64,000 bases of DNA from Bacteriovorax sp. Seq25_V (lineage in GTDB: Bacteria > Bdellovibrionota > Bacteriovoracia > Bacteriovoracales > Bacteriovoracaceae). Both the position numbers and the translations under genes were made by a program. The notes beneath the pieces were generated by a model. The model was not told the origin of the DNA. It ran no database searches and saw nothing but the letters and a program-made list of their open reading frames with translations. The DNA lies in NCBI RefSeq assembly GCF_000447795.1, contig NZ_AUNI01000011.1, forward strand, positions 1 to 64,000. The letters are read 5' to 3'. Positions within the stretch are counted from its first letter, which is position 1. Every line of letters begins with the position of its first letter. Shown here one piece after another: positions 1 through 64,000 of the stretch.

Positions 1-123
1 GCAGCTAAAAAAGCTCCAGCTAAGAAAGCTACAAAAAAAGTAGCAGCTAAAAAAGCTCCAGCTAAAAAAGCTACTGCTAAGAAAGCAACTGCTAAAAAAG
101 CAACTGTTGCTAAGAAGAAATAA
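1..123 (+). CDS. Lysine/alanine-rich tail of a histone H1-like protein (partial, 5' end outside window)
   Basis: The first 40 codons are open in frame 1 and end at TAA (121-123). They encode only K, A, T, P and V in repeated AAKKAPAKKA / AKKAT units. Such tails occur in bacterial histone H1-like proteins and in HU variants with basic C-terminal extensions, where they bind DNA non-specifically and compact the nucleoid. The globular or N-terminal part lies upstream of the window, so the exact family cannot be named. A clear terminator follows 15 nt after the stop, so this is the last gene of its transcript. Confidence 0.75.
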   Translation, partial: AAKKAPAKKATKKVAAKKAPAKKATAKKATAKKATVAKKK

Positions 124-138
124 TTAATCTTCAAAATT

Positions 139-165
139 GGCCTTCGTAAGAGGGCCTTTTTTTTT
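139..165 (+). terminator. Rho-independent terminator of the H1-like gene
   Basis: Stem GGCCTTC/GAGGGCC (one G-U pair, GTAA loop) at 139-156 is followed by nine T residues. Confidence 0.85.
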
Positions 166-382
166 GCCTTTTTTCATAAATTACCGATTTTTCAACTCTT
201 TTCACCCTGTAAACTTTCTTGTTCCTTGCCAAATTCACAGAATTTCTGCTAAAAGCATCTTCTATTAAACATAGAAACTACTTGTCGCCAGAATTTATAA
301 CTGAACCGATGGGTGGAAAGCGCAAATTCGCCTCTCCATTTTGAGATTTTGTCCTCTGTTCTGGCCTGTATTTGGAAAATTT

Positions 383-1861
383 ATGAGTGAAACGACACCA
401 ACTGGTCTAGGGATTAGTAAATTAGACATGAAAAAAGAGGTTTTTATTGATTCAACTACTGGAGAATCAATAATTAAGCTTGGCGATTTAACGTTTCCTC
501 CACGAAAAGTCTGGATCAAGACCTTTGGTTGCCAGATGAATTACCATGATACAGAGAGAATTCTATCTCACTTGAAGAATTTGAACTTTACTCATACTGA
601 AGAATTAGAAGAATCAGATTTAGTTTTATTTAACACATGCGCGGTAAGGGAACTTGCTAATAATAAATTCTACTCACAACTTGGTGAGATGAAGCACCTT
701 AAGAAGAAAAAAGGTGGGGATCTTGTTGTTGGAGTTGGTGGATGTGTCGCCCAAACGGAAGGTAAGGATCTTGTAAAAAAATACTCTCACCTTAACTTTG
801 CCTTCGGCCCAGATACAATTGACTCGATCGCTGATATGGTTTTTAGAACATATGCAGGGGATGATAAGTTTGCAGTTAATACTTGGGATCGCAGTAGTGA
901 CTTTTCAATTGAGACTAAGATCACTCATGGTTCACCTCAGGCTTTCGTCAATATTATTAAAGGGTGCGATAAATATTGCACATACTGTATCGTTCCATAT
1001 ACTCGTGGAAGAGAGAGATCTCGTAAGCTTGATGAGATTGTTCAAGACGTAAGAAGGCTAGTTCAGTACCAAGGTGTTCAAGAAGTAATGTTACTTGGAC
1101 AAAACGTAAACTCTTTTGGGAAAGAAAATGGGGAAAGAATCTCTGATTTAATTATGGCCCTTGATGAGATCGAGGGATTAGAGCTTCTAAGATATACAAC
1201 TTCACATCCATATGACGTTTCGGATGATCTTATTGAAGTTCATGGGAAAGCAAAGAAATTATCAAAACACTTGCACCTGCCGGTTCAGTCGGGTTCAGAT
1301 ACTGTCCTTCAAAGAATGAATCGTGAATATACAAAAGAGCACTACTTAGGGCTTCTAGAAAAACTAAGAGCTGCTCAACCTGAAATCGTGATCTCTACAG
1401 ATATCATCACAGGTTTTGTAAATGAAACAGATGAAGAGCATGAAGAGACAATGGATCTTCTAAGAAGAGCAAAATTTGATTTCATTTACTCGTATGCATA
1501 CTCACAAAGAAATAAAACTCGTGCCGCTAAGATGGATGACTTCTTAACAAACGAGATTAGAAAGCAAAGACTTCACCAGGTTCAGGCCCTTCAACTTGAA
1601 ATTCAAGCTGAAGAGAGGAAAAAAATGGTGGGACAAGAGTATGTGGTACTCGTTGAAGGCTTCGGTCATATGAAAGGTGAAAAGAAGTGGAAGGGACGTT
1701 CAAATTGTAATCGTATTATCCACTTTAAAGCTCCAGATGATGAAGTGAACTTAAAATGGAATTGGGTTAAGCTAAAAGTTACTGAAGCAACAGCTCTTTC
1801 ATGTCAGGGTGAGCTCTTAGAAGTTCAAGGACGTCGACCGACTTCTTCTAAAATCCAATAA
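383..1861 (+). CDS. miaB: tRNA-2-methylthio-N6-dimethylallyladenosine synthase MiaB
   Basis: Radical-SAM methylthiotransferase that converts i6A37 to ms2i6A37 in tRNAs reading UNN codons. Three N-terminal cysteines bind the auxiliary cluster: C50 in KTFGCQMN, C86 in NTCAVRE and C121 in GGCVAQ. The radical-SAM cysteines are C195, C199 and C202 (CDKYCTYC). A C-terminal TRAM-like segment follows. KTFGCQMN is the MiaB signature and separates it from RimO and MtaB. The reading frame is open from a TTG at 341, but the ATG at 383 follows a GGAAAA sequence and is the likelier start (492 aa). An ATG at 428 is another option. About 40 residues precede the conserved domain, so the protein is slightly long for the family. 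Confidence 0.93.
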   Translation: MSETTPTGLGISKLDMKKEVFIDSTTGESIIKLGDLTFPPRKVWIKTFGCQMNYHDTERILSHLKNLNFTHTEELEESDLVLFNTCAVRELANNKFYSQLGEMKHLKKKKGGDLVVGVGGCVAQTEGKDLVKKYSHLNFAFGPDTIDSIADMVFRTYAGDDKFAVNTWDRSSDFSIETKITHGSPQAFVNIIKGCDKYCTYCIVPYTRGRERSRKLDEIVQDVRRLVQYQGVQEVMLLGQNVNSFGKENGERISDLIMALDEIEGLELLRYTTSHPYDVSDDLIEVHGKAKKLSKHLHLPVQSGSDTVLQRMNREYTKEHYLGLLEKLRAAQPEIVISTDIITGFVNETDEEHEETMDLLRRAKFDFIYSYAYSQRNKTRAAKMDDFLTNEIRKQRLHQVQALQLEIQAEERKKMVGQEYVVLVEGFGHMKGEKKWKGRSNCNRIIHFKAPDDEVNLKWNWVKLKVTEATALSCQGELLEVQGRRPTSSKIQ

Positions 1862-1894
1862 TTTATATAACTTAGTTAAATAAACTTCATTCAA

Positions 1895-1917
1895 ATGGCG
1901 GCAAAATCAACCGCCAT
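1895..1917 (+). terminator. Possible terminator hairpin after miaB
   Basis: Perfect 7-bp stem ATGGCGG/CCGCCAT with a 9-nt loop, 34 nt after the miaB stop. The downstream T content is broken (ATTTCTTCTTTT), so termination is likely but not certain. Confidence 0.45.
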
Positions 1918-1965
1918 GAGAATTTCTTCTTTTAAAAAAGTATACAATTATCAATAGGAGCGTTT

Positions 1966-2568
1966 ATGAAACGAATTTTGATATTATTACTTTTTTCTTA
2001 TAAGGCCTTCGCAGTTTCGGAGCTGGACTTTGATTTTAGCTATAGTAAGAATAAATATGGTTCAAACAGACAAAATTATAATATGTCTCGAACGTACGCA
2101 GGCTCAATTGCCTTCTATTTCTTTAATCTCACTGCAATTGAATTAAATTACTCTGAATCAAATGATAAGACAGTGGTAAATCATGATACTTCAAAGGCAA
2201 CGAATCTTGCTATTGAAACAGAGACTTCGGTGTTAAAGACATCAACGTATGGAGTAGGGCTCAGGCAGGCACTGGCGCATAAGAATTCCTTCCTCATTCC
2301 GACTCTAAGTCTTGGATGGGCGAGACAGTCATTTACAGATAGTGCAAGTGCAACCATCATCGATAAGAGTGATAGTAGTAGAACCGTCTACGAAACCGGT
2401 GAGTCCGTTATCACATACGATTCTGTCTTTGCTTCTTTTGGCCTGAAAATAAGATTGACGAAGACTTTCTATATCAAGGGAGCAGTGAAGACTGCCTTCA
2501 GGGCCTTTGAATGGAATCAGGCAAAAGATCAGTTAAACTATACAGCTGGAATTTCGTGGATATTTTAA
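1966..2568 (+). CDS. Putative outer-membrane beta-barrel protein, about 200 aa
   Basis: The N-terminus MKRILILLLFSYKAFA is a Sec signal peptide with cleavage after AFA. The mature part alternates polar and aromatic residues in strand-like stretches (LDFDFSYSKN, GSIAFYFFNLTAIELNYSES, FYIKGAVKTAFR) and ends in an aromatic residue (AGISWIF). Both are usual for small OmpA/OmpW-size barrels. An AGGAG ribosome site lies 6 nt before the ATG. The stop overlaps the next gene by 13 bp, so the two are probably translated together. The exact barrel family is not recognised. Confidence 0.7.
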   Translation: MKRILILLLFSYKAFAVSELDFDFSYSKNKYGSNRQNYNMSRTYAGSIAFYFFNLTAIELNYSESNDKTVVNHDTSKATNLAIETETSVLKTSTYGVGLRQALAHKNSFLIPTLSLGWARQSFTDSASATIIDKSDSSRTVYETGESVITYDSVFASFGLKIRLTKTFYIKGAVKTAFRAFEWNQAKDQLNYTAGISWIF

Positions 2569-3605
2569 AGGGTCTAATTTTAGTTTTAACGTGCTCTACC
2601 CTCGTATCCTGTGCAAAGGTGTCTTATCTGACAGAACAGGGAATAGGGCAGTTTAAAATCCTCTACGATGCTAAAGACAATCAAGAAATTCTTAAAGATC
2701 CTACTATCAAGCAAGAGCATAAAGATAAAATTCTCTTGATTGAGAATTACAAATCATATTTCTACGAGTATTGGGGGAGAGATTCTTCAAAAATTTATTC
2801 AGAAACAACAATTCTTGATAGAGATGCCGTCACATACTTAGTAATTGCATCGCCAAAGGATAAGGTCAAGGCCATCGAAGAGTGTTTTATACTCGCAGGT
2901 TGCTTCCCATACCTGGGTTTTTTTAAGAAATCCTCTGCTATTTCCTATGCAAAGGAGATGGAACAGAAGGGTAACGAGACCTATATGAGAAAGGTTTTAG
3001 CCTACTCAACTCTTGGACGATTCAACGACCCAATTCTTTCAACATTCTTTCTCTACGACAAATTTGAACTTGCTGAAACTGTTTTTCACGAGCTCTTTCA
3101 TACTATCTTGTTTATCAAGGATGAAGTTGATCTTAATGAAAACTTGGCAAACTTTTTTGGCAAAAAGATGCTTGAGATCTATTTTTCGAGTGAGAAAGAT
3201 GGCAAGGATAGTCGAAAACTTAAAAAATATTTTGAACAAGAGAAAGCTTACCGGGAACTGTCATCGTTTATTTCTGATTTTGGAAAGCAATATGAGTCGC
3301 AACTTGAAAAAAATTGGAGTGACGATGGGAAAAAGTCCTTTCTTGATACTAAATTCATTCCTGGGATTAAGGATAAGTGTGTCGAGTTAAAGTTACAAGA
3401 TCACTGTTGGCCGCTGAGAGTAACATGGAATAACGCAACTTTTGCTGCATTTAAAACTTATGAAAAAGGGCAAGATCAGATTGCTGAACTATTAAATTCC
3501 CACGATGGAAGCTTGAAGGAGCTTTTTAGTTATATCGAAAAGAAATACCAAGATTATAAAGAGACCGAAAAAGAAATAAGTTTTGAAAAATACCTCTTAC
3601 AATAG
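2556..3605 (+). CDS. Lipoprotein zinc aminopeptidase-like protein (PF10023/COG4324 family)
   Basis: Matches the putative aminopeptidase family along its length: GQFKILYDAK near the N-terminus, CFPYLGFF, a YSTLGRFNDPILSTF segment, then the zinc motif HELFH with the downstream NENLANFF glutamate ligand region. The frame is open from 2511, but a GTG at 2556 gives a normal lipoprotein signal with lipobox LVSC. This start sits 13 bp inside the upstream barrel gene, with GGA 6 nt before it. The product is probably a membrane-anchored periplasmic metallopeptidase. The family assignment comes from recall of its conserved order of motifs. The substrate is unknown. Confidence 0.78.
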   Translation: MDILKGLILVLTCSTLVSCAKVSYLTEQGIGQFKILYDAKDNQEILKDPTIKQEHKDKILLIENYKSYFYEYWGRDSSKIYSETTILDRDAVTYLVIASPKDKVKAIEECFILAGCFPYLGFFKKSSAISYAKEMEQKGNETYMRKVLAYSTLGRFNDPILSTFFLYDKFELAETVFHELFHTILFIKDEVDLNENLANFFGKKMLEIYFSSEKDGKDSRKLKKYFEQEKAYRELSSFISDFGKQYESQLEKNWSDDGKKSFLDTKFIPGIKDKCVELKLQDHCWPLRVTWNNATFAAFKTYEKGQDQIAELLNSHDGSLKELFSYIEKKYQDYKETEKEISFEKYLLQ

Positions 3606-3644
3606 ATAAAAGCTTTGTTATGATAATAAAATATCGGAGCTTTT

Positions 3645-4577
3645 ATGAAACATATCTACTTTATAGATCCCCTTGAGAAATTAAATACAAAAAAAGATTC
3701 AACCATGCTGATGGGTCTAACTTCAAAAGACATAGGACATGAAAGTTATTTTCTATTTGAGAAAGATTTCTTTATCCAAAATACAAGCGAAATGATTTTT
3801 GATTGCTATGAATTCTCTGGTGAGATTAAAGAAGATTTCTACGTTGCTAACCTTCAGTTAGGAGAAAAGAAACAAGTCAAGCTCGATGGAAATTGCACAC
3901 TCCACATGAGAATTGACCCTCCATATGATTCACGCTACCAACGCTACCTTTGGATGTTGAATTTTTTAAGTGAGAAGGGTGTGAATGTTGCCAATAATCC
4001 AATTGGGATTATGAAGCATAACGAAAAACTTGAGGCCTACAAAATTGAAGGTGGTTTTGAAAGCTATGTCGGGGCCTCTCTATCTGGAGCAATAAAGTTC
4101 GTTCAAGCATTAAAAACAGATGGTGTTGAGTACTTGATTTTAAAACCACTTGATCTTTTTCAAGGTATTGGTGTCGAAAAAATCCATGTCGATCAACTAG
4201 AAGAGCGTTTTCCAAAAAAAGCAAAAGAATATCATGGACCAGTTGTTATTCAGGCCTTTGAGGCAAAAGTGGCAAAAGGTGAAATTAGATCAATCTTTTA
4301 TAAGGCCAAAGAGCTTGGAACAATTTTAAAAGTTCCCAAGGATGGAGAGTTCCTTGCAAATATTGCACAGGGGGCAAGTTTTCATCAAGTGGAATTAAGC
4401 TCAAAACTAGTTCAAGAATGTGAGACTGTATGCAAAAATCTAATGAAGGATGGAGTTGATCTTGTTGCTTTTGATATTTTGGGTGACAAAATTTCTGAAG
4501 TAAATGTGACTTGCCCTGGATTATTAGTTGAAGTGTCCCATGCAGTTGGGGAGAACTTGGCAAAGAAGCTTTTTTAA
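3645..4577 (+). CDS. gshB: Glutathione synthetase (ATP-grasp)
   Basis: 310 aa, the usual GshB length (about 315). It shows MRIDPPYDSRY (family MRxDPPFD), the ATP-grasp lysine segment LILKPLDLFQGIGV, VVIQAFEAKVAKGEIRS, and the C-terminal metal/substrate motif EVNVTCPGLLVEVS. It ligates glycine to gamma-glutamylcysteine in the cytoplasm. An SD-like CGGAGC lies 6 nt before the ATG. No gshA is in the window, so the first step must be encoded elsewhere. It faces a lipoprotein gene tail to tail. Confidence 0.9.
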   Translation: MKHIYFIDPLEKLNTKKDSTMLMGLTSKDIGHESYFLFEKDFFIQNTSEMIFDCYEFSGEIKEDFYVANLQLGEKKQVKLDGNCTLHMRIDPPYDSRYQRYLWMLNFLSEKGVNVANNPIGIMKHNEKLEAYKIEGGFESYVGASLSGAIKFVQALKTDGVEYLILKPLDLFQGIGVEKIHVDQLEERFPKKAKEYHGPVVIQAFEAKVAKGEIRSIFYKAKELGTILKVPKDGEFLANIAQGASFHQVELSSKLVQECETVCKNLMKDGVDLVAFDILGDKISEVNVTCPGLLVEVSHAVGENLAKKLF

Positions 4578-4595
4578 ATTCTTTGCCTTTTACTT

Positions 4596-5363
4596 TTAGT
4601 ATCTCGGTGCTGAGGCCGGAAAGTTCTTTGTATAGTCTGTCGCAAATTGGATATCAAATTTTACACAACGACTAAACCAAACAGCATCCATTGGACAATA
4701 TGTTTGTCCATAGTAATCTGTCTCTGAGCCACCACCTTCTTTATGGTATGTACAAGAGTAATCCCATTGAACACCAAGAACATCGATAACAAGTGGTTGT
4801 CCCGAAGATTGAACTGTAAATTCTTTAACTTTTGAAACAGTATTAATTCCAATCTCTGAAAATCTTTGTGTGTAAATACAACTACCAGTTTGCTTTCTTA
4901 CGCAAACATCAACAGATAATTTCGTATAAGCAGAAGGGTAGGTATCACACCAGTTCCCGTGAGCATCTTTTGTCTCGTTTTTACTCGGAGCTGACCTCGC
5001 ACGAACTCTAACGTTAAAACGCGAGTCTGTTTGAAAAATTTGCTGATCATCACTGGAAATATTTGTAAGAGAAGACCATAGTGGTCCACTTTGTGGATTA
5101 TAGCGATTATCTCCGGTCGTACCATGAAGAACAATATTATCTAAAGAATAGTAATCAGTTGTCTGTCCAGCATCAGCTTCGCCCTCTTCTGTTCCATCGT
5201 TTGTTGAACCTGAAGAACCACCCGTGTTACCGCCGCCATTTGTAACTGTACCCACACTGTCATTAGAGAGATTTCCCGAAGAACTCGATCTATTTACTGA
5301 CTTTTTTTGCATACAACCACTTAGAATCATTAAAGAAATAAGTATTGTTAGTGTTGCTTTCAT
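4596..5363 (-). CDS. Serine/glycine-rich lipoprotein, function unknown
   Basis: Signal peptide with lipobox LSGC near residue 17, then a low-complexity linker of S, G, N and T up to about residue 65, typical of a flexible surface tether. A folded C-terminal part of about 190 aa carries at least six cysteines (for example WCDTYP, VDVCVRKQTGSC, DYSCTY, YCPMDAVWFSRC), suggesting disulfides in the periplasm or at the surface. No family is recognised. A near-perfect sigma-28 promoter lies just upstream (5403-5429), which suggests expression with motility genes. Confidence 0.75.
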   Translation of the reverse strand: MKATLTILISLMILSGCMQKKSVNRSSSSGNLSNDSVGTVTNGGGNTGGSSGSTNDGTEEGEADAGQTTDYYSLDNIVLHGTTGDNRYNPQSGPLWSSLTNISSDDQQIFQTDSRFNVRVRARSAPSKNETKDAHGNWCDTYPSAYTKLSVDVCVRKQTGSCIYTQRFSEIGINTVSKVKEFTVQSSGQPLVIDVLGVQWDYSCTYHKEGGGSETDYYGQTYCPMDAVWFSRCVKFDIQFATDYTKNFPASAPRY

Positions 5364-5402
5364 TATGTTTTATCCCCATTGATCTTACAACTTCTCACAA
5401 TC

Positions 5403-5429
5403 TTATCGGTATCTTTTTGTAATCCTTTA
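5403..5429 (-). promoter_or_regulatory. Sigma-28 (FliA)-type promoter for the 4596-5363 lipoprotein
   Basis: On the minus strand the sequence reads TAAA, 15 nt, ACCGATAA. The E. coli FliA consensus is TAAA-N15-GCCGATAA, so 11 of 12 positions and the spacing match. The predicted start of transcription leaves about 33 nt of leader before the ATG at 5363. Confidence 0.65.
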
Positions 5430-5459
5430 ATTTGTATAAAATGGTCAAGATTAGTCCCC

Positions 5460-5488
5460 TTGACCGCAATTATTTGCTCACATATCAT
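5460..5488 (+). promoter_or_regulatory. Sigma-70-like promoter for the small sigma/anti-sigma pair
   Basis: -35 TTGACC (5460-5465), 17-bp spacer, -10 TATCAT (5483-5488), each 5 of 6 to consensus. Transcription would start around 5495, almost on the GTG at 5495. The mRNA would be leaderless, or the true start lies further in. Confidence 0.5.
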
Positions 5489-5497
5489 TAATATGTG
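5479..5497. promoter_or_regulatory. Palindromic operator candidate over the -10 box and GTG start
   Basis: Perfect inverted repeat CACATAT-CATTA-ATATGTG. It covers the -10 hexamer and ends on the GTG codon at 5495-5497, so a dimeric protein bound here would block transcription. Confidence 0.5.
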
Positions 5498-5887
5498 AAC
5501 TTAAAATGGTTAGGAAAACAATACTTTCAATTTTCAAACTTTATCTGTGAAGATGACTTACTTGCTAGCGAAATTGTCGTGAACGCAGCTAATAATCTTC
5601 TCCTTGAAAATGCTGAAGTCCTCCGCCGCCCAGAGGTTCGTGATCACCAAATCATTATTTTTAAATTACTTCTGACGATGGCAAAGAGAAAGCTTGCGAG
5701 CTATTCCCGCCATACACAGGATCTATCAAAAAGAGCGGTCTTCTTTCTAGGAAGCTTTCTCGATTTTGACGAAGCTGAATGTGCGTATATTTCTGATATC
5801 CCCGAAACTCAAGTCCTAAAAATTGTGGAGAGTTTTCGCTACAAAGTTTTAGAAGGAAATAAGGTTAAAAATGAATATCGCGCCTAA
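5495..5887 (+). CDS. Small divergent ECF-like sigma factor
   Basis: 130 aa, shorter than ordinary ECF sigmas (about 160-200). Residues 20-70 (DDLLASEIVVNAANNLLLEN through IFKLLLTMAKRKLASYSRH) resemble region 2.3-2.4, where ECF factors read AEDIVQETFL then WLFRIARN. Residues 80-122 (RAVFFLGSFLDFDEAE, then SDIPETQVLKIVESFRYKVLE) resemble the region 4 helix-turn-helix. The match is by pattern only and is weak in the recognition helix. The next gene, overlapping by 17 bp, has an anti-sigma zinc motif, which supports the call. The GTG start has no ribosome site and coincides with the predicted transcription start. Confidence 0.5.
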   Translation: MNLKWLGKQYFQFSNFICEDDLLASEIVVNAANNLLLENAEVLRRPEVRDHQIIIFKLLLTMAKRKLASYSRHTQDLSKRAVFFLGSFLDFDEAECAYISDIPETQVLKIVESFRYKVLEGNKVKNEYRA

Positions 5888-6266
5888 TATTTCAACTTGT
5901 TTTTTCACTAAACAGATCACTTTAAACAATGAGCTAAGATTCAAAGATCATATTGATAGCTGCCCAAGTTGTAAGAAGAAAATCTTAGGACTTCTTAAAA
6001 ATGAAGAACTCATAAAAGAGCATTTCAATGCTTATCAAATTAGTGAGGAAGTTGAAGAGCAATTAATGGCTGATCTGGCCCTTATTGAAAAGAAGATTTA
6101 TCCTCCAACATATAGAAGAGCGTTAAATAGTTTTTTAAACTTCTCTCTTTTAATTAAAGTAAATAGCTTAAGTTTTTTAAAAAATATTTTTTCAGCAAAA
6201 AATATTTTATGGATGGCATTTGCGATTGGATTTTATTTAATAACGACTCGAGTTATTAATACTTAG
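5871..6266 (+). CDS. Membrane-anchored zinc-finger anti-sigma-like protein
   Basis: The N-terminal half has H-x3-C-x2-C (HIDSCPSC, about residues 27-34), the signature of zinc-binding anti-sigma domains (ZAS/zf-HC2). A helical linker follows, then a transmembrane segment near the C-terminus (NILWMAFAIGFYLITTRV). This is the normal order for a cytoplasmic sigma-binding domain tethered to the inner membrane, but the periplasmic sensor part is almost absent (a few residues). It overlaps the sigma-like gene by 17 bp, so the two are co-translated. Its 3' end overlaps the convergent TonB-like gene by 30 bp. Confidence 0.6.
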   Translation: MNIAPNISTCFFTKQITLNNELRFKDHIDSCPSCKKKILGLLKNEELIKEHFNAYQISEEVEEQLMADLALIEKKIYPPTYRRALNSFLNFSLLIKVNSLSFLKNIFSAKNILWMAFAIGFYLITTRVINT

Positions 6267-7046
6267 TTGAAAGAAAGCCGTGTACTTGCCATCTTCGTCT
6301 TTAAGTTCCTTGGCAATATTTGGAATCTTATTCATTTTCTTTAATGCCTCTTCAAACAACTTATGAACATCATCGTCGTTGGATGACTTTAAAATTTTAA
6401 TCACTTCTGCATTTCCCTCACTATCATAGCGAATCATTGCGGTTAGAATCGCTGGGGGATGACTTCTTAATTTACTTTCAAGATAAGGCTTATCAGAAGT
6501 TAGTGATGTCACTGTCGAATGAATCGAGTTTACGTACTGGCCGGCTACTCGTTTGAAAAATGAATAAAAGATTTTTTCAAAGTCATTAAGCTCATCAATA
6601 CTAATCCCCTTTGGGGGAATGAATTGCATATTGTAGTCCATGGCATTGAGTAGGGGATTTTCAACTTTCTTTTCTTTTTTTACTTCTTGGATCATCTGCT
6701 TTGTTGCGTAGTTGATTCGTGCCTGAGTACTCTCTTGGGTTGCGAGTCTTTTACCCTTTTTCTCAACCACCTTCTTCTTTTCTACATTCTTGAGTTTAGA
6801 TGATGGAGTAACCGCAAATTTCTTTAGAATATCACCGTCAACTTTCTTTGACGGAGTAGAAATCAGCTCTTTTAACTTCGATTCCTTTGTTCCAATAGTG
6901 CGTACTTCGTTATTATTCTTGATCTTTATTGAAAGTTTTTGCGGCTCATTCTTGGCATCCATTGGGATAAATCCCAGGAGTCCATGTATCAGCATTAATG
7001 TGATAACAAAGAATATGTTGATGGTTTTAGTGTGATAATCACCCAT
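6237..7046 (-). CDS. TonB-like energy-transducer protein
   Basis: A single N-terminal membrane segment (INIFFVITLMLIHGLLGFIP) is followed by a lysine-rich periplasmic linker (NVEKKKVVEKKGKR, VKKEKKVEN) and a C-terminal domain of about 110 aa with the TonB/TolA-like pattern: AMIRYDSEGNAEVIKILKSS, then DDVHKLFEEALKKMNKIPNI, then FFQLSIN. Such proteins couple inner-membrane proton motors to outer-membrane receptors. The start is unsure. The frame is open to a GTG at 7097, but the ATG at 7046 places the membrane helix 7 residues in, as is usual. No ribosome site is strong at either. No ExbB/ExbD genes are nearby. Confidence 0.6.
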   Translation of the reverse strand: MGDYHTKTINIFFVITLMLIHGLLGFIPMDAKNEPQKLSIKIKNNNEVRTIGTKESKLKELISTPSKKVDGDILKKFAVTPSSKLKNVEKKKVVEKKGKRLATQESTQARINYATKQMIQEVKKEKKVENPLLNAMDYNMQFIPPKGISIDELNDFEKIFYSFFKRVAGQYVNSIHSTVTSLTSDKPYLESKLRSHPPAILTAMIRYDSEGNAEVIKILKSSNDDDVHKLFEEALKKMNKIPNIAKELKDEDGKYTAFFQLSINNSSRY

Positions 7047-7187
7047 AATCAATATTGTGGACCTAAAAATACCCATTGCAAAGGCAAAAAGTGACACCTT
7101 TTACTCATGCTGCTTAGAAGTGTAAAATCATTTTAGGCATGGAATTGCCGTGTTTATCGATAGATCGAATTTCAAGGACTTATCAAA

Positions 7188-8582
7188 ATGAGCAGGATGC
7201 TAATACAACGCTTTGCTAGAACGAGAACAATTTTAGTTGCCGCTTCAGCGCTTTCAATCTTCAGTGTAGGCCATATGCTTTATGACCTAACAGCTAAATA
7301 TAAAAGAGTAGGGCAAATACAATCTGGTCTACAAATTTGTGGAAGTAGGGCAAATCAATCATACACGGCTTCAGTCATTGGTGATGCAAGTTCAATCTAT
7401 CTCGATAGTAATTTTACAAGCGCAACGGAGGAATGTTTTGCAGAAGCCTCAACTCTAGTTGAAGATTTCAAATCTCTCCCAACTGCAATTGCTAAAAAAA
7501 TGAATACTCTAGTTTCAAATGTACATTGGTTCCATGAATCTCTTCGTTCAACCGGAAATGGTTTCACTGTTAAAGCATCAGATGATGGAAGAAATACGTC
7601 GTCGAAATATTCTGCAGTAGAAAGTGAAATTGGTGCCACTACTGAACTAATTGATTCACATGGAGAACAATTAAATAACTCACTATCAAATCTTAAAGTT
7701 GCTCTATTTTTTTCAGGGTTAGTTCTTTTAGTTTGTGGTGGATGGGAAGCAATTGAGAGACGCAAATTAAAGCAAGCTCAATCTGAAATCGAAGATGAAG
7801 CATTTGCGGAGTTAATTTCGGAAGATCATTCAACTGCAACTAAAGTTGAAGAAATCATCGTTCAAGCTCTTGAGCTAAATGAGATGGTTCACTGTTCTAA
7901 ACTTCTAACAACATACAGACAGAATGTTTTAAAATCATTTGAAAACCTTTCAACATATACGCCAATGAAAGATCTTGTTACTCCAATGGCGATGGTAACA
8001 TCAACAGACGAAGTCGAAACAGAGATCAAGGCAAATCAAGTTTGGGAAGAGTCAGAGGCCGTAGAGGAGAAGGAAGAAGTTTCTTGTGACATCGAGCCGA
8101 TCGCATCTAAAATTGTAGATCATTTATCTAATAAATTAATTGCTGAAGGAATCATGGTCGATATGGACCTTGCTGATTCATTCGTCAATGGTGACGCAGA
8201 AAGTTTAGAGCAAGTTCTTTACTATGTAGTTCTTGATGCTTTAAAAAATACAAACTACGCATCTGATAAAAAAGTAGTGATTAATGGTAAAGGTTTAGGA
8301 AGTGTTTACAACCTTGAAGTAACGTCATGCGGTCAGGGAAGAGAGTCAATCGAAAACACATCAATCGAAATCTCTAAAGAAATTATCGCAGATCTCAACG
8401 GAAGAATGGAAGTTGTAAATTATTACAATGACCAAAAAGAAGTTGCTGGTAGAAAAGTTAGAGTAATCTTAAAAACAGCTCAAAAAGAAAGAGCAATCAT
8501 TACTCCAGCGCAATCAGAAAAAACTCTTGTTCGCCTTGAAAAAGGAACGAAGAGAGAAATTCTCGAAAGACTTAACGCTTAA
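7188..8582 (+). CDS. Two-TM sensor protein with degenerate histidine-kinase-like ATPase domain
   Basis: 464 aa: TM1 about residues 14-33, a periplasmic loop of about 135 aa, TM2 about 171-186, a cytoplasmic helical region with an acidic stretch (VEEKEEVS), and a C-terminal domain (about 310-440) laid out like a GHKL ATPase. That domain has ESLEQVLYYVVLDALKNTNY in the N-box position and SCGQGRESIENTSIEISKEI in the G-box position. The N-box asparagine and DxGxG motif are not recognisable, and no phospho-accepting His motif is seen. It may be a regulatory or dead kinase. AAGGA lies upstream of the ATG. Its TAA is formed at the left inverted repeat of the insertion sequence, so the original C-terminus may have differed. 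Confidence 0.55.
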   Translation: MSRMLIQRFARTRTILVAASALSIFSVGHMLYDLTAKYKRVGQIQSGLQICGSRANQSYTASVIGDASSIYLDSNFTSATEECFAEASTLVEDFKSLPTAIAKKMNTLVSNVHWFHESLRSTGNGFTVKASDDGRNTSSKYSAVESEIGATTELIDSHGEQLNNSLSNLKVALFFSGLVLLVCGGWEAIERRKLKQAQSEIEDEAFAELISEDHSTATKVEEIIVQALELNEMVHCSKLLTTYRQNVLKSFENLSTYTPMKDLVTPMAMVTSTDEVETEIKANQVWEESEAVEEKEEVSCDIEPIASKIVDHLSNKLIAEGIMVDMDLADSFVNGDAESLEQVLYYVVLDALKNTNYASDKKVVINGKGLGSVYNLEVTSCGQGRESIENTSIEISKEIIADLNGRMEVVNYYNDQKEVAGRKVRVILKTAQKERAIITPAQSEKTLVRLEKGTKREILERLNA

Positions 8583-9479
8583 CTGCCCCCGGGCAGTGGT
8601 GTTAGCACTCCCAAATTCTCATTGTGATAACACATATAAATTTCCAGATGTTTCCTCAAGGCATCTGGACATTTCGTCGTCCCCCATGTCTTCTAATTAG
8701 TTTTCCAATTCCATCTCTAAGCATTGCGAAGTTATGATTTAATGTGAAAATTGGATCAAACCTTAATCTCTTGAGCTCCCCTTGACCAGTTGAACATCCT
8801 CGACCACCTATGAATTGCTGATGAGTTGACTGTGGTAAATAAGTTCTAACCACGGAATTATAGACACTATGATCATCAGACTGTACGAGTGCGTTTGGTT
8901 TTACACAGTTTTTGATTTCTCCAAATAAACTTCTCAACTCTCTTAAATGTTCACTCTTGCGCTTCCCATATTTTCGTCGAGACTTTTCAGCAAGCAAGCC
9001 GTTTGCAGGTATCCGTGCAACTCGAAAACCAGTATTGATCGATTCTTTGCGTTTACCACCATCGAAACCGACAAAGGCTTCATCTTAGTATGCTCAATTG
9101 TAATAAGATCATCGAATTGAATATGCTCAACTTGCTTCACACGAAGGTATGCTCGAAAGTTCTTATTCTTTACTGCGCATCTCTTTGCATGATAATCTAG
9201 TTTTCTAGCAACTGTTTTGGGATTGATTCTCAGAACTCGTGCGATTCGATTCATCGACATCTTAGAACAAAGAAGTTCGTAGACCATGCGATTAACTCGT
9301 CTCTTCATCTGTCCTTTTGCTAGAGAAAAAGTGGAGCTTGAGAATCGAGTGCTACAACTTTTGCATTTGTAGCGTTGAATTATTCGAGAGTCATCTCGTC
9401 GTTTGAACGTTCCATCTTTGATAATTGATTCGCGTTTTTGATGATAATTGCAGTTTTGATTAGGGCAGCCGTGTTTCAT
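8579..9479 (-). pseudogene. Transposase pseudogene, IS1-like zinc-ribbon DDE type, two frameshifts
   Basis: The N-terminal zinc ribbon (CPNQNCNYH, then YKCKSCSTRFSS) is followed by a helix-turn-helix region (SMNRIARVLRINPKTVARKL) and a DDE-type core (HIQFDDL, then LVQSDDHSVYN, then GGRGCSTGQGELK and DPIFTLNHNFAMLRD). The reading frame breaks at about 9030 (after RSIL; the next frame resumes GFRVARIPANGLLAEKSRR) and again at about 8689 (after KLIRR; resumes TWGTTKCPDALRKHLEIY). Both breaks look like one lost base. After correction the frame ends TPLPGGS-stop inside the left inverted repeat. A programmed -1 frameshift could explain one break but hardly both. Confidence 0.8.
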
Positions 9480-9609
9480 ACAGCTTCAAATGCAATATAA
9501 GAACAAGTTGATACTTTGTAATTATTGAATATTATTGAGTAGATTTCGGTGCGAATTCAAAAAATGAACTTCACTATTTTAAATCTAACACCAATCCTCG
9601 GGGGCAGTT
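8581..9609. mobile_element. Decayed insertion sequence, about 1.03 kb, with 25-bp imperfect terminal inverted repeats
   Basis: Left end (8581-8605) starts AACTGCCCCCGGGCAG and ends TGGTGTTAG. The right end (9585-9609) read inward starts AACTGCCCCCGAGGAT and ends TGGTGTTAG, so about 20 of 25 positions match. The ends enclose only the broken transposase. If the repeat starts at ACTGCC, a TA dinucleotide flanks both ends, which could be a 2-bp target duplication or chance. No longer duplication is seen. Confidence 0.8.
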
Positions 9610-11230
9610 AGAACATTCTCTTAGACATTTCTTTATAATTAATATTTCCTAGAATTTGATCCTTGATGACATCAAAATTCTCTTGTGAGAAATCACTTTT
9701 GAAGATATTTCTAAAAATCTTCTCATGGCCCTTGCCCTTTGAGTAACAGAAAGCAAAGAGGTGATCTCCAAAGATATGGCCTACAATTCTTGCTAGAGTA
9801 TAGATATCCTTGAGTCTCAACCCTTTTAATAATTCCTTATCGATTTCTTTATTTCCAAGAATACCGAGGGCGATTTTATAGAGTCTTTTCTTTGAATCTT
9901 TCGTCTTCTTTGATCTTATAAGCTTTTTGTAGTCGAGGTAGAGGTCACACTTGCGGTAGGGATTTATAAGCTTTGATGAGAAGTAGGCGATTGTACATTG
10001 CTTAATGAAGAATCGTAGAATGTTGGGGCGGTTCGTCTTTTGAAGTATTGTAGGGTAGACGTCAAATTTATTCTTTTCTTGAACTTTATGAAAGATATGA
10101 GTTCCCGCTAGGTATGAAATTCTATTTATTGAATAATTTGGACAGAAGAAGCGATCACTTGTTGGAAGCTTGAAGCTTCTGCCGCGGGTAATGAGGTCGT
10201 AGTAAAAATTTCTAAGAACGAGTGGTTTTATTTTATTAATTTCTTTTCTAACATAATCAAGTTTGATGTGATCATAGAGGTGAAAGTCTTCGATATCGGA
10301 AGAGAGTTCAAGACTCAAGGTTTTAACGACTTCGTCACAGATGAAAGCAAAGTTTTCGGGAACGTTATCGGAGAAATTTATCGCGCCAGTTTCGATAATA
10401 TATTCGTGAATATCAAAATCTGGATCCTCACTTAAGTGTTCGTACCAGTAGATCTGACTTTCGTACTTAAGCCAGGGAGAAGATGTGATGAGGACATATT
10501 CTCTCTTTGAGAATTTTACAACTTTATCATTGATGGCTTTTTTATCTTTGTTAAGTTTCCAGTAAACATCATCAAGGTTTTGATTGATGATGGTATGGAT
10601 AATGTCTTTTTTTGTCATTTCCATGACTTTCTTTGGAAGTTTGTCTGGAACAATATGGTATTCGCCGAAAAGTACGAGGATTTTTCGCTCAGGGTTTTCT
10701 TTATAAGATTTGGCTATTACTTTCGAAGCTTGATGATCTCGAGACTTGAGGGAGCCATTAGTATTAAGAGCGAGAATTGGGATGTCTTCTTTTTTCGCGA
10801 TCTCAAAGAAACGACGGTAGTATGTCCAAGGAAAGCGCCACGATTCTTTATAGTTAATACTTTCTAAAAACTCGAGTTCTGTAATATGGTTGGAAAGAAA
10901 ATAGTCTATATATTCTTGATGTTTGACATGTACAAACTCAAGGGCAATAACAAAGTCGTGTCTCTTGGATGTTAGGATGCGAATGAGTCTTTCTAGATTT
11001 CGCGTACTCTGATCAAAGGTGTGAAAATCCCCAAGGTAAATTATGTCTGACTGTTCAATTGCTTCAGTCAGTTCTCTAATAGAGGAATCTGAAAATTTCC
11101 GGTTGGCAAACTTCTGTTGATCTTTTTGATAGGCCAAGAGCTGTGCTGATGGCTTTCCTTCTAAGGATTGGGCCTTAGACTTGAGATAGTTGAATATGCT
11201 TAGATGAACATTTTCTAATGAGTTTTTCAT
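9608..11230 (-). CDS. ChaN-domain (Tiki/haem-binding-like) protein, 540 aa
   Basis: Residues about 45-270 match the ChaN/Tiki fold: IIYLGDFHTFDQS (family GExHD/N), FVIALEFVHVKHQEYIDYFL, WTYYRRFFEIAKKEDIPILALN, and ILVLFGEYHI. ChaN proteins are lipoproteins that bind haem. This one lacks a signal peptide or lipobox and carries about 270 further residues of unknown, basic, helical sequence, so a cytoplasmic role is possible. The TAA stop lies in the right inverted repeat of the insertion sequence, so the last residues may be a product of the insertion. A 23-bp gap separates it from the upstream 949-aa gene; the two are probably co-transcribed. Confidence 0.65.
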   Translation of the reverse strand: MKNSLENVHLSIFNYLKSKAQSLEGKPSAQLLAYQKDQQKFANRKFSDSSIRELTEAIEQSDIIYLGDFHTFDQSTRNLERLIRILTSKRHDFVIALEFVHVKHQEYIDYFLSNHITELEFLESINYKESWRFPWTYYRRFFEIAKKEDIPILALNTNGSLKSRDHQASKVIAKSYKENPERKILVLFGEYHIVPDKLPKKVMEMTKKDIIHTIINQNLDDVYWKLNKDKKAINDKVVKFSKREYVLITSSPWLKYESQIYWYEHLSEDPDFDIHEYIIETGAINFSDNVPENFAFICDEVVKTLSLELSSDIEDFHLYDHIKLDYVRKEINKIKPLVLRNFYYDLITRGRSFKLPTSDRFFCPNYSINRISYLAGTHIFHKVQEKNKFDVYPTILQKTNRPNILRFFIKQCTIAYFSSKLINPYRKCDLYLDYKKLIRSKKTKDSKKRLYKIALGILGNKEIDKELLKGLRLKDIYTLARIVGHIFGDHLFAFCYSKGKGHEKIFRNIFKSDFSQENFDVIKDQILGNINYKEMSKRMF

Positions 11231-11253
11231 AACTTAACTAAATGTTAGCACAA

Positions 11254-14103
11254 TTAGTTAAAGATTTGTCCAATTAAAATATTGTTTAGAGATTGTTGAG
11301 TGTTCTTGTAGATTACTTCAATTCCCTTACCAACTTCAGAATGCTTTTCTAAGATTCTTCTGATGTCATTAAGTTTTGGAATTTCTAATCCTTGAAGAAT
11401 TGCTGAAAGTGGAGTTCCTGCGGCACTTGAAAGGATGAAGCTTACAAAGTGTAAAATTTCATACTCGCCGTGGATTACTAAAAGTTCATTTTGTTCTGCG
11501 AAGATTCTAAGTACGTCACCATTTTCAGCTTTTTCAAGTTGAGTGTGAGTAATTCTAGAGTGGATGTCACTTCTTTGTTTTAACTTTGTTTCGAGGTAAA
11601 GGTCTTCGTGCCCAGGGTAGATTGGGTATGTCGGAAGCTTGACCAGGTCATTTACCATGAAAGGGTTTTCATAGTTGATCTTCTTTGAACCTGTGTCATT
11701 TGAGCTTACTTCATTTAAAGTTTCTTCAAGCTGATACTTAAAGTGAGAAAGAATACAGCTAGTATGCCAAGGGTAATTTAGAGCAAGTGTATTAATTGAT
11801 TTAAGTGCACTGTTAAAAAGTTCGCTTAGCTCCATTGGATGACAAGACTTCAGTCTTTCCTTATCGAAGCTGAAGACATCAAGTACTTGATGGTGCTGAG
11901 CAGGAACAGTGTCTGTGTTAAGCATAAACTTAGGTACAAGCATTGCTTTTAGCTTAGACTTGGTTTTCTTGAGTCCACCGTTGAAAGTAAGTTGAATAAC
12001 TTGTTTACCAACTGTCGTTTCAAAGTACTCTCTAAAGAGGTTAATGTTAAGACTTAGTACTTTTGGTGTTAGGCCAAAGTATTGGTAGTATGCATGACCA
12101 TATTCTTCAGACTTAACTTTATAAAGATCTGAAGTCGTCAGCTCTAATGAGATCTCGTTCTCATTCGTATAATTAACAATCAGAAGGTACGGGTAGAGTT
12201 GTTCTCTTCTTACTGAAAGTCCTAGTAGATCTGAAGTGAAGTTTTCTGCGCGGCCAGTGATTTGATCAACCATAAAAAACTGATCAAGAGGCACACAAGT
12301 ACGAGTTAGGTTTTTGAAGTAACTTGGGTGCGTGATATTATTTGACTCACTAGAATTACTTAAAAGCTTTCCATTTAAGATTGCATCTTGGTGGAAGTCA
12401 AAAACTAATCCTGGCTCTGGTTCGTTTTGATAGAGAGGAGAGTTAATTGTTTCCTTGCTCGTAATAAACTTTAAGAATTCTTGTCTTAAAAGTTCAAATT
12501 TCGAAAAGTGCATTAGTTGGCCTGCAAAGTTGAGGCTTAGGCACTGCTCTTTTTGCATCTTTGGTGCAGACGTATTGAAGAGATCTAATTTATTAGAATA
12601 AACTCTTTTGCTAAAAATATAGAGGTGTTTAGTGATTTCACCTTTTCCTTTTAGGTCTTCGAAATTGATTGAAGCATGGAGTTTATATCTCTTTAGTAAG
12701 CCTTCTACTTTTTCAGAGTGACTTGGTACAAATAGCTTCTGATTTGAGAAGACAAACAAGTAACCATTATTTGCTAGCTTCTCACAATTTGATTGTATTG
12801 AAGTCAGAAGATAGTGGTGCGGGTTTGTTTTTGGCATTGTTGCGAGATTTAAAACAATTCTATCGTAAATGCTACTTTCGTGTGTTTCGTTTGTATTAAA
12901 AAACGCCATTTGGCCATCAGAGTCTACTTGCGACTTTGAGTTCTTCTGTTTGAATAACTGGCAAATAAGAGTTACTGGGTCATGGCTTTGGTTCTTTGCC
13001 ATGTTAACTAGGAAAGTAAGAAGTTGTAGCTCCTGACATACTTTCAGGTATGATCCTGTAAGGAAGCCTTTTCCATTAAATTCTGGGCAGATTACTTCGT
13101 TCCACTTCTCTCCAATATTATTTTCCTGCGCTAGCCAGTGAGAAAGTGCGAAAGAGTAGAGGTGGTCACCAGAGAAAAGAGTGTTGAGACACTTTGGCCC
13201 TCCACCTAGATTGTAGTAACCACTATGTCCTTCTAACCATTCTGTTAAAAAGATAAGAAGATCGTTAACAAATAATCCAAAATTTCTATTACTAATCGAA
13301 TGAGAGAATAGTTCAGAGTCTGTGATTTCTAGTTCGTAATCAAGAGGAACTTCGTGGTTACAGATTTTTAAGAATTCAACAGAGCCAAGATTAGTTAGAG
13401 TTATAGAAAGCTCCTCTATAACAGAGCTCATTTCAATTGATGGTCTAAACCAGCTAAACTCATTCGTTCTAAGAGAGTCACAGATAAGCTCTGTAGAACT
13501 TGCTTTCTTGAAGATTTTGCTGATTGAATAGTCTGGGTTTAATAACTCACTACTTGTTAAAGACTTAGTTAATTGTCTTGAAATTAACGAAAGAAACTTA
13601 AGCTTCAAGAGATAGATATTTACTGCTCTAAGGGAGTAGTGAGAGATAAACTTTGCAATATCTGAAGCATATGGAGAGTGCTCGTTTGTGAAGTTTATCC
13701 AGAACTGATTATAGTCGCTAATTTCACTAATATTGATATTTTTACTTTCAGCGAAATTTAAAAATTCATTATAAACAGTTAGTTTTAGTGTTTTATTACG
13801 AGTACTAAAGGTCTTTGCAATTTTGATTGCTTCTTCAAAAAGTAGTTTGATTGTCTTTTTGAGTTTTATTCCGTCTTTTGTTGGAAGGCTTTCACCCTTC
13901 CATTGTGGGATAACGTAGTTACCAATTGAAAAGTGATTGCTTTGATTTAGTGGTGACTCAGACGTAGATATAGCGTTCGCACCAGCAATATGCGCTGGTG
14001 AGATATCTCCAGTAACTATCTCACTTTTTCCTTGAGATGCACTGAGATTCTGGGTCGACGATGAAGTCAACCAATTAACGGCCATGAAAGGACGTTTATT
14101 CAC
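11254..14103 (-). CDS. Large protein resembling an eroded N6-adenine DNA methylase with specificity-like C-terminus
   Basis: 949 aa, mostly helical N-terminus (1-330). Residues 337-348 (VICPEFNGKGFL) sit where HsdM/type IIG methylases have the SAM motif I, DPxCGxGxFL; the Asp and first Gly are replaced. Residues 413-423 (YDRIVLNLATM) sit where motif IV (DxxxxNPPF) belongs; NPPF has become NLAT. The following stretch YLLTSIQSNCEKLANNGYLF, then KLFVPS, fits the conserved part after motif IV (LLKPGGR, then PDGVLF). The last 70 residues (ILSSAAGTPLSAILQGLEIPKL) resemble HsdS half-repeats. This is inference from pattern. The protein is unlikely to methylate DNA. No restriction gene is adjacent. 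Confidence 0.5.
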   Translation of the reverse strand: MNKRPFMAVNWLTSSSTQNLSASQGKSEIVTGDISPAHIAGANAISTSESPLNQSNHFSIGNYVIPQWKGESLPTKDGIKLKKTIKLLFEEAIKIAKTFSTRNKTLKLTVYNEFLNFAESKNINISEISDYNQFWINFTNEHSPYASDIAKFISHYSLRAVNIYLLKLKFLSLISRQLTKSLTSSELLNPDYSISKIFKKASSTELICDSLRTNEFSWFRPSIEMSSVIEELSITLTNLGSVEFLKICNHEVPLDYELEITDSELFSHSISNRNFGLFVNDLLIFLTEWLEGHSGYYNLGGGPKCLNTLFSGDHLYSFALSHWLAQENNIGEKWNEVICPEFNGKGFLTGSYLKVCQELQLLTFLVNMAKNQSHDPVTLICQLFKQKNSKSQVDSDGQMAFFNTNETHESSIYDRIVLNLATMPKTNPHHYLLTSIQSNCEKLANNGYLFVFSNQKLFVPSHSEKVEGLLKRYKLHASINFEDLKGKGEITKHLYIFSKRVYSNKLDLFNTSAPKMQKEQCLSLNFAGQLMHFSKFELLRQEFLKFITSKETINSPLYQNEPEPGLVFDFHQDAILNGKLLSNSSESNNITHPSYFKNLTRTCVPLDQFFMVDQITGRAENFTSDLLGLSVRREQLYPYLLIVNYTNENEISLELTTSDLYKVKSEEYGHAYYQYFGLTPKVLSLNINLFREYFETTVGKQVIQLTFNGGLKKTKSKLKAMLVPKFMLNTDTVPAQHHQVLDVFSFDKERLKSCHPMELSELFNSALKSINTLALNYPWHTSCILSHFKYQLEETLNEVSSNDTGSKKINYENPFMVNDLVKLPTYPIYPGHEDLYLETKLKQRSDIHSRITHTQLEKAENGDVLRIFAEQNELLVIHGEYEILHFVSFILSSAAGTPLSAILQGLEIPKLNDIRRILEKHSEVGKGIEVIYKNTQQSLNNILIGQIFN

Positions 14104-14335
14104 TATATATTCCCCAATAATTTCGTGTTTTTACGTGTCTTTTGTCTGTATCGATTTCGAGGCTATTTTATAGCCTAAGGTCTACAATTTGTCATGGAAA
14201 TTTTATGGAGAAATTATTCTAAGTGACTGAATTCATGATGATTTTATTTCTTAAAGATTCTGTCATTTATGACGACAAGCATTGTGATATGATTGTATAC
14301 GTTGTTTTACAATATAAATTATTTTGGAGCACAGC

Positions 14336-15109
14336 ATGGAAGATAAACAATTAGAAGAAGCTTTAGCAGAAACAGTAGAAAAAAGTTTTAATGATTCAGA
14401 ACTTGAAGACATTATGAACGAAATTGAAAACCTTGAAAAAGAATTTTCAGATGATTCTATTTCTACAGAGGCACAGTTGTCGCTTGAGAAAGCTAAAGAT
14501 AATGATCTTCAAAGAGTAATCGATGCAGAAGTTGAAAGTATTTCAAATGCTTTTGATGAAATAACAGCTCCGGAAGAAGTGGAAGTGGTTGCTGAGTCAG
14601 CATCTGAAGATGAATTCAATGATGAAGATTTTGCTTCAATGGTTGATGAAACGGAAGAAATGACTGCTGCTGCAACAGAAACTGAAACACAAGATGATGT
14701 AATGGATACAATTATGGCAGAAGTTGAAGCGAGTGATGAAGCTGTTGCTGAAACTTTTGCTGAATCTAATGAAGATCCTTTTTTGGGAGAAGATATGGCC
14801 GATATCGAAGCTCATATGGAGGAAGCAAGTAATGTTGTTTCTCTTACATCAGCTCCATCGAAAGCAACTTCTTCAAAAACAAGTTCAGCAATTGACTTTA
14901 ATGCGTCAGGAAATATGGATCTAAGTATCAACTTTAATATTGCAGGGCAAACAGCGCACCTTAGAGTTGAAGATGGTGGGTTAAAAGTATTTCTCAAAGG
15001 TGTAGAATTAACTATTGATGAAACTAGTGGATGTAGTGTAAAAATGGCCGGCGGAGTACAATTCTCTGTGCCATTAACAGAAACTAAAGCGGCAAAGAAA
15101 ACAGCTTAA
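14336..15109 (+). CDS. Acidic 257-aa protein with small conserved-looking C-terminal domain, function unknown
   Basis: The ATG at 14336 follows TTGGAG by 6 nt and is preferred to the in-frame TTG at 14324. The first 165 residues are very acidic (repeats of E, D, A, S; for example EAEVESISNAFDE) and probably disordered or coiled coil. Residues about 190-248 look like a beta-rich domain (NMDLSINFNIAGQTAHLRV, then LKVFLKGVELTI, then VKMAGGVQFSVPL), and the C-terminus is basic (KAAKKTA). It lies 13 nt upstream of rsmD and is probably in the same transcript. No family is recognised. Confidence 0.7.
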   Translation: MEDKQLEEALAETVEKSFNDSELEDIMNEIENLEKEFSDDSISTEAQLSLEKAKDNDLQRVIDAEVESISNAFDEITAPEEVEVVAESASEDEFNDEDFASMVDETEEMTAAATETETQDDVMDTIMAEVEASDEAVAETFAESNEDPFLGEDMADIEAHMEEASNVVSLTSAPSKATSSKTSSAIDFNASGNMDLSINFNIAGQTAHLRVEDGGLKVFLKGVELTIDETSGCSVKMAGGVQFSVPLTETKAAKKTA

Positions 15110-15122
15110 AAAGATTTTTATA

Positions 15123-15695
15123 ATGAGTGTAAATATTCTCGGTGGGCATGCTAAAGGGCATGCCCTTTTTGTTCCTAAAGGTGATGCAACAAGACCGACA
15201 ACGGTCATGCTTCGAAGAAAGTTTTTTGATTCCTATCAAAACTGTGAGGATATGACTTTTATCGATGTCTTTGCTGGTACGGGGGCGATGGCCTTCGAGG
15301 CCCTATCGAGAGGGGCAGATAGAGCAGTTCTTTGTGAACTTAATAAGTCTTCCTATCAAGTGCTAATAAAAAATATTCAATCAATCAAAAAAATGATGCC
15401 TGATGCATCTATTGAGTCTCAACAAATTGATGCTAAAAAATACTTGGCATATCTTGCCAAGACGAAGCAGCATTATGATGAAGATACTCATATCTTTATT
15501 GATCCCCCTTATGAATTGAAAGCTAATTACCTCGAGTGCTTAAAGACTTTATTTGATTCTGAGTTCCCTGGTTATGTGTGGGTTGAGTCCGACCGTCAAA
15601 AAGGGATAAAAATTGAAGAGATTGAGGAAGCGGGATACACTGTAAAAAAGACTTTTAAGCAGGGAACTACTTTTATCTGTCTTGTCGTAAAATAA
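15123..15695 (+). CDS. rsmD: 16S rRNA (guanine966-N2)-methyltransferase RsmD
   Basis: 190 aa, the normal length. It has the N-terminal GGHAKGHAL (family GGxxxGrxL), TRPTTVMLRRKFFD, SAM motif DVFAGTGAMAFEALSRGA and catalytic motif IFIDPPY. It methylates G966 of 16S rRNA. The rsmD-coaD order seen here is common across bacteria and supports both calls. Confidence 0.92.
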   Translation: MSVNILGGHAKGHALFVPKGDATRPTTVMLRRKFFDSYQNCEDMTFIDVFAGTGAMAFEALSRGADRAVLCELNKSSYQVLIKNIQSIKKMMPDASIESQQIDAKKYLAYLAKTKQHYDEDTHIFIDPPYELKANYLECLKTLFDSEFPGYVWVESDRQKGIKIEEIEEAGYTVKKTFKQGTTFICLVVK

Positions 15696-15706
15696 TCTTA
15701 TGCCTA

Positions 15707-15733
15707 TTTAACTTCATTTAAATTTAAGTTAAA
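15707..15733. promoter_or_regulatory. AT-rich inverted repeat between rsmD and coaD
   Basis: TTTAACTT and AAGTTAAA, 8-bp perfect arms separated by 11 nt, about 30 nt before coaD. It could be an operator or a weak terminator. AT-rich sequence makes chance plausible. Confidence 0.3.
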
Positions 15734-15764
15734 ATATTTCCATAACCCTTGAAATAGGATTTTT

Positions 15765-16250
15765 ATGAAAAAAGCATTATATGCTGGTACATTCGACCCA
15801 TTTACAAATGGTCACCAAGATATCTTACTCAGATCTCTTTCAATCTTTGACGAAGTTACAGTTCTTGTTGCTAATAATCGCGCAAAGACTCCTCTTTTTT
15901 CTGCAGAAGATAGAGTTGAGATGATTAAACAGTGTTATGTAAATGAACCAAAAATTAAGGTCGCCGCGTGGGAAGGACTTGTTGTTGATTACGCGAAGAA
16001 AAATGGTATTGAGACCATTATTAGAGGGCTGAGACCAACAGGGGACTTTGAGGCTGAATTTCAAATGGCATCGATGAATCGTCGTCTTTATCACGATATT
16101 GAAACTGTTTTTCTTGTGACTGAGGGAGAGAACTACTATGTGTCGAGTTCTCTTGTAAAAGAAATTTTTAAACACGGAAGGGACGTTAAAGAATTTCTTC
16201 CTGAAAAAATACATGATTGGCTAATAAAAAACGGAAAGGAATCTCTATGA
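15765..16250 (+). CDS. coaD: Phosphopantetheine adenylyltransferase CoaD
   Basis: 161 aa. It has GTFDPFTNGHQDI (nucleotidyltransferase HxGH region), IIRGLRPTGDFEAEFQMASMN and YYVSSSLVKEI (ISSTKIR position). It adenylylates 4'-phosphopantetheine, the penultimate step of coenzyme A synthesis. GATAGGA-type ribosome site precedes the ATG. The TGA stop shares ATGA with the next gene. Confidence 0.95.
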   Translation: MKKALYAGTFDPFTNGHQDILLRSLSIFDEVTVLVANNRAKTPLFSAEDRVEMIKQCYVNEPKIKVAAWEGLVVDYAKKNGIETIIRGLRPTGDFEAEFQMASMNRRLYHDIETVFLVTEGENYYVSSSLVKEIFKHGRDVKEFLPEKIHDWLIKNGKESL

Positions 16251-17470
16251 AATTGTCTGAACGTGTAAGTTCTATCGAAGAAAGTGTTACGCTAAAGCTA
16301 AACACGCTAGCAAACCAGCTAACGGCGGAAGGCAAGAAGATTTATAATTTAACGGCCGGTCAGTTACCTTATAGACCACCAAAAGACTTTGTCGAAAACA
16401 TTCGAGGAGAACTCGATTTTCTAAAGAGTTTCCAATACAGCCCAGTTGCTGGAGAAGCTCAGCTTAGACAAAAGTTACTTGATTATTTCGAGCTTTCTAG
16501 AGAAGTTAACTTAGAAGATGTTGATACTACTTTTTCAACGATTGTTGGAAATGGTGGAAAGCATGTTCTTGCAAATATCTTCGCTTGCCTTGTAAACCCA
16601 GGGGACGAAGTAATCGTTCTTGCTCCATTTTGGTTATCATATCCTGAAATGATTAAAGTTAATGGGGGAGTTGTTAGAATTTTAGAAACAACTATCTTCG
16701 ATGCTTTCACACCATCATTAGCAGAATTAAAGGCGATGATTAATGATAAAACGAAGGCGATTGTTATCAATAGTCCTAATAACCCATCGGGGATTCACTA
16801 CTCAGATGAGTGGATGAAAGACTTTGCTAATCTTATGGTGGATTACCCAAATGTCTCATTGATCAGTGATGAAATTTATTTTGAGTTAAGTTATTACGAC
16901 CCGGCTCCAACCTATTTTTATCAGCATAAGCCTGAACTGTTAGAGAGAACTATTGTCGTTGATGGAATTTCTAAAAACCTCGCTTCAACAGGTCTTAGAC
17001 TTGGATTTGCAATTGGACCGTCTGCTTTCATTAAGGGTGTAAGTAGTTATCAAGGTCACACTGCTTCTGGTCCTTGCACACTTGTGCAAAAAGCTCTTGA
17101 AAAATACGACATGAGTTCTATCAAGGAGTTTTTAAATCCAATTAAAAATCACTTAAGAGAAAATTCAATGATCGTAAGAGAGAGCTTTAGGGAAGCAAAA
17201 CTGGACAAGTGTTGGTACCAGACGACGTCTGCGTTTTACTATCTAGTAGATTTTTCTCAGTGTCCTCTTATGGAGAGATTTAAGAAATCAGCTGATGATG
17301 AAGCTGACTATTCTGCTCAGATTTGTGAAGAAATGATTGAGAAATACGGTATCGCAATGGTTCCAGGGGTTTCATTTGGTGTAAAAAACTGCGCGCGAAT
17401 CAGCCTTGTACTTCCAAAAGAGCCATTTACTGAGGCCATGTCAATTATCGTGAAGGCACTACTTGATTAA
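16247..17470 (+). CDS. PLP-dependent class I/II aminotransferase (aspartate aminotransferase-like)
   Basis: 407 aa. Motifs: IYNLTAGQLPYRPP, SPNNPSG (PLP phosphate/substrate region), SDEIYFELSY, and the lysine segment DGISKNLASTGLRLGFAIG with the PLP-binding Lys in SK. The arginine for the substrate carboxylate is in NCARISL. It is closest in layout to the AspB family (subgroup I-gamma), but the exact amino acid cannot be read from sequence. The ATG at 16247 overlaps the coaD stop (ATGA), so translation is coupled; an upstream TTG at 16217 is not needed. Confidence 0.85.
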   Translation: MKLSERVSSIEESVTLKLNTLANQLTAEGKKIYNLTAGQLPYRPPKDFVENIRGELDFLKSFQYSPVAGEAQLRQKLLDYFELSREVNLEDVDTTFSTIVGNGGKHVLANIFACLVNPGDEVIVLAPFWLSYPEMIKVNGGVVRILETTIFDAFTPSLAELKAMINDKTKAIVINSPNNPSGIHYSDEWMKDFANLMVDYPNVSLISDEIYFELSYYDPAPTYFYQHKPELLERTIVVDGISKNLASTGLRLGFAIGPSAFIKGVSSYQGHTASGPCTLVQKALEKYDMSSIKEFLNPIKNHLRENSMIVRESFREAKLDKCWYQTTSAFYYLVDFSQCPLMERFKKSADDEADYSAQICEEMIEKYGIAMVPGVSFGVKNCARISLVLPKEPFTEAMSIIVKALLD

Positions 17471-17483
17471 CTAATCAAGTTTT
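17461..17483 (+). terminator. Terminator overlapping the aminotransferase stop codon
   Basis: Perfect 8-bp stem ACTTGATT/AATCAAGT with AACT loop, followed by a run of T. The stop codon (17468-17470) is inside the hairpin. Confidence 0.5.
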
Positions 17484-17515
17484 ACCGCCTTATATCAAAA
17501 TACTTTATAAGAGAT

Positions 17516-17546
17516 AATATCCTTGGGGAATAGCCTCAAGGATATT
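17516..17546 (+). promoter_or_regulatory. Leader hairpin that sequesters the ribosome binding site of the 17549 gene
   Basis: AATATCCTTGGGG and CCTCAAGGATATT form a 13-bp stem (one G-U pair) around a 5-nt loop. The only Shine-Dalgarno for the ATG at 17549, AAGGA, lies in the 3' arm paired to TCCTT. The stem ends 2 nt before the start codon. There is no T-run, so it is not a terminator. Confidence 0.65.
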
Positions 17547-17548
17547 GT

Positions 17549-18508
17549 ATGAAATTTGTCGGATATTTTTTAGTTCTTATTTTTGTCTTTTCTTGTGGAA
17601 GAAATGACAAGCAAAAAGTCGAGCAGGTGCTGGAATCTGTCGAGAACTATCTAACGGCAGGGAAGTGTGACGAGGCGATTAGTAAGATTGGAACAATTTC
17701 AAATCAAGATAAGAATGCACTTTATCTTAAACTCAAAGCATCGGCATATGCTTGTAAAGCAGGTTATACGACAACAACTTTTTTTACAACTGACTTATCT
17801 AAAATTGATGCTACAAACTTATTAAGTTCAATGGCCACATTTTCGCTTTCAAGTGATTTTGATGGGGAAGGTAATTCTGATTACGATGCAATACAGACGG
17901 CTATTGATACACTTTTGTATGCTGGAGGGATTTCTCTTTCTACAAATCCAACTGCTGCAAAACGCGCAGAAATTTTTACTTCAAAAGATGCTAATGAGAT
18001 AAATGCATATCTTCTCTATCTCTCAATGGTTCAGCTTGGAAAGTATGTTTATTACTATGGTTCAACTGATGCTGCGGGTGTGAAAGGAGCTGGAGGCGTT
18101 GGTTCAGAGTGTTTCTTTAATTATCCCGATGGGGGAATTACAAATTTAAATGCGGCGCTTGCTGCAGGTGGTGGAAGTTGTAATTCAGATGCTGGTCTTG
18201 CTGGTCACCCTGATTTAATTAATGGGACAGATATTGTGACGGCGAAGGCATGTGAAGGGATTGTTCTCTTTAACATCTTTAGGGACTCACTTGTTAATCT
18301 TACAGGCTCAAGTATTCCAGGTTTAGATTTAACAACGATATCTACTGCTGTAGATGCAATCTTTGCTGCTGTTACTTTTTCGGACTCATCAATTGTAACG
18401 TTGAAGAGTCAGACAAGATGTGAAGCAGACTTTGCAGATGCAGCTGGAAATACGGATCTACAAAGATATTTTGGTTTTATTTTCGAGTTACTACATAACA
18501 AGACATGA
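17549..18508 (+). CDS. Lipoprotein of unknown function, 319 aa
   Basis: MKFVGYFLVLIFVFSC is a signal peptide ending in lipobox VFSC. A cysteine-containing TPR-like start (VEQVLESVENYLTAGKCDEAISKIG, then ALYLKLKASAYACKAGY) suggests helical repeats. The rest is rich in T, S, A, D and G, with paired cysteines. It is probably an inner- or outer-membrane periplasmic lipoprotein that works with the outer-membrane barrel encoded next, whose start overlaps its stop (ATGA). Translation is probably limited by the hairpin over its ribosome site. Confidence 0.7.
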   Translation: MKFVGYFLVLIFVFSCGRNDKQKVEQVLESVENYLTAGKCDEAISKIGTISNQDKNALYLKLKASAYACKAGYTTTTFFTTDLSKIDATNLLSSMATFSLSSDFDGEGNSDYDAIQTAIDTLLYAGGISLSTNPTAAKRAEIFTSKDANEINAYLLYLSMVQLGKYVYYYGSTDAAGVKGAGGVGSECFFNYPDGGITNLNAALAAGGGSCNSDAGLAGHPDLINGTDIVTAKACEGIVLFNIFRDSLVNLTGSSIPGLDLTTISTAVDAIFAAVTFSDSSIVTLKSQTRCEADFADAAGNTDLQRYFGFIFELLHNKT

Positions 18509-19632
18509 TAAAAAAGACGCTGTTACTTACATTGATTTCATTCGTGACACTGGCCGGAGAAGTCGTGTGGCTCGGACGTTCGCCTCGTGCTCAGTTGATG
18601 GGTGATGCTTGGACGGCAATTTCAAATAATGATGAAATGACTCTATTTTATAATCCCGCAAGTCTTGGAGGAAATTATACAGTTGAGTTTGCTCCGCTTA
18701 ATATGAAACTCGGAGCGACTAATGCTCTTGACGACCTTGATCGTTTTTCTAATTTTCCAAGTGAGGCTGCAGGGATTGCAGATCGTCTCTTAGGTTATCC
18801 TGTTTATATTGAAGCCTCGACATTTCCTGGTTTAAAGATGCTACACTTCGGCTTTAATCTTTTTGCTACATCGAAAACCAGTTTTATTTTAAAAAATAAA
18901 GTTCACCCAATTTTAGATATTGATTATAGATATGATAGGGGTTTCTCAACTGGTTTTGCTTACAATATTATTGGCTCAAGCCTTTCTCGAGGAAAGAAAA
19001 TTGACAGTGGTCAACGTCTTTCAGTTGGTTATGGTCTGAAGTACATCAATAGGGAAGGTATTAAAAATCGCTTCGATCTTTTCGGAACGGGACTTTTGGC
19101 CATTATTGAAAGTGGTGTTTCAGATATTAATGATATAAAAAATGCTCTTGGGTATGCAAAAGGTAGAGCTTTTGGTCATGACATTGGAGTTGAATATGCC
19201 GTTGGTAATGGTTTTACTGAATTTGTGATGAGTTCTTCACTTCTTGATGTTGGCGGAACACGATTTAAGAAAGAATCTACTGGTAGCGAAGATGTTCCAA
19301 TGCAAGAGATGTACTGGAACACGGGAATCGCTTTCAAGCAGGATTTCAAGTTTCTCGATTATGCTTTAACTCTTGACTTGAAGCCAATTAATGCCCCAAT
19401 TCCAATTGAGCGTATGTGGCATCTTGGTGCGAATCTTAATATTCCATTTTTCTCATTCTATGCCGGTTGGGCCGAAGGCTATCTTAGTTATGGTGCAGAG
19501 GTCAGGCTTTTTCCTTTTACTATTACTGCTGGATTCTACGGTGTAGAGCTTGGGGCGGAATATAAAGAAAGCATTGGTAAGCGTGCATTCATTTATCTTT
19601 CTCTTTTCGATGCGTCATTCGACATTTTTTAA
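18505..19632 (+). CDS. Outer-membrane beta-barrel protein, PorV/FadL-like
   Basis: Signal peptide MIKKTLLLTLISFVTLAGE. The segment LMGDAWTAISNNDEMTLFYNPASLGG is typical of the N-terminus of PorV/FadL-type (UPF0164-like) barrels, where GxAxxAxxDDxSAxxxNPA is conserved. The remaining 320 residues show amphipathic strands and end with LSLFDASFDIF, an aromatic C-terminus fit for Bam recognition. It overlaps the preceding lipoprotein gene by 4 bp. The substrate is unknown. Confidence 0.72.
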   Translation: MIKKTLLLTLISFVTLAGEVVWLGRSPRAQLMGDAWTAISNNDEMTLFYNPASLGGNYTVEFAPLNMKLGATNALDDLDRFSNFPSEAAGIADRLLGYPVYIEASTFPGLKMLHFGFNLFATSKTSFILKNKVHPILDIDYRYDRGFSTGFAYNIIGSSLSRGKKIDSGQRLSVGYGLKYINREGIKNRFDLFGTGLLAIIESGVSDINDIKNALGYAKGRAFGHDIGVEYAVGNGFTEFVMSSSLLDVGGTRFKKESTGSEDVPMQEMYWNTGIAFKQDFKFLDYALTLDLKPINAPIPIERMWHLGANLNIPFFSFYAGWAEGYLSYGAEVRLFPFTITAGFYGVELGAEYKESIGKRAFIYLSLFDASFDIF

Positions 19633-19780
19633 CCCTAACTATGGACATAAGTCCTTAATTGAGCGAAAATTTACTTATATAAGACGAGATGTCTTGTCAC
19701 AATTTTTCCAAGGATAGGAAAATAAAAGAACTTTCAAATCTCAAATTTTCAAATTTTATATTCACTCAGTCACGGAGGGC

Positions 19781-21094
19781 GTGTTGAAAAAAACATTCGT
19801 GTTAGATACCAATGTCATTTTATTTGATCCAATGGCAATTTTTAAATTTGCTGAAAACGATGTCTTTATTCCACTAGTTGTAGTTGAGGAAGTTGATAGA
19901 TTTAAGAAAGATCAAAATGAAAATGGCCGAAACGCGAGGCACTTCTCTCGTATTGTTGATGATTTGAGATCGCGCGGATCTCTAATGCAAGGAGTGAAGC
20001 TCGATAATGGTGGGACATTAATTATCTCTGTTGATAAACAGATCGAATCAAATGTCGAATATATCGATTTGACATTAAATGATAATAAGATTCTTGCATC
20101 AGCTCTTTATTTTAAGGAGAAAGGCGAGAATGTTCACCTTATTACAAAAGATACAAACCTAAGACTAAAATCTGATATTCTAGGTATCACGGCCGAAGAC
20201 TATGGTAAAAATGATATTAAGCTTGAAGAGCTTTATGCTGGTTATAGATATCTTCCAGTTTCTAAAGCTAAGATTGATGAATATGAAAAAAATAGATTTC
20301 TCTCTCTTGATAATGCTGAGGAACTAGAGATTCATCCAAATGAATATCTTATTGTTCATGAAGAAGGGAATGATAGAAGAAGACTTCTTGGTCGTTATTC
20401 AAAACCAAAGATGGGTATCGTTCCTCTAATCCCAATGAGAGAAGGAATCTGGGGCGTTTATCCAAAGAATATGGAACAACAATTTGCTCTTGATGCTCTT
20501 TTAAATGATGATGTGAAATTAGTTTCACTTGTTGGTAAGGCCGGTACGGGAAAGACGCTTTTAGCTATCGCAGCGGGACTTGAGATGACTATCACACAAG
20601 AGAAGTATTCAAGACTTCTAGTATCTCGTCCAATCCAACCAATGGGAAAAGACTTAGGTTATCTTCCTGGAGACATTAATGATAAATTAGGTCCATGGAT
20701 GCAACCAATCTTTGATAATATGGATTTCTTATTTGATCAAAGAAGAGTAGGAACAAATTCTTCATATGCAGACTTAATGGATCATGGTCTTCTACATATT
20801 GAGCCTCTAACTTATATTAGAGGTCGTTCAATTCCTGGACAGTACCTAATCGTAGATGAGGCCCAAAACTTATCTCCCCATGAAGTAAAAACAATTGTAA
20901 CTAGAGCAGGGGAAGGAACAAAAATCGTTCTAACAGGTGACCCTCAGCAGATTGATAGCCCATATCTTGATGAAATCAACAACGGTTTAGCTTATGTTGT
21001 AGAAAGACTTAAGAGTGAAGATATTATCGCTCATACGACACTAACTGTTGGTGAGAGATCAATGCTTTCTGAAACGGCTTCAAAATTACTATAG
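19781..21094 (+). CDS. PhoH-family protein with N-terminal PIN domain (PhoH2-like)
   Basis: Residues 1-140 form a PIN RNase domain (KTFVLDTNVILFDP, VVVEEVDRFKKDQ, and LTLNDNKILASAL with acidic residues). Residues 240-435 form a PhoH ATPase: Walker A GKAGTGKTL, RPIQPMGKDLGYLPGD, and Walker B-like YLIVDEAQNLSPHE, then LTGDPQQID. PhoH2 proteins are RNA helicase/RNase hybrids. The start is GTG (19781) or TTG (19784). GGAGGG ends 1 nt before the GTG and 4 nt before the TTG, so TTG may be the real one. Confidence 0.88.
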   Translation: MLKKTFVLDTNVILFDPMAIFKFAENDVFIPLVVVEEVDRFKKDQNENGRNARHFSRIVDDLRSRGSLMQGVKLDNGGTLIISVDKQIESNVEYIDLTLNDNKILASALYFKEKGENVHLITKDTNLRLKSDILGITAEDYGKNDIKLEELYAGYRYLPVSKAKIDEYEKNRFLSLDNAEELEIHPNEYLIVHEEGNDRRRLLGRYSKPKMGIVPLIPMREGIWGVYPKNMEQQFALDALLNDDVKLVSLVGKAGTGKTLLAIAAGLEMTITQEKYSRLLVSRPIQPMGKDLGYLPGDINDKLGPWMQPIFDNMDFLFDQRRVGTNSSYADLMDHGLLHIEPLTYIRGRSIPGQYLIVDEAQNLSPHEVKTIVTRAGEGTKIVLTGDPQQIDSPYLDEINNGLAYVVERLKSEDIIAHTTLTVGERSMLSETASKLL

Positions 21095-21104
21095 AATAGG
21101 TTTT

Positions 21105-21671
21105 ATGAATTCGAGGTCAAAAAGAGTATATTTAAGAGCGCCCGTTAATGATGAGCTACTTTATCTTTGCGATGAATATGTTCTTAAGGGCGTTTGTTCA
21201 AATATTTCTGAAGGTGGAGTACTTCTTTCAAATCTTGGAAGAGTTCCAGCGAAGAGTGAATTCGCCGTTTTGATTCCTCTTATTCAGTATCCAGATTTTT
21301 CAAAATTATCGACACAGAAAATCATGGGGATCGAAAGATCCTCATTTGATATCGAAATCATTCGTGCAAGAGTTAACGTTGTTAGAAGCTTTGAAGGTAA
21401 GAGTGAAGTTGAAAAAATCCTAATGAAAAATATTGGAGCAAGCTTCATCAATCTTGATGCAAAAGAGCTTCTTCAAATTCAAGGCTTTGTTTCAAGCTTT
21501 GCCAAAAATATTGTTTATCTTCTAACGCTATTTCAAAATCATCAAGGAAAGAATGTTAATATTCCTTATATCAGAAAAGTGGCGAGCTTACTTGGATATG
21601 ATGGTGGAGCAAAATTTCCTGTATTAAGGCAACAAGTACTCCACGATTATCAAAGTTTAGAGTCAGTATAA
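21105..21671 (+). CDS. PilZ-domain protein (probable c-di-GMP effector)
   Basis: 188 aa from the ATG at 21105. The open frame begins at 21048 inside phoH, but the nearer ATG is preferred. It starts with the PilZ arginine box SKRVYLRAP and has CSNISEGGVLLSN (family D/NxSxxG). The strands that follow (FAVLIPL, IEIIRARVNVVRSFE, NIGASFINL) fit a PilZ barrel. About 60 C-terminal residues are helical and unassigned. It would bind cyclic di-GMP and affect motility or secretion. It sits 10 nt after phoH and is probably co-transcribed. Confidence 0.72.
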   Translation: MNSRSKRVYLRAPVNDELLYLCDEYVLKGVCSNISEGGVLLSNLGRVPAKSEFAVLIPLIQYPDFSKLSTQKIMGIERSSFDIEIIRARVNVVRSFEGKSEVEKILMKNIGASFINLDAKELLQIQGFVSSFAKNIVYLLTLFQNHQGKNVNIPYIRKVASLLGYDGGAKFPVLRQQVLHDYQSLESV

Positions 21672-21706
21672 TTTAATAAATTATTTTTCTTTTCGATAAG
21701 TAGGGA

Positions 21707-22594
21707 ATGAAAAATTACCTACTCATTGTCTATATAATATTAAGTTCTCAGATGTTTGCCGCTGATATTTATTTCAGAGGTAATGATAAAGGTGTAAACT
21801 GTTCTAGTGAGCAATTTGAAATGCAACTAATTGATCAATTAGGAGATAGCCGACCAATTGTCTTTTTTGTACACGGACGTGGCAAACACCCTGAGAAAGG
21901 CTTAGGTTATCTTCCTGAATTTGAAGACCGATACGGGATAAAAGTATTAATGTTTGATTGGCCTTCATGGATTAATCAAATATCAAGGCCAGAAAAGAAA
22001 GCTGTTATTGCTGGAAGGCATTTAAGTAACTGCATATCGTCTTTTTCAAATTTTAAAAATAAAAATCGCAAAATCTTTGAAGGGAGAAAAGTATTTCTAA
22101 TGGTTCATAGTATGGGCAATGTTGTATTAAAGTCATTTGCTGAAAACTATTTAAAGTCAAGAAAGTTTGAAAAAATATTCTATTCAACAATCCTAAATGC
22201 ACCAGATGTGCCTGCTTTTAAGCATTCTACTTGGGTGGACAAACTCTTTAGTATCTCGAAGAATATTTATATAACAAACAATGTTGAAGATCTTGTTCTT
22301 ATTGGGTCTAAAATTGTTGACTACAAAGATCGTAAAATATTTAGAGGTAATAGATTAGGTGCGAGTAAGAGAAATTTCTTAATATTTGGCAAAAGTATTT
22401 CAAAAAATGCTAAATATCTGGATTTCTCGTTAATAACTTATGGTGAGCATGAGTACTTTTTAGAGTCATCTAGCTCTCTAGTTCCAAAAGTTTATGATTC
22501 AATTTTCGAAGGTCACGAGAAATTTAAGTTGGGCCATAAAATTGAAGGATTAAACGAAAATATATATAGCTTCAATTTCAATTTTTACAATTAA
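21707..22594 (+). CDS. Secreted alpha/beta hydrolase, DUF900-like
   Basis: Signal peptide MKNYLLIVYIILSSQMFA. It then has IVFFVHGRGKHPEKG (oxyanion-hole HG motif), VLMFDWPSW, and the nucleophile elbow MVHSMGNVVLKSF (Ser in HSMGN), followed by ILNAPDVP. HxxxxF..DWPS and HSMGN are features of the DUF900 family of putative lipases/esterases. The catalytic His may be in YGEHEYF. The product probably acts in the periplasm or outside on lipids or esters. Confidence 0.7.
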   Translation: MKNYLLIVYIILSSQMFAADIYFRGNDKGVNCSSEQFEMQLIDQLGDSRPIVFFVHGRGKHPEKGLGYLPEFEDRYGIKVLMFDWPSWINQISRPEKKAVIAGRHLSNCISSFSNFKNKNRKIFEGRKVFLMVHSMGNVVLKSFAENYLKSRKFEKIFYSTILNAPDVPAFKHSTWVDKLFSISKNIYITNNVEDLVLIGSKIVDYKDRKIFRGNRLGASKRNFLIFGKSISKNAKYLDFSLITYGEHEYFLESSSSLVPKVYDSIFEGHEKFKLGHKIEGLNENIYSFNFNFYN

Positions 22595-22696
22595 CTCAAA
22601 AAAAACCGTAGTTTCTTATTAATAGAACTAAATTCCCTGATAAAGATCAAATTTATTAATATTTGAAGATCCTTATAATTACTTGAAAGGATAGGT

Positions 22697-24298
22697 ATGT
22701 CGTTACAAGTAAAAATTCTTCTTTTTCTATGTTTTATTTTCTCATTCTTAGGTGTTAGTGTCATCTATACATCGAGCCAAAATAATCTTAAGTTTGTTGA
22801 ACATGTTATTGTTGAGCAAACTGACTCAATTGCAGATCAATATTTTGATAGTATTAATACTTTAATGATCACAGGAAGTATGGATGAGCGTGAAGTTTTA
22901 AGAAAGAAGTACTTAGATAAAAACGAAATTCTTGAAGCGAAAATTATTCGCTCTGACATTGTCATTAAAGACTTTGGCAACGGCTATGAACATGAAAGGG
23001 CCAGTAACGAGATAGAAAAAAAATCGCTGGAGGGGAAGTCTGTTTCTGATATTTTCGTTGAAAATGGTAAGAGGCAGGTTTGGGTGTACAAGCCATTTAG
23101 AGCTTCTTCAAATTATAAAGGGACAAATTGTTTAGAGTGTCATGTTTCAGCTAAAGAGGGTGATATATTAGGAGCCTCTGTAATAAAATATGATCTCTCC
23201 TCTATAGATAATGAAATTGCTATCAACTCAAGATCACTGACTAAAATGATGATTGCAATTTTTGTAATATCTTTAGTTATTTTATTCATTGTAATTAGAG
23301 TCCTTATTGTTAAGAGAATAAAGAAGATAGCTTCTTTTATTCAAACAGTTGAGAGAGACTTAGATCTAACAGTTAGAGTAAGGTCTGGAATCTTTAAAGA
23401 TGAGATATCAGTCCTCGCAAGTAGCTTTAACAAAATGCTTGATAGTATTCACTATCTCATCCAGGGAGTTTCAGATAAAACGAGTACGATCTCTGATGGT
23501 GCAATTACTGTTCAAGAAAACGCAGTCTCAACTTTTAATGTCGTGAATAAGCAAGAAGTTGAAACACAATCTGTTTCTGCTGCAATTACAGAAATGGCAG
23601 AGTCCGCTAAAATGGTCGCAATAAATTGTAGAGATGCATCAGATTCAGTTGAAAAGGCACTGGAAAGTGTTTCCCATGGAGTTAGTTATTCTAATACAGC
23701 AAGTGAGAAAATTTCATTACTTCAGAAAACAATTCTTGAGGTTGGGGCGCAAATGACATCGCTTGAAAAAAGTGGAAGTGAAATTCTTGAGGTTCTTAAT
23801 CTGATTCATGATATTACGATGAAGACTCAACATCTCTCTATCAATGCGGCTGTCGAAGCTGCAAGAGCAGGTGAGCACGGAAAAGGATTTGTCGTCGTCG
23901 CAGAAGAAATCGGAGAGCTTGCAAGAGAGACAAAAACATCAACTGAGAAAATTAAATCTATTACAGAAAGCATAAATAAATTAATCGAACATACAGCGCA
24001 AATGTCTCGAGAGTCCGAAAGAAGAGCTATTGAAGGAGTCGCAAGTGTCAAGGATAGTGAGATGGCCTTTAATCAGATCTCAGAGCAAATTGAAAATGCA
24101 AATAGACTGACTCGAGAAATTGAAACTGCTACAAGCGAACAAAGCACTAGTGCCGATAGCATTCACAAAAGTATTTGTGAGATCATTGAGTTAAATAAAG
24201 AAGCAACTCTTTCTGCACAAGAGATTTCAAAAATAGGTACTGAGTTTTCTAATCTTGCAAATGATCTTAAGAATGACGTGGACAAGTTTAGGTGTTAG
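22697..24298 (+). CDS. Methyl-accepting chemotaxis protein with periplasmic c-type heme motif
   Basis: 533 aa: TM1 about 6-25, a periplasmic sensor (26-188), TM2 about 190-212, HAMP, and the MCP signalling domain with the hairpin tip [30 protein letters not shown]. The sensor contains NCLECHVS: C145, C148 and H149 form a CxxCH heme c site. Its surroundings (SIADQYFDSINTLMITGS, then VWVYKPF, then GASVIKYDLSSID) resemble the single heme-PAS/DUF3365-type sensors of Geobacter and Desulfovibrio chemoreceptors. It probably senses redox state or a small gas ligand. No C-terminal CheR-binding pentapeptide is seen. Confidence 0.85.
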   Translation: MSLQVKILLFLCFIFSFLGVSVIYTSSQNNLKFVEHVIVEQTDSIADQYFDSINTLMITGSMDEREVLRKKYLDKNEILEAKIIRSDIVIKDFGNGYEHERASNEIEKKSLEGKSVSDIFVENGKRQVWVYKPFRASSNYKGTNCLECHVSAKEGDILGASVIKYDLSSIDNEIAINSRSLTKMMIAIFVISLVILFIVIRVLIVKRIKKIASFIQTVERDLDLTVRVRSGIFKDEISVLASSFNKMLDSIHYLIQGVSDKTSTISDGAITVQENAVSTFNVVNKQEVETQSVSAAITEMAESAKMVAINCRDASDSVEKALESVSHGVSYSNTASEKISLLQKTILEVGAQMTSLEKSGSEILEVLNLIHDITMKTQHLSINAAVEAARAGEHGKGFVVVAEEIGELARETKTSTEKIKSITESINKLIEHTAQMSRESERRAIEGVASVKDSEMAFNQISEQIENANRLTREIETATSEQSTSADSIHKSICEIIELNKEATLSAQEISKIGTEFSNLANDLKNDVDKFRC

Positions 24299-24338
24299 AG
24301 AATTGGATTGTAAATACGTTTAGAAATGAAATCTGGAT

Positions 24339-24367
24339 AACTCTATCTCTATTTCAGAGATAGAGTT
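24339..24367. terminator. Strong hairpin between convergent genes (probable terminator)
   Basis: 12-bp perfect stem AACTCTATCTCT/AGAGATAGAGTT with ATTTC loop, between the chemoreceptor stop and the stop of the minus-strand gene. The T-run on the plus side is only 3, so the strength is uncertain. Confidence 0.6.
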
Positions 24368-24377
24368 TAAAAAATAA

Positions 24378-24683
24378 TTAATTATTCATTGCTAGATATT
24401 TTTCAATATTCTTATCAAGAGAGTTTGAAATTTGAGTGATTGCGTTGAAAAGAACTTCGCCCTTAGATTTTGCACGTGAGTTAATTTCATTAATCACGGC
24501 TTGGCTTCTATAAATTACTTCAGTATCAATTACCGTTGACGTGCTAATGTCAGACATTAGAATTGTCGCTTCAGCAAGAAGATCATTGAAGTCGAGTAGA
24601 GAATAGTAGCTTGCGTGGAATTGTCCTGCTGTTTCTACTTTCTTTGCTGATTTAAATGCTTCAATTGATACTAGATTTGTCAT
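24378..24683 (-). CDS. Small helical protein of unknown function, about 101 aa
   Basis: Open frame of 106 codons. The internal ATG at 24683 has a GGGG sequence about 9 nt before it, whereas the ATG at 24698 has no ribosome site, so 24683 is preferred. The product (MTNLVSIEAFKSAKKVETAGQ at the start, ISNSLDKNIEKYLAMNN at the end) has no signal peptide, no cysteine and a predicted all-helical make-up. No family is recognised. Confidence 0.55.
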   Translation of the reverse strand: MTNLVSIEAFKSAKKVETAGQFHASYYSLLDFNDLLAEATILMSDISTSTVIDTEVIYRSQAVINEINSRAKSKGEVLFNAITQISNSLDKNIEKYLAMNN

Positions 24684-24794
24684 TTTATTTTGCCCCATTG
24701 TTGATTTTCACAAGTTTTGTGAATAATGCCTGAGGCCGGTTGATGTGACAAGATTTTCACAAAATCTGTGTAAAATTTATCTTGCCATATATAA

Positions 24795-25394
24795 CTACTT
24801 TAATTTATTAGCTTTTTTCTTCTTAATTGCAAAGATAATGACAGCGATGATGGCGATGGCGCCTATCACGTAATTAGATTTCTTCACATACTCCACGGCC
24901 AATTCACCAAATGAGTAGTAAATGTAGAAGTATGTCACACACGAGATTGTACAAGCGATGAGATCTGAAATGGCAAATTTCCAAGCATTCATTTTACCAA
25001 GGCCAGCACTTAGGAATAGAGCATTTCTAAATCCAAAGGGAATGAAACGTCCGAAAATTAGGGTTAACACACCATATTTTTTAAAGAAGTAATTTACCTT
25101 TTCAAGTTTTTCTGGAGATGCCATAGATGCAAAGAATTTTATCTTGAATAGTTTTGGTCCAAGGAATCTTCCCATGAAGCCATAGCAGATCAAATCACTG
25201 ATATAGGCTCCAAGAAAAACGGCTGTAAATAAGGGAATAAGGTAATCCGGATTTTTTGCTGCAAGCAATGCACTAGTGAAGAGCATAATGTCTTCTGAAA
25301 CTGGAATATTAAATCCGGCCAGAAATAAAAGGCCAAAAATTATATACGGTGCTAAAACAACATTTGAATTTATCAGTGCTAGTAGTTCTTCCAT
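24795..25394 (-). CDS. DedA/SNARE-associated family membrane protein
   Basis: 199 aa with several membrane segments. The DedA motif region GFNIPVSEDIMLFTSALLA and the second motif FGRFIPFGFRNALFLSAGLGKM (family FxRhxPxxRxxxxxxAG) are both present. The C-terminus ends in a lysine cluster (KKKKANKLK), so it faces the cytoplasm. DedA proteins act as lipid (undecaprenyl phosphate) flippases. Transcription is divergent from clpP. Confidence 0.85.
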   Translation of the reverse strand: MEELLALINSNVVLAPYIIFGLLFLAGFNIPVSEDIMLFTSALLAAKNPDYLIPLFTAVFLGAYISDLICYGFMGRFLGPKLFKIKFFASMASPEKLEKVNYFFKKYGVLTLIFGRFIPFGFRNALFLSAGLGKMNAWKFAISDLIACTISCVTYFYIYYSFGELAVEYVKKSNYVIGAIAIIAVIIFAIKKKKANKLK

Positions 25395-25656
25395 TTTATT
25401 CCAATTTTAAAAATATTTAATTTCAAAAACAATAAAGTGAAAAATGACCAAATTCAAGACTGCTAATGTTAAATTTTTGCAAACACTTGAGAAAAACCTT
25501 AAAAAATTGAACAACTTATATGAGCTAGGTAAAAAATTGTCATTGCATACAATAGTACAAAAAGAGGAAATACTTCTAAAGATATTACTTAAATATACCG
25601 AAAACCGAGTGAAACAAATGGTTTTTATATTATCTTGACTTGGGAGAGTGAAAAAT

Positions 25657-26268
25657 ATGACTACGCCAAACGCCTATATTCCAAATCCAATTGTTATTGA
25701 ACAAACTCCACGTGGAGAGCGTCAATACGACATTTATTCACGTCTATTATTAGATAGAATTATATTTTTAGGAACACAAGTAAATGACACAGTAGCAAAT
25801 CTTCTGATTGCTCAAATGCTTTTCCTTGAGCAAGATAATCCTGAAGCACCAATTCACTTCTACATAAATAGCCCAGGTGGGTCTGTTTATGCAGGTCTTG
25901 GTATCTACGATATTATGCAACACGTGTCTTGCCCAGTTTATACATATTGTGTAGGTTTAGCTGCATCGATGGGATCACTACTATTAACAGCGGGGGAGAA
26001 GGGTCATAGACATTCAATGCCGCATTCAAGAATTATGATTCACCAACCACTTGGTGGGGCGCAAGGTCAGTGTTCAGATATTCAGATTCAAGCACAAGAG
26101 ATACAGGACCTAAAAGATCAATTAAATGGTATCTATATTAAGCACTCAAGTGTAGAGATGTCGATGGAGAAAATCGTTCAGGCTACAGATAGAGATAACT
26201 ACCTATCTCCACAAAAGGCCATCGAGCTTGGTATAATTGATCACGTAATTGAATCGAAGAAGAAATAA
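25657..26268 (+). CDS. clpP: ATP-dependent Clp protease proteolytic subunit
   Basis: 203 aa from the ATG at 25657, which follows GGGAGAG by 8 nt; the in-frame GTG at 25648 overlaps that site and is not used. Catalytic triad S104 (AASMGS), H129 (MIHQPLGG) and D178 (TDRDNY). The spacings 25 and 49 equal those of E. coli Clp[13 protein letters not shown] forms the oxyanion strand. It forms the 14-mer peptidase chamber for ClpX, encoded next. Confidence 0.97.
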
Positions 26269-26296
26269 TTTAGTAAATATAGTCAAAGGATAGGTA

Positions 26297-27604
26297 ATGT
26301 CTAAAGAGAAAGGAAACTACAACAGCACACTTCATTGTAACTTCTGTGGAAAGTCACAAAAAGAAGTTAAGAAGTTAATCGCTGGACCAGCAGTTTACAT
26401 TTGTGATGAATGTATTGAACTGTGCAATGAAATAATTTTTGAGGATACTGTTAAGTCTGCTTCAAAAGCTGCTTTAGACAATGTACCAAAGCCACATGAG
26501 ATTAAAGCTCACCTTGATAATTATGTAATTGGTCAAGAACGTGCAAAGAAAATTATTTCAGTTGCAGTTCATAATCATTACAAAAGAATTGCACACGGTG
26601 ATAGTAAGAGAAAAGATGAAGTAGAATTAGCGAAATCAAATATTCTACTCGCAGGTCCAACTGGTTCGGGGAAGACTCTAATAGCTCAATCTCTTGCTAA
26701 GTTTCTGAACGTTCCATTTGCAATTGCTGATGCAACATCTTTAACAGAAGCTGGTTACGTTGGGGAAGATGTTGAGAATATCATTCTTAACTTATTGCAA
26801 GCTTGTGAATTTGATGTTGAGAGAGCTGAGCGTGGCATTGTGTATATTGATGAAATTGATAAGATTGCTAGAAAATCTGAGAACCCATCAATTACAAGAG
26901 ACGTTTCTGGGGAAGGTGTACAACAAGCACTACTAAAACTAATTGAAGGAACAGTAGCTGCGGTACCTCCAAAAGGTGGAAGAAAGCACCCGCAACAAGA
27001 ATTTATACAGGTGAATACGAAGAATATTCTTTTCATTGTTTCTGGAGCATTCGTAGGTCTTGATAAAATTATCGAGAACAGAGTTACGAAGAGACCAATG
27101 GGACTAATGAAGAAAGAAACTGAAAATCAAGCACCATCAGTGGTTGAAAAACTAGGTGGGATCGAAGCCGAAGATTTAACAAAATTTGGTTTGATTCCAG
27201 AATTTATCGGAAGGCTCCCTGTAAATGCTATGTTACAAGAGCTTGATGAAGATGCACTTCTATCTATTCTTACAGAGCCTAAGAATGCGATCACTAAACA
27301 ATATCAAAAACTATTTGAGTTCGATGGTATTGAATTAGAATTCGAAGAGGAAGCCTTAAGAGAGGTTGCAAGAACTGCTCTTTCAAGAAAAACTGGAGCT
27401 CGTGGTCTTAGAGCGATTCTTGAGCAAACGATGTTAGATGTAATGTATGAAGTTCCATCTAATGATAAGATTTGTAAAATTATTGTAACTCTTGATTCAA
27501 TCAAGGGTGATAAAGGACCAACAGTTGTTGAAGGTGAAAAAATTGATTTTGCCCAAAAAGCTGGTCAAGCACTAGAAGATAAAAAGAAGAAGATTTCTTC
27601 ATAA
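26297..27604 (+). CDS. clpX: ATP-dependent Clp protease ATP-binding subunit ClpX
   Basis: 435 aa. Zinc-binding domain with four Cys (CNFCGKS, then [10 protein letters not shown]), Walker A GPTGSGKT, Walker [12 protein letters not shown], sensor region [10 protein letters not shown], and the C-terminal [12 protein letters not shown]. It unfolds substrates and feeds them to ClpP. The ATG is 28 nt after clpP and has AAAGGATA before it, so it is in the same operon. A terminator follows. Confidence 0.97.
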
Positions 27605-27638
27605 TTGTTATTAGCTTTTAAATTTCATACGATTGCTA

Positions 27639-27667
27639 AACCCTGAGTTATCTCAGGGTTTTTTATT
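27639..27667 (+). terminator. Rho-independent terminator of clpP-clpX
   Basis: Stem AACCCTGAG/CTCAGGGTT around a short loop, followed by six T. Confidence 0.85.
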
Positions 27668-27689
27668 TCTTAATTTTGTTAACTTAACC

Positions 27690-27716
27690 TAAAATAAATT
27701 TAAATAATCCCGATTA
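27690..27716 (+). promoter_or_regulatory. Sigma-28 (FliA)-type promoter for the second chemoreceptor
   Basis: TAAA (27690-27693), 15 nt, CCCGATTA (27709-27716), against TAAA-N15-GCCGATAA: 10 of 12 positions with exact spacing. It lies 30 nt before the ATG at 27747. Confidence 0.6.
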
Positions 27717-27746
27717 GTTAAAAAAATAAATGTGTTAGGAGAACAA

Positions 27747-29975
27747 ATGAGATTTTTTCAAAATCTAAAATTTAAACTAAAGACCAAGCTTTATTTCATA
27801 TCTATTGGTATGGTTTTTATTTTTAGTGCCATTGTTTTATTTCAATTTCAAGATGGAATTAGGGAACAGAGACGAGGAAAGATAGAGGGATTTAGTCTTT
27901 ATTTTGAAAACTTCTCATCAACTATATCTCAATTATTTTATGGGAAGTATAACAACATTCAAGCCTTTGCTCGAAATGGAAATTTAAAAGACCTTAAAAA
28001 CAAGGAAGGGGCAACATTTGTTTTAAATGAATACGTAACACTCTTTCCTGACATGGACTACATTGCTTTGGTTGGTCTTGACGGGAAAGTTATTGCTCAT
28101 AGTGATATTGATGCTGGTGGAAAAAAGTTAAATGCAAAGGCGTTAGATGGCTATTCATTTGCAAATGAGGAATGGTTTAAAAATGTTAAAGCTGGAAAGT
28201 TGACAGAGAATATTCAAAAGAAAATTTTTGGTGCTTATGTAAGTGATTTCCACTTTGACGAAGTGGGCAAGAAGCTTTATGGAGAAACTAGAGTTGGGCA
28301 ATATTATGCAACTGCAATTGAAGATGAGTGGGGAGATCCACTTGCTATCCTTGTTTCATTTGTAAATGTGCGCTGGATTGAAAATGAAATGACAAGTCTT
28401 TATGAAATCCTTGGCGCTAATAATATGCCGTCTGCGGAAATTACAATGTTAAATAAAGATGGATTTCCTATCGCTTTTTTTGGTAAGCATGGTGGAAACA
28501 GTGAAGCTAAAGTTGTTCACGACTATGAAAATTTTAATCTAAAAAAGAAAATTTTTGATCTTAATAATCCTGTTATCAATGAACTTAAAAATGGAAAAAC
28601 AGGGACACAAGTTGCAAGTGATTTTGAACATGAAAATGATCAGCATCTTTTTGCGTATGGTTTAATTGAGAACAGAAGATTTTTATCAGAGATGGGGTGG
28701 AGCGTAATTGTTGGGATGGAACCAGCAGATGCGTTTGCTGAGATAAATTCACTTGAAAAATTATTTTATACAACACTTGCTATAACTTTTGCTATTTGCT
28801 GTGTGATTGCCATAGTAGTTGTATCTGCACTTTATAAGCAACTTATAAGTGTTATTGAAGGTTTGAAAGCTTCGGCTTCAAGAACATTTGAGTTTGTAAG
28901 CCAATTAAATGATATGTCAGGAAAAGTGAATGAGATGTCTTCATCTCAGGCATCAGCAATTCAGGAAACCGCTTCTACTCTAGATGAAGTTTCGCAAATG
29001 GTTAAGATGTCTGCGGCAAATGCAGCAAGTTCTGTCGAAACGTCTTCTAAGTCAGAAAAAAATGCAAATAATGGTAAGCAAGTTGTTCAACGTGTTGTCG
29101 ATGCGATGAATGGAATTAAAGGATCAAATGAAGAGATTCTTGAAACTACATCTGAAGGTAATAAGAGAATTAGTGATATCGTAAGAGTTATTAATGAAAT
29201 TTCTGAAAAGACAAAAGTAATCAATGATATCGTTTTTCAAACAAAGCTTCTATCATTCAATGCTTCTGTTGAGGCTGCTCGAGCAGGGGAACACGGGAAA
29301 GGGTTTGCAGTCGTTGCTGAAGAAGTTGGTAACCTCGCTCAAATGTCTGGTAAAGCAGCTGAAGAAATATCATCTATCTTAGGTGAGTCAATCGCTAGAG
29401 TTGAAGGTATTGTAAAAGATAGCCAATCTTCAATTGAGAAGATTATGGTGACTTCCAAAGAAAGAATTGAAGAAGGGATTGAGATTGCTGGAGAGTGTGA
29501 CAAGGCCCTAGAGTCAATTGTGGAAGGTGTAAAACTTGTAACTTCGATGTCTCATGAAATTTCAACAGCGTCAAAGGAGCAAGAGACTGGCGTGAGTAAT
29601 ATCTCGCTTGCGATGAATCAGTTACAAGATACAACTAATGAAAACTCAAATATTGCTTATCAGACTTTAAAGTGCTCAGAGCAACTAGATAAAGAAACAG
29701 AATACTTGAAAGATGTTATCTCTATGCTTGAAAATGAAGTTGTTGGTGGCGTAAATATTAATGCGAAAAAAGTTGAGACAAAGAAAATAGAGACTTCAAA
29801 AAAAGCAGTAGAAAGAGAAGTAAAGAAAAATGAAAAGAAAGAAAATAATGTCGTTAGTCTTAAAAAGACAGTTGAAGTAAGAGCTGAAAAACCTAGAGAA
29901 AAAGAAATCGACCTTAAAACTGCTGTGGGCGGAGAATTACCAGATGCAAATGATCCACGCTTTGAAGATGTTTAG
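27747..29975 (+). CDS. Methyl-accepting chemotaxis protein with large periplasmic dCache-like sensor
   Basis: 742 aa from the ATG at 27747, preceded by AGGAG; the upstream in-frame GTG at 27732 lies before that site. TM1 about 15-33. A periplasmic domain of about 300 aa has dCache features ([58 protein letters not shown]). TM2 follows ([13 protein letters not shown]). No HAMP is obvious before the signalling domain, whose tip reads [29 protein letters not shown]. The C-terminal 70 residues are lysine/glutamate-rich and unlike a CheR-binding tail. Confidence 0.85.
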
Positions 29976-30023
29976 ATTTTACTAACAAATATTAAGAAAA
30001 ATTAAAACTTATATCGCACCTCA

Positions 30024-30044
30024 GCCCGAGCAATCAGCTCGGGC
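30024..30044 (+). terminator. Terminator-like hairpin after the second chemoreceptor
   Basis: GCCCGAG/CTCGGGC, 7-bp GC-rich stem with 7-nt loop. The T-rich tract after it is interrupted (TTAAATTTGTTT). Confidence 0.6.
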
Positions 30045-30124
30045 TTAAATTTGTTTACATTCTAAACTTCTATCTTCATAATTTTCTTACGATTAATTTT
30101 AATTTATTATTCTAGGAGAGGAAA

Positions 30125-30376
30125 ATGAGACTAAGTAACGTACTCGTTATTCTTGGACTAACGCTTGCATCGACTGGTGCATTTGCTGGACCAAAGGATG
30201 ACTTCGTTGATGCAGTTGTAAAGCAGTGTGGAAAAACAAAAGACCAAGCTGAGGCAATGGCAACACCAGGGAGATCTGGAAATGTAATCAAGTTTAAAAC
30301 TTGTTCAAGTGCTACGATTTCTATCGATGGTTGTACACTACAGTGTAAAGATGCTTCATCATCTATTGGTGGATAA
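30125..30376 (+). CDS. Small secreted four-cysteine protein, 83 aa
   Basis: Signal peptide MRLSNVLVILGLTLASTGAFA. The mature protein of about 62 aa has four Cys (KQCGK, KTCSS, DGCTLQCKD), probably two disulfides in the periplasm or outside. CTAGGAGAGG is a strong ribosome site. It lies 28 nt before a DUF3373 outer-membrane barrel, so the two are likely one operon, and the small protein may be its partner. No family is recognised. Confidence 0.75.
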   Translation: MRLSNVLVILGLTLASTGAFAGPKDDFVDAVVKQCGKTKDQAEAMATPGRSGNVIKFKTCSSATISIDGCTLQCKDASSSIGG

Positions 30377-30404
30377 TAAAGTTTTTAAAAATTAGGAGAA
30401 ATAT

Positions 30405-31829
30405 ATGTTTAAAAAACTATTAGTGACAACTGCAATTGCGACAGCTTCTTTTGGGGCGACAATGGCAGATTTAGAATCAAGAGTTGAAGCTCTTGAGTTT
30501 GCTGGTTATGAAAACTGGTGGAAGTTTTCTGGAAACTTAGAGTACAGATTTGACAATGTTGAAAGAGAGTACAAGAAAGGTTACACATCTTCTACTTTTT
30601 CTGGTACTTCAACAACAAGAAATGCTGGTGATAAAGTAGAAACTAAGCACCACAGAATTTACTCAGAATTAGATATTGAAGCTAAGCCTTCTGAAAAATT
30701 ATCTTTTTATGGAAGATTAGCTACTGCTAAGTATATGAACACACTTAATAAAGGTGGTGGTAACTATACAGCAGATGGTTCTTTTAATGAACTTTCTGAA
30801 GGGCAAGGGCAAGGTAATTCTGCAGTATTTTTAGAGCGTGCATTTGTAAATTATAATTTTACAAAAGAATTAACTTTCTCTATTGGTCGTCTTCCAACTA
30901 TTGATGGAGCTCCAAAGCATTTTGCTGAGGGAAGACCGATGATGGGTCAGTATCCACTTCTTGCATTTGGTGGAATTTTCGATGGTGTTGCTTTAACTTA
31001 TGCAAAGCAAATGGGAACTAGCCTTTTCAAACTTAGAGGTATTTATACACCATTTAACCAAAGAAACCTTGATAACCTAACTGATAAGTTAACTTCAGGA
31101 ACAAATAAGCTTGATGAATCTGTTGATGTTTATTCAGCAATGTTTGAGTTTGAAAAAGTTAATATGTCATGGGCGAAGAGAATTCACTTCATTTATCAGT
31201 ACCTATATTTCAATGGTCTAAGTGCTGTTGCTAACTCGACATCTACAGTCTTCATCGATGCTGTGAACGCAACTAGAAAGTTAACTGTGACTTCAGATGC
31301 AGAACTAGGCGCGGAGAGACATGTTCTTTACCTTGAAGCAAATGGTATTGCAAATACTGGATTTTCTGCTGCATTTTCTTACTTGATCGGTAAAACTATG
31401 AACTCTGGTAACATTAACCAGTGTATTGGTACTACAGCTTCAGGATGTGAAGTTTTAAATAAAAATATTGGAACTTGGTATGGTGATTCAGCTAATAACA
31501 GCAAAGGTAATGCTTGGATTGCAAATGTTAACTACCAATTCTCTATGCTAAATAGTGCAACTATTGGTTTTGAGTATATGGACTCTGATAAGAACGCTTT
31601 CTTATATGATTCATCTTCAAAAAATTTAGTGGGTCAATATACTTCAAGAGGTGGAAACTCAATGCACGTTTACTGGATTCAGCCAGTTGATAACAAGTTT
31701 AAGATTAGACTTGGTTACCAAACAGCTGAAAACAAGTATACAAACTCATTTGGTGGTTACCTAGGTGAAACTTTAGAAATCGATAATAAGTCTACAGCTT
31801 ACTATACAAGCTTACAGTTTAGTTTCTAA
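30405..31829 (+). CDS. Outer-membrane barrel of the DUF3373 type
   Basis: Signal peptide, then DLESRVEALE, a short coiled coil typical of the start of DUF3373/porin-like barrels, then amphipathic strands to the last residues SLQFSF (terminal Phe). FLERAFVNYNFTKELTFSIGRLPTIDG is the conserved central segment. It is probably an abundant channel: a strong AGGAG site, T/G/N-rich loops and its own terminator. It is preceded by the four-Cys secreted protein. Confidence 0.75.
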   Translation: MFKKLLVTTAIATASFGATMADLESRVEALEFAGYENWWKFSGNLEYRFDNVEREYKKGYTSSTFSGTSTTRNAGDKVETKHHRIYSELDIEAKPSEKLSFYGRLATAKYMNTLNKGGGNYTADGSFNELSEGQGQGNSAVFLERAFVNYNFTKELTFSIGRLPTIDGAPKHFAEGRPMMGQYPLLAFGGIFDGVALTYAKQMGTSLFKLRGIYTPFNQRNLDNLTDKLTSGTNKLDESVDVYSAMFEFEKVNMSWAKRIHFIYQYLYFNGLSAVANSTSTVFIDAVNATRKLTVTSDAELGAERHVLYLEANGIANTGFSAAFSYLIGKTMNSGNINQCIGTTASGCEVLNKNIGTWYGDSANNSKGNAWIANVNYQFSMLNSATIGFEYMDSDKNAFLYDSSSKNLVGQYTSRGGNSMHVYWIQPVDNKFKIRLGYQTAENKYTNSFGGYLGETLEIDNKSTAYYTSLQFSF

Positions 31830-31854
31830 GTTAAGATTTATATTTAAAATTGAG

Positions 31855-31885
31855 AGGCCCAAGTTTATACTTGGGCCTTTTTTTA
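31855..31885 (+). terminator. Rho-independent terminator of the DUF3373 operon
   Basis: Perfect stem AGGCCCAAG/CTTGGGCCT, loop TTTATA, then eight T. Confidence 0.9.
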
Positions 31886-31946
31886 TTTGTAAGCATTAAG
31901 CTTTTTCTAGGTGTACAATAAAGCTTATTTTGCGTATTGTATTCTT

Positions 31947-32684
31947 ATGAAAATTCTATTCATTTTAATTTTTCTTCGTCTTTCTTGCCTTGCTAGAGAA
32001 ATTGTTTTCATGTCTCCAGTTGCTTTTGCTCCATGGGTTGAAGTTTCTACAAATAAAGAGGTGAAGGGAGTTATGGTAAATATTTCTAGGGATTTAGAGA
32101 AAAGAATTGGTGAGAAGGTCCAGTTTAAGTATAAGCCGTATAAAAGATTTGTCAGAGATCTTGAAGGCGGAGTGGATTTTGATATTACTCTATTCACAGT
32201 TGATTCTAATGCTAAACTGTCTGGACTTGTAAAAGTTGAGCCGTCAGTGAATGTAAATAGAACTTATCTTTTTTTCCATAATAAAATGAAGACGTGCAAG
32301 GATATAAAGACATTAGTTACTGTTGGTGTTAGTACTCATGAAAATACTGTAAAAGAAAAATGTAATACCTCTTTTAATTTAATCTCTACTAAGAGCATAG
32401 ACCAGAGAGTTAAGTTATTTCTTGATGGAAAAGGGGATTCGCTTTTAATTGGAGAGCAGGAATTATTAAAACTTGATTCTGATACTAGAATTTTAATAGA
32501 GAAGAAAAAAAGTATTCTGCTTAAATATTCCGAGTCATTTCTTATGATCAATAAAAATTCAATTCTAAATTCTAAAAAATATGAAAGAATCCTCTCGGAT
32601 TTTTCAAAAGAAGTCGCAGCAAGGTACTTTTTGGTCGTCAACGAAGGACTTAGTAGAGGTACAATCCACGCATCCCTTGATTGA
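31947..32684 (+). CDS. Periplasmic solute-binding-like protein (SBP_bac_3-like)
   Basis: 245 aa from the ATG at 31947; 12 more codons are open upstream, but the signal peptide MKILFILIFLRLSCLA starts here. The layout fits a family 3 substrate-binding domain: FAPWVE, then VKGVMVNISRDLEKRI, then FDITLFTVD, then VGVSTHENTVKEKCN, then ARYFLVV. No permease or ATPase is nearby, as is frequent for stand-alone ligand sensors in motile predators. The ligand is unknown. Confidence 0.6.
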   Translation: MKILFILIFLRLSCLAREIVFMSPVAFAPWVEVSTNKEVKGVMVNISRDLEKRIGEKVQFKYKPYKRFVRDLEGGVDFDITLFTVDSNAKLSGLVKVEPSVNVNRTYLFFHNKMKTCKDIKTLVTVGVSTHENTVKEKCNTSFNLISTKSIDQRVKLFLDGKGDSLLIGEQELLKLDSDTRILIEKKKSILLKYSESFLMINKNSILNSKKYERILSDFSKEVAARYFLVVNEGLSRGTIHASLD

Positions 32685-32783
32685 TAACCTTATCAAAACA
32701 ATTGGCTGTTTTAGAGCTTAAGAATATTGTCTAATCTGATAATTTTTTAGTTGAAATAAAATTTATTTTTCCGATACTTGCAC

Positions 32784-33743
32784 ATGGCCAACTTAAGTGA
32801 CTTTAAAGAATTGAAATTGTCAGATATTGAAGGACTCAAGCAGAGTCCTTGCAATATCTATCTCACAATGTTGAGTGGAAAGAGTATTATTATAAGTAGC
32901 GAAGGGAATCTCGTTAATATCGATCTGATAAAAAAGTATAATGAGAAAGATGAAGTTAAAATTTTAGTTTTAAAGACTGATTATCAAAAGCTTTTGAATG
33001 CACGTATTTCACAGAAAGTTATAGATATGAAGGATAAACTTTCTGATAAACAGTGGATAAATCGACTACAGAGATTTGATAATGAACTAAATTCTGTTGC
33101 TATGGTACGTGCAATGGTATCAATTATAGGTCTCAGTGAAGCAACCCTTGAGTTAATAGATGGAACAATTGACTCTACTCTTTATACATTTGAAAAAATA
33201 CCTTCTTTGAAGACGATACTCGCAGATATTTGCGGTAGGGGTGATTTTTTCTTACAGAAAGCTCTTATCATAAACTATCTCTCTGTGTACGCAATAAGTA
33301 AGACACCATGGAACAACAGTTCTACTCGAAGTAAGTTATCAATGGCATCTTTTCTTCATGATTTTAAAACAGATAAAATTGATTTCATTTTGAAGGGCTT
33401 ACCTGTCGATTCATCATATGATTTGCGTCAGCAGTATGAAAAATTTAAAACCCACAGCGAAGATGAATTTAGATCTTTAGTTAAAGTCAATGATGTCCCT
33501 GATGATGTAGCAAAAATTGTAAGACTTCATCATGTCGATCTCGATGGAACAGGTTTTCCCGTTAATGAGGTTGGGCAATTAAATCCATTGTCGCAGATAT
33601 TTAACATCTCTCACGGGTTTGCTTTAGCTTTGCTTGATCAGGGATACTCAAAAAAATCATACTCAGGCTATTATTATGATCTCTCAGGTCGTATACTAGA
33701 AAAGTATAAAGATTCTTTAGATCCTTTTTCTTATTTATTATGA
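32784..33743 (+). CDS. HD-GYP-like (diverged cyclic-di-GMP phosphodiesterase-type) protein
   Basis: 319 aa from the ATG at 32784; a TTG 6 nt earlier is also in frame. The C-terminal half has MASFLHDFKTDK at the HD position, a histidine in KTHSEDEF, and VRLHHVDLDGTGFP, close to the HD-GYP hallmark HHERxDGxGYP but with Phe for Tyr. The N-terminal 100 residues are unassigned. GYP to GFP and a missing HDxGK make activity uncertain. It overlaps the next gene by 4 bp (ATGA). A CCGATA box sits immediately before the start, but its -35 is poor. Confidence 0.62.
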   Translation: MANLSDFKELKLSDIEGLKQSPCNIYLTMLSGKSIIISSEGNLVNIDLIKKYNEKDEVKILVLKTDYQKLLNARISQKVIDMKDKLSDKQWINRLQRFDNELNSVAMVRAMVSIIGLSEATLELIDGTIDSTLYTFEKIPSLKTILADICGRGDFFLQKALIINYLSVYAISKTPWNNSSTRSKLSMASFLHDFKTDKIDFILKGLPVDSSYDLRQQYEKFKTHSEDEFRSLVKVNDVPDDVAKIVRLHHVDLDGTGFPVNEVGQLNPLSQIFNISHGFALALLDQGYSKKSYSGYYYDLSGRILEKYKDSLDPFSYLL

Positions 33744-34477
33744 AATTAAAACTTATTATATCTTTTTTATTTTCTTTCAGTGCTCTTTGTGAGGAATATT
33801 ATTTTCTTAAACAGAACTCTATTCCAAAGTTTTATGAAACAGGGCAGGGGAAATTAGGACTTTGCGGACAAATTTATAAAGAACTCAGAAAGAACTTAAA
33901 GCATAAGAATATTACAATGAAAGTTGATGAGCCTCTTTATCCGATAAAGAGAATTCTTCTAAAGCTTGATAAGGGTAGTGGCCATGTGTTTTGTGGAGCG
34001 GGAAAAACTCCAGAAAGAGAGAAGAAATATATATTCTCTAAGAAGCCAATTTATACTGTCAACAATGTCGTTGTGGCACATGCCGATGAGGATTTTATTC
34101 CGGCTAAGTTGGAAGATTTTGCGAAGAATAGAATTATGGTTGGAGCCTATTTTGGAACATCATCTTCTGAGTTTATTAAGTCAATTTCAGGTATTCAGGT
34201 AAATGATACATTCACTAACCCAGATGAAGCTTATAAGCTTATTGAAGCAAAGAAGCTTCGTTTTTTCTTCTACCATGATTTGGCCCTAAACTACGCTGTA
34301 GAGCATTCTAAGTACAAAATGAAAGTAGTTCCTGTTAAATTCAGATCTATTGAACAGTGGTTAATTTATTCAAAAAAATTACCTAAAAATGTTCGTGAAG
34401 CCATTGAAGCAGAAGTTGAAGAAATGTATAAAAATGGTCAGCTTCAGAAAATATGGCAAAAATTCTTGGTTTTGTAG
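33740..34477 (+). CDS. Periplasmic solute-binding-like protein (SBP_bac_3-like)
   Basis: 245 aa. Signal peptide MKLKLIISFLFSFSALC. The pattern KLGLCGQIYKELRKNL, then VFCGAGKTPEREKKYIFSKKPIY, then RIMVGAYFGTSSSEFIKS and the C-terminal EVEEMYKNGQLQKIWQKF is that of family 3 solute-binding domains (ending usually MYxDGTxxKIxxKW). It is translationally coupled to the HD-GYP-like gene, so ligand binding and c-di-GMP turnover may be linked. Confidence 0.68.
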   Translation: MKLKLIISFLFSFSALCEEYYFLKQNSIPKFYETGQGKLGLCGQIYKELRKNLKHKNITMKVDEPLYPIKRILLKLDKGSGHVFCGAGKTPEREKKYIFSKKPIYTVNNVVVAHADEDFIPAKLEDFAKNRIMVGAYFGTSSSEFIKSISGIQVNDTFTNPDEAYKLIEAKKLRFFFYHDLALNYAVEHSKYKMKVVPVKFRSIEQWLIYSKKLPKNVREAIEAEVEEMYKNGQLQKIWQKFLVL

Positions 34478-34650
34478 TCCCTTTTTAAGCCCGGCCTAAA
34501 AAAAAATAAATATATTCTTTAGTAAAACTTGTAAGAACTGTTAAGAAAAATCGCTGTTGACTCACAATAATGATCTCTAAGTAATTAAAATCATTCTTTA
34601 AATTAATGAAAATACTAAACTAGGTAACATGTTCTAGGAAAAATTTTTCT

Positions 34651-34680
34651 TTGCCTCGAAAAAGAAATAGGCCGTACAAT
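34651..34680 (+). promoter_or_regulatory. Sigma-70-like promoter of lon
   Basis: -35 TTGCCT, 18-bp spacer, -10 TACAAT (5 of 6). Predicted transcription would begin about 34687, at the base of the leader hairpin. Confidence 0.5.
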
Positions 34681-34690
34681 ATTAGAAAGG

Positions 34691-34725
34691 CTTAAGAGTA
34701 GTGACAGAAGGTCTAAACTCTTAAG
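34691..34725 (+). promoter_or_regulatory. Stem-loop in the lon 5' leader
   Basis: CTTAAGAGT and ACTCTTAAG, 9-bp perfect arms with a 17-nt spacer, starting at about the fourth base of the predicted mRNA and ending 23 nt before the AGGAGG of lon. It could be an operator (inverted repeat) or an RNA stem that protects the transcript. The ribosome site stays free. Confidence 0.5.
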
Positions 34726-34755
34726 GGAATCAAGCTTTATAGTGCAGGAGGTACT

Positions 34756-37170
34756 ATGTCAGACAAAGGGTCTGTTGAAACTAAAAAACTCCCTCTTCTT
34801 CCATTGAGAGACATGATTATCTTTCCACACATGGTAGTTCCTCTTTTTGTAGGTAGAGAGAAATCTATTCACGCCTTAGAAGAGGCTTCTAAGAACGGTA
34901 ACGAGCTTTTTCTTGTTACACAGAAAGATGCTTCTATTCTAAATCCTGACAGAGAAGATGTTTATGACACTGGGACAGTTGTAAATATTATTCAAATGCT
35001 GAGGCTGCCGGACAATACTGTAAAAGTATTAATTGAAGGTAAGTACAGAGCAAAAGTTTCAAAATTTGAATCTAAGCCAGAAGGGTACTGGAGTGAAGTT
35101 GAGAAGTGTGTGCCTGGTCCAATCGACCAAGTAACAATCGAAGCGACAATCAGAAGTATTAAAAATATTTTTGAACAGTACGTAAAACTGAATAAGAGAA
35201 TACCACCAGAACTTCTGATGAGTATTTCTTCTATTACAGATCCTTCAAGACTAGCGGATATTATTGTTGCTCATTTATCGATGAAGATTCCTGAGAAACA
35301 AGAAATTCTTGAAGCTGTTGATGTTGAAACTAGACTTCAACTTCTATTAGAGAAGATGCAAGGTGAAATTGAAATCATCAACGTTGAAAGAAGAATTAGA
35401 TCGCGTGTTAAAACTCAAATGGAAAAGTCTCAAAAAGAGTATTACCTAAATGAGCAAATGAATGCGATTCAAAAAGAACTTGGACAAAAAGACGAAAAAT
35501 CTGAAATCCAAGAAATGGAAGAAAAGCTAGCTGCTAAAAATATGCCAGTGGAAGCAAAAGAGAAAGTAGAGAAGGAGCTTAAGAAGCTTAAGTCTATGTC
35601 TCCAATGTCTGCTGAGGCTGCGGTTGTTAGAAATTATATTGACTGGATGCTAGGACTTCCTTGGTTCGAGTATACAGAAGATAATAACTCTGTTGCACAT
35701 GCGAGAGAAACACTTGATTCTCATCACTATGGAATGGAAGATGTTAAAGAAAGAATTGTTGAGTACCTAGCGGTAAGATCTCTTGTTGGTAACGAAGGGA
35801 GAGGAACAATTCTTTGTCTATCAGGACCTCCTGGTGTTGGTAAGACTTCTATTGCTAGAAGTTTAGCTGAATCAATGGGAAGAGAGTTCTACAGAATTTC
35901 TCTTGGTGGTGTAAAAGACGAATCTGAAATTAGAGGACACAGAAGAACTTATGTTGGTGCTATGCCTGGTAAGATCATGAGTGCTCTTAAGAAAGCTGGA
36001 ACTAGTAACCCAGTTATTCTTTTAGATGAAATTGATAAGATGAGTTCTGATATGAGAGGGGATCCAGCAGCAGCAATGCTTGAAGTTCTAGACCCTGAAC
36101 AAAACAAAAACTTCTCTGATCACTATATTGAAGTTGAGTATGATCTATCTAAAGTTATGTTCATCATGACAGCTAACGATCTAGGAAAAATTCCTGGTCC
36201 TCTTAGAGATAGAATGGAGATCATCCACGTTTCTGGTTACACTCCAGTAGAAAAACTTCAAATTGGGAAGAAATACTTACTTCCAAAAGCTTGTAAGAAT
36301 AATGGTCTGACAGATTGGTCTGTTACAATGTCTGATCTTGTAATGACTGATGTGATTAGAGGATATTCAAGAGAAGCTGGTGTTCGTGAATTCGAAAGAC
36401 TTATGAATACAGTTGCGAGAAAAATTGCAACAGAAGTTGTGACAAATGATGTTGAAAAAGGGAAGAAGTTCAACGTTACTGCGAAACAACTTGCAAAATA
36501 TCTTGGGCCTAGAAAGTACGATGGAACTCAGATTGAATCTGAACCACAAATTGGTCTAGTTAACGGTCTTGCTTGGACATCTGTTGGTGGTGAATTACTA
36601 CATATCGAAGTTGTAACAACTCCAGGTAATGGTAAGATCCAAATTACAGGTAAGCTAGGTGAGGTAATGACTGAATCAGCAAAGGCTGCTTTAAGTTATG
36701 TAAGATCAATTTCAGCAAGACTTGGAATTGACTCTGAATGGTTTAATAAGAATGATATCCATATTCACGCACCAGAAGGAGCAACTCCAAAGGATGGTCC
36801 AAGTGCTGGTATCACAATGGTTACTGCTCTAACATCTGCGATCGCTGGTATTCCAGTTCTTCAAGATGTGGCGATGACTGGTGAAGTAACAATTAGAGGA
36901 CGTGTTCTTCCAATTGGTGGATTAAAAGAAAAACTACTTGCAGCTAAGCAAGCGGGTGTTAAGACTGTTGTTGTTCCAGCTAAGAATGCTAAGGATCTTC
37001 CTGAAATTCCAGCGGAAATCAAGGCAGGACTTGATATCCATCCAGTAGCTCATGTAGAAGAAGTTCTTAAACTTGCTCTATCTCTTAATGAGCCAGAGAA
37101 GTTCATGCAACACGTTGGTGGTCTGAAAGTTATTACTCCAGATACAGATGGATACGAAGTTGCAAACTAA
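34756..37170 (+). CDS. lon: ATP-dependent protease Lon
   Basis: 804 aa, normal LonA length. N-terminal substrate domain LPLLPLRDMIIFPHMVVPLFVGR, Walker A GPPGVGKT (357-364), Walker B VILLDEIDKM, and the proteolytic domain with Ser683 in PKDGPSAGITM and Lys726 in GGLKEKLLAAK; the 43-residue spacing equals that of E. coli S679/K722. It degrades misfolded and regulatory proteins. Strong GCAGGAGG ribosome site 5 nt before the ATG. Confidence 0.97.
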   Translation: MSDKGSVETKKLPLLPLRDMIIFPHMVVPLFVGREKSIHALEEASKNGNELFLVTQKDASILNPDREDVYDTGTVVNIIQMLRLPDNTVKVLIEGKYRAKVSKFESKPEGYWSEVEKCVPGPIDQVTIEATIRSIKNIFEQYVKLNKRIPPELLMSISSITDPSRLADIIVAHLSMKIPEKQEILEAVDVETRLQLLLEKMQGEIEIINVERRIRSRVKTQMEKSQKEYYLNEQMNAIQKELGQKDEKSEIQEMEEKLAAKNMPVEAKEKVEKELKKLKSMSPMSAEAAVVRNYIDWMLGLPWFEYTEDNNSVAHARETLDSHHYGMEDVKERIVEYLAVRSLVGNEGRGTILCLSGPPGVGKTSIARSLAESMGREFYRISLGGVKDESEIRGHRRTYVGAMPGKIMSALKKAGTSNPVILLDEIDKMSSDMRGDPAAAMLEVLDPEQNKNFSDHYIEVEYDLSKVMFIMTANDLGKIPGPLRDRMEIIHVSGYTPVEKLQIGKKYLLPKACKNNGLTDWSVTMSDLVMTDVIRGYSREAGVREFERLMNTVARKIATEVVTNDVEKGKKFNVTAKQLAKYLGPRKYDGTQIESEPQIGLVNGLAWTSVGGELLHIEVVTTPGNGKIQITGKLGEVMTESAKAALSYVRSISARLGIDSEWFNKNDIHIHAPEGATPKDGPSAGITMVTALTSAIAGIPVLQDVAMTGEVTIRGRVLPIGGLKEKLLAAKQAGVKTVVVPAKNAKDLPEIPAEIKAGLDIHPVAHVEEVLKLALSLNEPEKFMQHVGGLKVITPDTDGYEVAN

Positions 37171-37195
37171 AGAAATTTTATAGGTTGTAAAATAG

Positions 37196-37220
37196 GGCCC
37201 AGAGAAATCTGGGCCTTTTT
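37196..37220. terminator. Terminator of lon, shared with the convergent regulator gene
   Basis: Perfect 8-bp stem GGCCCAGA/TCTGGGCC with GAAA tetraloop, then five T. The minus-strand regulator gene stops at 37220, so the hairpin may end both transcripts. Confidence 0.9.
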
Positions 37221-37729
37221 TATTTTAGGATTAGTAAATCTTCAAGGAAAAATGCAGAGAGTTCTGCTCGGCCATTGAGATTTGCCTTCGCATAAAGATT
37301 AGAAGCGTGTTGTTTAATTGTTTTTTCAGAAGAGTTACGGATTTCAGCAATCTCTCTAAGGGATAATCCCTTAAGCAAAAGTAAGGCGATATCTTTTTCT
37401 GACTCAGTAAGATTCCAGTCTATTAACTGCTGATTAATCATACCAGACAATCCTTCTGATAAGTCCTGTGTTCTCAATTTATAACTTTGAAGATCGTTCT
37501 TAAGCTTCACAATATCATGTTTTTGAGATTCATTTTGAAGTTTGATAGAGAAGTAACTTTTCCAAAGCATGAATATTCCAACGAGGCCTAAGAGCATAAT
37601 CGCAGCTTCTTTAGTGACATGGGATAAAGGTGCACCTTCACTGAAGTCTTCGTAAATATCAAGAAACAGGAGTATAATAACAGCAATAAATATTATACTA
37701 GTAGAGATTCGCTCTTTAAAATTAAGCAT
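37220..37729 (-). CDS. Membrane-anchored LuxR-type helix-turn-helix regulator
   Basis: 169 aa. Two N-terminal membrane segments (about 11-30 and 42-62), a coiled coil (KLQNESQKHDIVKLKNDLQS), and a C-terminal GerE/LuxR domain: LTESEKDIALLLLKGLSLREIA, then SSEKTIKQHASNLYAKANLNGRAEL. Tethered LuxR domains control genes from the membrane. It is divergent from the type III PKS operon with 125 bp between starts, so it is the natural candidate regulator for that operon. A near-perfect palindrome lies in the shared promoter region. Confidence 0.8.
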   Translation of the reverse strand: MLNFKERISTSIIFIAVIILLFLDIYEDFSEGAPLSHVTKEAAIMLLGLVGIFMLWKSYFSIKLQNESQKHDIVKLKNDLQSYKLRTQDLSEGLSGMINQQLIDWNLTESEKDIALLLLKGLSLREIAEIRNSSEKTIKQHASNLYAKANLNGRAELSAFFLEDLLILK

Positions 37730-37737
37730 TTAGTATC

Positions 37738-37755
37738 CTAGGACTTAAGTTCTAG
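37738..37755. promoter_or_regulatory. Palindrome in the LuxR-regulator / polyketide operon intergenic region
   Basis: CTAGGACTTAAGTTCTAG: 8 of 9 pairs are complementary. A second copy of the half-site GGACTT occurs inverted at 37774-37779 (AAGTCC). It is a possible LuxR-box-like operator. Confidence 0.4.
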
Positions 37756-37854
37756 AAGTTATTTTAAAGGAAACTTAGGTCTAAAGTCCAATTACTTTTC
37801 TTCCAAAAATGACGGATATTAAGCTTAGTAATGATGCTAGCAAAAGGAAATTTC

Positions 37855-38910
37855 ATGTCACGAATTATTCATATCGAAAGTCTTGCACCAAAATACGTAT
37901 ATTCAACAGATCAAATAATTGAAGCCGCTGACTCTCTTTGGCTTAAAAATGTTGATGAGATGACAAGGCGTAAGGCGATTAAAATATTTAAAGGTTCGAA
38001 TATCGATTTTCGACGTGCGGTAGTTCCGCTTGAAATTGCCTTTGGCGATCTTTCGTTTGAAGAAAAAAACAATATTTATATGAAAGAGATGATTGCTTAC
38101 GGTAAAGAACTCCTTTCTAATGCCATCAAAAACTCAGGGATTGAGCCAACTGATATTGACTATATTATTACAACTTCATGTACGGGAATTATGATCCCAT
38201 CAGTTGATGCTTATCTCGTTAATGAGTTAGGACTAAGAGGTGATATTGTAAGACTTCCTGTGACTGAAATGGGATGTGCCGGTGGAACCTCTGGACTGAT
38301 TTATGCAAACGATTTTTTGAAGGCTAATCCAGGTAAAACTGCAGTTCTTTTAACGATGGAAATACCATCAATTACTTTTCAAAAAAATGACCTTTCAGCA
38401 GAGAACCTTGTGAGCACAGCAATTTTCTCTGACGGATTTTCTTGTGCTGTTTTAAAAGGTGGAGAAGGACCAGGCGCCCACATCATTGATACGGATATGT
38501 ATCACTTTCATAAGGGTACATATCTTATGGGGTTTAATCTTACTAATACTGGTTTGAAAATTGTCTTAGACAAAGATGTTCCAAGTACCATTGAAGGAAA
38601 TTTTGAAAAAATCTTTCTTCCATTTTTAGAAAGAAATAAATTAAGAATTGAAGATATTGAGCATTATATGTTTCATCCAGGTGGTAAGAAAATTATTTCG
38701 ATGGTTGAAAATTACATCGCGGCATATGACAAGGATATCTCTGAATCGAAATGGGTACTTGAGAACCTTGGAAATATGTCTTCTGCAACGATTCTTCACA
38801 TTTTCGATAGAGTATCAGCAACAAGAGATATCAGACCTGGAGATAGGGGATATATGCTCGCCTTTGGACCTGGTTTTATGGCACAAAGTATTCTAGTGGA
38901 GTGGAGATAA
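37855..38910 (+). CDS. Type III polyketide synthase (chalcone synthase-like)
   Basis: 351 aa from the ATG at 37855 (AAAGGAAA 6 nt before); eight upstream codons are also open. The full triad of type III PKSs is present: C141 in MGCAGGTSG, H274 in FHPGGKKI and N307 in GNMSSATI. These enzymes load a starter acyl-CoA and extend it with malonyl-CoA to pyrones, resorcinols or acylphloroglucinols. The starter cannot be read from sequence, but the membrane-linked partners suggest a long acyl chain. First gene of a four-gene operon; the next ATG follows its stop directly. Confidence 0.93.
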   Translation: MSRIIHIESLAPKYVYSTDQIIEAADSLWLKNVDEMTRRKAIKIFKGSNIDFRRAVVPLEIAFGDLSFEEKNNIYMKEMIAYGKELLSNAIKNSGIEPTDIDYIITTSCTGIMIPSVDAYLVNELGLRGDIVRLPVTEMGCAGGTSGLIYANDFLKANPGKTAVLLTMEIPSITFQKNDLSAENLVSTAIFSDGFSCAVLKGGEGPGAHIIDTDMYHFHKGTYLMGFNLTNTGLKIVLDKDVPSTIEGNFEKIFLPFLERNKLRIEDIEHYMFHPGGKKIISMVENYIAAYDKDISESKWVLENLGNMSSATILHIFDRVSATRDIRPGDRGYMLAFGPGFMAQSILVEWR

Positions 38911-40857
38911 ATGAGGTCCCTGCTTAAAATTCTGCCTCTCGTGATAATTGGAGCATTCTTCTTTACTTATACGCAGGATCTTAAGCAGGTCAATAATGAA
39001 TATTTGTTCTTGACGTCACACGGAATTGAAAAGCTTGATAAATTTAAAAAAGAATTCCCTGAGCTTGAAACATTAATTGTGCAGGGAAATTTTCAAGAGA
39101 AAACTTCGGGCATTAATGAAATTTGTGATGAGTCTTGTGATGTTATTGCTATAAAAGATGGAAATACAGTTGAAGAGACTCGTGGAGCAGACTCTCTGAT
39201 TATCGTTTCTCGACTTGATCAAGAGAGTAAGATGAAGGAGTTGATACAGTATCTTGGTAATGATCACACTATTGAATTAGCTGGTCATAGTTATACTAAT
39301 AGCCTGCTTGATCATTACTCTGAAGTGATTCAAACTCAATTATTTCCAATGATGTTTGGAATTTCGTTCCTTCTCATTCTATTTTTTACTAGAAGTCTCT
39401 TAACGAGCGTGATTCTCTTTTATCCATCACTCCTTTCAGCGCTAATGAGTCTATCTGTCATTAAGTTTTTGTATGGCAGCATGAATATGGTGACATCAAT
39501 TGTACCGCTGATGACTTTCGTTGTGACCGTTTGTCTAGGCCAGCACTTATATTACGGACTAGATAGTCAGATGAGAATAAAAGATGTTTTGAAATATAAG
39601 AAGACACCAATTCTTCTCATGCTGTTGACTACATTTATTGGCTTTTTCTCACTTGGTCTAAGTTCAATATCTGTGATTAGAATCTTTGGAGTATTAACAG
39701 CGGTATTAATTGTTGTAACTAGTATAGTGGCCATTATTTGGTTCCACTGTTTATCTGATTTTTTAACAAAGACAGAACACCCTTTTAATTTTCTACAAGC
39801 TCATTATCCAAAGAAAACCTTTGGACGAGAGATAATTATTCTTATATCAATAATATCTTTGATGAGTATTTTAAGTCTTGTTGATAAAGTAAATGTGGTC
39901 ACAGATGCCACGATGTATTTTCCAAAGGAAAGTAAACTTAAAGAAAGAATTGATAATGTTACAAAAAGAGTTGGAGGGATTCCAATCGCTGAGATTGGGC
40001 TAAAGTTTAAAGATGATCTCAATTTTCAGGATATTTCTTTTCTTTTAAAATTAGAGAATAAAATTAAAGAGAAGACTGGACTTCAGATCATATCAAACAA
40101 TGAAATTGTCTCTGATATAAATTCTATCTATGCTAAGACAAGTGAACTTCCTGCAAATAAGGACGCCTATCTTTTGTTGCGCTCTAGAGCACCTCAGGCC
40201 TTTAAAGATATTTATCCGATCTTCGAAAATAGTTATCATATCACTCTCTTAGGGTCTGCGTTGAATGTGGATGATTATGAGCCATTAGTTAGTAGTGTCG
40301 AAGAATTGCTAAAGAAAGAAAAAATCCAATATGAAATTAACGGACTTTATTATAATTTGATGATCTCTCAAAAGGAGATGGTCATAACTTTACTTAAATC
40401 ATTTATGTCGAGCCTGGCGATGATTATTCTTATCGCATTTCTTTATATGAGAAGTGTTAAAGTTATTTTTACGTTCCTATTTGTTAATACAATCCCGGTA
40501 GGGCTTTCTATTGCATTTATCTATATTCTAGGGATGAGTTTAAATATTGCTACGATTATGACCTATAGTATTTCTCTCGGTATGGTTGTTGATAGTTCAT
40601 TTCATCTCATTCATGCACTGGAGCATCGAATGATGAGCTATGCTGACTATGTGAAAAAAATAGTTACACCAATTATTTCAAGTTCACTTGTTCTATGTTT
40701 AAGCTTTTTTCTCTTTGTAATAGAGGACTTTATACCAATTAAAGAATTTGGAATTAACTTATCATTTATTATTTTGATTGGACTTATATTTGATTTATTT
40801 ATACTTCCTACTTTATTCCTAGGTTCGAAGAAAACAAGTGAGCACTTTCATGGATAA
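38911..40857 (+). CDS. RND/MMPL-family membrane transporter
   Basis: 648 aa with about 10-11 membrane segments in two similar halves: after a first helix (LKILPLVIIGAFFFTY) and a periplasmic loop comes a helix bundle (MMFGISFLLILFF to SDFLTK), then a second helix, a second loop and a second bundle (SFMSSLAMIILIAFLYM to LFILPTLFLG). The GxxxDxxxH-type motif of the RND/MMPL family appears as GMVVDSSFHLIHALEHR. Half the size of a typical RND pump, like the hopanoid/lipid exporters of the MMPL class. It probably moves the product of the neighbouring PKS across the inner membrane. The substrate is inferred. Confidence 0.8.
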   Translation: MRSLLKILPLVIIGAFFFTYTQDLKQVNNEYLFLTSHGIEKLDKFKKEFPELETLIVQGNFQEKTSGINEICDESCDVIAIKDGNTVEETRGADSLIIVSRLDQESKMKELIQYLGNDHTIELAGHSYTNSLLDHYSEVIQTQLFPMMFGISFLLILFFTRSLLTSVILFYPSLLSALMSLSVIKFLYGSMNMVTSIVPLMTFVVTVCLGQHLYYGLDSQMRIKDVLKYKKTPILLMLLTTFIGFFSLGLSSISVIRIFGVLTAVLIVVTSIVAIIWFHCLSDFLTKTEHPFNFLQAHYPKKTFGREIIILISIISLMSILSLVDKVNVVTDATMYFPKESKLKERIDNVTKRVGGIPIAEIGLKFKDDLNFQDISFLLKLENKIKEKTGLQIISNNEIVSDINSIYAKTSELPANKDAYLLLRSRAPQAFKDIYPIFENSYHITLLGSALNVDDYEPLVSSVEELLKKEKIQYEINGLYYNLMISQKEMVITLLKSFMSSLAMIILIAFLYMRSVKVIFTFLFVNTIPVGLSIAFIYILGMSLNIATIMTYSISLGMVVDSSFHLIHALEHRMMSYADYVKKIVTPIISSSLVLCLSFFLFVIEDFIPIKEFGINLSFIILIGLIFDLFILPTLFLGSKKTSEHFHG

Positions 40858-42019
40858 AATATTTGATGTTTTAATAGTCGGTGCAGGCCCTGCTGGCACT
40901 TTGTTGGCATCTCAGTTAAGCAATGCTGGTCATAGTGTTGTGATTCTTGAAGGGGGAAGAGAAGTTAAGCGCAAAGTTTGTGGGGAATACTTATGTCCAA
41001 CAGGCGTTGACCTTCTTCGTGAACTTGGACTTAGTGACATTGTTGATAGATTTTTGCCGATTAAAGGTATGAATATTTATTCTCCAAATGGGCTAGAGGT
41101 TAAGTCCCTCTTTCCTCGAACTGGAAAAGATAATATTGGAGTGAGTCTTAATCGCAAAGATTTTGATACCTCTTTAGTAGAGTTAGCCCAAGCAAGTGGG
41201 GCAAAGATTTTCTTTGATCAGGCGGTGATAAATTTTGAAAATCAAGGCAGTTACTGGTCTGTGAAAACAGTTCAAGGTGAAGTATTTCAAGCAAGATTAC
41301 TTGTAGGTGCAGATGGTAGACGTTCGCATATTGCACGAACTATTGGGGCAACTATTCCGCCTGTAGAGGATGAGAAAAGAATTGCGATTCATGCATGGGT
41401 GCAGAGAAATACAAATCACGAAAGAGTTGGGCAGATGCACCTTTTTAAAGACTCCTCTTATATTGGTCTTGATCCTATTACTGAGAATGAAATTAATATC
41501 TCTCTTGTCTGTGATCCAAAGCGAATAAAAGAGTTAGGTGGCCCATTAGCTGTCATTAATCACTATATTGAAAAGTCATCATCACTCCATCATCAGATTG
41601 GACATGTTCAAGAAGGGGAGAAGATATATACTGTGTCTCCAATATCACATCAGCTTAAACCGTATCGAGTTAACAATCTCGTTCTAATTGGTGATGCTGC
41701 CGGCTTTATTGATCCATTGACTGGAGAAGGGATATTTAATGCACTTTGGATGGCAAAAACCTTAGCCAGTGAAATAATCGAGTCTCAAGCATTCCTAGAT
41801 TATAATACGGCGATCCAAAAATTTAATTCGAAACGAGTTAAGTTTTTTAGACAGAAGAAGATTACAAACTTTTTCTTTCAATGGTTAATTAGAAAAAAAC
41901 TCTTAGTTGAGCTTGTTGCAAAATTTTTAAGAAAAAGTAAAAAAAGAGCAGATGCCTTTGTCGGTATTATTGGAAATGTATATAGTCCGATAAGAGGTTT
42001 ATTAAAGATTATTTTTTAA
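40850..42019 (+). CDS. FAD-dependent oxidoreductase (geranylgeranyl reductase/monooxygenase type)
   Basis: 389 aa from the ATG at 40850, overlapping the transporter by 8 bp; the frame is open from a GTG at 40838. N-terminal FAD motif IVGAGPAGTLLASQLSNAGH, middle motif LVGADGRRSHIART (GxD), and C-terminal ribityl motif LIGDAAGFIDPLTGEGIFNALW. This combination marks the p-hydroxybenzoate hydroxylase-like superfamily, which includes lipid tailoring enzymes. It probably hydroxylates or reduces the polyketide. Tightly packed within the operon. Confidence 0.87.
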   Translation: MDKIFDVLIVGAGPAGTLLASQLSNAGHSVVILEGGREVKRKVCGEYLCPTGVDLLRELGLSDIVDRFLPIKGMNIYSPNGLEVKSLFPRTGKDNIGVSLNRKDFDTSLVELAQASGAKIFFDQAVINFENQGSYWSVKTVQGEVFQARLLVGADGRRSHIARTIGATIPPVEDEKRIAIHAWVQRNTNHERVGQMHLFKDSSYIGLDPITENEINISLVCDPKRIKELGGPLAVINHYIEKSSSLHHQIGHVQEGEKIYTVSPISHQLKPYRVNNLVLIGDAAGFIDPLTGEGIFNALWMAKTLASEIIESQAFLDYNTAIQKFNSKRVKFFRQKKITNFFFQWLIRKKLLVELVAKFLRKSKKRADAFVGIIGNVYSPIRGLLKIIF

Positions 42020-42031
42020 GAAGGAGTTTAT

Positions 42032-42586
42032 ATGAAATTTTTGATATCACTATTGTTAATTCTCTCTAATGTTTGTGCAAAGGAAGTTGCTATCGATTAT
42101 GAAAGCTATAAGGACGCATTAAATGGAGCTAATAAAATTGTTTTTGATATGGAATCTACAAAAGCTGGATTTATTACAACTGGCTTTTCCGGTGTAGTAA
42201 AAAGTTTCAAGCTCAATTATGAAATTGATCAAGAGAATATTAAAGATGCAAAGGTATACTTCTTTGTTGCCAATCTCGATACGGATATTGATGCTCGTAA
42301 CGAAAAAATGCTTAATCTATGCCTCGAAGCAGAGAAGTATCCTGTTATTATGGTGGAGCTTGGAAACTTAGAAATAGGTAAAAGTGAGAAAGATTCTGAG
42401 ATTCAAATTAGGGGACAAAAGTATCCATTAAAGGTCAATGTCGAGGTTGGAAAAATAGATGATGTTTTTAAAGTAAAATTTAACTCAAAGATAAGTCTAA
42501 AAGGTTTTAATATACCAGACCCTTCGATTTTTATTGCTAGTGTAAGAGATTTAATTGAGATACACGGTGAAGTAGAGATAAAGTAA
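42032..42586 (+). CDS. YceI-family periplasmic lipid-binding protein
   Basis: 184 aa. Signal peptide MKFLISLLLILSNVCA. The lipocalin-like YceI pattern follows: KIVFDMESTKAGFITTGFSGVVKSF, then NLDTDIDARNEKML (family MxxxSIxTxNxxRDxHL), then IRGQKYPL, then FKVKFNSKISLKGFNIP. YceI proteins bind isoprenoids or amphiphilic lipids in the periplasm. Strong AAGGAG site, 12 nt after the oxidoreductase; last gene of the operon. It may shuttle the polyketide lipid. Confidence 0.82.
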   Translation: MKFLISLLLILSNVCAKEVAIDYESYKDALNGANKIVFDMESTKAGFITTGFSGVVKSFKLNYEIDQENIKDAKVYFFVANLDTDIDARNEKMLNLCLEAEKYPVIMVELGNLEIGKSEKDSEIQIRGQKYPLKVNVEVGKIDDVFKVKFNSKISLKGFNIPDPSIFIASVRDLIEIHGEVEIK

Positions 42587-42595
42587 AAATAAAAA

Positions 42596-42671
42596 TGGTG
42601 GGCGATGACGGGATCGAACCGCCGACATCTACCTTGTAAGGGTAGCGCTCTCCCAGCTGAGCTAATCGCCC
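42596..42671 (-). tRNA. tRNA-Val, anticodon UAC, with encoded CCA
   Basis: Minus-strand cloverleaf: acceptor GGGCGAT/ATCGCCC, D arm GCTC...GAGC, anticodon stem CTACC/GGTAG with loop CTTACAA (anticodon TAC), T arm GGCGG-TTCGATC-CCGTC, and 3' ACCA encoded. It reads GUA and related Val codons. It lies on the strand opposite to both neighbours, 9 nt after the YceI gene. Confidence 0.95.
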
Positions 42672-42916
42672 ATTTTTATTTCAAGCTTTTTAAGTTCGGC
42701 TAGATTAAAATAATGGGTAAAATCTGTCAATTCCTTTTTCAACTTTTTTTAAAAATTTCTGTCACATTAACTTGGCAAAAAAAAATCAATAAAATAAATA
42801 TGAACATATATTCATTTTTCCATTGTTTTTTTCTCGTAATTTCAAGTGCTTAGTTGGCAAATTATGAGTGCTTTCTTAACTAATAAATTAATTAAGGTTA
42901 ATTGAAAAATTAAGCT

Positions 42917-42942
42917 TAAATGAAGGTAAGAAATACCGATAG
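42917..42942 (+). promoter_or_regulatory. Sigma-28 (FliA)-type promoter of the chemotaxis operon
   Basis: TAAA (42917-42920), 14 nt, ACCGATAG (42935-42942); the core CCGATA of the consensus is exact and the spacer is one base short. It lies 34 nt before the preferred cheA ATG, supporting 42977 over the in-frame start at 42920, which would be upstream of the transcript. Confidence 0.5.
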
Positions 42943-42976
42943 GTTGGTTGAGAATGATATCAATCGAGGAATCACA

Positions 42977-44977
42977 ATGGAAGATTTTGAAAGAGAACTT
43001 AAGGAAGATTTTTTAGAGGAGTCAATGCAGCTTCTCGAAGATTCGGAGCAAGCATTCCTAGCGCTTGAAAATGACAAGGATAGTACTGATCTTTTAGACC
43101 AGATTTTTAGACTTGCACATAATCTTAAGGGAACATCTAGGGCCGTTGGTTTTGGTGAGGTTGCAGAGTTTACTCATGAAATGGAAAACTTGATCCTAAA
43201 GCTAAAGACTGGTGAAATTGAAGTATCTGATTATGTTGTGACAATCCTACTCGAATGTAACGACCATATCTCTCACATGATTACAACTTTACGTGATGAT
43301 CTTGATGCTACTTTTGATAGTGCAGAAATTATAGCAAAAATTATCGCAGTAATTAGCGGTCAAGGTGCACCTGTTGAAACTTCTCACGAAGAAGTTGAAA
43401 TGATCACAGAAGAAGAAGTTGAATTTGATGATTCTGACTTTGATATGGATGATACACCTGCTGCAGAGATGTTCGAAGAAGAAGTATCATTTGAATCTTC
43501 TGAAGAACCTGCAATGGAAGGTGACGATGTCGAAATTTCTGAGAGTGCTCTAGAGTCTCTTCGAGAACTTGGTATATATGATGACTCAATCATGGGAACA
43601 ATGGATCTGAAAACAGCTCCTGAAACTTCTATGGATGAGGGATTAACTATTAAAAAAGGTGATGATATCGTTGCTCAGGCGGAAGCCCCTGTTAAAGCTT
43701 CTGTGGCGCCTGATAATGTTACTCCAATAGAAACAGCAAAGAAAACGGCTGCGGCGCCAGCGCCTAAAAAGACAGAAGATGAAAGTATTCGTGTAGCGCT
43801 ATCAAGAGTGGAGAAATTAAATAACGTTGTTGGAGAGTTAGTAATCCTTCAAACGGTTCTTGATCAAAGAAGATTTACAGCAATTCAAGATGGACTTGCA
43901 AATAAGTCAATTGCTCAGCTTGGAAAACTTTCAAAAGAAATACAAGAGATCTCGATGTCTTTAAGAATGATTCCATTGAAGGCTACTCTACAAAAAATGA
44001 ATAGAATTGTTCGTGATACTTCTAAGGCATTAGATAAAACAGTTAACCTTACTCTTATCGGTGAGGACACTGAGATTGACAAGACTGTTCTTGAGCATTT
44101 ATCAGATCCACTTGTTCACATCGTTAGAAACGCTGTTGATCATGGACTTGAATCTACTGAAGGTAGAATTAAAGCAGGTAAAAGTGAAGCTGGAAATGTT
44201 GCAATTAAGGCATTTCATGAAGGGAATAATCTTGTTATTGAAATTACTGATGATGGTGGAGGGATTAATCCTGAAGTGATCAGAAAGAAGGCTATTGAAA
44301 AGAAACTAATTCCTCCAAATAAAGAGATTCCTGATCACGAGATGATTCAGTATATTTTTCATCCGGGATTCTCAACAAAAGAACAAGTTACAGAAGTTTC
44401 AGGACGTGGTGTTGGAATGGATGTTGTTAAAACTAATATTGAAAAAATGTCTGGTGATATTAAGGTATTTACAGAGATTGGAAAGGGAAGTGTTTTCAAG
44501 GTTTGCCTACCGCTGACAATGGCGATTATTGAAGGGATGGTTGTTAGAGTTGGGACAGAGAAATATATTATTCCTCTTTCTCAAGTTCATGAATCATTAA
44601 AGCCAACAAGTGAAATCATAAACTCTATCACTGGTTTTGGCGAATGCTTAAATCTCAGAGGTGATGTCCTTCCTCTTTTTAATATAGGTAAAACACTTGG
44701 GCGTAAAATGGATGATGGCGATTCAACCGATAAAATCGCAATTATTATTCATAATGACAATTTCAATTATGCTGTACTTGTGGATGATATTTTACATCAA
44801 CAGCAAGTTGTTATTAAAAAGCTTGGTGATGAAATTAAATCAAATAAAGGGTTTATGGGAAGTTCTATATTAGGAGATGGTCGTCCATCATTCATTCTGG
44901 ATTTAAATGAGTTATATAGTGGGTCTTTAAAGAAGAGTTCAAATAATTTGAAAGATAGTTTATCAAAGGTGGCATAG
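42977..44977 (+). CDS. cheA: Chemotaxis histidine kinase CheA
   Basis: 666 aa from the ATG at 42977 (GAGGA upstream). P1/Hpt domain with phospho-His H48 in RLAHNLKGTSRAVGF. Residues about 120-280 are acidic, low-complexity linker with no clear P2 CheY-binding domain. Then the P3 dimer region (VALSRVEKLNNVVGELVILQ), P4 ATPase (HIVRNAVDHGLES, DDGGGI, GRGVGMDVV) and P5 CheW-like domain. It reads the chemoreceptors and phosphorylates response regulators. The lack of P2 is an inference from composition. It starts the operon cheA-cheW-cheR-cheB. Confidence 0.94.
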   Translation: MEDFERELKEDFLEESMQLLEDSEQAFLALENDKDSTDLLDQIFRLAHNLKGTSRAVGFGEVAEFTHEMENLILKLKTGEIEVSDYVVTILLECNDHISHMITTLRDDLDATFDSAEIIAKIIAVISGQGAPVETSHEEVEMITEEEVEFDDSDFDMDDTPAAEMFEEEVSFESSEEPAMEGDDVEISESALESLRELGIYDDSIMGTMDLKTAPETSMDEGLTIKKGDDIVAQAEAPVKASVAPDNVTPIETAKKTAAAPAPKKTEDESIRVALSRVEKLNNVVGELVILQTVLDQRRFTAIQDGLANKSIAQLGKLSKEIQEISMSLRMIPLKATLQKMNRIVRDTSKALDKTVNLTLIGEDTEIDKTVLEHLSDPLVHIVRNAVDHGLESTEGRIKAGKSEAGNVAIKAFHEGNNLVIEITDDGGGINPEVIRKKAIEKKLIPPNKEIPDHEMIQYIFHPGFSTKEQVTEVSGRGVGMDVVKTNIEKMSGDIKVFTEIGKGSVFKVCLPLTMAIIEGMVVRVGTEKYIIPLSQVHESLKPTSEIINSITGFGECLNLRGDVLPLFNIGKTLGRKMDDGDSTDKIAIIIHNDNFNYAVLVDDILHQQQVVIKKLGDEIKSNKGFMGSSILGDGRPSFILDLNELYSGSLKKSSNNLKDSLSKVA

Positions 44978-44978
44978 T

Positions 44979-45479
44979 ATGAGTATTGAAAATTTTAACA
45001 AAGAAACTTTAAAAAATGGTGATGTTCATAGATTTCTAGAGTTTAGTCTAGGGGCTGAAGATTACGCAATTCCTTTGCTTTCTGTAAGAGAAGTTATTTC
45101 TGTGCCAGAGACAACTCCAATTCCAAAGGCGCCACCACACTTCTTAGGAATTATGAATCTTAGAGGACAAGTTATTTCAGTTGTTGATTTAAGAACGAAA
45201 CTGAAGATTAAAGCAAAAGAAGAGAATGCTGAAGAATCTGTAATTATTGTTGATATTAATGGGATGAATCTCGGAATTGTAGTAGACTCAATAAATAAGG
45301 TCCTTGCATTCAATACAAATGAAATAAATGAAGTACCGGAAATTGATACACAAGTAAATGCTGACTATATTCAAGGTGTTTATAGAAAAGAAGATACACT
45401 TACAGTGCTTTTAGATGTTGCAAAGGTTCTTGACCTCAGTGACATGAAAGCTCTGAGTGGTGCTAGAAAAGCAGCTTAA
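44979..45479 (+). CDS. cheW: Chemotaxis coupling protein CheW
   Basis: 166 aa. RFLEFSLGAEDYAIPLLSVREVI, then PKAPPHFLGIMNLRGQVISVVDLR (the CheW GxxxLRGxxxPVxDL signature), then ADYIQGVYRKEDTLTVLLDV. It links the receptors to CheA. It begins 1 nt after cheA, with AAAGGTGG as the ribosome site. Confidence 0.95.
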   Translation: MSIENFNKETLKNGDVHRFLEFSLGAEDYAIPLLSVREVISVPETTPIPKAPPHFLGIMNLRGQVISVVDLRTKLKIKAKEENAEESVIIVDINGMNLGIVVDSINKVLAFNTNEINEVPEIDTQVNADYIQGVYRKEDTLTVLLDVAKVLDLSDMKALSGARKAA

Positions 45480-45514
45480 TTTTTAAAACAAATAAAACAT
45501 AAAGAAGGTTCTGG

Positions 45515-47383
45515 ATGAGTACAGCTCTAAGTCAATCGAGTGAGTATGACAAATTAATTAGTAGAGTATCTGCAATTGTTGCAAAGATATCGGGAAATGT
45601 ATTGGAGGAGAAGCAGGCTCTGATGGTACAAACTCGAGTTAAGAAAAGGATGTTGGAGCTTGGTCATAATTCTCCGGCGGAGTATCTAGTTTTCTTAGAG
45701 AAAAACTTGAATAGTGAGTCAGGAGTTCTTGTATCTCTTCTAACTACTCACCATACTTTCTTTTTTCGTGAATTTAATCATTTTGAATATGTTAAAGCGA
45801 ATCTCTCTACTATCGTTAAGAACGTCAGAGCTCGTGGAGATAATACAATTCGTATTTGGTCTGCTGCCTGCTCTCGTGGACAAGAAGTGTATTCATTGTC
45901 AATGTTCTTAAATTTCTATCTTCCAAAAATTGATCCCTCTATGAAGTTTAAAATTATTGGAAGTGATATTGATCCGGAGTCTGTAAAAGTTGCCGCCAAT
46001 GGCGTTTATCATCGTCGTGAGATTAAAAGTGTTCCAATGAATTATCTTGGAGATCACTGGGCAAGAGGTAAAGGGGAAATTTCTGAATTCGTAAAAGCAA
46101 AGAAGAGTATTACAGAACCCACTGAATTCAAAGTTGTGAACCTTCTGGATTTTAAAACGCAAATGCGTGGTTCTAAGTTTGATATTATTTTTTGTCGAAA
46201 TGTATTTATTTATTTTAGACCAGATCAAATTAAGTTGATCATGAATGAATTTTTAAATCACCTCTATGATACGGGATTGTTCTTTAGCGGTATCTCCGAA
46301 TCCCTAGGGGGATTACAGCTTGAAATTGATAACGTTGGACCATCAATCTATATGAGAAAAGGGGCGAAGGCCGAAGCTTCTGCAACTCCAGAGTCATTAG
46401 CAGTCTCTGGTACTACTCCAGCTCCTGTCTCTATTGCAAGAGCGCCAGTAATGCCAAGTATGCCAACGACATTGAAAGTTGTTTGCGTAGATGATTCTTC
46501 TTCAATCCTTACTCTTCTTAAGAAGGTCTTTGAACCGGGAAGTGGTTTTGAGGTTGTCGGTGTGGCGAAAAATGGTATTGAGGCAAAAGAAGTTATTGCT
46601 AAATGTAAACCAGATCTTGTGACGTTAGATATTCACATGCCAGAAATGGATGGGGTAACTTACCTTCAGAGAAACTTTAATTCGACGCATCCGCCTGTTG
46701 TTATGATTTCTTCAGCTTCGCGTGACGACTCAGATGCCGCCATGAAAGCTCTTCGAGCTGGAGCTTCTGACTTTATTGAGAAGCCTGCTTTAAATAATAT
46801 GATGGAGCGTGGAGAAGAAATTAAAACTAAGTTAAAGGTTGCCTATATGGATAAGGCCTTTGCTTCGTCTCATGTTTCAAGTGTTGATAAGGAATTTGAA
46901 AAGAAAATTGCAATATCATCACCTGAAAATAAATTTAGAGTTATTTATAGTTCTGTTTCGGATCAAAAGAAAGTTGTTAAGTTCTTCAATGAGCTTCATG
47001 ACAAACAACCACCGACTGTGATGTTCTTTGAAGGACAGGATAATATTCTTCAAGCGTTAAAAGAGGATATGAAATCTAAGGTTAGATATAATCTTGAAGT
47101 TATTGATGTTCTTCCAACGTCATTTTCTCCTGACACAATCTATCTTGCCGACTTTAAAAAGCTTTATGATTCTGTTTGTTCGAAAAATAAGTCAAAACCT
47201 ACATCTTGGCTTATTTTTGGAAAAACTTCTAAACATGCTTCAGAGAAAATTTTAGAGTGGGATAACGGTCATCTCCTTGTTGAAGACTTGAATTATAAGT
47301 GTGAGTTAACTGAAGTTGCCGCAGATGTCGTGCCAGCTACAAGTTTTGCGTACATGTCTTGTGACTGGCTAAGTAAGAAATGA
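45515..47383 (+). CDS. CheR methyltransferase fused to a receiver domain and a CheB-like (inactive) domain
   Basis: 622 aa. Residues 10-285: CheR, with TTHHTFFFRE (77-86), SAM motif IWSAACSRGQEVYSL (114-128) and FDIIFCRNVFIYF (222-234). A proline/alanine linker (286-317) follows. Residues 320-445: receiver domain with VVCVDDSS (322-329), phospho-Asp D372 in LDIHMPEMDG, and SSAS and EKP at the T/K positions. Residues 473-615 follow the order of a CheB methylesterase (PPTVMFFEGQ for PxLIVQHMP; VIDVLPTSFSPDTIYLAD for VxEAxDGxxLxPGxVYxAP; SWLIFGKTS for xVLTGMGxDG) but have none of the Ser, His, Asp catalytic residues. The two ends of the adaptation cycle thus meet in one chain, with the esterase half dead. 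Confidence 0.85.
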   Translation: MSTALSQSSEYDKLISRVSAIVAKISGNVLEEKQALMVQTRVKKRMLELGHNSPAEYLVFLEKNLNSESGVLVSLLTTHHTFFFREFNHFEYVKANLSTIVKNVRARGDNTIRIWSAACSRGQEVYSLSMFLNFYLPKIDPSMKFKIIGSDIDPESVKVAANGVYHRREIKSVPMNYLGDHWARGKGEISEFVKAKKSITEPTEFKVVNLLDFKTQMRGSKFDIIFCRNVFIYFRPDQIKLIMNEFLNHLYDTGLFFSGISESLGGLQLEIDNVGPSIYMRKGAKAEASATPESLAVSGTTPAPVSIARAPVMPSMPTTLKVVCVDDSSSILTLLKKVFEPGSGFEVVGVAKNGIEAKEVIAKCKPDLVTLDIHMPEMDGVTYLQRNFNSTHPPVVMISSASRDDSDAAMKALRAGASDFIEKPALNNMMERGEEIKTKLKVAYMDKAFASSHVSSVDKEFEKKIAISSPENKFRVIYSSVSDQKKVVKFFNELHDKQPPTVMFFEGQDNILQALKEDMKSKVRYNLEVIDVLPTSFSPDTIYLADFKKLYDSVCSKNKSKPTSWLIFGKTSKHASEKILEWDNGHLLVEDLNYKCELTEVAADVVPATSFAYMSCDWLSKK

Positions 47384-47390
47384 GTAAGAA

Positions 47391-48791
47391 ATGTATAGAG
47401 AGATAAACTCAACGCTAAGTAGTGAACAGTACTTTAAATTAGATAAACAAATGTTTGTGATGGCAAAGGGACAGAAAGAGTCCCTATGCGCTATCTTCGA
47501 TAATTTTAAGTCTGATGTTCTGCTGAGTTTTATTGAAAAGGTTCGTACAAAGTTTGAATCTCAGTCTGTTGAATTTAAGCTTCTAGGGCCTTCTTCCCTT
47601 GTGAATGGAGCAAGTCGAGTTATCTCAGGAACTGGTTTCAGAGAAATTAAAACTGTTGTACGTAACCAATCCTTTGAAGTGTTTTATCTCGCGGATCAAA
47701 ATAGACTTCGTGTTTCAAAAGCAGAAGTTGTCGCTGAGCCAGTAAGTCGTGAAAAGAAAAAAATTAAGGTCCTAATTGTCGACGATTCAAAAACAATTAG
47801 AAATCTTCTCAATAAAATGCTCTCTAGTGATCCAATGATTGAAATTTGCGCCGAGGCATCTAAGCCAAGTGAAGTAGAGTCACTAATTAAACATCATCAA
47901 CCTGATGTAATGACTCTTGATATTCACATGCCAGAGATGACTGGAGTCGAGTTATTGAAGAAGATTGGTCATAAATATAATGTTCCAGCAATTATGGTGA
48001 CTTCAATCAGCATGGAAGAAGGTCCACTTGTTCTTGAAGCCCTTGAAAACGGAGCCTTCGATTATATTCAAAAACCAGATATGAAAGATATTTCAATTGT
48101 TCGTCCAGTACTTCTTGAGAAAATCAAAGAAGCTGCAGAGTCTAGTAAGACTATTACAAATATTAATAAGCTCGGTGCAAAGGTCGTCAAGGACTTTAAT
48201 ATGGACTCTCTTATTGTTCTTGGTTCATCAACTGGTGGAACAAATGCGATCAAGGATATCCTTGTTAAATTCCCAAAGAATATTCCGCCAATGTTGATCG
48301 TTCAACATATTCCGCCGGTTTTTTCAAAAGCTTTTGCAGATAGGATGAATAGCTTATGTCCTTTCACTGTCGTTGAAGCGAAGAACGGTGATATTCTTGA
48401 GAAGAATAAAGTTTTGGTGGCTCCTGGTGGAACACAGATGAAACTCGTTAATCAAGCAGGAGTACTCAAGGTTGAAATAAACGATGATGCACCAGTTAAT
48501 CGATTTAAGCCATCTGTTGATTATATGTTTAATTCTGTCGTTGACGCTTGTAAAAAGAAACATGTTATTTCAGTCATCCTTACTGGGATGGGGAAGGATG
48601 GTGCTCGTGGAATGCTCAACTTAAAAAATGCTGGAGCCTTAACAATTGCTCAAGATGAAGAATCTTCAGTTGTTTATGGAATGCCACGCGAGGCGGTTGA
48701 AATAGGTGCTGCGATGGCCGTGGAGCACAAAGATGATATTGCTGCCAAGATTGGTGAATTTTCTTGGCAGAGTGATAAAGCTGCGAGCTAA
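47391..48791 (+). CDS. cheB: Chemotaxis methylesterase CheB with N-terminal extension (possibly CheD-like)
   Basis: 466 aa. Residues 124-245: receiver domain, VLIVDDSKT and D177 in LDIHMPEMTG. Residues 272-460: methylesterase with S280 (GSSTGG), H306 (VQHIPP) and D403 (GMGKDG), all conserved. The extra first 115 residues end in KLLGPSSLVNGASR, then FREIKTVVRNQSFEVFYLADQNRLRVSKAEV, which resembles the last half of CheD (KLFGGA, IGxRN, GR.V.F..xxG.V.V) but lacks the GSC and His motif; CheD origin is a guess. It removes methyl or amide groups from receptors. Confidence 0.92.
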   Translation: MYREINSTLSSEQYFKLDKQMFVMAKGQKESLCAIFDNFKSDVLLSFIEKVRTKFESQSVEFKLLGPSSLVNGASRVISGTGFREIKTVVRNQSFEVFYLADQNRLRVSKAEVVAEPVSREKKKIKVLIVDDSKTIRNLLNKMLSSDPMIEICAEASKPSEVESLIKHHQPDVMTLDIHMPEMTGVELLKKIGHKYNVPAIMVTSISMEEGPLVLEALENGAFDYIQKPDMKDISIVRPVLLEKIKEAAESSKTITNINKLGAKVVKDFNMDSLIVLGSSTGGTNAIKDILVKFPKNIPPMLIVQHIPPVFSKAFADRMNSLCPFTVVEAKNGDILEKNKVLVAPGGTQMKLVNQAGVLKVEINDDAPVNRFKPSVDYMFNSVVDACKKKHVISVILTGMGKDGARGMLNLKNAGALTIAQDEESSVVYGMPREAVEIGAAMAVEHKDDIAAKIGEFSWQSDKAAS

Positions 48792-48795
48792 TTAC

Positions 48796-49737
48796 TTATC
48801 TCGCATGCTCCTTTCTAATATATGCAACAGCATTGTGAGAGTGAAGTGATTCGATATGCTCAACTTTCGCTTCCCAATCTATAATCTTTTGACACTCATT
48901 AAATACAGTACTGATTCTTCTTGTTGCGTGTTCAACGAACATTGGATTATCACCATTTAAAATGGCAAATGCTTGTTCATCAAGTCTCTTCACAAGAGAT
49001 TGAGTCTCTGTTGGAAGAGCAATTCTCATCAGTCCAATAAGTTGCTCAATATCAAAACCTTGATCTGGATCGTATGTTACTTTCATTGTCGCAATAGATC
49101 TTTGACTGTGTGCTGAAGCGATACCACTTCCTTCTGTCGTCTTACCTTCGCGGTATTCTTTCTCATACTGCTTAGACATAGAAAGAGAACATGGACAAGT
49201 TGAGGAGTATTCATACTTCATTGTTAGAACCATGATTACTTTATCATCCTTTCCTTCAATCCCTTCCCATTCGCACTCATAGTACTGCCAGCCCCAGTTT
49301 CCACTTTTAAGTGATTGTTGTTTTACTGGGTAGCTGAATTTTAAGCTTAGGTGTGCTTTTGGAATAAGAGGCTCATCTTCATAGTCACGAAGTTCTGTAC
49401 GGTACATATGAAGGATATTCTTATAGAACTGATGGTTAACATTTGTTGTCGCACCTTCTCTTTGAAGAATGTTACAAAATCTACTCATGTTTGCACCAGT
49501 CTTATGAGACTCAAGATATACAAACATTGAAGCTTCTGTATCGTGAGACATTACTGTGCCATCAACGTGCTCAAAGTTTAATGGAATTCTAAATCTTTCA
49601 ATCCCAACTCTTGGAATTGCGATCATAACTTCGTTCGCTCTTTTTTGGAAGTCATTTAAACCAGAGTCATCTTTCATGCCTGGGTTCATGATGTCTTCTC
49701 TTTTATTTCTAAGTGCATCTATGTTTTTCATTTTCAT
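48796..49737 (-). CDS. folE2: GTP cyclohydrolase FolE2 (type IB)
   Basis: 313 aa from the ATG at 49737, which has AAAGG 5 nt upstream. COG1469 signature: the conserved Cys in SSTCPCSLSMSKQ, IPRVGIERFRIPLNF, HMYRTELRDYEDEP and SAHSQRSIATMKV. It makes 7,8-dihydroneopterin triphosphate from GTP for folate and/or queuosine. FolE2 can work without zinc and is often Zur-controlled; no clear Zur box is seen here. It is convergent with cheB, 4 nt between stops. Confidence 0.92.
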   Translation of the reverse strand: MKMKNIDALRNKREDIMNPGMKDDSGLNDFQKRANEVMIAIPRVGIERFRIPLNFEHVDGTVMSHDTEASMFVYLESHKTGANMSRFCNILQREGATTNVNHQFYKNILHMYRTELRDYEDEPLIPKAHLSLKFSYPVKQQSLKSGNWGWQYYECEWEGIEGKDDKVIMVLTMKYEYSSTCPCSLSMSKQYEKEYREGKTTEGSGIASAHSQRSIATMKVTYDPDQGFDIEQLIGLMRIALPTETQSLVKRLDEQAFAILNGDNPMFVEHATRRISTVFNECQKIIDWEAKVEHIESLHSHNAVAYIRKEHAR

Positions 49738-49987
49738 GGGACCTTTCAAAAAATAGGTTAAAAAATACCTTAATTAGTTTGACTATCTTTTAACTTGTTA
49801 TCAGGTATTTGGCAATATTTCACATACCTATTATAGACCGAAAATATTAGGCTATTTTGAGACAAAGCTTAATTTTGGGAAATTCACCAATTTTCAGGAT
49901 GTTATATTGCAATCAATATTTCTTGGGCCAAAAAATAACTAAGGTAAATTGTCACTAATTTCGATAAAATAGGTATGAGAGGAGCTT

Positions 49988-50197
49988 ATGACAAATCGTT
50001 CACTAAAAGTTGAAACATACGAGAGATACTATGGCAGTGTCGACGAGGTTGTGAAGCAGATCGAGAATTGTCCAAAATGTGGGGCCAAGTTCATTATTAC
50101 TCATCTGTCAGATCGTGAAAATCTCTACGTTCATGAAGAAGTGAAGTGTACTGAGTGTAACTTCGGTACTGAAGAAACTCTTCATATCCTGAACTAG
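49988..50197 (+). CDS. Small zinc-ribbon protein, 69 aa
   Basis: CPKCGAKF (about 28-35) and CTECNFG (about 54-60) form a two-CxxC zinc ribbon joined by a short beta region with His residues. GAGAGGAGC is a strong ribosome site. It is 2 nt upstream of a small membrane protein gene, likely the same transcript. Role unknown; such proteins often bind RNA or RNA polymerase. Confidence 0.65.
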   Translation: MTNRSLKVETYERYYGSVDEVVKQIENCPKCGAKFIITHLSDRENLYVHEEVKCTECNFGTEETLHILN

Positions 50198-50199
50198 TA

Positions 50200-50670
50200 A
50201 TGTTTAAATTTTCATTTTTCTTCTTTTTACTTTCTATTTGTTGGCTGGTGCCAAATCACTTTCGACTTCAAACAATGAAAGAGGTGCAATCTAAATTGAA
50301 GCATTATCGTGATGATATCTTCATTGTCGAGAGAGCGATCGACTATGGAGTTAAGAGATTACAAAATTTTCCAGGAAAGTCTTATCTCGAAGGACATCTG
50401 CAAAGTAATCCAACCGCTGTTGAATATTTTGATGATGAGAAGGTTTATCAATTTGGTGATCTGCAAAAGAAGTATCCTACTGGAACTAAAATTCCTGTTC
50501 TTTTTAACCCACAGGCGAAGGCGTTTGAAAATGGTCAGTCGATTAGGGTAATTGCAAGAGTTGATCATAGTGAAAAAATTGAGAGAGTCAGTTTAATGAC
50601 TTACTCACCCTTAGGAGTAGGAACTTTGCTCTTACTCCTAAGTTTGATAAGTGGTCGTCGTCGCGATTAA
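50200..50670 (+). CDS. Two-TM membrane protein, DUF3592-like, 156 aa
   Basis: N-terminal hydrophobic helix (FKFSFFFFLLSICWLV), a soluble part of about 110 residues (VQFGDLQKKYPTGTKIPVLFNPQAKAF resembles the DUF3592 core YxxGxxVxVxYxPxxP), and a second helix near the C-terminus (LGVGTLLLLLSLISG) followed by GRRRD. A stable conserved fold is plausible; function unknown. Its stop overlaps the convergent cdd gene by 4 bp. Confidence 0.6.
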   Translation: MFKFSFFFFLLSICWLVPNHFRLQTMKEVQSKLKHYRDDIFIVERAIDYGVKRLQNFPGKSYLEGHLQSNPTAVEYFDDEKVYQFGDLQKKYPTGTKIPVLFNPQAKAFENGQSIRVIARVDHSEKIERVSLMTYSPLGVGTLLLLLSLISGRRRD

Positions 50671-51065
50671 TCTAGAGTATCAAATGGAGCTGGTAGAAGC
50701 TCATTAAACTTCATCGTCTTTTGAATTCCATTTAAGTCTCCAAGGTAGATTGGAGTGTCGGCCTTACAGAATTCAGAAATAACCTGAAGACACATTCCAC
50801 AAGGAACTGTTACCGGGTTTGTATCAACACAAACAACTACGAATTCAATTTCAATTTTTCCATTTTCTGCAACAGCATTTAAAATAGCATTTCTTTCTGC
50901 GCAGATAGTTGCACCAAAGCTGATATTCTCAACATTGCAACCACCATAGAGCTTTTCAACGCCCTTAATTGAAATTGCTGATCCTACAAAGAAATTAGAA
51001 TATTTTGCGTAAGCATTATTTCTTGTTTTTTTTGCTAACTCGTATGCTTGTTCTACTCTTGTCAT
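50667..51065 (-). CDS. cdd: Cytidine deaminase
   Basis: 132 aa, homotetrameric type length. Zinc motifs CAERNAI (Cys plus catalytic Glu) and PCGMCLQ, with FFVGSAI and GGCNVENISFG. It deaminates cytidine to uridine in pyrimidine salvage. It starts on the base after the pyrC stop; the two form an operon. Confidence 0.95.
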   Translation of the reverse strand: MTRVEQAYELAKKTRNNAYAKYSNFFVGSAISIKGVEKLYGGCNVENISFGATICAERNAILNAVAENGKIEIEFVVVCVDTNPVTVPCGMCLQVISEFCKADTPIYLGDLNGIQKTMKFNELLPAPFDTLD

Positions 51066-52358
51066 TTATTTTCCTTTTTTAAAAACTTCACCCTTAAGCA
51101 TTGCTATTCTTCCCGAGACTATCGTAATGACTGGAGCTCCTTGTACGAGCATGCCGTAAAAAGGCGTCCAACCACATTTACTGGCTTGATCTTTCGTATT
51201 GATAACCCATTCTTTTTCAAGGTCAACAATTGTAAAGTCAGCATCTCTTCCTACTTCAACACGGCCCTTATTAAGACCAAAAATTTTAGAGGGGTTATAA
51301 CTTAATTTTTCTACGATCTTCTGTAAAGTGATTCTTCCCTTATTCATATGAAATAACATCACAGGAAAAATTGTTTGAACTCCTGGCATCCCTGATGGTG
51401 AATGCGGGTAGCCCTTACGCTTTTCAGCAAGGGTATGCGGAGCATGGTCAGAGCCAAAAACATCAACACTGTCATCATCTACGGCCATCCAAAGAGCATC
51501 TGTATGATCTTTTGTTCTAATTGGTGGATTCATTTGCGCAAGGGTGTCGATATTGTCGTAAATTTCCGGCGCACTTAAAGTTAGGTGCTGAGGAGTCAGT
51601 TCAAATGTGCAATATTCTTTATTCGCTCTTAGAAATTCAATCTCTTCTTTCGTAGAAACGTGAAGTACATGAACCTTGCGTCCTGCTTTTTTTGCAATTG
51701 CAATAATCATTTGAGTCGCTTCGAGTGCGCTCTGTGGATCACGCCATTCATAGTGAGCGTGAACAGATTTTGCTTCATCGCGGATATGCTTTCTTTCGTT
51801 TAAGCGTTTCTCACTTTCGCAGTGAACGGCAATTGGAACTTTAATATTTTTAAAAATTTCAAGAAGCTTTTCTTCATTATAAAGTAGTAAATCTCCAGTT
51901 GAGCTTCCTAAAAATATTTTTACACCAATACATCCTGGTAGATCTTGGGCCTTAATTAGTTCCTCAAGATTGCTATCTGTCGCCCCAATGTAGAAGTAAT
52001 AATTTGTGTAAGATGTTCTTTCTGCAATATCAAGTTTTTCTTGAACTGCTTGGACTGTCGTTGTTGGGGGATTGGTATTTGGCATCTCAAAAAAAGTACA
52101 AATCCCACCAAGGGCCGCGCCCTTTGAGCCGGATTGAATATCTTCTTTGTGCGTGAGTCCTGGCTCTCTAAAGTGAACCTGGGAGTCAATAAGACCAGGT
52201 AGAATAACGAGACCTGTTGCATCGATACTATTTGTTGCACCAGACAAGTTTTGACCGATTTCCACAATTTTTCCGTCTTTAACGGCAATATCTGCGAAAA
52301 TTTCCTCATCGTGATTAATTATTTTCCCATTTTTAATGATCAAATCAATTGAATTCAT
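51066..52358 (-). CDS. pyrC: Dihydroorotase (class I type)
   Basis: 430 aa. LPGLIDSQVHFREPGLTHKED (zinc-binding HxH), GVKIFLGSSTGD (carbamylated Lys region), VHCE and VHVLHVS (His ligands), FGSDHAPH (catalytic Asp), then SPSGMPGVQT. It makes dihydroorotate in pyrimidine synthesis. Ribosome site AAAAGGA before the ATG. pyrC-cdd pairing joins synthesis and salvage. Confidence 0.92.
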   Translation of the reverse strand: MNSIDLIIKNGKIINHDEEIFADIAVKDGKIVEIGQNLSGATNSIDATGLVILPGLIDSQVHFREPGLTHKEDIQSGSKGAALGGICTFFEMPNTNPPTTTVQAVQEKLDIAERTSYTNYYFYIGATDSNLEELIKAQDLPGCIGVKIFLGSSTGDLLLYNEEKLLEIFKNIKVPIAVHCESEKRLNERKHIRDEAKSVHAHYEWRDPQSALEATQMIIAIAKKAGRKVHVLHVSTKEEIEFLRANKEYCTFELTPQHLTLSAPEIYDNIDTLAQMNPPIRTKDHTDALWMAVDDDSVDVFGSDHAPHTLAEKRKGYPHSPSGMPGVQTIFPVMLFHMNKGRITLQKIVEKLSYNPSKIFGLNKGRVEVGRDADFTIVDLEKEWVINTKDQASKCGWTPFYGMLVQGAPVITIVSGRIAMLKGEVFKKGK

Positions 52359-52417
52359 GACAGTTTTATCCTTTTTGGGTTATTATACTACCAAATATTT
52401 TTATAAAGCGAGTGGTA

Positions 52418-53887
52418 ATGGAATTTTCAATTTATAATACCTTAACAAAGAACAAAGAAACATTTAAACCCCTAAATCCAGGTGAAATTAAATTATATTT
52501 GTGCGGCCCAACAGTTTATGGCTTACTGCACATTGGAAATTTTAGAGGTCCAATTTTCTTTAACTTTGCAAGAAACTGGATGGAACATCTCGGTTATAAA
52601 GTAAATTTCGTGTACAACTACACAGATGTTGATGACAAGATTATCAATCTTGCTAACCAAGAAGGTGTTGAATCAACTGTTATTAGTGAAAGATTTATCG
52701 AAAAATTCAAAGAAGATTTCAAAAGACTCGGTCTTCGTCCACACGATCATAACCCAAAAGTAACAGAGTATATCCCACAAATTATTTCATATGTTGAAAC
52801 ATTAATTAAAAATAATAAGGCCTATGAAATTGATGGAGAGGTTTTCTATTCAATAGATTCATTCTCAACTTATGGTGAACTTTCTGGAAAAGTTCTTGAA
52901 GATCTTAATGCAGGTCAAAGAGTTGAAGTTGATCAAAGAAAGAAAAATCCGCATGACTTTGTCCTTTGGAAACCATCTAAAGAAGGTGAGCCAAGTTGGG
53001 ATTCTCCTTGGGGTGCTGGACGTCCAGGATGGCACATCGAATGTTCTGCAATGATTAGAGCAATCCTAGGAGATTCAATTGATATTCATGGTGGTGGAAT
53101 TGATCTTATTTTTCCACACCATGAAAATGAAATTGCTCAAGGAGAGGGATGTACTGGATGTAAGTACTGTAACTACTGGATGCATAATAACTTCATTAAT
53201 ATGCAAGGTGAGAAGATGAGTAAATCTTTAGGAAATATTATTCCGGCAAGAGTGTTCATGGATGAGTATCACCCAGAAGTTTTAAAATTCTTAATTCTCT
53301 CTACTCACTATCGTTCGATTCTAAATGTTAGTGATGAAAAAATTGATCAGACATTTGCAAGCTTACTTAGAGTTTATCGTGCACTTAAAGTTGCGAATGA
53401 AGTTTCTAGTTTTGAAACAACTGATGCAGCAATTGCAAATAAGAAATTTGCTGAACTTTTAAATACACTTGATAAGAATATTAAAAAATCTGTTTGTGAT
53501 GATTTTGCAACAGGTGAGCTTATCGCTTCAATCTATGAAGCAGTAAGAGCATTCAATGGTTTAAATCTTGAAAAGAAAGCTAAGGATATTAACTCTGCTC
53601 CAACAGCGAAGTTATTTACTTCATGGCTTTCAAAGTATGGACAGATGATGGCCCTTTTTAATGAAGAGCCAACAGTATTTTTAAAGGCCATCAACGATCT
53701 TATGATTAAGAGAAGAAATATCGATGCGAAGTTAGTTGAAGAAATTATCGCAAAGAGAGCGAAGGCCAGAGAAGATAAGGACTGGGCCGCAGCTGATAAG
53801 TATCGTGATGAATTATCTGCAATGGGAATTGATTTCAGTGACACTGCTTCAGGTGTTGAGTGGTCTGTAAAAATAGATAATGCATAA
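52418..53887 (+). CDS. cysS: Cysteinyl-tRNA synthetase
   Basis: 489 aa. Signature HIGN in PTVYGLLHIGNFRG, KMSKS in KMSKSLGN, and zinc ligands in LCGPTVYG, WHIECSAM and HHENEIAQ. It charges tRNA-Cys. The ATG at 52418 is chosen over a GTG two codons upstream. Its last 8 bases overlap the start of priA. Confidence 0.96.
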   Translation: MEFSIYNTLTKNKETFKPLNPGEIKLYLCGPTVYGLLHIGNFRGPIFFNFARNWMEHLGYKVNFVYNYTDVDDKIINLANQEGVESTVISERFIEKFKEDFKRLGLRPHDHNPKVTEYIPQIISYVETLIKNNKAYEIDGEVFYSIDSFSTYGELSGKVLEDLNAGQRVEVDQRKKNPHDFVLWKPSKEGEPSWDSPWGAGRPGWHIECSAMIRAILGDSIDIHGGGIDLIFPHHENEIAQGEGCTGCKYCNYWMHNNFINMQGEKMSKSLGNIIPARVFMDEYHPEVLKFLILSTHYRSILNVSDEKIDQTFASLLRVYRALKVANEVSSFETTDAAIANKKFAELLNTLDKNIKKSVCDDFATGELIASIYEAVRAFNGLNLEKKAKDINSAPTAKLFTSWLSKYGQMMALFNEEPTVFLKAINDLMIKRRNIDAKLVEEIIAKRAKAREDKDWAAADKYRDELSAMGIDFSDTASGVEWSVKIDNA

Positions 53888-55910
53888 TCTGCTTGAATCA
53901 AAATATTGCCAAGTCGCCGTTAATTTTCCTGCCGGTGACGGGATTCTTACTTATCAGACTGATGGGGAGGCCCTTCCTATTGGTTCACTGGTTGAGGTTC
54001 CTCTTGGAAGAAGAAAGGCGAAGGGAGTAGTGCTCCCTTTTTCTCTTTCAGAAGATGAACTTACAAAAATTACTACTGAGTATAAACTAAAGCCTATCTC
54101 TGCACGTTTTGATAGTGACTTCACTCTCTCTGAAAAAGAGTTAGAGCTTTATATGTGGATGTCAAAGTACTACCACTATAATCTCGGCATGCTGGTTTGG
54201 GACTGCCTACCAAAAATTTTAAAAAGACCTCGTGAAGTTGATATTGCTCATGGAAGTAATGAGCCTTTTGAGTTTGAACTTAATGAAGAGCAAAGAAATG
54301 CTTTTCTCTCAATTAGCGATAAACTTTTTATGGGTTTTGATCGTTTCTATATTCACGGTGTGACGGGAAGTGGTAAGACTCTTATTTATTTAAACCTCAT
54401 CAAGGAAGTACTACAAAGTGGAAAGAGCGTGCTTTTCCTTCTTCCTGAGATTAATTTAACTCCTCAGTTTACAGAAACTTTTAGAAGATTTTTAGACTGT
54501 CCAATTCTTAGTTATCACTCGGGTGTGACAGACTCTCATAAAAACGAAGTGTGGAAATTTTTGAAGCGCAGTAATAAGCCCGTTCTTATTATGGGGGTTC
54601 GAAGCTCGGTTTTTCTACCTAGTGATAATATTGGCCTTGTCATTGTCGATGAGGAGCACGATAACTCTTTTAAACAAAGTGATCGTTGCGCTTATAATGG
54701 ACGAGATGTAGCAATTAAAAAGGCACAGATCTTTGATTGTCCAGTTGTCCTTGGGTCGGCCACCCCAAGTCTTGAAAACTACCATACCTTTACGACTACA
54801 AAGAGAGATAATTACTTTACGCTTGAAAAGAGAGCGGCCGGTTCATTTCCTGATATTGAACTTATTGATAGTCGTCGTCACGGAGATAAGAAACGTGATG
54901 ATGCGCTCTTTATATGGCCATTTGAAAAACGTTCTCTTGATCTGATTACTGAAGCTCTCGAGAGAAAAGAGCAGGTGCTTGTCTTTGTTAACCGACTTGG
55001 ATTTGCTAACTTTATCCAATGTCGAAACTGTGGTCATAAATTTGAAGATCCAAATACAGGTGTTCCACTGCGATTTTTTAAGAAGAAAAATATTCTCTCG
55101 TCAGGACACTCAGACTATCAAATACCTCTTCCTGAAATTTGTCCAAGTTGTGGGAATATGAGTTTATTACAACAGGGCTATGGAACTGAGAGATTACAAG
55201 AAGTACTCCTCGAATATTTTCCCGGGAAATCAATTGAGAGATTTGACCGTGATGAAATTACAAATCTTGAAAAGCTTGAAGAAAAGCTTGATAAATTTCA
55301 TGCCGGTGAAACTGATATTTTTGTTGGGACTCAGATGCTTTCAAAAGGTCATAACTTTAAACGAGTTAACCTTGTTCTGATTCTTGGAACAGACTCAATG
55401 CTTAACTTTCCAGACTTTAGGAGTATGGAAAAAACCTATCAAATGTTAGTTCAGATTCTTGGACGTGCCGGAAGATACTCTGATCATGCAAAAGTTGCGA
55501 TCCAGACTCTTCTTCCAGATAATCCATTATTTAAATTCATTGAGAATCATGATTTCTCAAAATTCTATGACTTTGAATTAAACCCGAGAAGAATTGGTAA
55601 CTTTCCTCCATTTTCTAAAATGATTGCAATTCATGTTTCAGGTCGTGATCGTGAAAAGCTAGTTACACAAGTTTCACGAGAAGTGAATAGACTTTATGCT
55701 TCAATTTCTCAAGCAGAAAATCAGTACGAGATTTGGGGACCAACTCCTGCCATGATTGAGAGGAGGGCGAATATGTTTACTTGGTCTTTCACTGTAGTAT
55801 CTGGGAATGTGAATACCTTGCACTCAATTGTAAGCTACTTTGAGAATACTAATAAGATAGATAAGTCTTACTCTATTAAAGTCGATGTTGATCCATACCA
55901 GATCCTCTAG
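53880..55910 (+). CDS. priA: Primosomal helicase PriA, with a reduced zinc site
   Basis: 676 aa. Walker [17 protein letters not shown] box VIVDEEHDNSFKQ, then GSATPSLENY, and TDIFVGTQMLSKGHNFKRV. It restarts stalled replication forks. PriA normally has eight Cys in two zinc clusters (CxxCG, CxxC, CHYCG, CPxCG). Here only CRNCG and CPSCG are visible; the middle four Cys are missing, and a 40-residue insert (PNTGVPLRFFKKKN) stands in their place. Helicase motifs are intact. It overlaps cysS by 8 bp, so translation is coupled. Confidence 0.93.
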   Translation: MHNLLESKYCQVAVNFPAGDGILTYQTDGEALPIGSLVEVPLGRRKAKGVVLPFSLSEDELTKITTEYKLKPISARFDSDFTLSEKELELYMWMSKYYHYNLGMLVWDCLPKILKRPREVDIAHGSNEPFEFELNEEQRNAFLSISDKLFMGFDRFYIHGVTGSGKTLIYLNLIKEVLQSGKSVLFLLPEINLTPQFTETFRRFLDCPILSYHSGVTDSHKNEVWKFLKRSNKPVLIMGVRSSVFLPSDNIGLVIVDEEHDNSFKQSDRCAYNGRDVAIKKAQIFDCPVVLGSATPSLENYHTFTTTKRDNYFTLEKRAAGSFPDIELIDSRRHGDKKRDDALFIWPFEKRSLDLITEALERKEQVLVFVNRLGFANFIQCRNCGHKFEDPNTGVPLRFFKKKNILSSGHSDYQIPLPEICPSCGNMSLLQQGYGTERLQEVLLEYFPGKSIERFDRDEITNLEKLEEKLDKFHAGETDIFVGTQMLSKGHNFKRVNLVLILGTDSMLNFPDFRSMEKTYQMLVQILGRAGRYSDHAKVAIQTLLPDNPLFKFIENHDFSKFYDFELNPRRIGNFPPFSKMIAIHVSGRDREKLVTQVSREVNRLYASISQAENQYEIWGPTPAMIERRANMFTWSFTVVSGNVNTLHSIVSYFENTNKIDKSYSIKVDVDPYQIL

Positions 55911-57295
55911 AAAAGTACTTTTATTAACTCTTCAAGTAATTGGTCTTTTGCATTTTTCCACTTCTTTGCTGTTTGGCGAAGCTCTTCATTCTCGCTAGAG
56001 TTTACTCCATCAAGTTTTTGTCGTAAGTCTTTGTCATTGATCATGATGCAAAAAAACTTCTCTTGTCCCTTAATCCAGACTCCGCAGATATTATTGATAT
56101 AATCAAGAGAACCGGTTTTGGCGTAGAAGTTTTCAAAGGTCTTTTGGTCTAAGAAATTCTTTGCAATAAACCCTGTACTGCCAGCGAGAGAGAGATATGA
56201 AAAGAAGAATTTATCTCCAATTTTTTGGTTGTAAATTTTAGATATGATCCGAGTAAAAAGAGATGGTGTGATAAACATAGAAGTTGAAAGTCCTGAGGCG
56301 CGATCAATTTTGATGTTTTTATTTATATCATTCTTTGTAATCAACTTTTCTGAGAGTAGAAAGTTCTGGATTTGTATAGCAGCATCCTGAAGATTCTTTT
56401 CCTTTGTTACATAGAGCATGAGAGTTTCAATGAAGAGATTGTTTGAATACTCGAGAGACAGTTCGATAAGCCTCTTGATAGAAGGAGAGGATGTTCTCGA
56501 AATATTAATATGACTACTTCTCTCTTTGTTTAATTTTTTATTTAAAACTATAATATCAAATTTACTTAGAATTTCTTTGATGTAACTAAGATAAATTATT
56601 TCAGTGTCGCGAATGGGAATTTCAAATTTTCCACGCTTAGCCGTTTGGTAGTACCACTCTTCTTTTTCTGTATTCTTATAATTTCTCTTTATGATCTCAC
56701 CGGGACCCATTGGAGAATTATTTTTATTAACTTCTAGACCTTGAAGGTAGGGAAGAGAGAGAAAATCTCCATTACTAAGTCCAAAGAGACGAAAGCGATT
56801 AAAGTTAATATTAAATGATGAAAGTCCCTGGTTGTAAGATTGATCGTCAAGACCAACGCTTCCAATTGAAGAAATATTTGGAAGATCTCCGGTTAGTCGA
56901 ATTTGTCCTTCTATTGTTTTAATTCCTCGCTGCTTTAGCTCATAAAGAAGGGAGATCAGATCACTGCTTAGAAAGAAAGGGTTTCCTTGTGAATGAATGA
57001 TGAGGTTTCCTTTGAGGATGTTATTTTGTATTTCTCCATCAATTGAAATACTTGTCTCAAATCTCTTTTCAATATCTGTATTTTTTAAAATATAGTAAGC
57101 ACTAATAATTTTAAATGTCGATGCAGGGATGAAAATTGAATCTGCATTATGGGCAAATTGGTTTGATCCGTTCTTATCTATTATTGCAATTCCTACTTGG
57201 TTCTTAGTAACACCATATTTTTTAAGTAAGGAATCAATATTTATTTTAGCAAAGGTGGTGAGTGTGAGAGAGAGGAGAATTAATACTTTTCTCAT
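55907..57295 (-). CDS. dacB: D-alanyl-D-alanine carboxypeptidase/endopeptidase, PBP4 (peptidase S13) family
   Basis: 462 aa. Signal peptide MRKVLILLSLTLTTFA. Active-site motifs: SxxK S59-TFK62, SxN at S284-NN and KTG at K393. IHSQGNPFF is the S13 region GxGDPxL. It cuts peptidoglycan cross-links in the periplasm. In Bdellovibrio two PBP4-type enzymes trim prey wall; this could be a homologue, but it may also be ordinary self-wall remodelling. Its start overlaps the yidD stop by 4 bp. Confidence 0.9.
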   Translation of the reverse strand: MRKVLILLSLTLTTFAKINIDSLLKKYGVTKNQVGIAIIDKNGSNQFAHNADSIFIPASTFKIISAYYILKNTDIEKRFETSISIDGEIQNNILKGNLIIHSQGNPFFLSSDLISLLYELKQRGIKTIEGQIRLTGDLPNISSIGSVGLDDQSYNQGLSSFNINFNRFRLFGLSNGDFLSLPYLQGLEVNKNNSPMGPGEIIKRNYKNTEKEEWYYQTAKRGKFEIPIRDTEIIYLSYIKEILSKFDIIVLNKKLNKERSSHINISRTSSPSIKRLIELSLEYSNNLFIETLMLYVTKEKNLQDAAIQIQNFLLSEKLITKNDINKNIKIDRASGLSTSMFITPSLFTRIISKIYNQKIGDKFFFSYLSLAGSTGFIAKNFLDQKTFENFYAKTGSLDYINNICGVWIKGQEKFFCIMINDKDLRQKLDGVNSSENEELRQTAKKWKNAKDQLLEELIKVLF

Positions 57296-57525
57296 TTCTT
57301 ATTTCCTTCTTTTATTTCGGGGACAGGATCATAACCTCCTGCTGAGAATGGGTGACAGCGACAAATTCTCTTGGTCGTTAAAAGTAGTGCATGTCCTGCA
57401 TCGTGTTTTTCAAAGCATTCCTTGGCATAGGAAGAACAGGTTGGGTGAAATCGACAATTTCTTCCGAGAAATGGGCTTAGAAAGTACTGATAAAACTTTA
57501 TGAGCATAAGAAAAAATGATTTCAT
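57292..57525 (-). CDS. yidD: Membrane protein insertion efficiency factor YidD
   Basis: 77 aa. Amphipathic N-terminus, then RFHPTCSSYAKECFEKH and RICRCHPFSAGGYDPVP, the hallmark of YidD. It aids YidC/Sec membrane insertion. It is usually next to rnpA/rpmH/yidC; here it is next to dacB and divergent from nth, with 55 bp between starts. Transcribed with dacB. Confidence 0.93.
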   Translation of the reverse strand: MKSFFLMLIKFYQYFLSPFLGRNCRFHPTCSSYAKECFEKHDAGHALLLTTKRICRCHPFSAGGYDPVPEIKEGNKK

Positions 57526-57580
57526 TCTTTCAATTTACCTTATCTCTGGAAGGTTTGCACTTTTTTTGCTAAAAAATAGT

Positions 57581-58234
57581 ATGAATAAAAAAGAAGTAGC
57601 AAATTATGTTGTGGAGCGCCTTGAGGAACTTTTTCCCGAGACTCCAGTACCTCTCGATCACACTAATGCATTTACCTTGTTAATTGCTGTCCTCCTTTCT
57701 GCACAATGCACAGATGAAAGGGTAAATAAAGTGACACCTGCCCTTTTTAAACTCGCTGATAGTGCAAAGAAGATGATTAAACTTAGTGTTCCAGAAATTG
57801 AGGCGATCGTTAAGCCATGTGGTCTTGCTCCAAGAAAGGCCAAGGCGATTTATGACCTGTCACATATTCTCATGAATGAACACGGTGGTGAAGTTCCCGC
57901 AAGTTTTGAGGATCTTGAAAAGCTTCCTGGGGTTGGACATAAAACAGCGTCTGTTGTCATGGCACAAGCTTTTGGTGTTCCGGCATTTCCGGTTGATACT
58001 CATATTCACCGAATTTGTCAGCAGTGGGGGTTAACAAATGGCAAGAATGTTGATCAGACAGAAAAAGATTGTAAACGACTTTTTCCAATGAACCTTTGGA
58101 ATAAGCTCCATCTGCAAATCATTTTCTACGGACGTAAATATTGTACGGCCCGTCAGTGCAATGGACTTCAGTGTGAAATCTGTCAGACATGCTTTCCAGA
58201 CCGTAAGCGTGAAAAGAAATATAAAAAGGCATAG
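57581..58234 (+). CDS. nth: Endonuclease III
   Basis: 217 aa from the ATG at 57581 (E. coli Nth 211). Helix-hairpin-helix LEKLPGVGHKTASVV with catalytic K121, D139 in FPVDTHIHR, and the 4Fe-4S cluster motif C-x6-C-x2-C-x5-C (CTARQCNGLQCEICQTC). It removes oxidised pyrimidines. No ribosome site is clear. The frame is open further upstream to 57500, within yidD. Confidence 0.95.
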   Translation: MNKKEVANYVVERLEELFPETPVPLDHTNAFTLLIAVLLSAQCTDERVNKVTPALFKLADSAKKMIKLSVPEIEAIVKPCGLAPRKAKAIYDLSHILMNEHGGEVPASFEDLEKLPGVGHKTASVVMAQAFGVPAFPVDTHIHRICQQWGLTNGKNVDQTEKDCKRLFPMNLWNKLHLQIIFYGRKYCTARQCNGLQCEICQTCFPDRKREKKYKKA

Positions 58235-58241
58235 GTTATTT

Positions 58242-58925
58242 ATGGAATTTATGAGAGTTTCAAATATCGATACAATTTATAAAAAAGGTACCGGTGATCA
58301 GGCGGTTATCGTTCTCCATGGTTATGGCGCAAGTTTTAAAGACCTCGCACCACTTCATAGTTACCTCGATCCACAAGGTCTGTTCAATTGGTATTTCCTC
58401 GATGGACCTCTAGGAGTTGATATTGGAATGGGGATGACTGGCCGTGCATGGTTTCCAATTGACATGATGAAATTGCAAATAGCTCAGATGAATGGAACAT
58501 TTGAAACTTTATTTGCTGATCATAACCCAGAAGGAATTTTTGAGGCCCGAGATAGGGTGATGAAGTGTATTGATGAAATCAGTCAAATCCATTCAAAGGT
58601 TCTTCTTGGAGGATTTTCACAAGGTTCAATGGTTTCACTTTCATGTGCTTTACAAGATGTTTCAAAAATCTCAAAAATCTTTCTTTTATCTTCAACATTA
58701 TTTGATCAAGATCTGATGAATGAGAAAGTGAGTGGTCTAAGAGATATTCCAATTTTTCAATCCCATGGGCAAGGGGATATGGTTCTACCTTTTTCATTAG
58801 CAAAGAGGTTAAGTGAATTATTGGAAAAGAATGTGGCAACATATGAATTTCATCCATTTAATGGGGGGCATGAAATTCCACTTAATGTAATTGAGAGATT
58901 AAAAGAGTTTCTTATTCGTGAGTAA
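58242..58925 (+). CDS. Alpha/beta hydrolase (phospholipase/carboxylesterase family)
   Basis: 227 aa. HGYGASFKDLAPL (oxyanion loop), nucleophile GFSQGSM (Ser), acid Asp in GQGDMVLPF and catalytic His in GGHEIP. This is the Abhydrolase_2/YpfH layout. It is a cytoplasmic esterase, no signal peptide. The ATG at 58242 is 7 nt after nth; an upstream start would lie inside nth. Confidence 0.85.
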   Translation: MEFMRVSNIDTIYKKGTGDQAVIVLHGYGASFKDLAPLHSYLDPQGLFNWYFLDGPLGVDIGMGMTGRAWFPIDMMKLQIAQMNGTFETLFADHNPEGIFEARDRVMKCIDEISQIHSKVLLGGFSQGSMVSLSCALQDVSKISKIFLLSSTLFDQDLMNEKVSGLRDIPIFQSHGQGDMVLPFSLAKRLSELLEKNVATYEFHPFNGGHEIPLNVIERLKEFLIRE

Positions 58926-58942
58926 AAAATTAAGGGATTAAA

Positions 58943-59746
58943 ATGACAATAGGTAATATTAGAAAAATGAAGACGAGACTAGAAGATGGGCTGGCAATGT
59001 ACCAACTTCCTCTAGGAGATAGTCTCGTTGATATGAATGAACTTGTTGGTAAGAAAATTTCCATGAAATTTGATGGAATGATTAACTGTATTGCCACAGG
59101 GGAGAAAATAACAAAGTCGTATGGCCAAGGTTATTCATATAAGGCCTTTATCACGCTTCCTGAGTGTGATACTTGTATTATTAAGCCTGAGCTTTGTCAC
59201 TTCGCTAAGGGGACATGTCGCGATCCTAAGTGGGGGAAAGAGCACTGCTTTATCCCACACTATATCTATCTCGCCGTATCAAGTGATCTCAAAGTTGGGA
59301 TTACAAGACACACACAAGTTCCAACGCGTTGGATTGATCAAGGGGCAAGCTATGCTCTTCCAATTTTAAAAGTAGAGGATCGTAAAACATCAGGTGAAAT
59401 CGAAGTCGAGATCGCCCGTTTTTATAAAGACAAAACTAATTGGAGAAAAATGCTTCAAGGTAATGTTCCCGAGATTGATCTCTTTGATAAGCGCGAGGAA
59501 GTTTTTGAAGATCTCGCAGATGTTCTAGATTCCTTTGATGTTGAAGATCTTGAAGAAGAGATCACAACAATTAAATATCCAGTTCTTGAATATCCAACAA
59601 AAGTAACTTCATTGGGTTTTGATAAGAAGCCGATTGTAGAAGGGACATTAGTTGGAATTAAAGGTCAGTACTTAATTTTAGACACGGGTGTAATTAATAT
59701 GAGAAAACACCAGGGTTATGAGATTGAGTTTAAAGCTTTTTCTTAA
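58943..59746 (+). CDS. DUF2797 family protein
   Basis: 267 aa. DCTIIKPELCHFAKGTCRDP-type cysteine region (about 80-95), then HYIYLAVSSDLKVGITRHTQVPTRWIDQG, which is the GIY-YIG-like core of DUF2797 (VYLA.t...KVGiTR..q...RW.dQGA). The last 40 residues are a small beta domain (PIVEGTLVGIKGQYLILDTGVI). The family has no proven activity; the GIY-YIG-like motif hints at nucleic acid contact. Follows the hydrolase by 17 nt and overlaps the convergent 59730 gene by 17 bp. Confidence 0.8.
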   Translation: MTIGNIRKMKTRLEDGLAMYQLPLGDSLVDMNELVGKKISMKFDGMINCIATGEKITKSYGQGYSYKAFITLPECDTCIIKPELCHFAKGTCRDPKWGKEHCFIPHYIYLAVSSDLKVGITRHTQVPTRWIDQGASYALPILKVEDRKTSGEIEVEIARFYKDKTNWRKMLQGNVPEIDLFDKREEVFEDLADVLDSFDVEDLEEEITTIKYPVLEYPTKVTSLGFDKKPIVEGTLVGIKGQYLILDTGVINMRKHQGYEIEFKAFS

Positions 59747-59972
59747 TACTTTGTTTTAGCTGCTCAACCTTTTCAGGGTTGAGCTTTCTTTGACCATATT
59801 TGATTGAGTCTTTCATTTTCACTTCTACTTTCATAAGTGCTTCTTCAAAATGCTGACAGTTTTTACAGATAAACATATGCATGCTGACAAGTAGTTTTGA
59901 GCGCTTAGTTTTAGATGATCCATGATTATGATCATAGACCTCTTTGCATGTGAGAAATTTCAAAAGTTTCAT
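59730..59972 (-). CDS. Small zinc-finger (anti-sigma-like) protein, 80 aa
   Basis: HMFICKNCQHFEEAL has the H-x3-C-x2-C of ZAS/zf-HC2 domains, preceded by another Cys (LTCKEVYDH). The rest is basic (QRKLNPEKVEQLKQSIKKKL). No membrane segment, unlike most anti-sigma proteins, and no sigma gene adjacent. The start has an AGG sequence upstream. Confidence 0.55.
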   Translation of the reverse strand: MKLLKFLTCKEVYDHNHGSSKTKRSKLLVSMHMFICKNCQHFEEALMKVEVKMKDSIKYGQRKLNPEKVEQLKQSIKKKL

Positions 59973-60180
59973 TGCTTAATAATACCTATTGCTGAAATCT
60001 CAAGCAAGGGGGTGCCTACTTGCGATCATATCTCCATATTGAGTGTGAATTATTAAATGATTGTTACAGAGTCGCCATTTTTTCCAGTCTATTTAGGTTA
60101 ATAAATATGGGTAATATAGTTAACTAGTTACGTATTTTTAGTTGTTTATGTGGTAAATGTGAGTTTTTTTTAAATTTATT

Positions 60181-60208
60181 TTGTTATTTTGTCGATAGAA
60201 AATAAAAT
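60181..60208 (+). promoter_or_regulatory. Sigma-70-like promoter for the 59-codon gene
   Basis: TTGTTA, 16 nt, TAAAAT, 38 nt before the ATG at 60247. Match is moderate in AT-rich sequence. Confidence 0.35.
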
Positions 60209-60246
60209 GCTTTAAATAGCAAATAAGAGACTTCGGGAGAGACAGA

Positions 60247-60426
60247 ATGAAGGATTTTTCAGCAGAGCTAGACTTAGAGAGACTTGAAAAAAAGTTAGAA
60301 CAGGGTGCACAAAAGAAAGCTCAATTACTTGTTGATAGAAAACTCTCTCAGTTGAAAGATCCAACGAAAAAAATATTTCTAGCTAAGATAATGGGTGCTT
60401 TGAAATTAAAAAAGCATAAACTTTAA
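60247..60426 (+). CDS. Small protein of 59 aa, function unknown
   Basis: ATG at 60247 preceded by GGGAGAG with 5-nt spacing, 59 codons, TAA at 60424-60426, terminator right after. The protein is highly charged and helical: MKDFSAELDLERLEKKLEQG, then KKAQLLVDRKLSQL and a basic C-terminus (KLKKHKL). No cysteine, no membrane segment. The ribosome site, position between two intergenic regions and terminator support a real gene; no family is known to me. Confidence 0.65.
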   Translation: MKDFSAELDLERLEKKLEQGAQKKAQLLVDRKLSQLKDPTKKIFLAKIMGALKLKKHKL

Positions 60427-60449
60427 ACTCCACATTGTGGAGTTTTTTT
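60426..60449. terminator. Bidirectional terminator between the 59-aa gene and the 60448 gene
   Basis: Perfect 8-bp stem AACTCCAC/GTGGAGTT with ATT loop and five T after. The stem starts at the last base of the 59-aa gene's stop and ends next to the stop of the minus-strand gene. Confidence 0.85.
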
Positions 60450-60819
60450 ATGAAATCATATGAATTTCTAGGCCGTACTTTCTTGCATGTTCATCTAATA
60501 TTTCTTTTAACTTCTTACTAGATATTGCGATATCAATTACTGAAAAGCGATTATTGATTGGGATACTACATTTATTTTCGCAAGAAACATCACTCGTACA
60601 TATTTCGATTTTCGTGATCGAATCTATATTTTGAAAGTTTGAATACCACTTAAAGAATTCATCAAGTTTAGTTTCAAGATCAGAAACAAATGTCGATTTG
60701 TCCTTTTCAAAGTTAAAAAGAAAGCGACCGGCATCCATCTGCTTGCCATTGATAATAATGTGCATGACGCCACGAGAATTAATGTGTAGACTACTATTTA
60801 GGCACTTTGGACAATACAT
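60448..60819 (-). CDS. Protein with single CxxC knuckle, function unknown, 123 aa
   Basis: Begins MYCPKCLNSSLHINSRGV, one CxxC pair followed by a beta-strand region like the N-terminus of zinc-ribbon adaptors; a further Cys pair (CTSDVSCENKC) lies near residue 70-80. The C-terminus (AISSKKLKEILDEHARKYG) is helical. AAGGTTGAA is the only ribosome-site-like sequence. Cytoplasmic by lack of signal. No family recognised. Confidence 0.55.
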   Translation of the reverse strand: MYCPKCLNSSLHINSRGVMHIIINGKQMDAGRFLFNFEKDKSTFVSDLETKLDEFFKWYSNFQNIDSITKIEICTSDVSCENKCSIPINNRFSVIDIAISSKKLKEILDEHARKYGLEIHMIS

Positions 60820-60883
60820 ATATTCAACCTTTTTTATAATTTCTATATTATACCAAAAGTGCAGATTTTTTTAAGGAGAAAAA

Positions 60884-61750
60884 ATGGAGCCTATTAAAAG
60901 AACAATTCCGATGGATGATGGAACAAAGCTTTTTACTCAGGTATATGAAAAAGGCTCAAAAGTTTGGCTAATTGCTACTCATGGGATTGGAGAACATTTG
61001 CAACGTCATTCTTATCTCGTAGACCTTTTTGGTCATGATCTCAATATTTTTCAATATGATCTTAGGGGACATGGAAGAAGTGGAGGAGAGAAGGCGTACA
61101 TCTCTGATTTTAAAGTTTTCTATCAGGACTTAGATCAGTGTATAAAGTATCTTAGAGAAAAATATAATATGAAACACTATATTCTCTTTGGTCATTCAAT
61201 GGGAGCACTGATTACTTGTGGCTATGCTCAGAAATATTTTTCTGATGATAATAGACCAATGTCAGTTATTGTTAATGCTCCACCGGTTGGAATTCCTGGT
61301 GCTCTTGGAAAAATCGTTGATCTTGTTCCAGATAATTTGATTACAAAGCTAAGTAGTTTTAGAGCAAGTCTTCCGCTTGGTGGTATGGTTGACTTAAAAT
61401 ACCTTTCTCATCGTCAGGATGTAATTGATGACTATGTTTCAGATGATCTTAATCACATGAAGCTTCACTCAAAATTATTACTTGAGCTAGTGAGAGAGTC
61501 TCGAGAAGTCTTCTCAAAGAAAATAAATTCAGGTGTTCCTAGCTTTTGTAGTTATGGTAGTGCTGATGGGATTGTTTCTCCTGAAGCAATTGATCATTAC
61601 TTTAAAAATGTTGAAACTAATTTTGAACTGAAAGTTATCGAAGGGGCTTACCACGAAATTCATAATGAACTTGATAAGTACAGATTGCCTTACTTCGAGT
61701 ATTTAAAATCTGCGATGACTGATGTTTTATACGGAAGTGAGTCTAACTAA
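60884..61750 (+). CDS. Alpha/beta hydrolase, monoacylglycerol lipase/lysophospholipase type
   Basis: 288 aa. ATHGIGEHLQRHSYL (HGxGEH, typical of the MGLL family), YDLRGHGRSGG, nucleophile FGHSMGALI (Ser in GHSMG), acid Asp in GSADGIVSPE, and catalytic His in YHEIHNE. AAGGAG 7 nt before the ATG. No signal peptide. It probably handles lipids from prey or own turnover. The 3' end overlaps the convergent amidotransferase by 24 bp. Confidence 0.87.
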   Translation: MEPIKRTIPMDDGTKLFTQVYEKGSKVWLIATHGIGEHLQRHSYLVDLFGHDLNIFQYDLRGHGRSGGEKAYISDFKVFYQDLDQCIKYLREKYNMKHYILFGHSMGALITCGYAQKYFSDDNRPMSVIVNAPPVGIPGALGKIVDLVPDNLITKLSSFRASLPLGGMVDLKYLSHRQDVIDDYVSDDLNHMKLHSKLLLELVRESREVFSKKINSGVPSFCSYGSADGIVSPEAIDHYFKNVETNFELKVIEGAYHEIHNELDKYRLPYFEYLKSAMTDVLYGSESN

Positions 61751-62395
61751 TTCGATAAAATTAGAAATTACTCTGTTCCCACCGCTAAGGCCTGAAAGAA
61801 CTTGTTCTTCAGGCAACTTACTTTCAATATGATTTTCTACAAAATGTCTCGAAGCTTCTGGATGACCTTGAAAGCTAAAGAATGGTTTTGTCTTGTGAGC
61901 AAGACCATCATAAAAACAATCAGAAGAAGTTGAGAGATGGATAAATTCTTGCGGGAGATTCTTTACTTCATAGTGATGAGTAATAAATATTTCTAATTCT
62001 TCATTTGTTTTAAATCCGAGGTGGTCTGTTAAAACTTTCTGCTTTCTTGTTCCCTCAAAGCATCTATTGTCAGGCTTAACCAAATCTATTGTCGCACCAT
62101 AAGCATCGGCCATCAATTGGTGACCAAAGCAAATCCCTAGAACTGGAATTCCCGCTTCTATTTTCGCTTTCATTCTCTTTGAGAGGTCAATTTGCCAAGG
62201 AAGTCTATCTGAGACATTTGAGTCGCTACCAAAAATGATATAGCCAGATGCCTCGTCAATAAAGTCTAGGGAGTCAGTTCCAAAAGTTGAAACCCAGTGG
62301 TACGTAAAAGGGATGCCATGACTCTGGACTATCTTATTCATACAGTTATATGATGGGGATTCAATAGCGCAATCGATAATAGCAATAGGTTTCAT
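61727..62395 (-). CDS. Class I glutamine amidotransferase-like protein
   Basis: 222 aa. Nucleophile region PVLGICFGHQLMADAYG (Cys in GICFGHQ) and the His-Glu pair in FSFQGHPEAS. The family also includes GMP-synthase-like stand-alone amidotransferases and gamma-glutamyl peptidases; no synthetase partner is adjacent, so the substrate is open. The ATG is base to base with the divergent ogt start (CATATG). Confidence 0.82.
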   Translation of the reverse strand: MKPIAIIDCAIESPSYNCMNKIVQSHGIPFTYHWVSTFGTDSLDFIDEASGYIIFGSDSNVSDRLPWQIDLSKRMKAKIEAGIPVLGICFGHQLMADAYGATIDLVKPDNRCFEGTRKQKVLTDHLGFKTNEELEIFITHHYEVKNLPQEFIHLSTSSDCFYDGLAHKTKPFFSFQGHPEASRHFVENHIESKLPEEQVLSGLSGGNRVISNFIELVRLTSV

Positions 62396-62854
62396 ATGAA
62401 AACAGTCCTAACGATAAATGAGTTTAAATTTCTAATTGAAGATGATGGAAGCTATATCAAAAAAATAGAGTTTCTTGAAGAAAATTCCTCATTAGAGCAA
62501 ACTTCACTACTAACACCTTTGCAAGAAGCGCTTAAAAATGAGCTACAAGGTTATTTTAATGGTGAACTCAAAAAATTTTCAATTCCCTTTAAGGCCGAAG
62601 GATCTGAGTTTCAACGTTTGGTCTGGAAGCAAATGGGAAATATTGAGTATGGCAAAATGATGAGTTATGGTGAATTAGCTCTTCATGTTGGCGGTTTAAA
62701 CTACTCTCGTGCAGTAGGGGGAGCCTGTAATAAGAATCCTCTTCCTATTCTAATCCCGTGTCACCGTGTAAGTGCTAGTAATCATTTGGGTGGCTTTGCA
62801 TTTGGCATGGAAATGAAGAAAAACCTCCTTAAACTGGAACGTGTGCAATTCTAA
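62396..62854 (+). CDS. ogt: Methylated-DNA--protein-cysteine methyltransferase
   Basis: 152 aa. FQRLVWKQMGNIEYGKMMSYGELA, then SRAVGGACNKNPLPILIPCHRV, with the acceptor Cys in PCHRV and Arg finger in RAVG. It removes O6-methylguanine. The start is one base after the divergent gene's ATG; TAGG 7 nt before is the ribosome site. Its promoter must lie in the neighbouring coding sequence. Confidence 0.93.
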   Translation: MKTVLTINEFKFLIEDDGSYIKKIEFLEENSSLEQTSLLTPLQEALKNELQGYFNGELKKFSIPFKAEGSEFQRLVWKQMGNIEYGKMMSYGELALHVGGLNYSRAVGGACNKNPLPILIPCHRVSASNHLGGFAFGMEMKKNLLKLERVQF

Positions 62855-62941
62855 GTACTTAAAATCATTTGTAATGAACCTTTTCAACATTAATTTTTTT
62901 TAGTTATATGTCGATATGTTAAGCTGAGTAGGGCGTATAAA

Positions 62942-63442
62942 ATGACTGAAAAAAATAAAGACATTGACTCAGAAGCTTCAGCAGGAAAATCTGCAGAGGT
63001 TGAGCTGAGTGCTGTTAAAGAAGAAGCGACGACTTCTTCAGCAGAAGTTGCGCCTAAAAAATCAGATGATGACTCAACGCTTGTTAATGGGGTTCTTTTA
63101 GAGTTTACCGCACAAGCTCTTGTTGGAAGAAATGACAATAATTCTCTCGTGATTAAAAATCCTCAAGAAGAAGATCGTGAAAAAAATGGCGCAGATGTAA
63201 TTCCACTTGCAGCGAAAGCTGTTGCGCCTCCTTCAGATGCACAAATTCTTGAAGCTCAAATGAAACTTATCGCAGTCTTTATAAGTGAAGCAAAAGTTCT
63301 AGAAGTGGAAATGAATAAACTTATTAAAGTGATGTATGCTAAAAGTCCTGAATCAAAGCCCTACCTCTTAAAGATGAAGAAATTAATCCAAGACCATGCA
63401 AATATTGAAAAGGCCTTACAGGAAGCTAAGAAAGTTAGTTAA
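62942..63442 (+). CDS. Protein of unknown function with acidic N-terminus, 166 aa
   Basis: Residues 1-60 are acidic and low complexity (EASAGKSAEVELSAVKEEAT); residues 65-85 may be a short fold (VLLEFTAQALVGRNDNNSLV). The C-terminal 70 residues form a long helix/coiled coil (AQMKLIAVFISEAKVLEVEMNKLI, then LKMKKLIQDHANIEKALQE). No Cys, no signal peptide. No family known. It is convergent with the small protein at 63449. Confidence 0.65.
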   Translation: MTEKNKDIDSEASAGKSAEVELSAVKEEATTSSAEVAPKKSDDDSTLVNGVLLEFTAQALVGRNDNNSLVIKNPQEEDREKNGADVIPLAAKAVAPPSDAQILEAQMKLIAVFISEAKVLEVEMNKLIKVMYAKSPESKPYLLKMKKLIQDHANIEKALQEAKKVS

Positions 63443-63448
63443 GCTCTC

Positions 63449-63607
63449 TTATCCCTTCTTACCGCCCTTCGGTGGTGGTTTTGTTGGTCCATGATCATCA
63501 ATCGGTGAACTTTTATTAATACCAAAAAGCGCTTTCTTTGGAGTTGCCGTATGGTAAGAACAAAGCAAAGATACAACTAACGCTACTAGAGCTAAAGTAA
63601 ATTTCAT
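63449..63607 (-). CDS. Small secreted or lipid-anchored peptide, 52 aa
   Basis: The ATG at 63607 has GAGGTG 4 nt before it and starts a signal sequence MKFTLALVALVVSLLC with Cys in lipobox-like position (VSLLC). About 36 mature residues follow, ending PPPKGGKKG. The frame is open 25 codons further upstream, but there is no ribosome site there. Function unknown. Confidence 0.6.
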   Translation of the reverse strand: MKFTLALVALVVSLLCSYHTATPKKALFGINKSSPIDDHGPTKPPPKGGKKG

Positions 63608-64000
63608 AAACACCTCATAAAAGTATTGATTAGGTGCATATTGTTCAATATTTTGAAGAGCGTCAAGAGAGTGTCGTCGCACCTGGCCACTTTTAGGATT
63701 ATTGTAAGATTATTTCAAAAACTTAAATGGTTTATATTTATTCTGTAAATAAACTAGTGTCAAAAAGTAACTTATTAACTGCTCCAGTTAAATGGGGACA
63801 ATTTTGGAAGATTCTCTACTATATTAAATATTTATTGTCTTATTATTCGAACAGCCAGAAATAGCTGTATCTATCGTGACGTAATCTTTGGGTAATCAAG
63901 AATTCTGTCCCCATTTAAATGGAGCAGTTTAAAAAGTAACAGTGGCCAGATCATTAAAAACTGGCCGCAGTATGAGAAATTAACTATTTAAGAAAAGTTT
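63608..64000. other. Gene-free stretch at the window end holding nested inverted repeats
   Basis: No coding frame with a start and ribosome site is seen on either strand in the last 393 bases. The content is AT-rich sequence and the inverted-repeat element at 63777-63929, framed by a shorter 9-bp inverted repeat CTGGCCACT/AGTGGCCAG (63683-63691 and 63941-63949). The upstream part (63608-63680) carries the promoter region of the 52-aa gene on the minus strand. Confidence 0.6.
63777..63929. repeat. About 153-bp inverted-repeat element (MITE- or REP-like), no gene inside
   Basis: Left end AACTGCTCCAGTTAAATGGG and on (63777-63803), right end read inward AACTGCTCCATTTAAATGGG and on (63901-63929); about 25 of 28 positions agree. 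The arms contain the palindrome ATTTAAAT and a GGGGACA motif. TTA flanks both ends of ACTGCTCC and may be a 3-bp target duplication. A 10-bp direct repeat AAAAAGTAAC lies at 63762-63771 and 63931-63940, just outside the arms. Confidence 0.65.

Follow-up and report, generated by a model that had tools for sequence, protein, structure and literature searches.

In the 64,000-nucleotide stretch of Bacteriovorax sp. Seq25_V DNA analysed here (the window), a gene on the minus strand encodes a 949-residue protein that is predicted to keep the fold of a restriction-type adenine methylase while its catalytic motifs have been lost. Our preferred reading, which we hold to be somewhat probable, is that this pseudo-methyltransferase is a non-catalytic, probably sequence-specific DNA-binding housekeeping protein derived from a type IIG-like methylase. 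This suggests that a defence-type enzyme turned into an ordinary DNA-binding protein of the cell, kept by bacteria of predatory lineages in single copy and at a constant position in the chromosome. With no library searched naming it, some 950 residues encoded by a core gene of predatory lineages are dark, and among the open-licence literature we found no papers on the pseudo-methylase family.

The open frame and its methylase fold

The frame occupies positions 11254-14103 of the minus strand (949 codons plus stop, GTG start) and is fully open, as the earlier note had read it, with the plus-strand reading of the same interval being full of stops. The GTG start is plausible because the peptide FxAxxW[LF] directly behind it (residues 6-12; 14068-14088) is conserved in relatives, with F6 in 84%, A8 in 77%, and W11 in 90% of the order's sequences, and this peptide might work as a docking peptide. 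On the same minus strand, it is followed by a variable linker (residues 13-57; 13933-14067), which is poorly conserved and probably disordered, with pLDDT below 50 over residues 1-57, and by a helical, HsdM-like N-terminal domain (residues 58-303; 13195-13932), for which the VIA alignments to HsdM chains begin at model residue 64-75. Next come the Rossmann adenine-methylase core (residues 304-582; 12358-13194), assigned from the model's strand order, Foldseek, and VIA, then a target-recognition-like domain (residues 583-735; 11899-12357), spanned by VIA matches to M.BseCI, CamA, and an HsdS, and finally a C-terminal region with a long last helix (residues 736-949; 11257-11898), which is the least conserved part of the protein.

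By sequence, the pseudo-methylase gave chance matches only in Pfam, PADLOC, NCBIfam, PHROGs, and the PDB, and a 32-sequence profile found no match in the PDB; matches to DUF4476 (E 0.12) and to an esterase (E 0.25) from the sequence-only searches were dismissed as chance. In the AF2 model (mean pLDDT 79), the strands are ordered as in class I methyltransferases, and the model's top Foldseek matches are HsdM and adenine DNA methylases (2okc, E 4.7e-5, probability 1.0). VIA gave Z scores of 13.5 to 2f8l, about 12 to EcoR124I HsdM (12.1, residues 73-592), 12.7 to M.BseCI and 10.9 to CamA, both spanning about residues 267-949, and 8.7 to HsdS over residues 597-949, in the C-terminal half. An orthologue from another family-level group (f8), modelled separately with a pLDDT of 82, reached Foldseek E values down to 1.8e-10 and VIA Z scores of 14.6-19.4 to 2f8l, DrdV, HsdM, CamA, M.BseCI, and M.TaqI. 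At the level of these predicted models, the Eco57I/type IIG-HsdM adenine-methylase fold is well shown. The adenine-methylase architecture proposed in the earlier note therefore stands, the model containing the Rossmann core whose absence would have spoken against it, and support was likewise found for the HsdS-like C-terminus and for the succession of strands and helices that it described behind motif IV.

Regarding descent, the profile of the order aligned with a profile of four other family-level groups (f4, f5, f12, and f13) at probability 98.1 and E 1.3e-13 over 778 columns; against f4/f5 alone, the match was weak (probability 82, E 1e-5) and left motif IV unaligned. Among the f4/f5 orthologues, two reach PF07669 at E 2.6e-11 and 4.2e-16 and a third at 1.3e-6, and their TaqI_C matches are weak and under the curated cut-off; these orthologues are tied to the window protein by profile comparison and synteny. 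A chance likeness to methylase motifs was ruled out by such same-locus orthologues having a real motif I and a PF07669 match. The models supply the Rossmann and target-recognition parts that membership by descent in the Eco57I/type IIG-like adenine methylase superfamily would demand of the fold, and a fused endonuclease domain, which is a type IIG feature, was sought in the window protein by Pfam without any nuclease match.

Catalytic motifs and the guarded pocket

In the AF2 model, the first, second, and fourth strands of the core lie at residues 304-312, 336-342, and 413-420. Since the first strand ends at 312, the position of motif I belongs to LNTLFSGDHLY (residues 306-316; 13156-13188), and CPEFNGKGFL (residues 339-348; 13060-13089), which the earlier note had taken for motif I, lies where the second strand ends, in the position of motif II, and aligns there with the GCDID of f4. 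The spacing of about 75 residues reported there is, therefore, the distance from motif II to motif IV. A profile alignment, of low confidence in this stretch and in agreement with the strand order, sets GDHL of the window protein against GNFL of relatives having an intact DPTMGSGNFL. The placing of NLAT (residues 419-422) at motif IV proved right, as it lies at the end of beta-4. Hence, the claim that both catalytic motifs are lost holds insofar as they are non-canonical throughout the order, but motif I had been put on the wrong strand of the fold; in motif IV, the PP-aromatic is gone, while the catalytic Asn is kept, with N419 present in 92% of 103 sequences.

Throughout the order, the motif IV region (YDRIVLNLATMPKTNPHH, residues 413-430; 12814-12867) follows the pattern N-[LI]-x-x-x-P-K-x-N-P in place of NPPY, and among 101-103 sequences, besides N419, L/I/V is found at 420 in 95%, P424 in 99%, K425 in 96%, and N427 in 98%. 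In the SAM loop of the same set, G312 is invariant (100%), and F or Y at 310 replaces the first glycine of GxG in 98%, the DxxxGxG pattern of motif I being absent from the order in this stretch, which is aligned at low confidence and agrees with the strand order; D or E occupies position 341 in 91%. The string [NDS]PP appears near motif IV in only 1 of 104 distinct orthologues, three residues out of register, and [NDS]PP[YFWH] at motif IV is absent from all members examined.

Each clade has its own fixed substitute at motif IV. In f4/f5, DPTMGSGNFL or close variants occupy motif I, motif II is mostly GCDID-like, and motif IV is [CA]PPE, with phmmer aligning CCPPES of f5 to ANPPYV of M.BseCI; f13 shows LCAGSGQF or LCASSGFF and is without a motif IV, and in f8, f12, and f26-f28, TLR and EE are invariant over 25 sequences. 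In the motif table, the row of locus L204 should be disregarded, its chosen ORF being probably in the wrong frame. An intact motif I and an intact motif IV occur together in no member examined. Relatives with intact motifs had been named as evidence against the earlier idea, and f4/f5 do keep motif I, but they are still without NPPY. The order retains the Asn without PP and f4/f5 retain PP without the Asn, which makes an ancestor with NPP probable, as well as losses that were independent at least in part. The loss of motifs in the family is well shown, and the origin of the pseudo-methylase can be read from those lineages whose SAM loop is intact.

That the protein is kept by selection, as had been claimed, agrees with dN/dS in the three closest pairs, of which two belong to other families and one to the genus of the window: the values of 0.057/1.77, 0.059/1.26, and 0.156/2.82 give a ratio of about 0.03-0.06 and are rough because dS is high. 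A decaying pseudogene is ruled out by this low dN/dS and by open frames in 13 family-level groups. The segment of highest conservation is beta-5 with its next loop (GYLFVFSNQKLFVPS, residues 444-465; 12709-12774), which together with the motif IV region ranks among the lowest-entropy windows of the alignment, the motif IV value being reached by 11 of 874. Judging from these alignments, the pocket appears to be rebuilt and guarded, not decayed. With its fold kept, its catalytic motifs lost, and purifying selection acting on it, the protein qualifies as a pseudo-methyltransferase that is probably unable to methylate. We suggest keeping in mind two caveats to this dead-methylase reading, namely that N419 and D/E341 are largely kept, and that conservation of the rebuilt pocket equals that of an active site, which would leave room for ligand binding or for other chemistry.

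Distribution and the rsmD-coaD locus

The pseudo-methylase is found in 125 of the 129 genomes of the order and is missing from none of the 73 whose completeness is 90% or more and contamination 5% or less; a few genomes have a second, mostly partial match, and the source genome has one copy. The named relatives are Bacteriovorax, Halobacteriovorax, and other Bacteriovoracaceae or Bdellovibrionota records. A pairwise search found nothing in other families, and single-sequence pattern scans of genome and viral contigs found no relatives because the family diverges fast. A profile search gave weak matches within ORFs of about 900 aa in f12, divergent to rsmD-coaD-aminotransferase in the same arrangement as in the window and the order. 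Inspection of this locus in further families, together with a second-profile search of the phylum, extended the family by 63 genomes from 12 additional family-level groups (f4, f5, f8, f10, f12, f13, and f24-f29), with rsmD, coaD, or the aminotransferase nearby in most of the fetched loci; orthology across the families is well shown. At the rsmD-coaD locus of the genomes examined from f2, f3, f6, f7, f9, f11, and f14, no pseudo-methylase was found. A FastTree tree of the three neighbour proteins, with weakly supported deep branches, places the carriers in one large group apart from f6, f11, and f14, with the non-carriers f2, f3, f7, and f9 nested inside, and its simplest reading would be presence at the base of the carrier group plus some losses.

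Two candidates were rejected as members. An 840-aa ORF adjoining coaD in f3 is, from its sequence, what we take to be SecA, and a second-profile match in f9 (genome G043, L198:3935-7444, plus strand) is a separate Eco57I-type methylase of 1169 aa at another locus, with NPPY and TaqI_C, which is useful as an active comparison inside the phylum.

In the window, the synteny anchors on the plus strand are rsmD (15123-15695, PF03602), a coaD-like gene (15765-16250, cytidylyltransferase-like PF01467), and a class I/II aminotransferase gene (16217-17470, PF00155), which in 80 loci of the order are near the pseudo-methylase in 69, 49, and 67, respectively. A divergent upstream gene (14324-15109, plus strand; near in 32 of the 80 loci) leads into rsmD, and its very acidic 261-aa product weakly resembles proteins encoded at the corresponding position in f8 and f26. 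On the other side, a 23-base gap separates the pseudo-methylase from a downstream gene on the same minus strand (9608-11230; near in 39 of 80) encoding a 540-aa ChaN-like protein, the first third of which is PF04187 (E 1.8e-23); the ChaN-like gene recurs beside the pseudo-methylase in f1, f8, f24, and f29, and the two genes probably form one operon. A transposon-like insertion remnant (8656-9479, minus strand) separates the ChaN-like gene from the next conserved one; it shows TnsD-like and ISL3-type HTH similarity and a weak DDE match, its larger ORF being matched in 1 of 80 relatives' loci. A 464-aa protein encoded at 7188-8582 (plus strand) has no Pfam match and is near the locus in 64 of 80 cases; it is seemingly membrane-anchored, and its C-terminus resembles, by eye only, a degenerate histidine-kinase ATPase domain. 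In f8, f12, f26, and f28, a conserved gene of about 240 aa without a Pfam match lies directly downstream of the pseudo-methylase (L118:5670-6377, L117:8322-9044, and in L175, L180, L184, L185, L200, and L201), with possible relatives in f24, f25, and f29.

Proposed role and comparison with known systems

The ancestor of much of the phylum would have carried an Eco57I/type IIG-like adenine methylase, divergent beside rsmD-coaD and built of an HsdM-like helical domain, a Rossmann core, and a target-recognition domain, which was recruited to a housekeeping job where binding was required and methyl transfer was not. With the catalytic constraint relaxed, the parts of motif IV that disappeared would have differed between clades, and the SAM loop would have gone from most of them, with the scaffold, the target-recognition domain, and the reshaped pocket remaining under strong selection. 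The present protein may clamp double-stranded DNA at particular sequences, like CamA, M.BseCI, and type IIG enzymes, without methylating it, presumably through its target-recognition part and core, and might act on the chromosome in a regulatory or architectural capacity, where the N-terminal FxAxxW peptide could be the docking site of a partner. DNA binding is predicted from the fold, and either it or a nucleoid role is plausible; the recruitment away from methylation put forward in the earlier note is supported. The broader proposal, that a restriction-type methylase turned into a near-obligatory chromosome-binding protein before many families split, its catalytic centre being replaced clade by clade around a highly conserved pocket, we consider a real possibility that falls short of being probable. 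If it is true, a dead type IIG-like enzyme gave rise to a novel class of chromosome protein in bacteria.

Since the pocket is guarded, the idea stays alive that it was rebuilt for a new ligand or for a new non-SAM reaction on nucleic acid, making the protein an enzyme or a sensor. The former active-site segments are indeed among the most conserved windows and hold clade-specific invariant sets (PKxN in the order, TLR and EE in f8/f12/f26-f28), but sets that differ by clade are hard to fit to one shared chemistry, and purely structural relics, too, keep conserved pocket walls; we regard this as unlikely. Because inactive guiding subunits exist, we also considered that the protein recognises the target as the non-catalytic subunit of a methyltransferase complex, with methylation performed by an active enzyme encoded elsewhere. 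Gcd10p with Gcd14p, and DNMT3L with its partners, are precedents (PMC1282579), the conserved N-terminal peptide could dock a partner, and the conserved 240-aa neighbour exists in several families; however, a search of the order's loci did not find this neighbour, and adjacency to RsmD proves nothing, the rsmD-coaD pairing being common. Furthermore, no other DNA adenine methylase is recognisable by PF02384, PF07669, PF01555, and PF02086 in the source genome (99.97% complete), where the matches to these four families were RsmD, a PrmC-like gene that carries SNPPY and adjoins a release-factor gene, and one place below the cut-off. A catalytic partner of that type is, therefore, unlikely, and we give the subunit idea only a small chance.

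Continued adenine methyltransferase activity despite divergent motifs would suit the retention of N419 (92%) and D/E341 (91%) in the order, and the motif I kept in f4/f5, but it is very improbable, with the PP-aromatic missing from all members examined, the first Gly of the SAM loop being F or Y in 98%, and the Asn being C or A wherever motif I survives. A defence role, which the earlier note had raised as a possibility, would draw on a fold family that serves restriction-modification and BREX, with PglX among the Foldseek and VIA matches; the protein might then be, for instance, a sensor or decoy from a restriction or BREX methylase. Nevertheless, such a role lacks support because nearly every genome of the order carries the gene once, as a core gene at a fixed place amid housekeeping genes, unlike the patchy defence genes, because no defence gene was recognised alongside, and because PADLOC found nothing for the pseudo-methylase; we give it hardly any credence.

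Compared with known systems, the Eco57I-type and type IIG modules (PF07669; DrdV, BpuSI, MmeI), M.BseCI, and CamA have the same domain order as our preferred DNA-binding pseudo-methylase, i.e., a helical N-part, a Rossmann core, and a target-recognition part. In contrast to them, all orthologues examined here are without NPPY and most without the SAM motif I, no nuclease domain was recognised, and the gene is a core gene at a fixed place. HsdM and HsdS of type I restriction-modification are structurally like the two halves of the window protein by VIA, whereas here there is one fused chain with its motifs lost and no hsdR or hsdS neighbour recognised. BREX PglX/BrxX shares the methylase fold (VIA Z 9.5 to 8q56), but the protein described here has lost the catalytic motifs and is near-universal in its order, and no PglZ, BrxC, or other BREX genes are found among its nearest genes (Pfam, PADLOC) or conserved neighbours.

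In its logic, the pseudo-methylase comes nearest to sc-mtTFB of yeast, a protein of methylase fold whose glycine loop holds a bulky Tyr and whose motif IV is poor, and which is now a transcription factor (PMC1282579); this Tyr matches F/Y310 of the pseudo-methylase. Together with Kar4p, Gcd10p, and DNMT3L, sc-mtTFB belongs to the non-catalytic methyltransferase homologues that lost the SAM motif and kept the fold (PMC1282579), all of them eukaryotic and of other methylase classes, whereas the pseudo-methylase is restriction-type, bacterial, and spread over many families of one phylum. Dead methyltransferases with new jobs are documented in eukaryotes (mtTFB, DNMT3L). Here, a restriction-type enzyme has apparently come to serve a bacterial order, along with its relatives, as a housekeeping gene that is nearly universal. 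In this case, the intermediates survive, with motif I intact and motif IV altered in f4/f5 and both altered elsewhere, and the stepwise route from a selfish or defence-type enzyme to a core protein can be followed.

Follow-up and report, generated by a model that had tools for sequence, protein, structure and literature searches.

The locus described here raises the question of whether a type III polyketide synthase (PKS) gene and the transporter, oxidoreductase and lipid-binding genes packed behind it form one unit, and which product such a unit would make. It is located in a stretch of 64,000 nucleotides of Bacteriovorax sp. Seq25_V, which was analyzed as a whole and is called the window in the following. 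Five open reading frames, coding for a LuxR-type regulator, the PKS, an RND/MMPL-like transporter, an FAD-dependent oxidoreductase and a YceI-family protein, were confirmed in the window (Table 1), in agreement with the first-pass annotation. The genes for the PKS, the RND protein, the FAD enzyme and YceI run head to tail with gaps of 0, −8 (counted from the ATG start of the FAD gene) and +12 nt, as expected from the tight packing of −8 to 12 nt claimed before. The regulator gene is transcribed divergently from the PKS gene, with 101 bp between them.

Table 1. Features of the PKS locus; positions are those of the window.
Feature	Position	Strand	Remarks
Terminator-like hairpin	37194..37217	both	between lon and regulator gene; stem of 10 bp on +, 8 bp on −
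LuxR/GerE-type regulator with two N-terminal membrane helices	37220..37729	−	GerE, 4e-10
Operator-like palindrome CTAGGACTTAAGTTCTAG, core GGAC-N4-GTTC	37738..37755		divergent intergenic region
Second operator-like copy GGTCTAAAGTCC	37778..37789		same 101-base divergent region
Type III PKS (clade A)	37831..38910	+	alternative start at 37855
RND/MMPL-like transporter, 648 aa	38911..40857	+	weak RND matches, own subfamily, tree
FAD-dependent oxidoreductase	40838 (GTG) or 40850 (ATG)..42019	+	FAD_binding_3, fold, motifs
YceI-family lipocalin-like protein with signal peptide	42032..42586	+	PF04264; signal peptide read from sequence

Matches above the Pfam cut-offs were obtained for GerE, for the N- and C-terminal Chal_sti_synt domains, for FAD_binding_3 and for YceI, which upholds the proposed identities of the FAD oxidoreductase and the YceI protein. 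The two Chal_sti_synt domains (69.9 and 66.7 bits, cut-off 27) identify the synthase as a type III PKS. Its catalytic triad Cys149/His282/Asn315, numbered on the longest ORF, corresponds to Cys141/His274/Asn307 counted from the ATG at 37855, the residues that had been named as intact, and is invariant across the 23 relatives aligned. The RND/MMPL-like protein has weak matches to RND proteins in NCBIfam and the PDB, but no Pfam match, and it stays below the curated cut-offs (TIGR00921, 29.6 versus 351.9 bits; HpnN, 21.3 versus 751.9 bits). Neither a methyltransferase, whose absence had been claimed for O-methyltransferases, nor a dedicated gene for starter supply was found in the window operon, the former among both ORFs and Pfam matches. 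On the left side, the hairpin carries a T-rich tail on each strand, in a region with 10 terminator-like sites observed versus 3.0 expected, and this terminator-like, two-way structure may insulate the cluster from lon.

The first point to be settled is whether the pump and the carrier are unrelated to the PKS and its neighbors by chance. Both the RND and the YceI families are common, many other RND genes being listed, and the function of both proteins is inferred. To this end 129 genomes of the order, all belonging to one family, were compared with the window genome (G000) included. A PKS relative (E < 1e-27) was present in 48 of them. The RND subfamily (>160 bits, other RND matches reaching at most 131 bits) was found in 40 of the 48 genomes with PKS and in 2 of the 81 without (Fisher 7e-23; genomes not independent), and a YceI relative (>50 bits) in 40/48 and 4/81, respectively (Fisher 1e-20; genomes not independent). 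Within 9 kb of the PKS lie 36 of 42 RND copies and 37 of 44 YceI copies. The same pattern is seen inside single genera: in the genus of the window all three genes occur in G000, G049 and G051 and none in G048, G050 and G052; in genus g16 all three occur in G044-G047 and none in G043; in genus g35 they occur in G076 and G078 and none in G077. Although the genomes are not independent, these within-genus contrasts agree with the order-wide association. The PKS, RND and YceI genes are thus not chance neighbors, and the gene set is an evolutionary unit. A chance neighborhood, rejected by co-occurrence, proximity and the same-genus contrasts, is regarded as highly improbable, and a single-genome oddity is rejected as well, as the cluster recurs in relatives. 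The link between pump, carrier and polyketide, earlier drawn from one gene order, now has order-wide co-occurrence behind it.

A search for the five-gene order in relatives, as had been suggested, was also performed. The order of a reverse-oriented LuxR gene followed by PKS, RND, FAD and YceI genes in forward orientation is identical in four loci (L033-L036). Three further loci are near-identical: in L037 the YceI gene has moved, L038 has no LuxR gene nearby, and L039 has no RND gene. A second group of PKS loci in the family, clade B, contains the same gene families in other orders. The reading as one functional unit is therefore borne out by the co-occurrence, the conserved order and the distant YceI and MMPL genes beside some Bacteroidota PKS clusters. 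No full cluster was detected in the regions opened in the plasmid collection, where PKS matches reached at most ~32% identity and one FAD match 25%. A literature search for type III PKS together with YceI gave no result, and other searches turned up no work on an operon of this type among Bdellovibrio-like bacteria.

The history of the cluster is not that of a single block. The window PKS shares 48-53% identity with a large Bacteroidota family and only ~29% with the clade-B enzymes of its own family. In the PKS tree, clade A groups with the Bacteroidota enzymes (100/99) and clade B with Pks11 and CylI (100/96), whereas two further synthases of the family (L081, L083) stand apart from both clades. 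In the RND tree, by contrast, the window and clade-A copies are intermixed with clade-B copies in a group of 19 rows (support 99). The FAD tree likewise places clade-A and clade-B copies in one group of 22 rows (98), and the RND and FAD copies of the family are far from the Bacteroidota ones. Since the PKS groups with Bacteroidota and the RND and FAD proteins with clade-B-type relatives, the trees indicate that the synthase was exchanged while the delivery cassette was kept: a cassette of pump, oxidase and carrier was already resident when it received a synthase from another lineage, with either direction of transfer being compatible with the trees. Inheritance of the PKS together with the rest of the operon is rejected by the same comparison. 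That pump and carrier stay with whichever PKS is present is the strongest argument that they handle the polyketide.

The clade-B loci differ from the window in several accessory genes. Most of them have a protein of ~180 aa, the size of a methyltransferase, adjoining the PKS; in the one locus tested it is an ICMT (64.5 bits, cut-off 24), and the same PKS-ICMT pair is found in Sulfitobacter. The ICMT gene is absent from the cassette holding the clade-A synthase. Because most clade-B relatives have a methyltransferase-sized gene, the absence of a methyltransferase reflects a loss or replacement in the sub-lineage of the window. A second, distinct FAD subfamily occurs in the clade-B clusters L051, L045, L048, L069 and L070, accompanied in L045 and L051 by an NnrU-like membrane protein; L045 also contains candidate genes for an acyl-AMP ligase and an ACP.

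Lipids and quinones made by type III PKSs have been described in actinobacteria, cyanobacteria, Azotobacter and planctomycetes. For the window enzyme, the best NCBIfam match is the DpgA (3,5-dihydroxyphenylacetyl-CoA synthase) family NF042429 with 152.7 bits, below the cut-off of 425. In the PDB it matches best to Pks11, which is annotated as an alpha-pyrone synthase. The window PKS has Phe235 where ArsB-type enzymes have Trp (Trp281 in ArsB), a position which we take, by motif, to correspond to the CHS Gly256 site. The correspondence is supported by PMC6274091. Clade A has Phe or Tyr at this position and all clade-B rows aligned have Trp, a bulky aromatic residue thus being kept. As Phe stands where ArsB has the Trp that favors resorcinols, the ring type is not predictable, and an attempt to call resorcinol or pyrone from this single residue did not decide between them.

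More can be said about the FAD enzyme, in which the motifs KVCGE and GD.A....PL.G.G are invariant. Against the geranylgeranyl (GG) reductase family TIGR02032 it reaches 151.1 bits, below the cut-off of 158.8 (relatives 84-122 bits), and GG-red-SF is the best NCBIfam family in all members tested, with an invariant CGE motif. The nearest folds of its structure model (pLDDT 85) are phenolic flavin halogenases (PltA-like), followed by aromatic and squalene monooxygenases and GG reductase; these matches differ little in score (Z 36 to 32), and the GG reductase Ta0516 is among the top ones. A flavin-dependent halogenase was considered and rejected, as the WxWxIP motif is absent though the nearest folds are PltA-like.

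In three loci from two genera, to which this arrangement is limited, the cluster has no FAD gene and contains instead a U32-family gene and a UbiE-like methyltransferase above the cut-off of TIGR01934 (L040:7986-10323, L041:3824-6171, L042:5931-9029). The U32 gene adjoins the PKS on the same strand in L040 and L041; in L042 it lies on the opposite strand between the YceI and methyltransferase genes. Its product has a CX3C...CX3C pattern and is, by curated model, neither UbiU nor UbiV. Both of these U32 members hydroxylate ubiquinone independently of O2 and contain 4Fe-4S clusters (PMC6747719). The replacement of the FAD gene by a gene of a hydroxylase family suggests that the FAD enzyme is a ring hydroxylase, which is the probable function by analogy to the srs/PkQ pathway, and it favors ring hydroxylation, i.e., a quinone or hydroquinone, as the outcome. 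If this is true, the natural FAD-to-U32 swap would extend O2-independent ring hydroxylation beyond ubiquinone.

On balance, we slightly favor synthesis and delivery of a redox-active phenolic lipid by this operon. Starting from a fatty acyl group, the type III PKS would add malonyl units and close an alkylresorcinol-type ring, which the FAD enzyme, as the U32 swap suggests, would hydroxylate to an alkyl-hydroquinone or quinone. Transport of the product across or out of the inner membrane may then fall to the RND protein, and its passage through the periplasm, probably to the outer membrane, to the YceI lipocalin; once there, the product could act as an electron carrier or lipid antioxidant. 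The likeliest product is a hydroxylated ring lipid of the polyketide-quinone kind, on the best reading an alkylresorcinol or alkylquinone related to the srs lipids; a lipid-type product, as first proposed, is supported. Several points weigh against the redox-active lipid. The FAD enzyme, which matches best to the GG-reductase family, could reduce instead of hydroxylate, the window operon has no methyltransferase, which characterized alkylquinone operons have, a starter-supply gene is absent, and the U32 swap is confined to its three loci. The Phe of the PKS in place of the ArsB Trp and the distance of the RND protein from pumps with a known substrate also count here.

A less favored, tentative alternative is a non-quinone phenolic lipid or alkylpyrone that serves as structural or stress envelope lipid like the cyst lipids of Azotobacter, with the FAD enzyme reducing double bonds of the chain and the pump placing the lipid in the outer membrane. 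The GG-red-SF assignment with its invariant CGE motif, the rank of Ta0516 among the folds, the missing methyltransferase and the PDB match to Pks11 all fit this, but in the fold comparison the ranks of flavin halogenases and aromatic hydroxylases equal or exceed that of the GG reductase, and in L040-L042 the FAD gene is replaced by a gene of the U32 hydroxylase family beside a UbiE-like ring methyltransferase.

An exported toxin or signal, such as an antibiotic pyrone or resorcinol directed against prey or competitors, with the pump for self-protection, appears very unlikely. Alkylresorcinols can be antimicrobial, the transporter adjoins the PKS, and there are predatory bacteria in the family. 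A retained lipid, however, agrees better with a periplasmic YceI carrier and a conserved oxidase, PKS clusters with YceI also occur in Bacteroidota not known as predators, and no secretion or immunity gene is present.

A redox-active lipid could also serve respiration, as polyketide quinones carry electrons and can replace menaquinone in actinobacteria, namely in mycobacteria and Streptomyces (PMC9927152). That the product is such a respiratory quinone, able to stand in for menaquinone and distributed between the membranes by YceI and the RND pump, is considered unlikely. It would suit five genomes that are at least 90% complete (G021, G062, G064, G057, G074) and have the PKS and a full NuoH without MenA or true MenD, in a search directed at MenA, MenD and UbiA-family genes. 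Their sole UbiA-family gene looks CtaB-like by length, with frames of ~590-610 aa in four of them and 306 aa in G057. The window genome itself, on the other hand, has a full classical menaquinone set (MenF, MenD, MenA, UbiE and a MenC-like gene), four good NuoH-positive genomes (G024, G068, G084, G091) lack menaquinone genes and PKS alike, and canonical NuoH is missing from those g47 genomes whose cluster includes UbiE. A simple tie between PKS presence and loss of menaquinone genes was not supported (5/30 versus 4/35, p 0.72, counted by hand from the tables). Quite unlikely, too, is a form of this idea restricted to part of the family (e.g., G021, 100% complete, with NuoH and a CtaB-like heme O synthase and without MenA/MenD), in which the PKS cluster would make the only respiratory quinone, pump and lipocalin would move it, and the clusters L040-L042 would hydroxylate the ring without oxygen via U32.

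Two side observations concern the menaquinone genes. The cluster UbiE is the only one above the family cut-off in G126 and G127, where MenA and MenD were not found. Near-complete genomes with NuoH and without MenA or true MenD exist with and without PKS.

Among characterized systems, srsABC of Streptomyces griseus and pkqABC of Mycobacterium smegmatis resemble the window operon at the family level, combining a type III PKS and an FAD-family oxidoreductase in one operon with an expected lipid product. They differ in having a methyltransferase, and the window adds the RND pump, the YceI carrier and the membrane-bound LuxR regulator. The srs and PkQ operons convert resorcinol to quinone via methyltransferase and hydroxylase (PMC9927152). 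The hidABC (hierridin) operon of cyanobacteria and a methyltransferase-oxidoreductase-PKS operon of Planctomycetota share PKS and FAD oxidoreductase with the window but include a methyltransferase, and no RND pump is mentioned for them in the passages considered. For ‘Saltatorellus ferox’, a gene for a lipid/isoprenoid-binding protein is reported next to the type III PKS gene (PMC10896814). An RND transporter is part of cyanobacterial type III PKS clusters, as in the window; these, however, are hybrid type I/type III or cytochrome b5 clusters, with no mention of YceI (PMC8086630).

The closest PKS relatives belong to a large conserved Bacteroidota operon with its own starter supply (L089-L167), ordered FAD-methyltransferase-PKS-(SDR)-dehydratase-KS-ACP-PPTase, for which no characterized product was found in the literature searched. 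Its FAD enzyme is of related fold, but the operon differs by its starter-making enzymes and methyltransferase, and its FAD, YceI and RND proteins are distant from those of the window. A distant YceI gene lies upstream of or near the PKS in ~15 of 79 Bacteroidota loci and an MMPL gene downstream in ~8 of 79 (16 and 9 of 80 with the sister locus L088 of Halobacteriovorax marinus isolate 36_234_T64 included).

Phenolic-lipid clusters with a type III PKS are known, and the new part here is the cluster's own export and carrier cassette. To our knowledge, the route of type III PKS lipids out of the inner membrane has not been established, and we know of no agreed physiological cargo of YceI proteins. 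Within the order, the RND protein belongs to a separate subfamily that is remote from all transporters whose substrate is known. Its model shows ~12 long helices (mean pLDDT 61), consistent with a two-repeat pattern with two non-membrane domains, and as this model is of low confidence, the substrate is deduced from linkage only. The YceI protein matches PF04264 over nearly its full length (4.4e-9, 37.3 bits, cut-off 23.7). YceI lipocalins bind ubiquinone-8 or octaprenylphenol and are proposed to counter lipid peroxidation (PMC9113575), and a periplasmic lipid carrier is the best reading by analogy. BcnA/LcoA of Burkholderia, a YceI lipocalin system that is proposed to counter lipid peroxidation by means of a bound quinol, differs from the window protein in lacking biosynthetic genes and in having cytochrome b561 as partner (PMC9113575). 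A conserved cassette of RND subfamily, YceI lipocalin and oxidase with exchangeable synthases points to a specific export route that can be tested, and it suggests what YceI proteins may bind in nature.

Regarding regulation, the LuxR-type protein had been described as divergently encoded with two membrane helices, and both features were recovered, the hydrophobic helices lying at residues ~8-26 and ~38-62, N-terminal to the HTH. Its best NCBIfam match is the LIC13292 family NF047608 (82.8 bits over residues 23-166, cut-off 200), and by sequence it is related to, but separate from, this family. The regulator family has 87 copies, 23 of them near a PKS, and stands beside the cluster in 23 of 55 PKS loci; as it is widespread, its co-occurrence alone is weak. 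Of 7 clade-A loci, 6 have a GGAC-N4-GTCC palindrome with at most one mismatch between the divergent genes. In 60 shuffled sets, with any tetramer and spacing allowed, a count of 6 never arose (most 4, best 5); as the motif was chosen post hoc and only base composition was preserved on shuffling, the palindrome is treated as a lead. Five sites of this type occur in the 64 kb, two of them inside the 101-base divergent region. The membrane-anchored regulator, encoded next to these repeated palindromes, may switch the operon.

Downstream of the cluster, a cheA-cheW operon in the window contains a frame of 622 aa (45515-47383) that reads like a CheR methyltransferase fused to a receiver domain.
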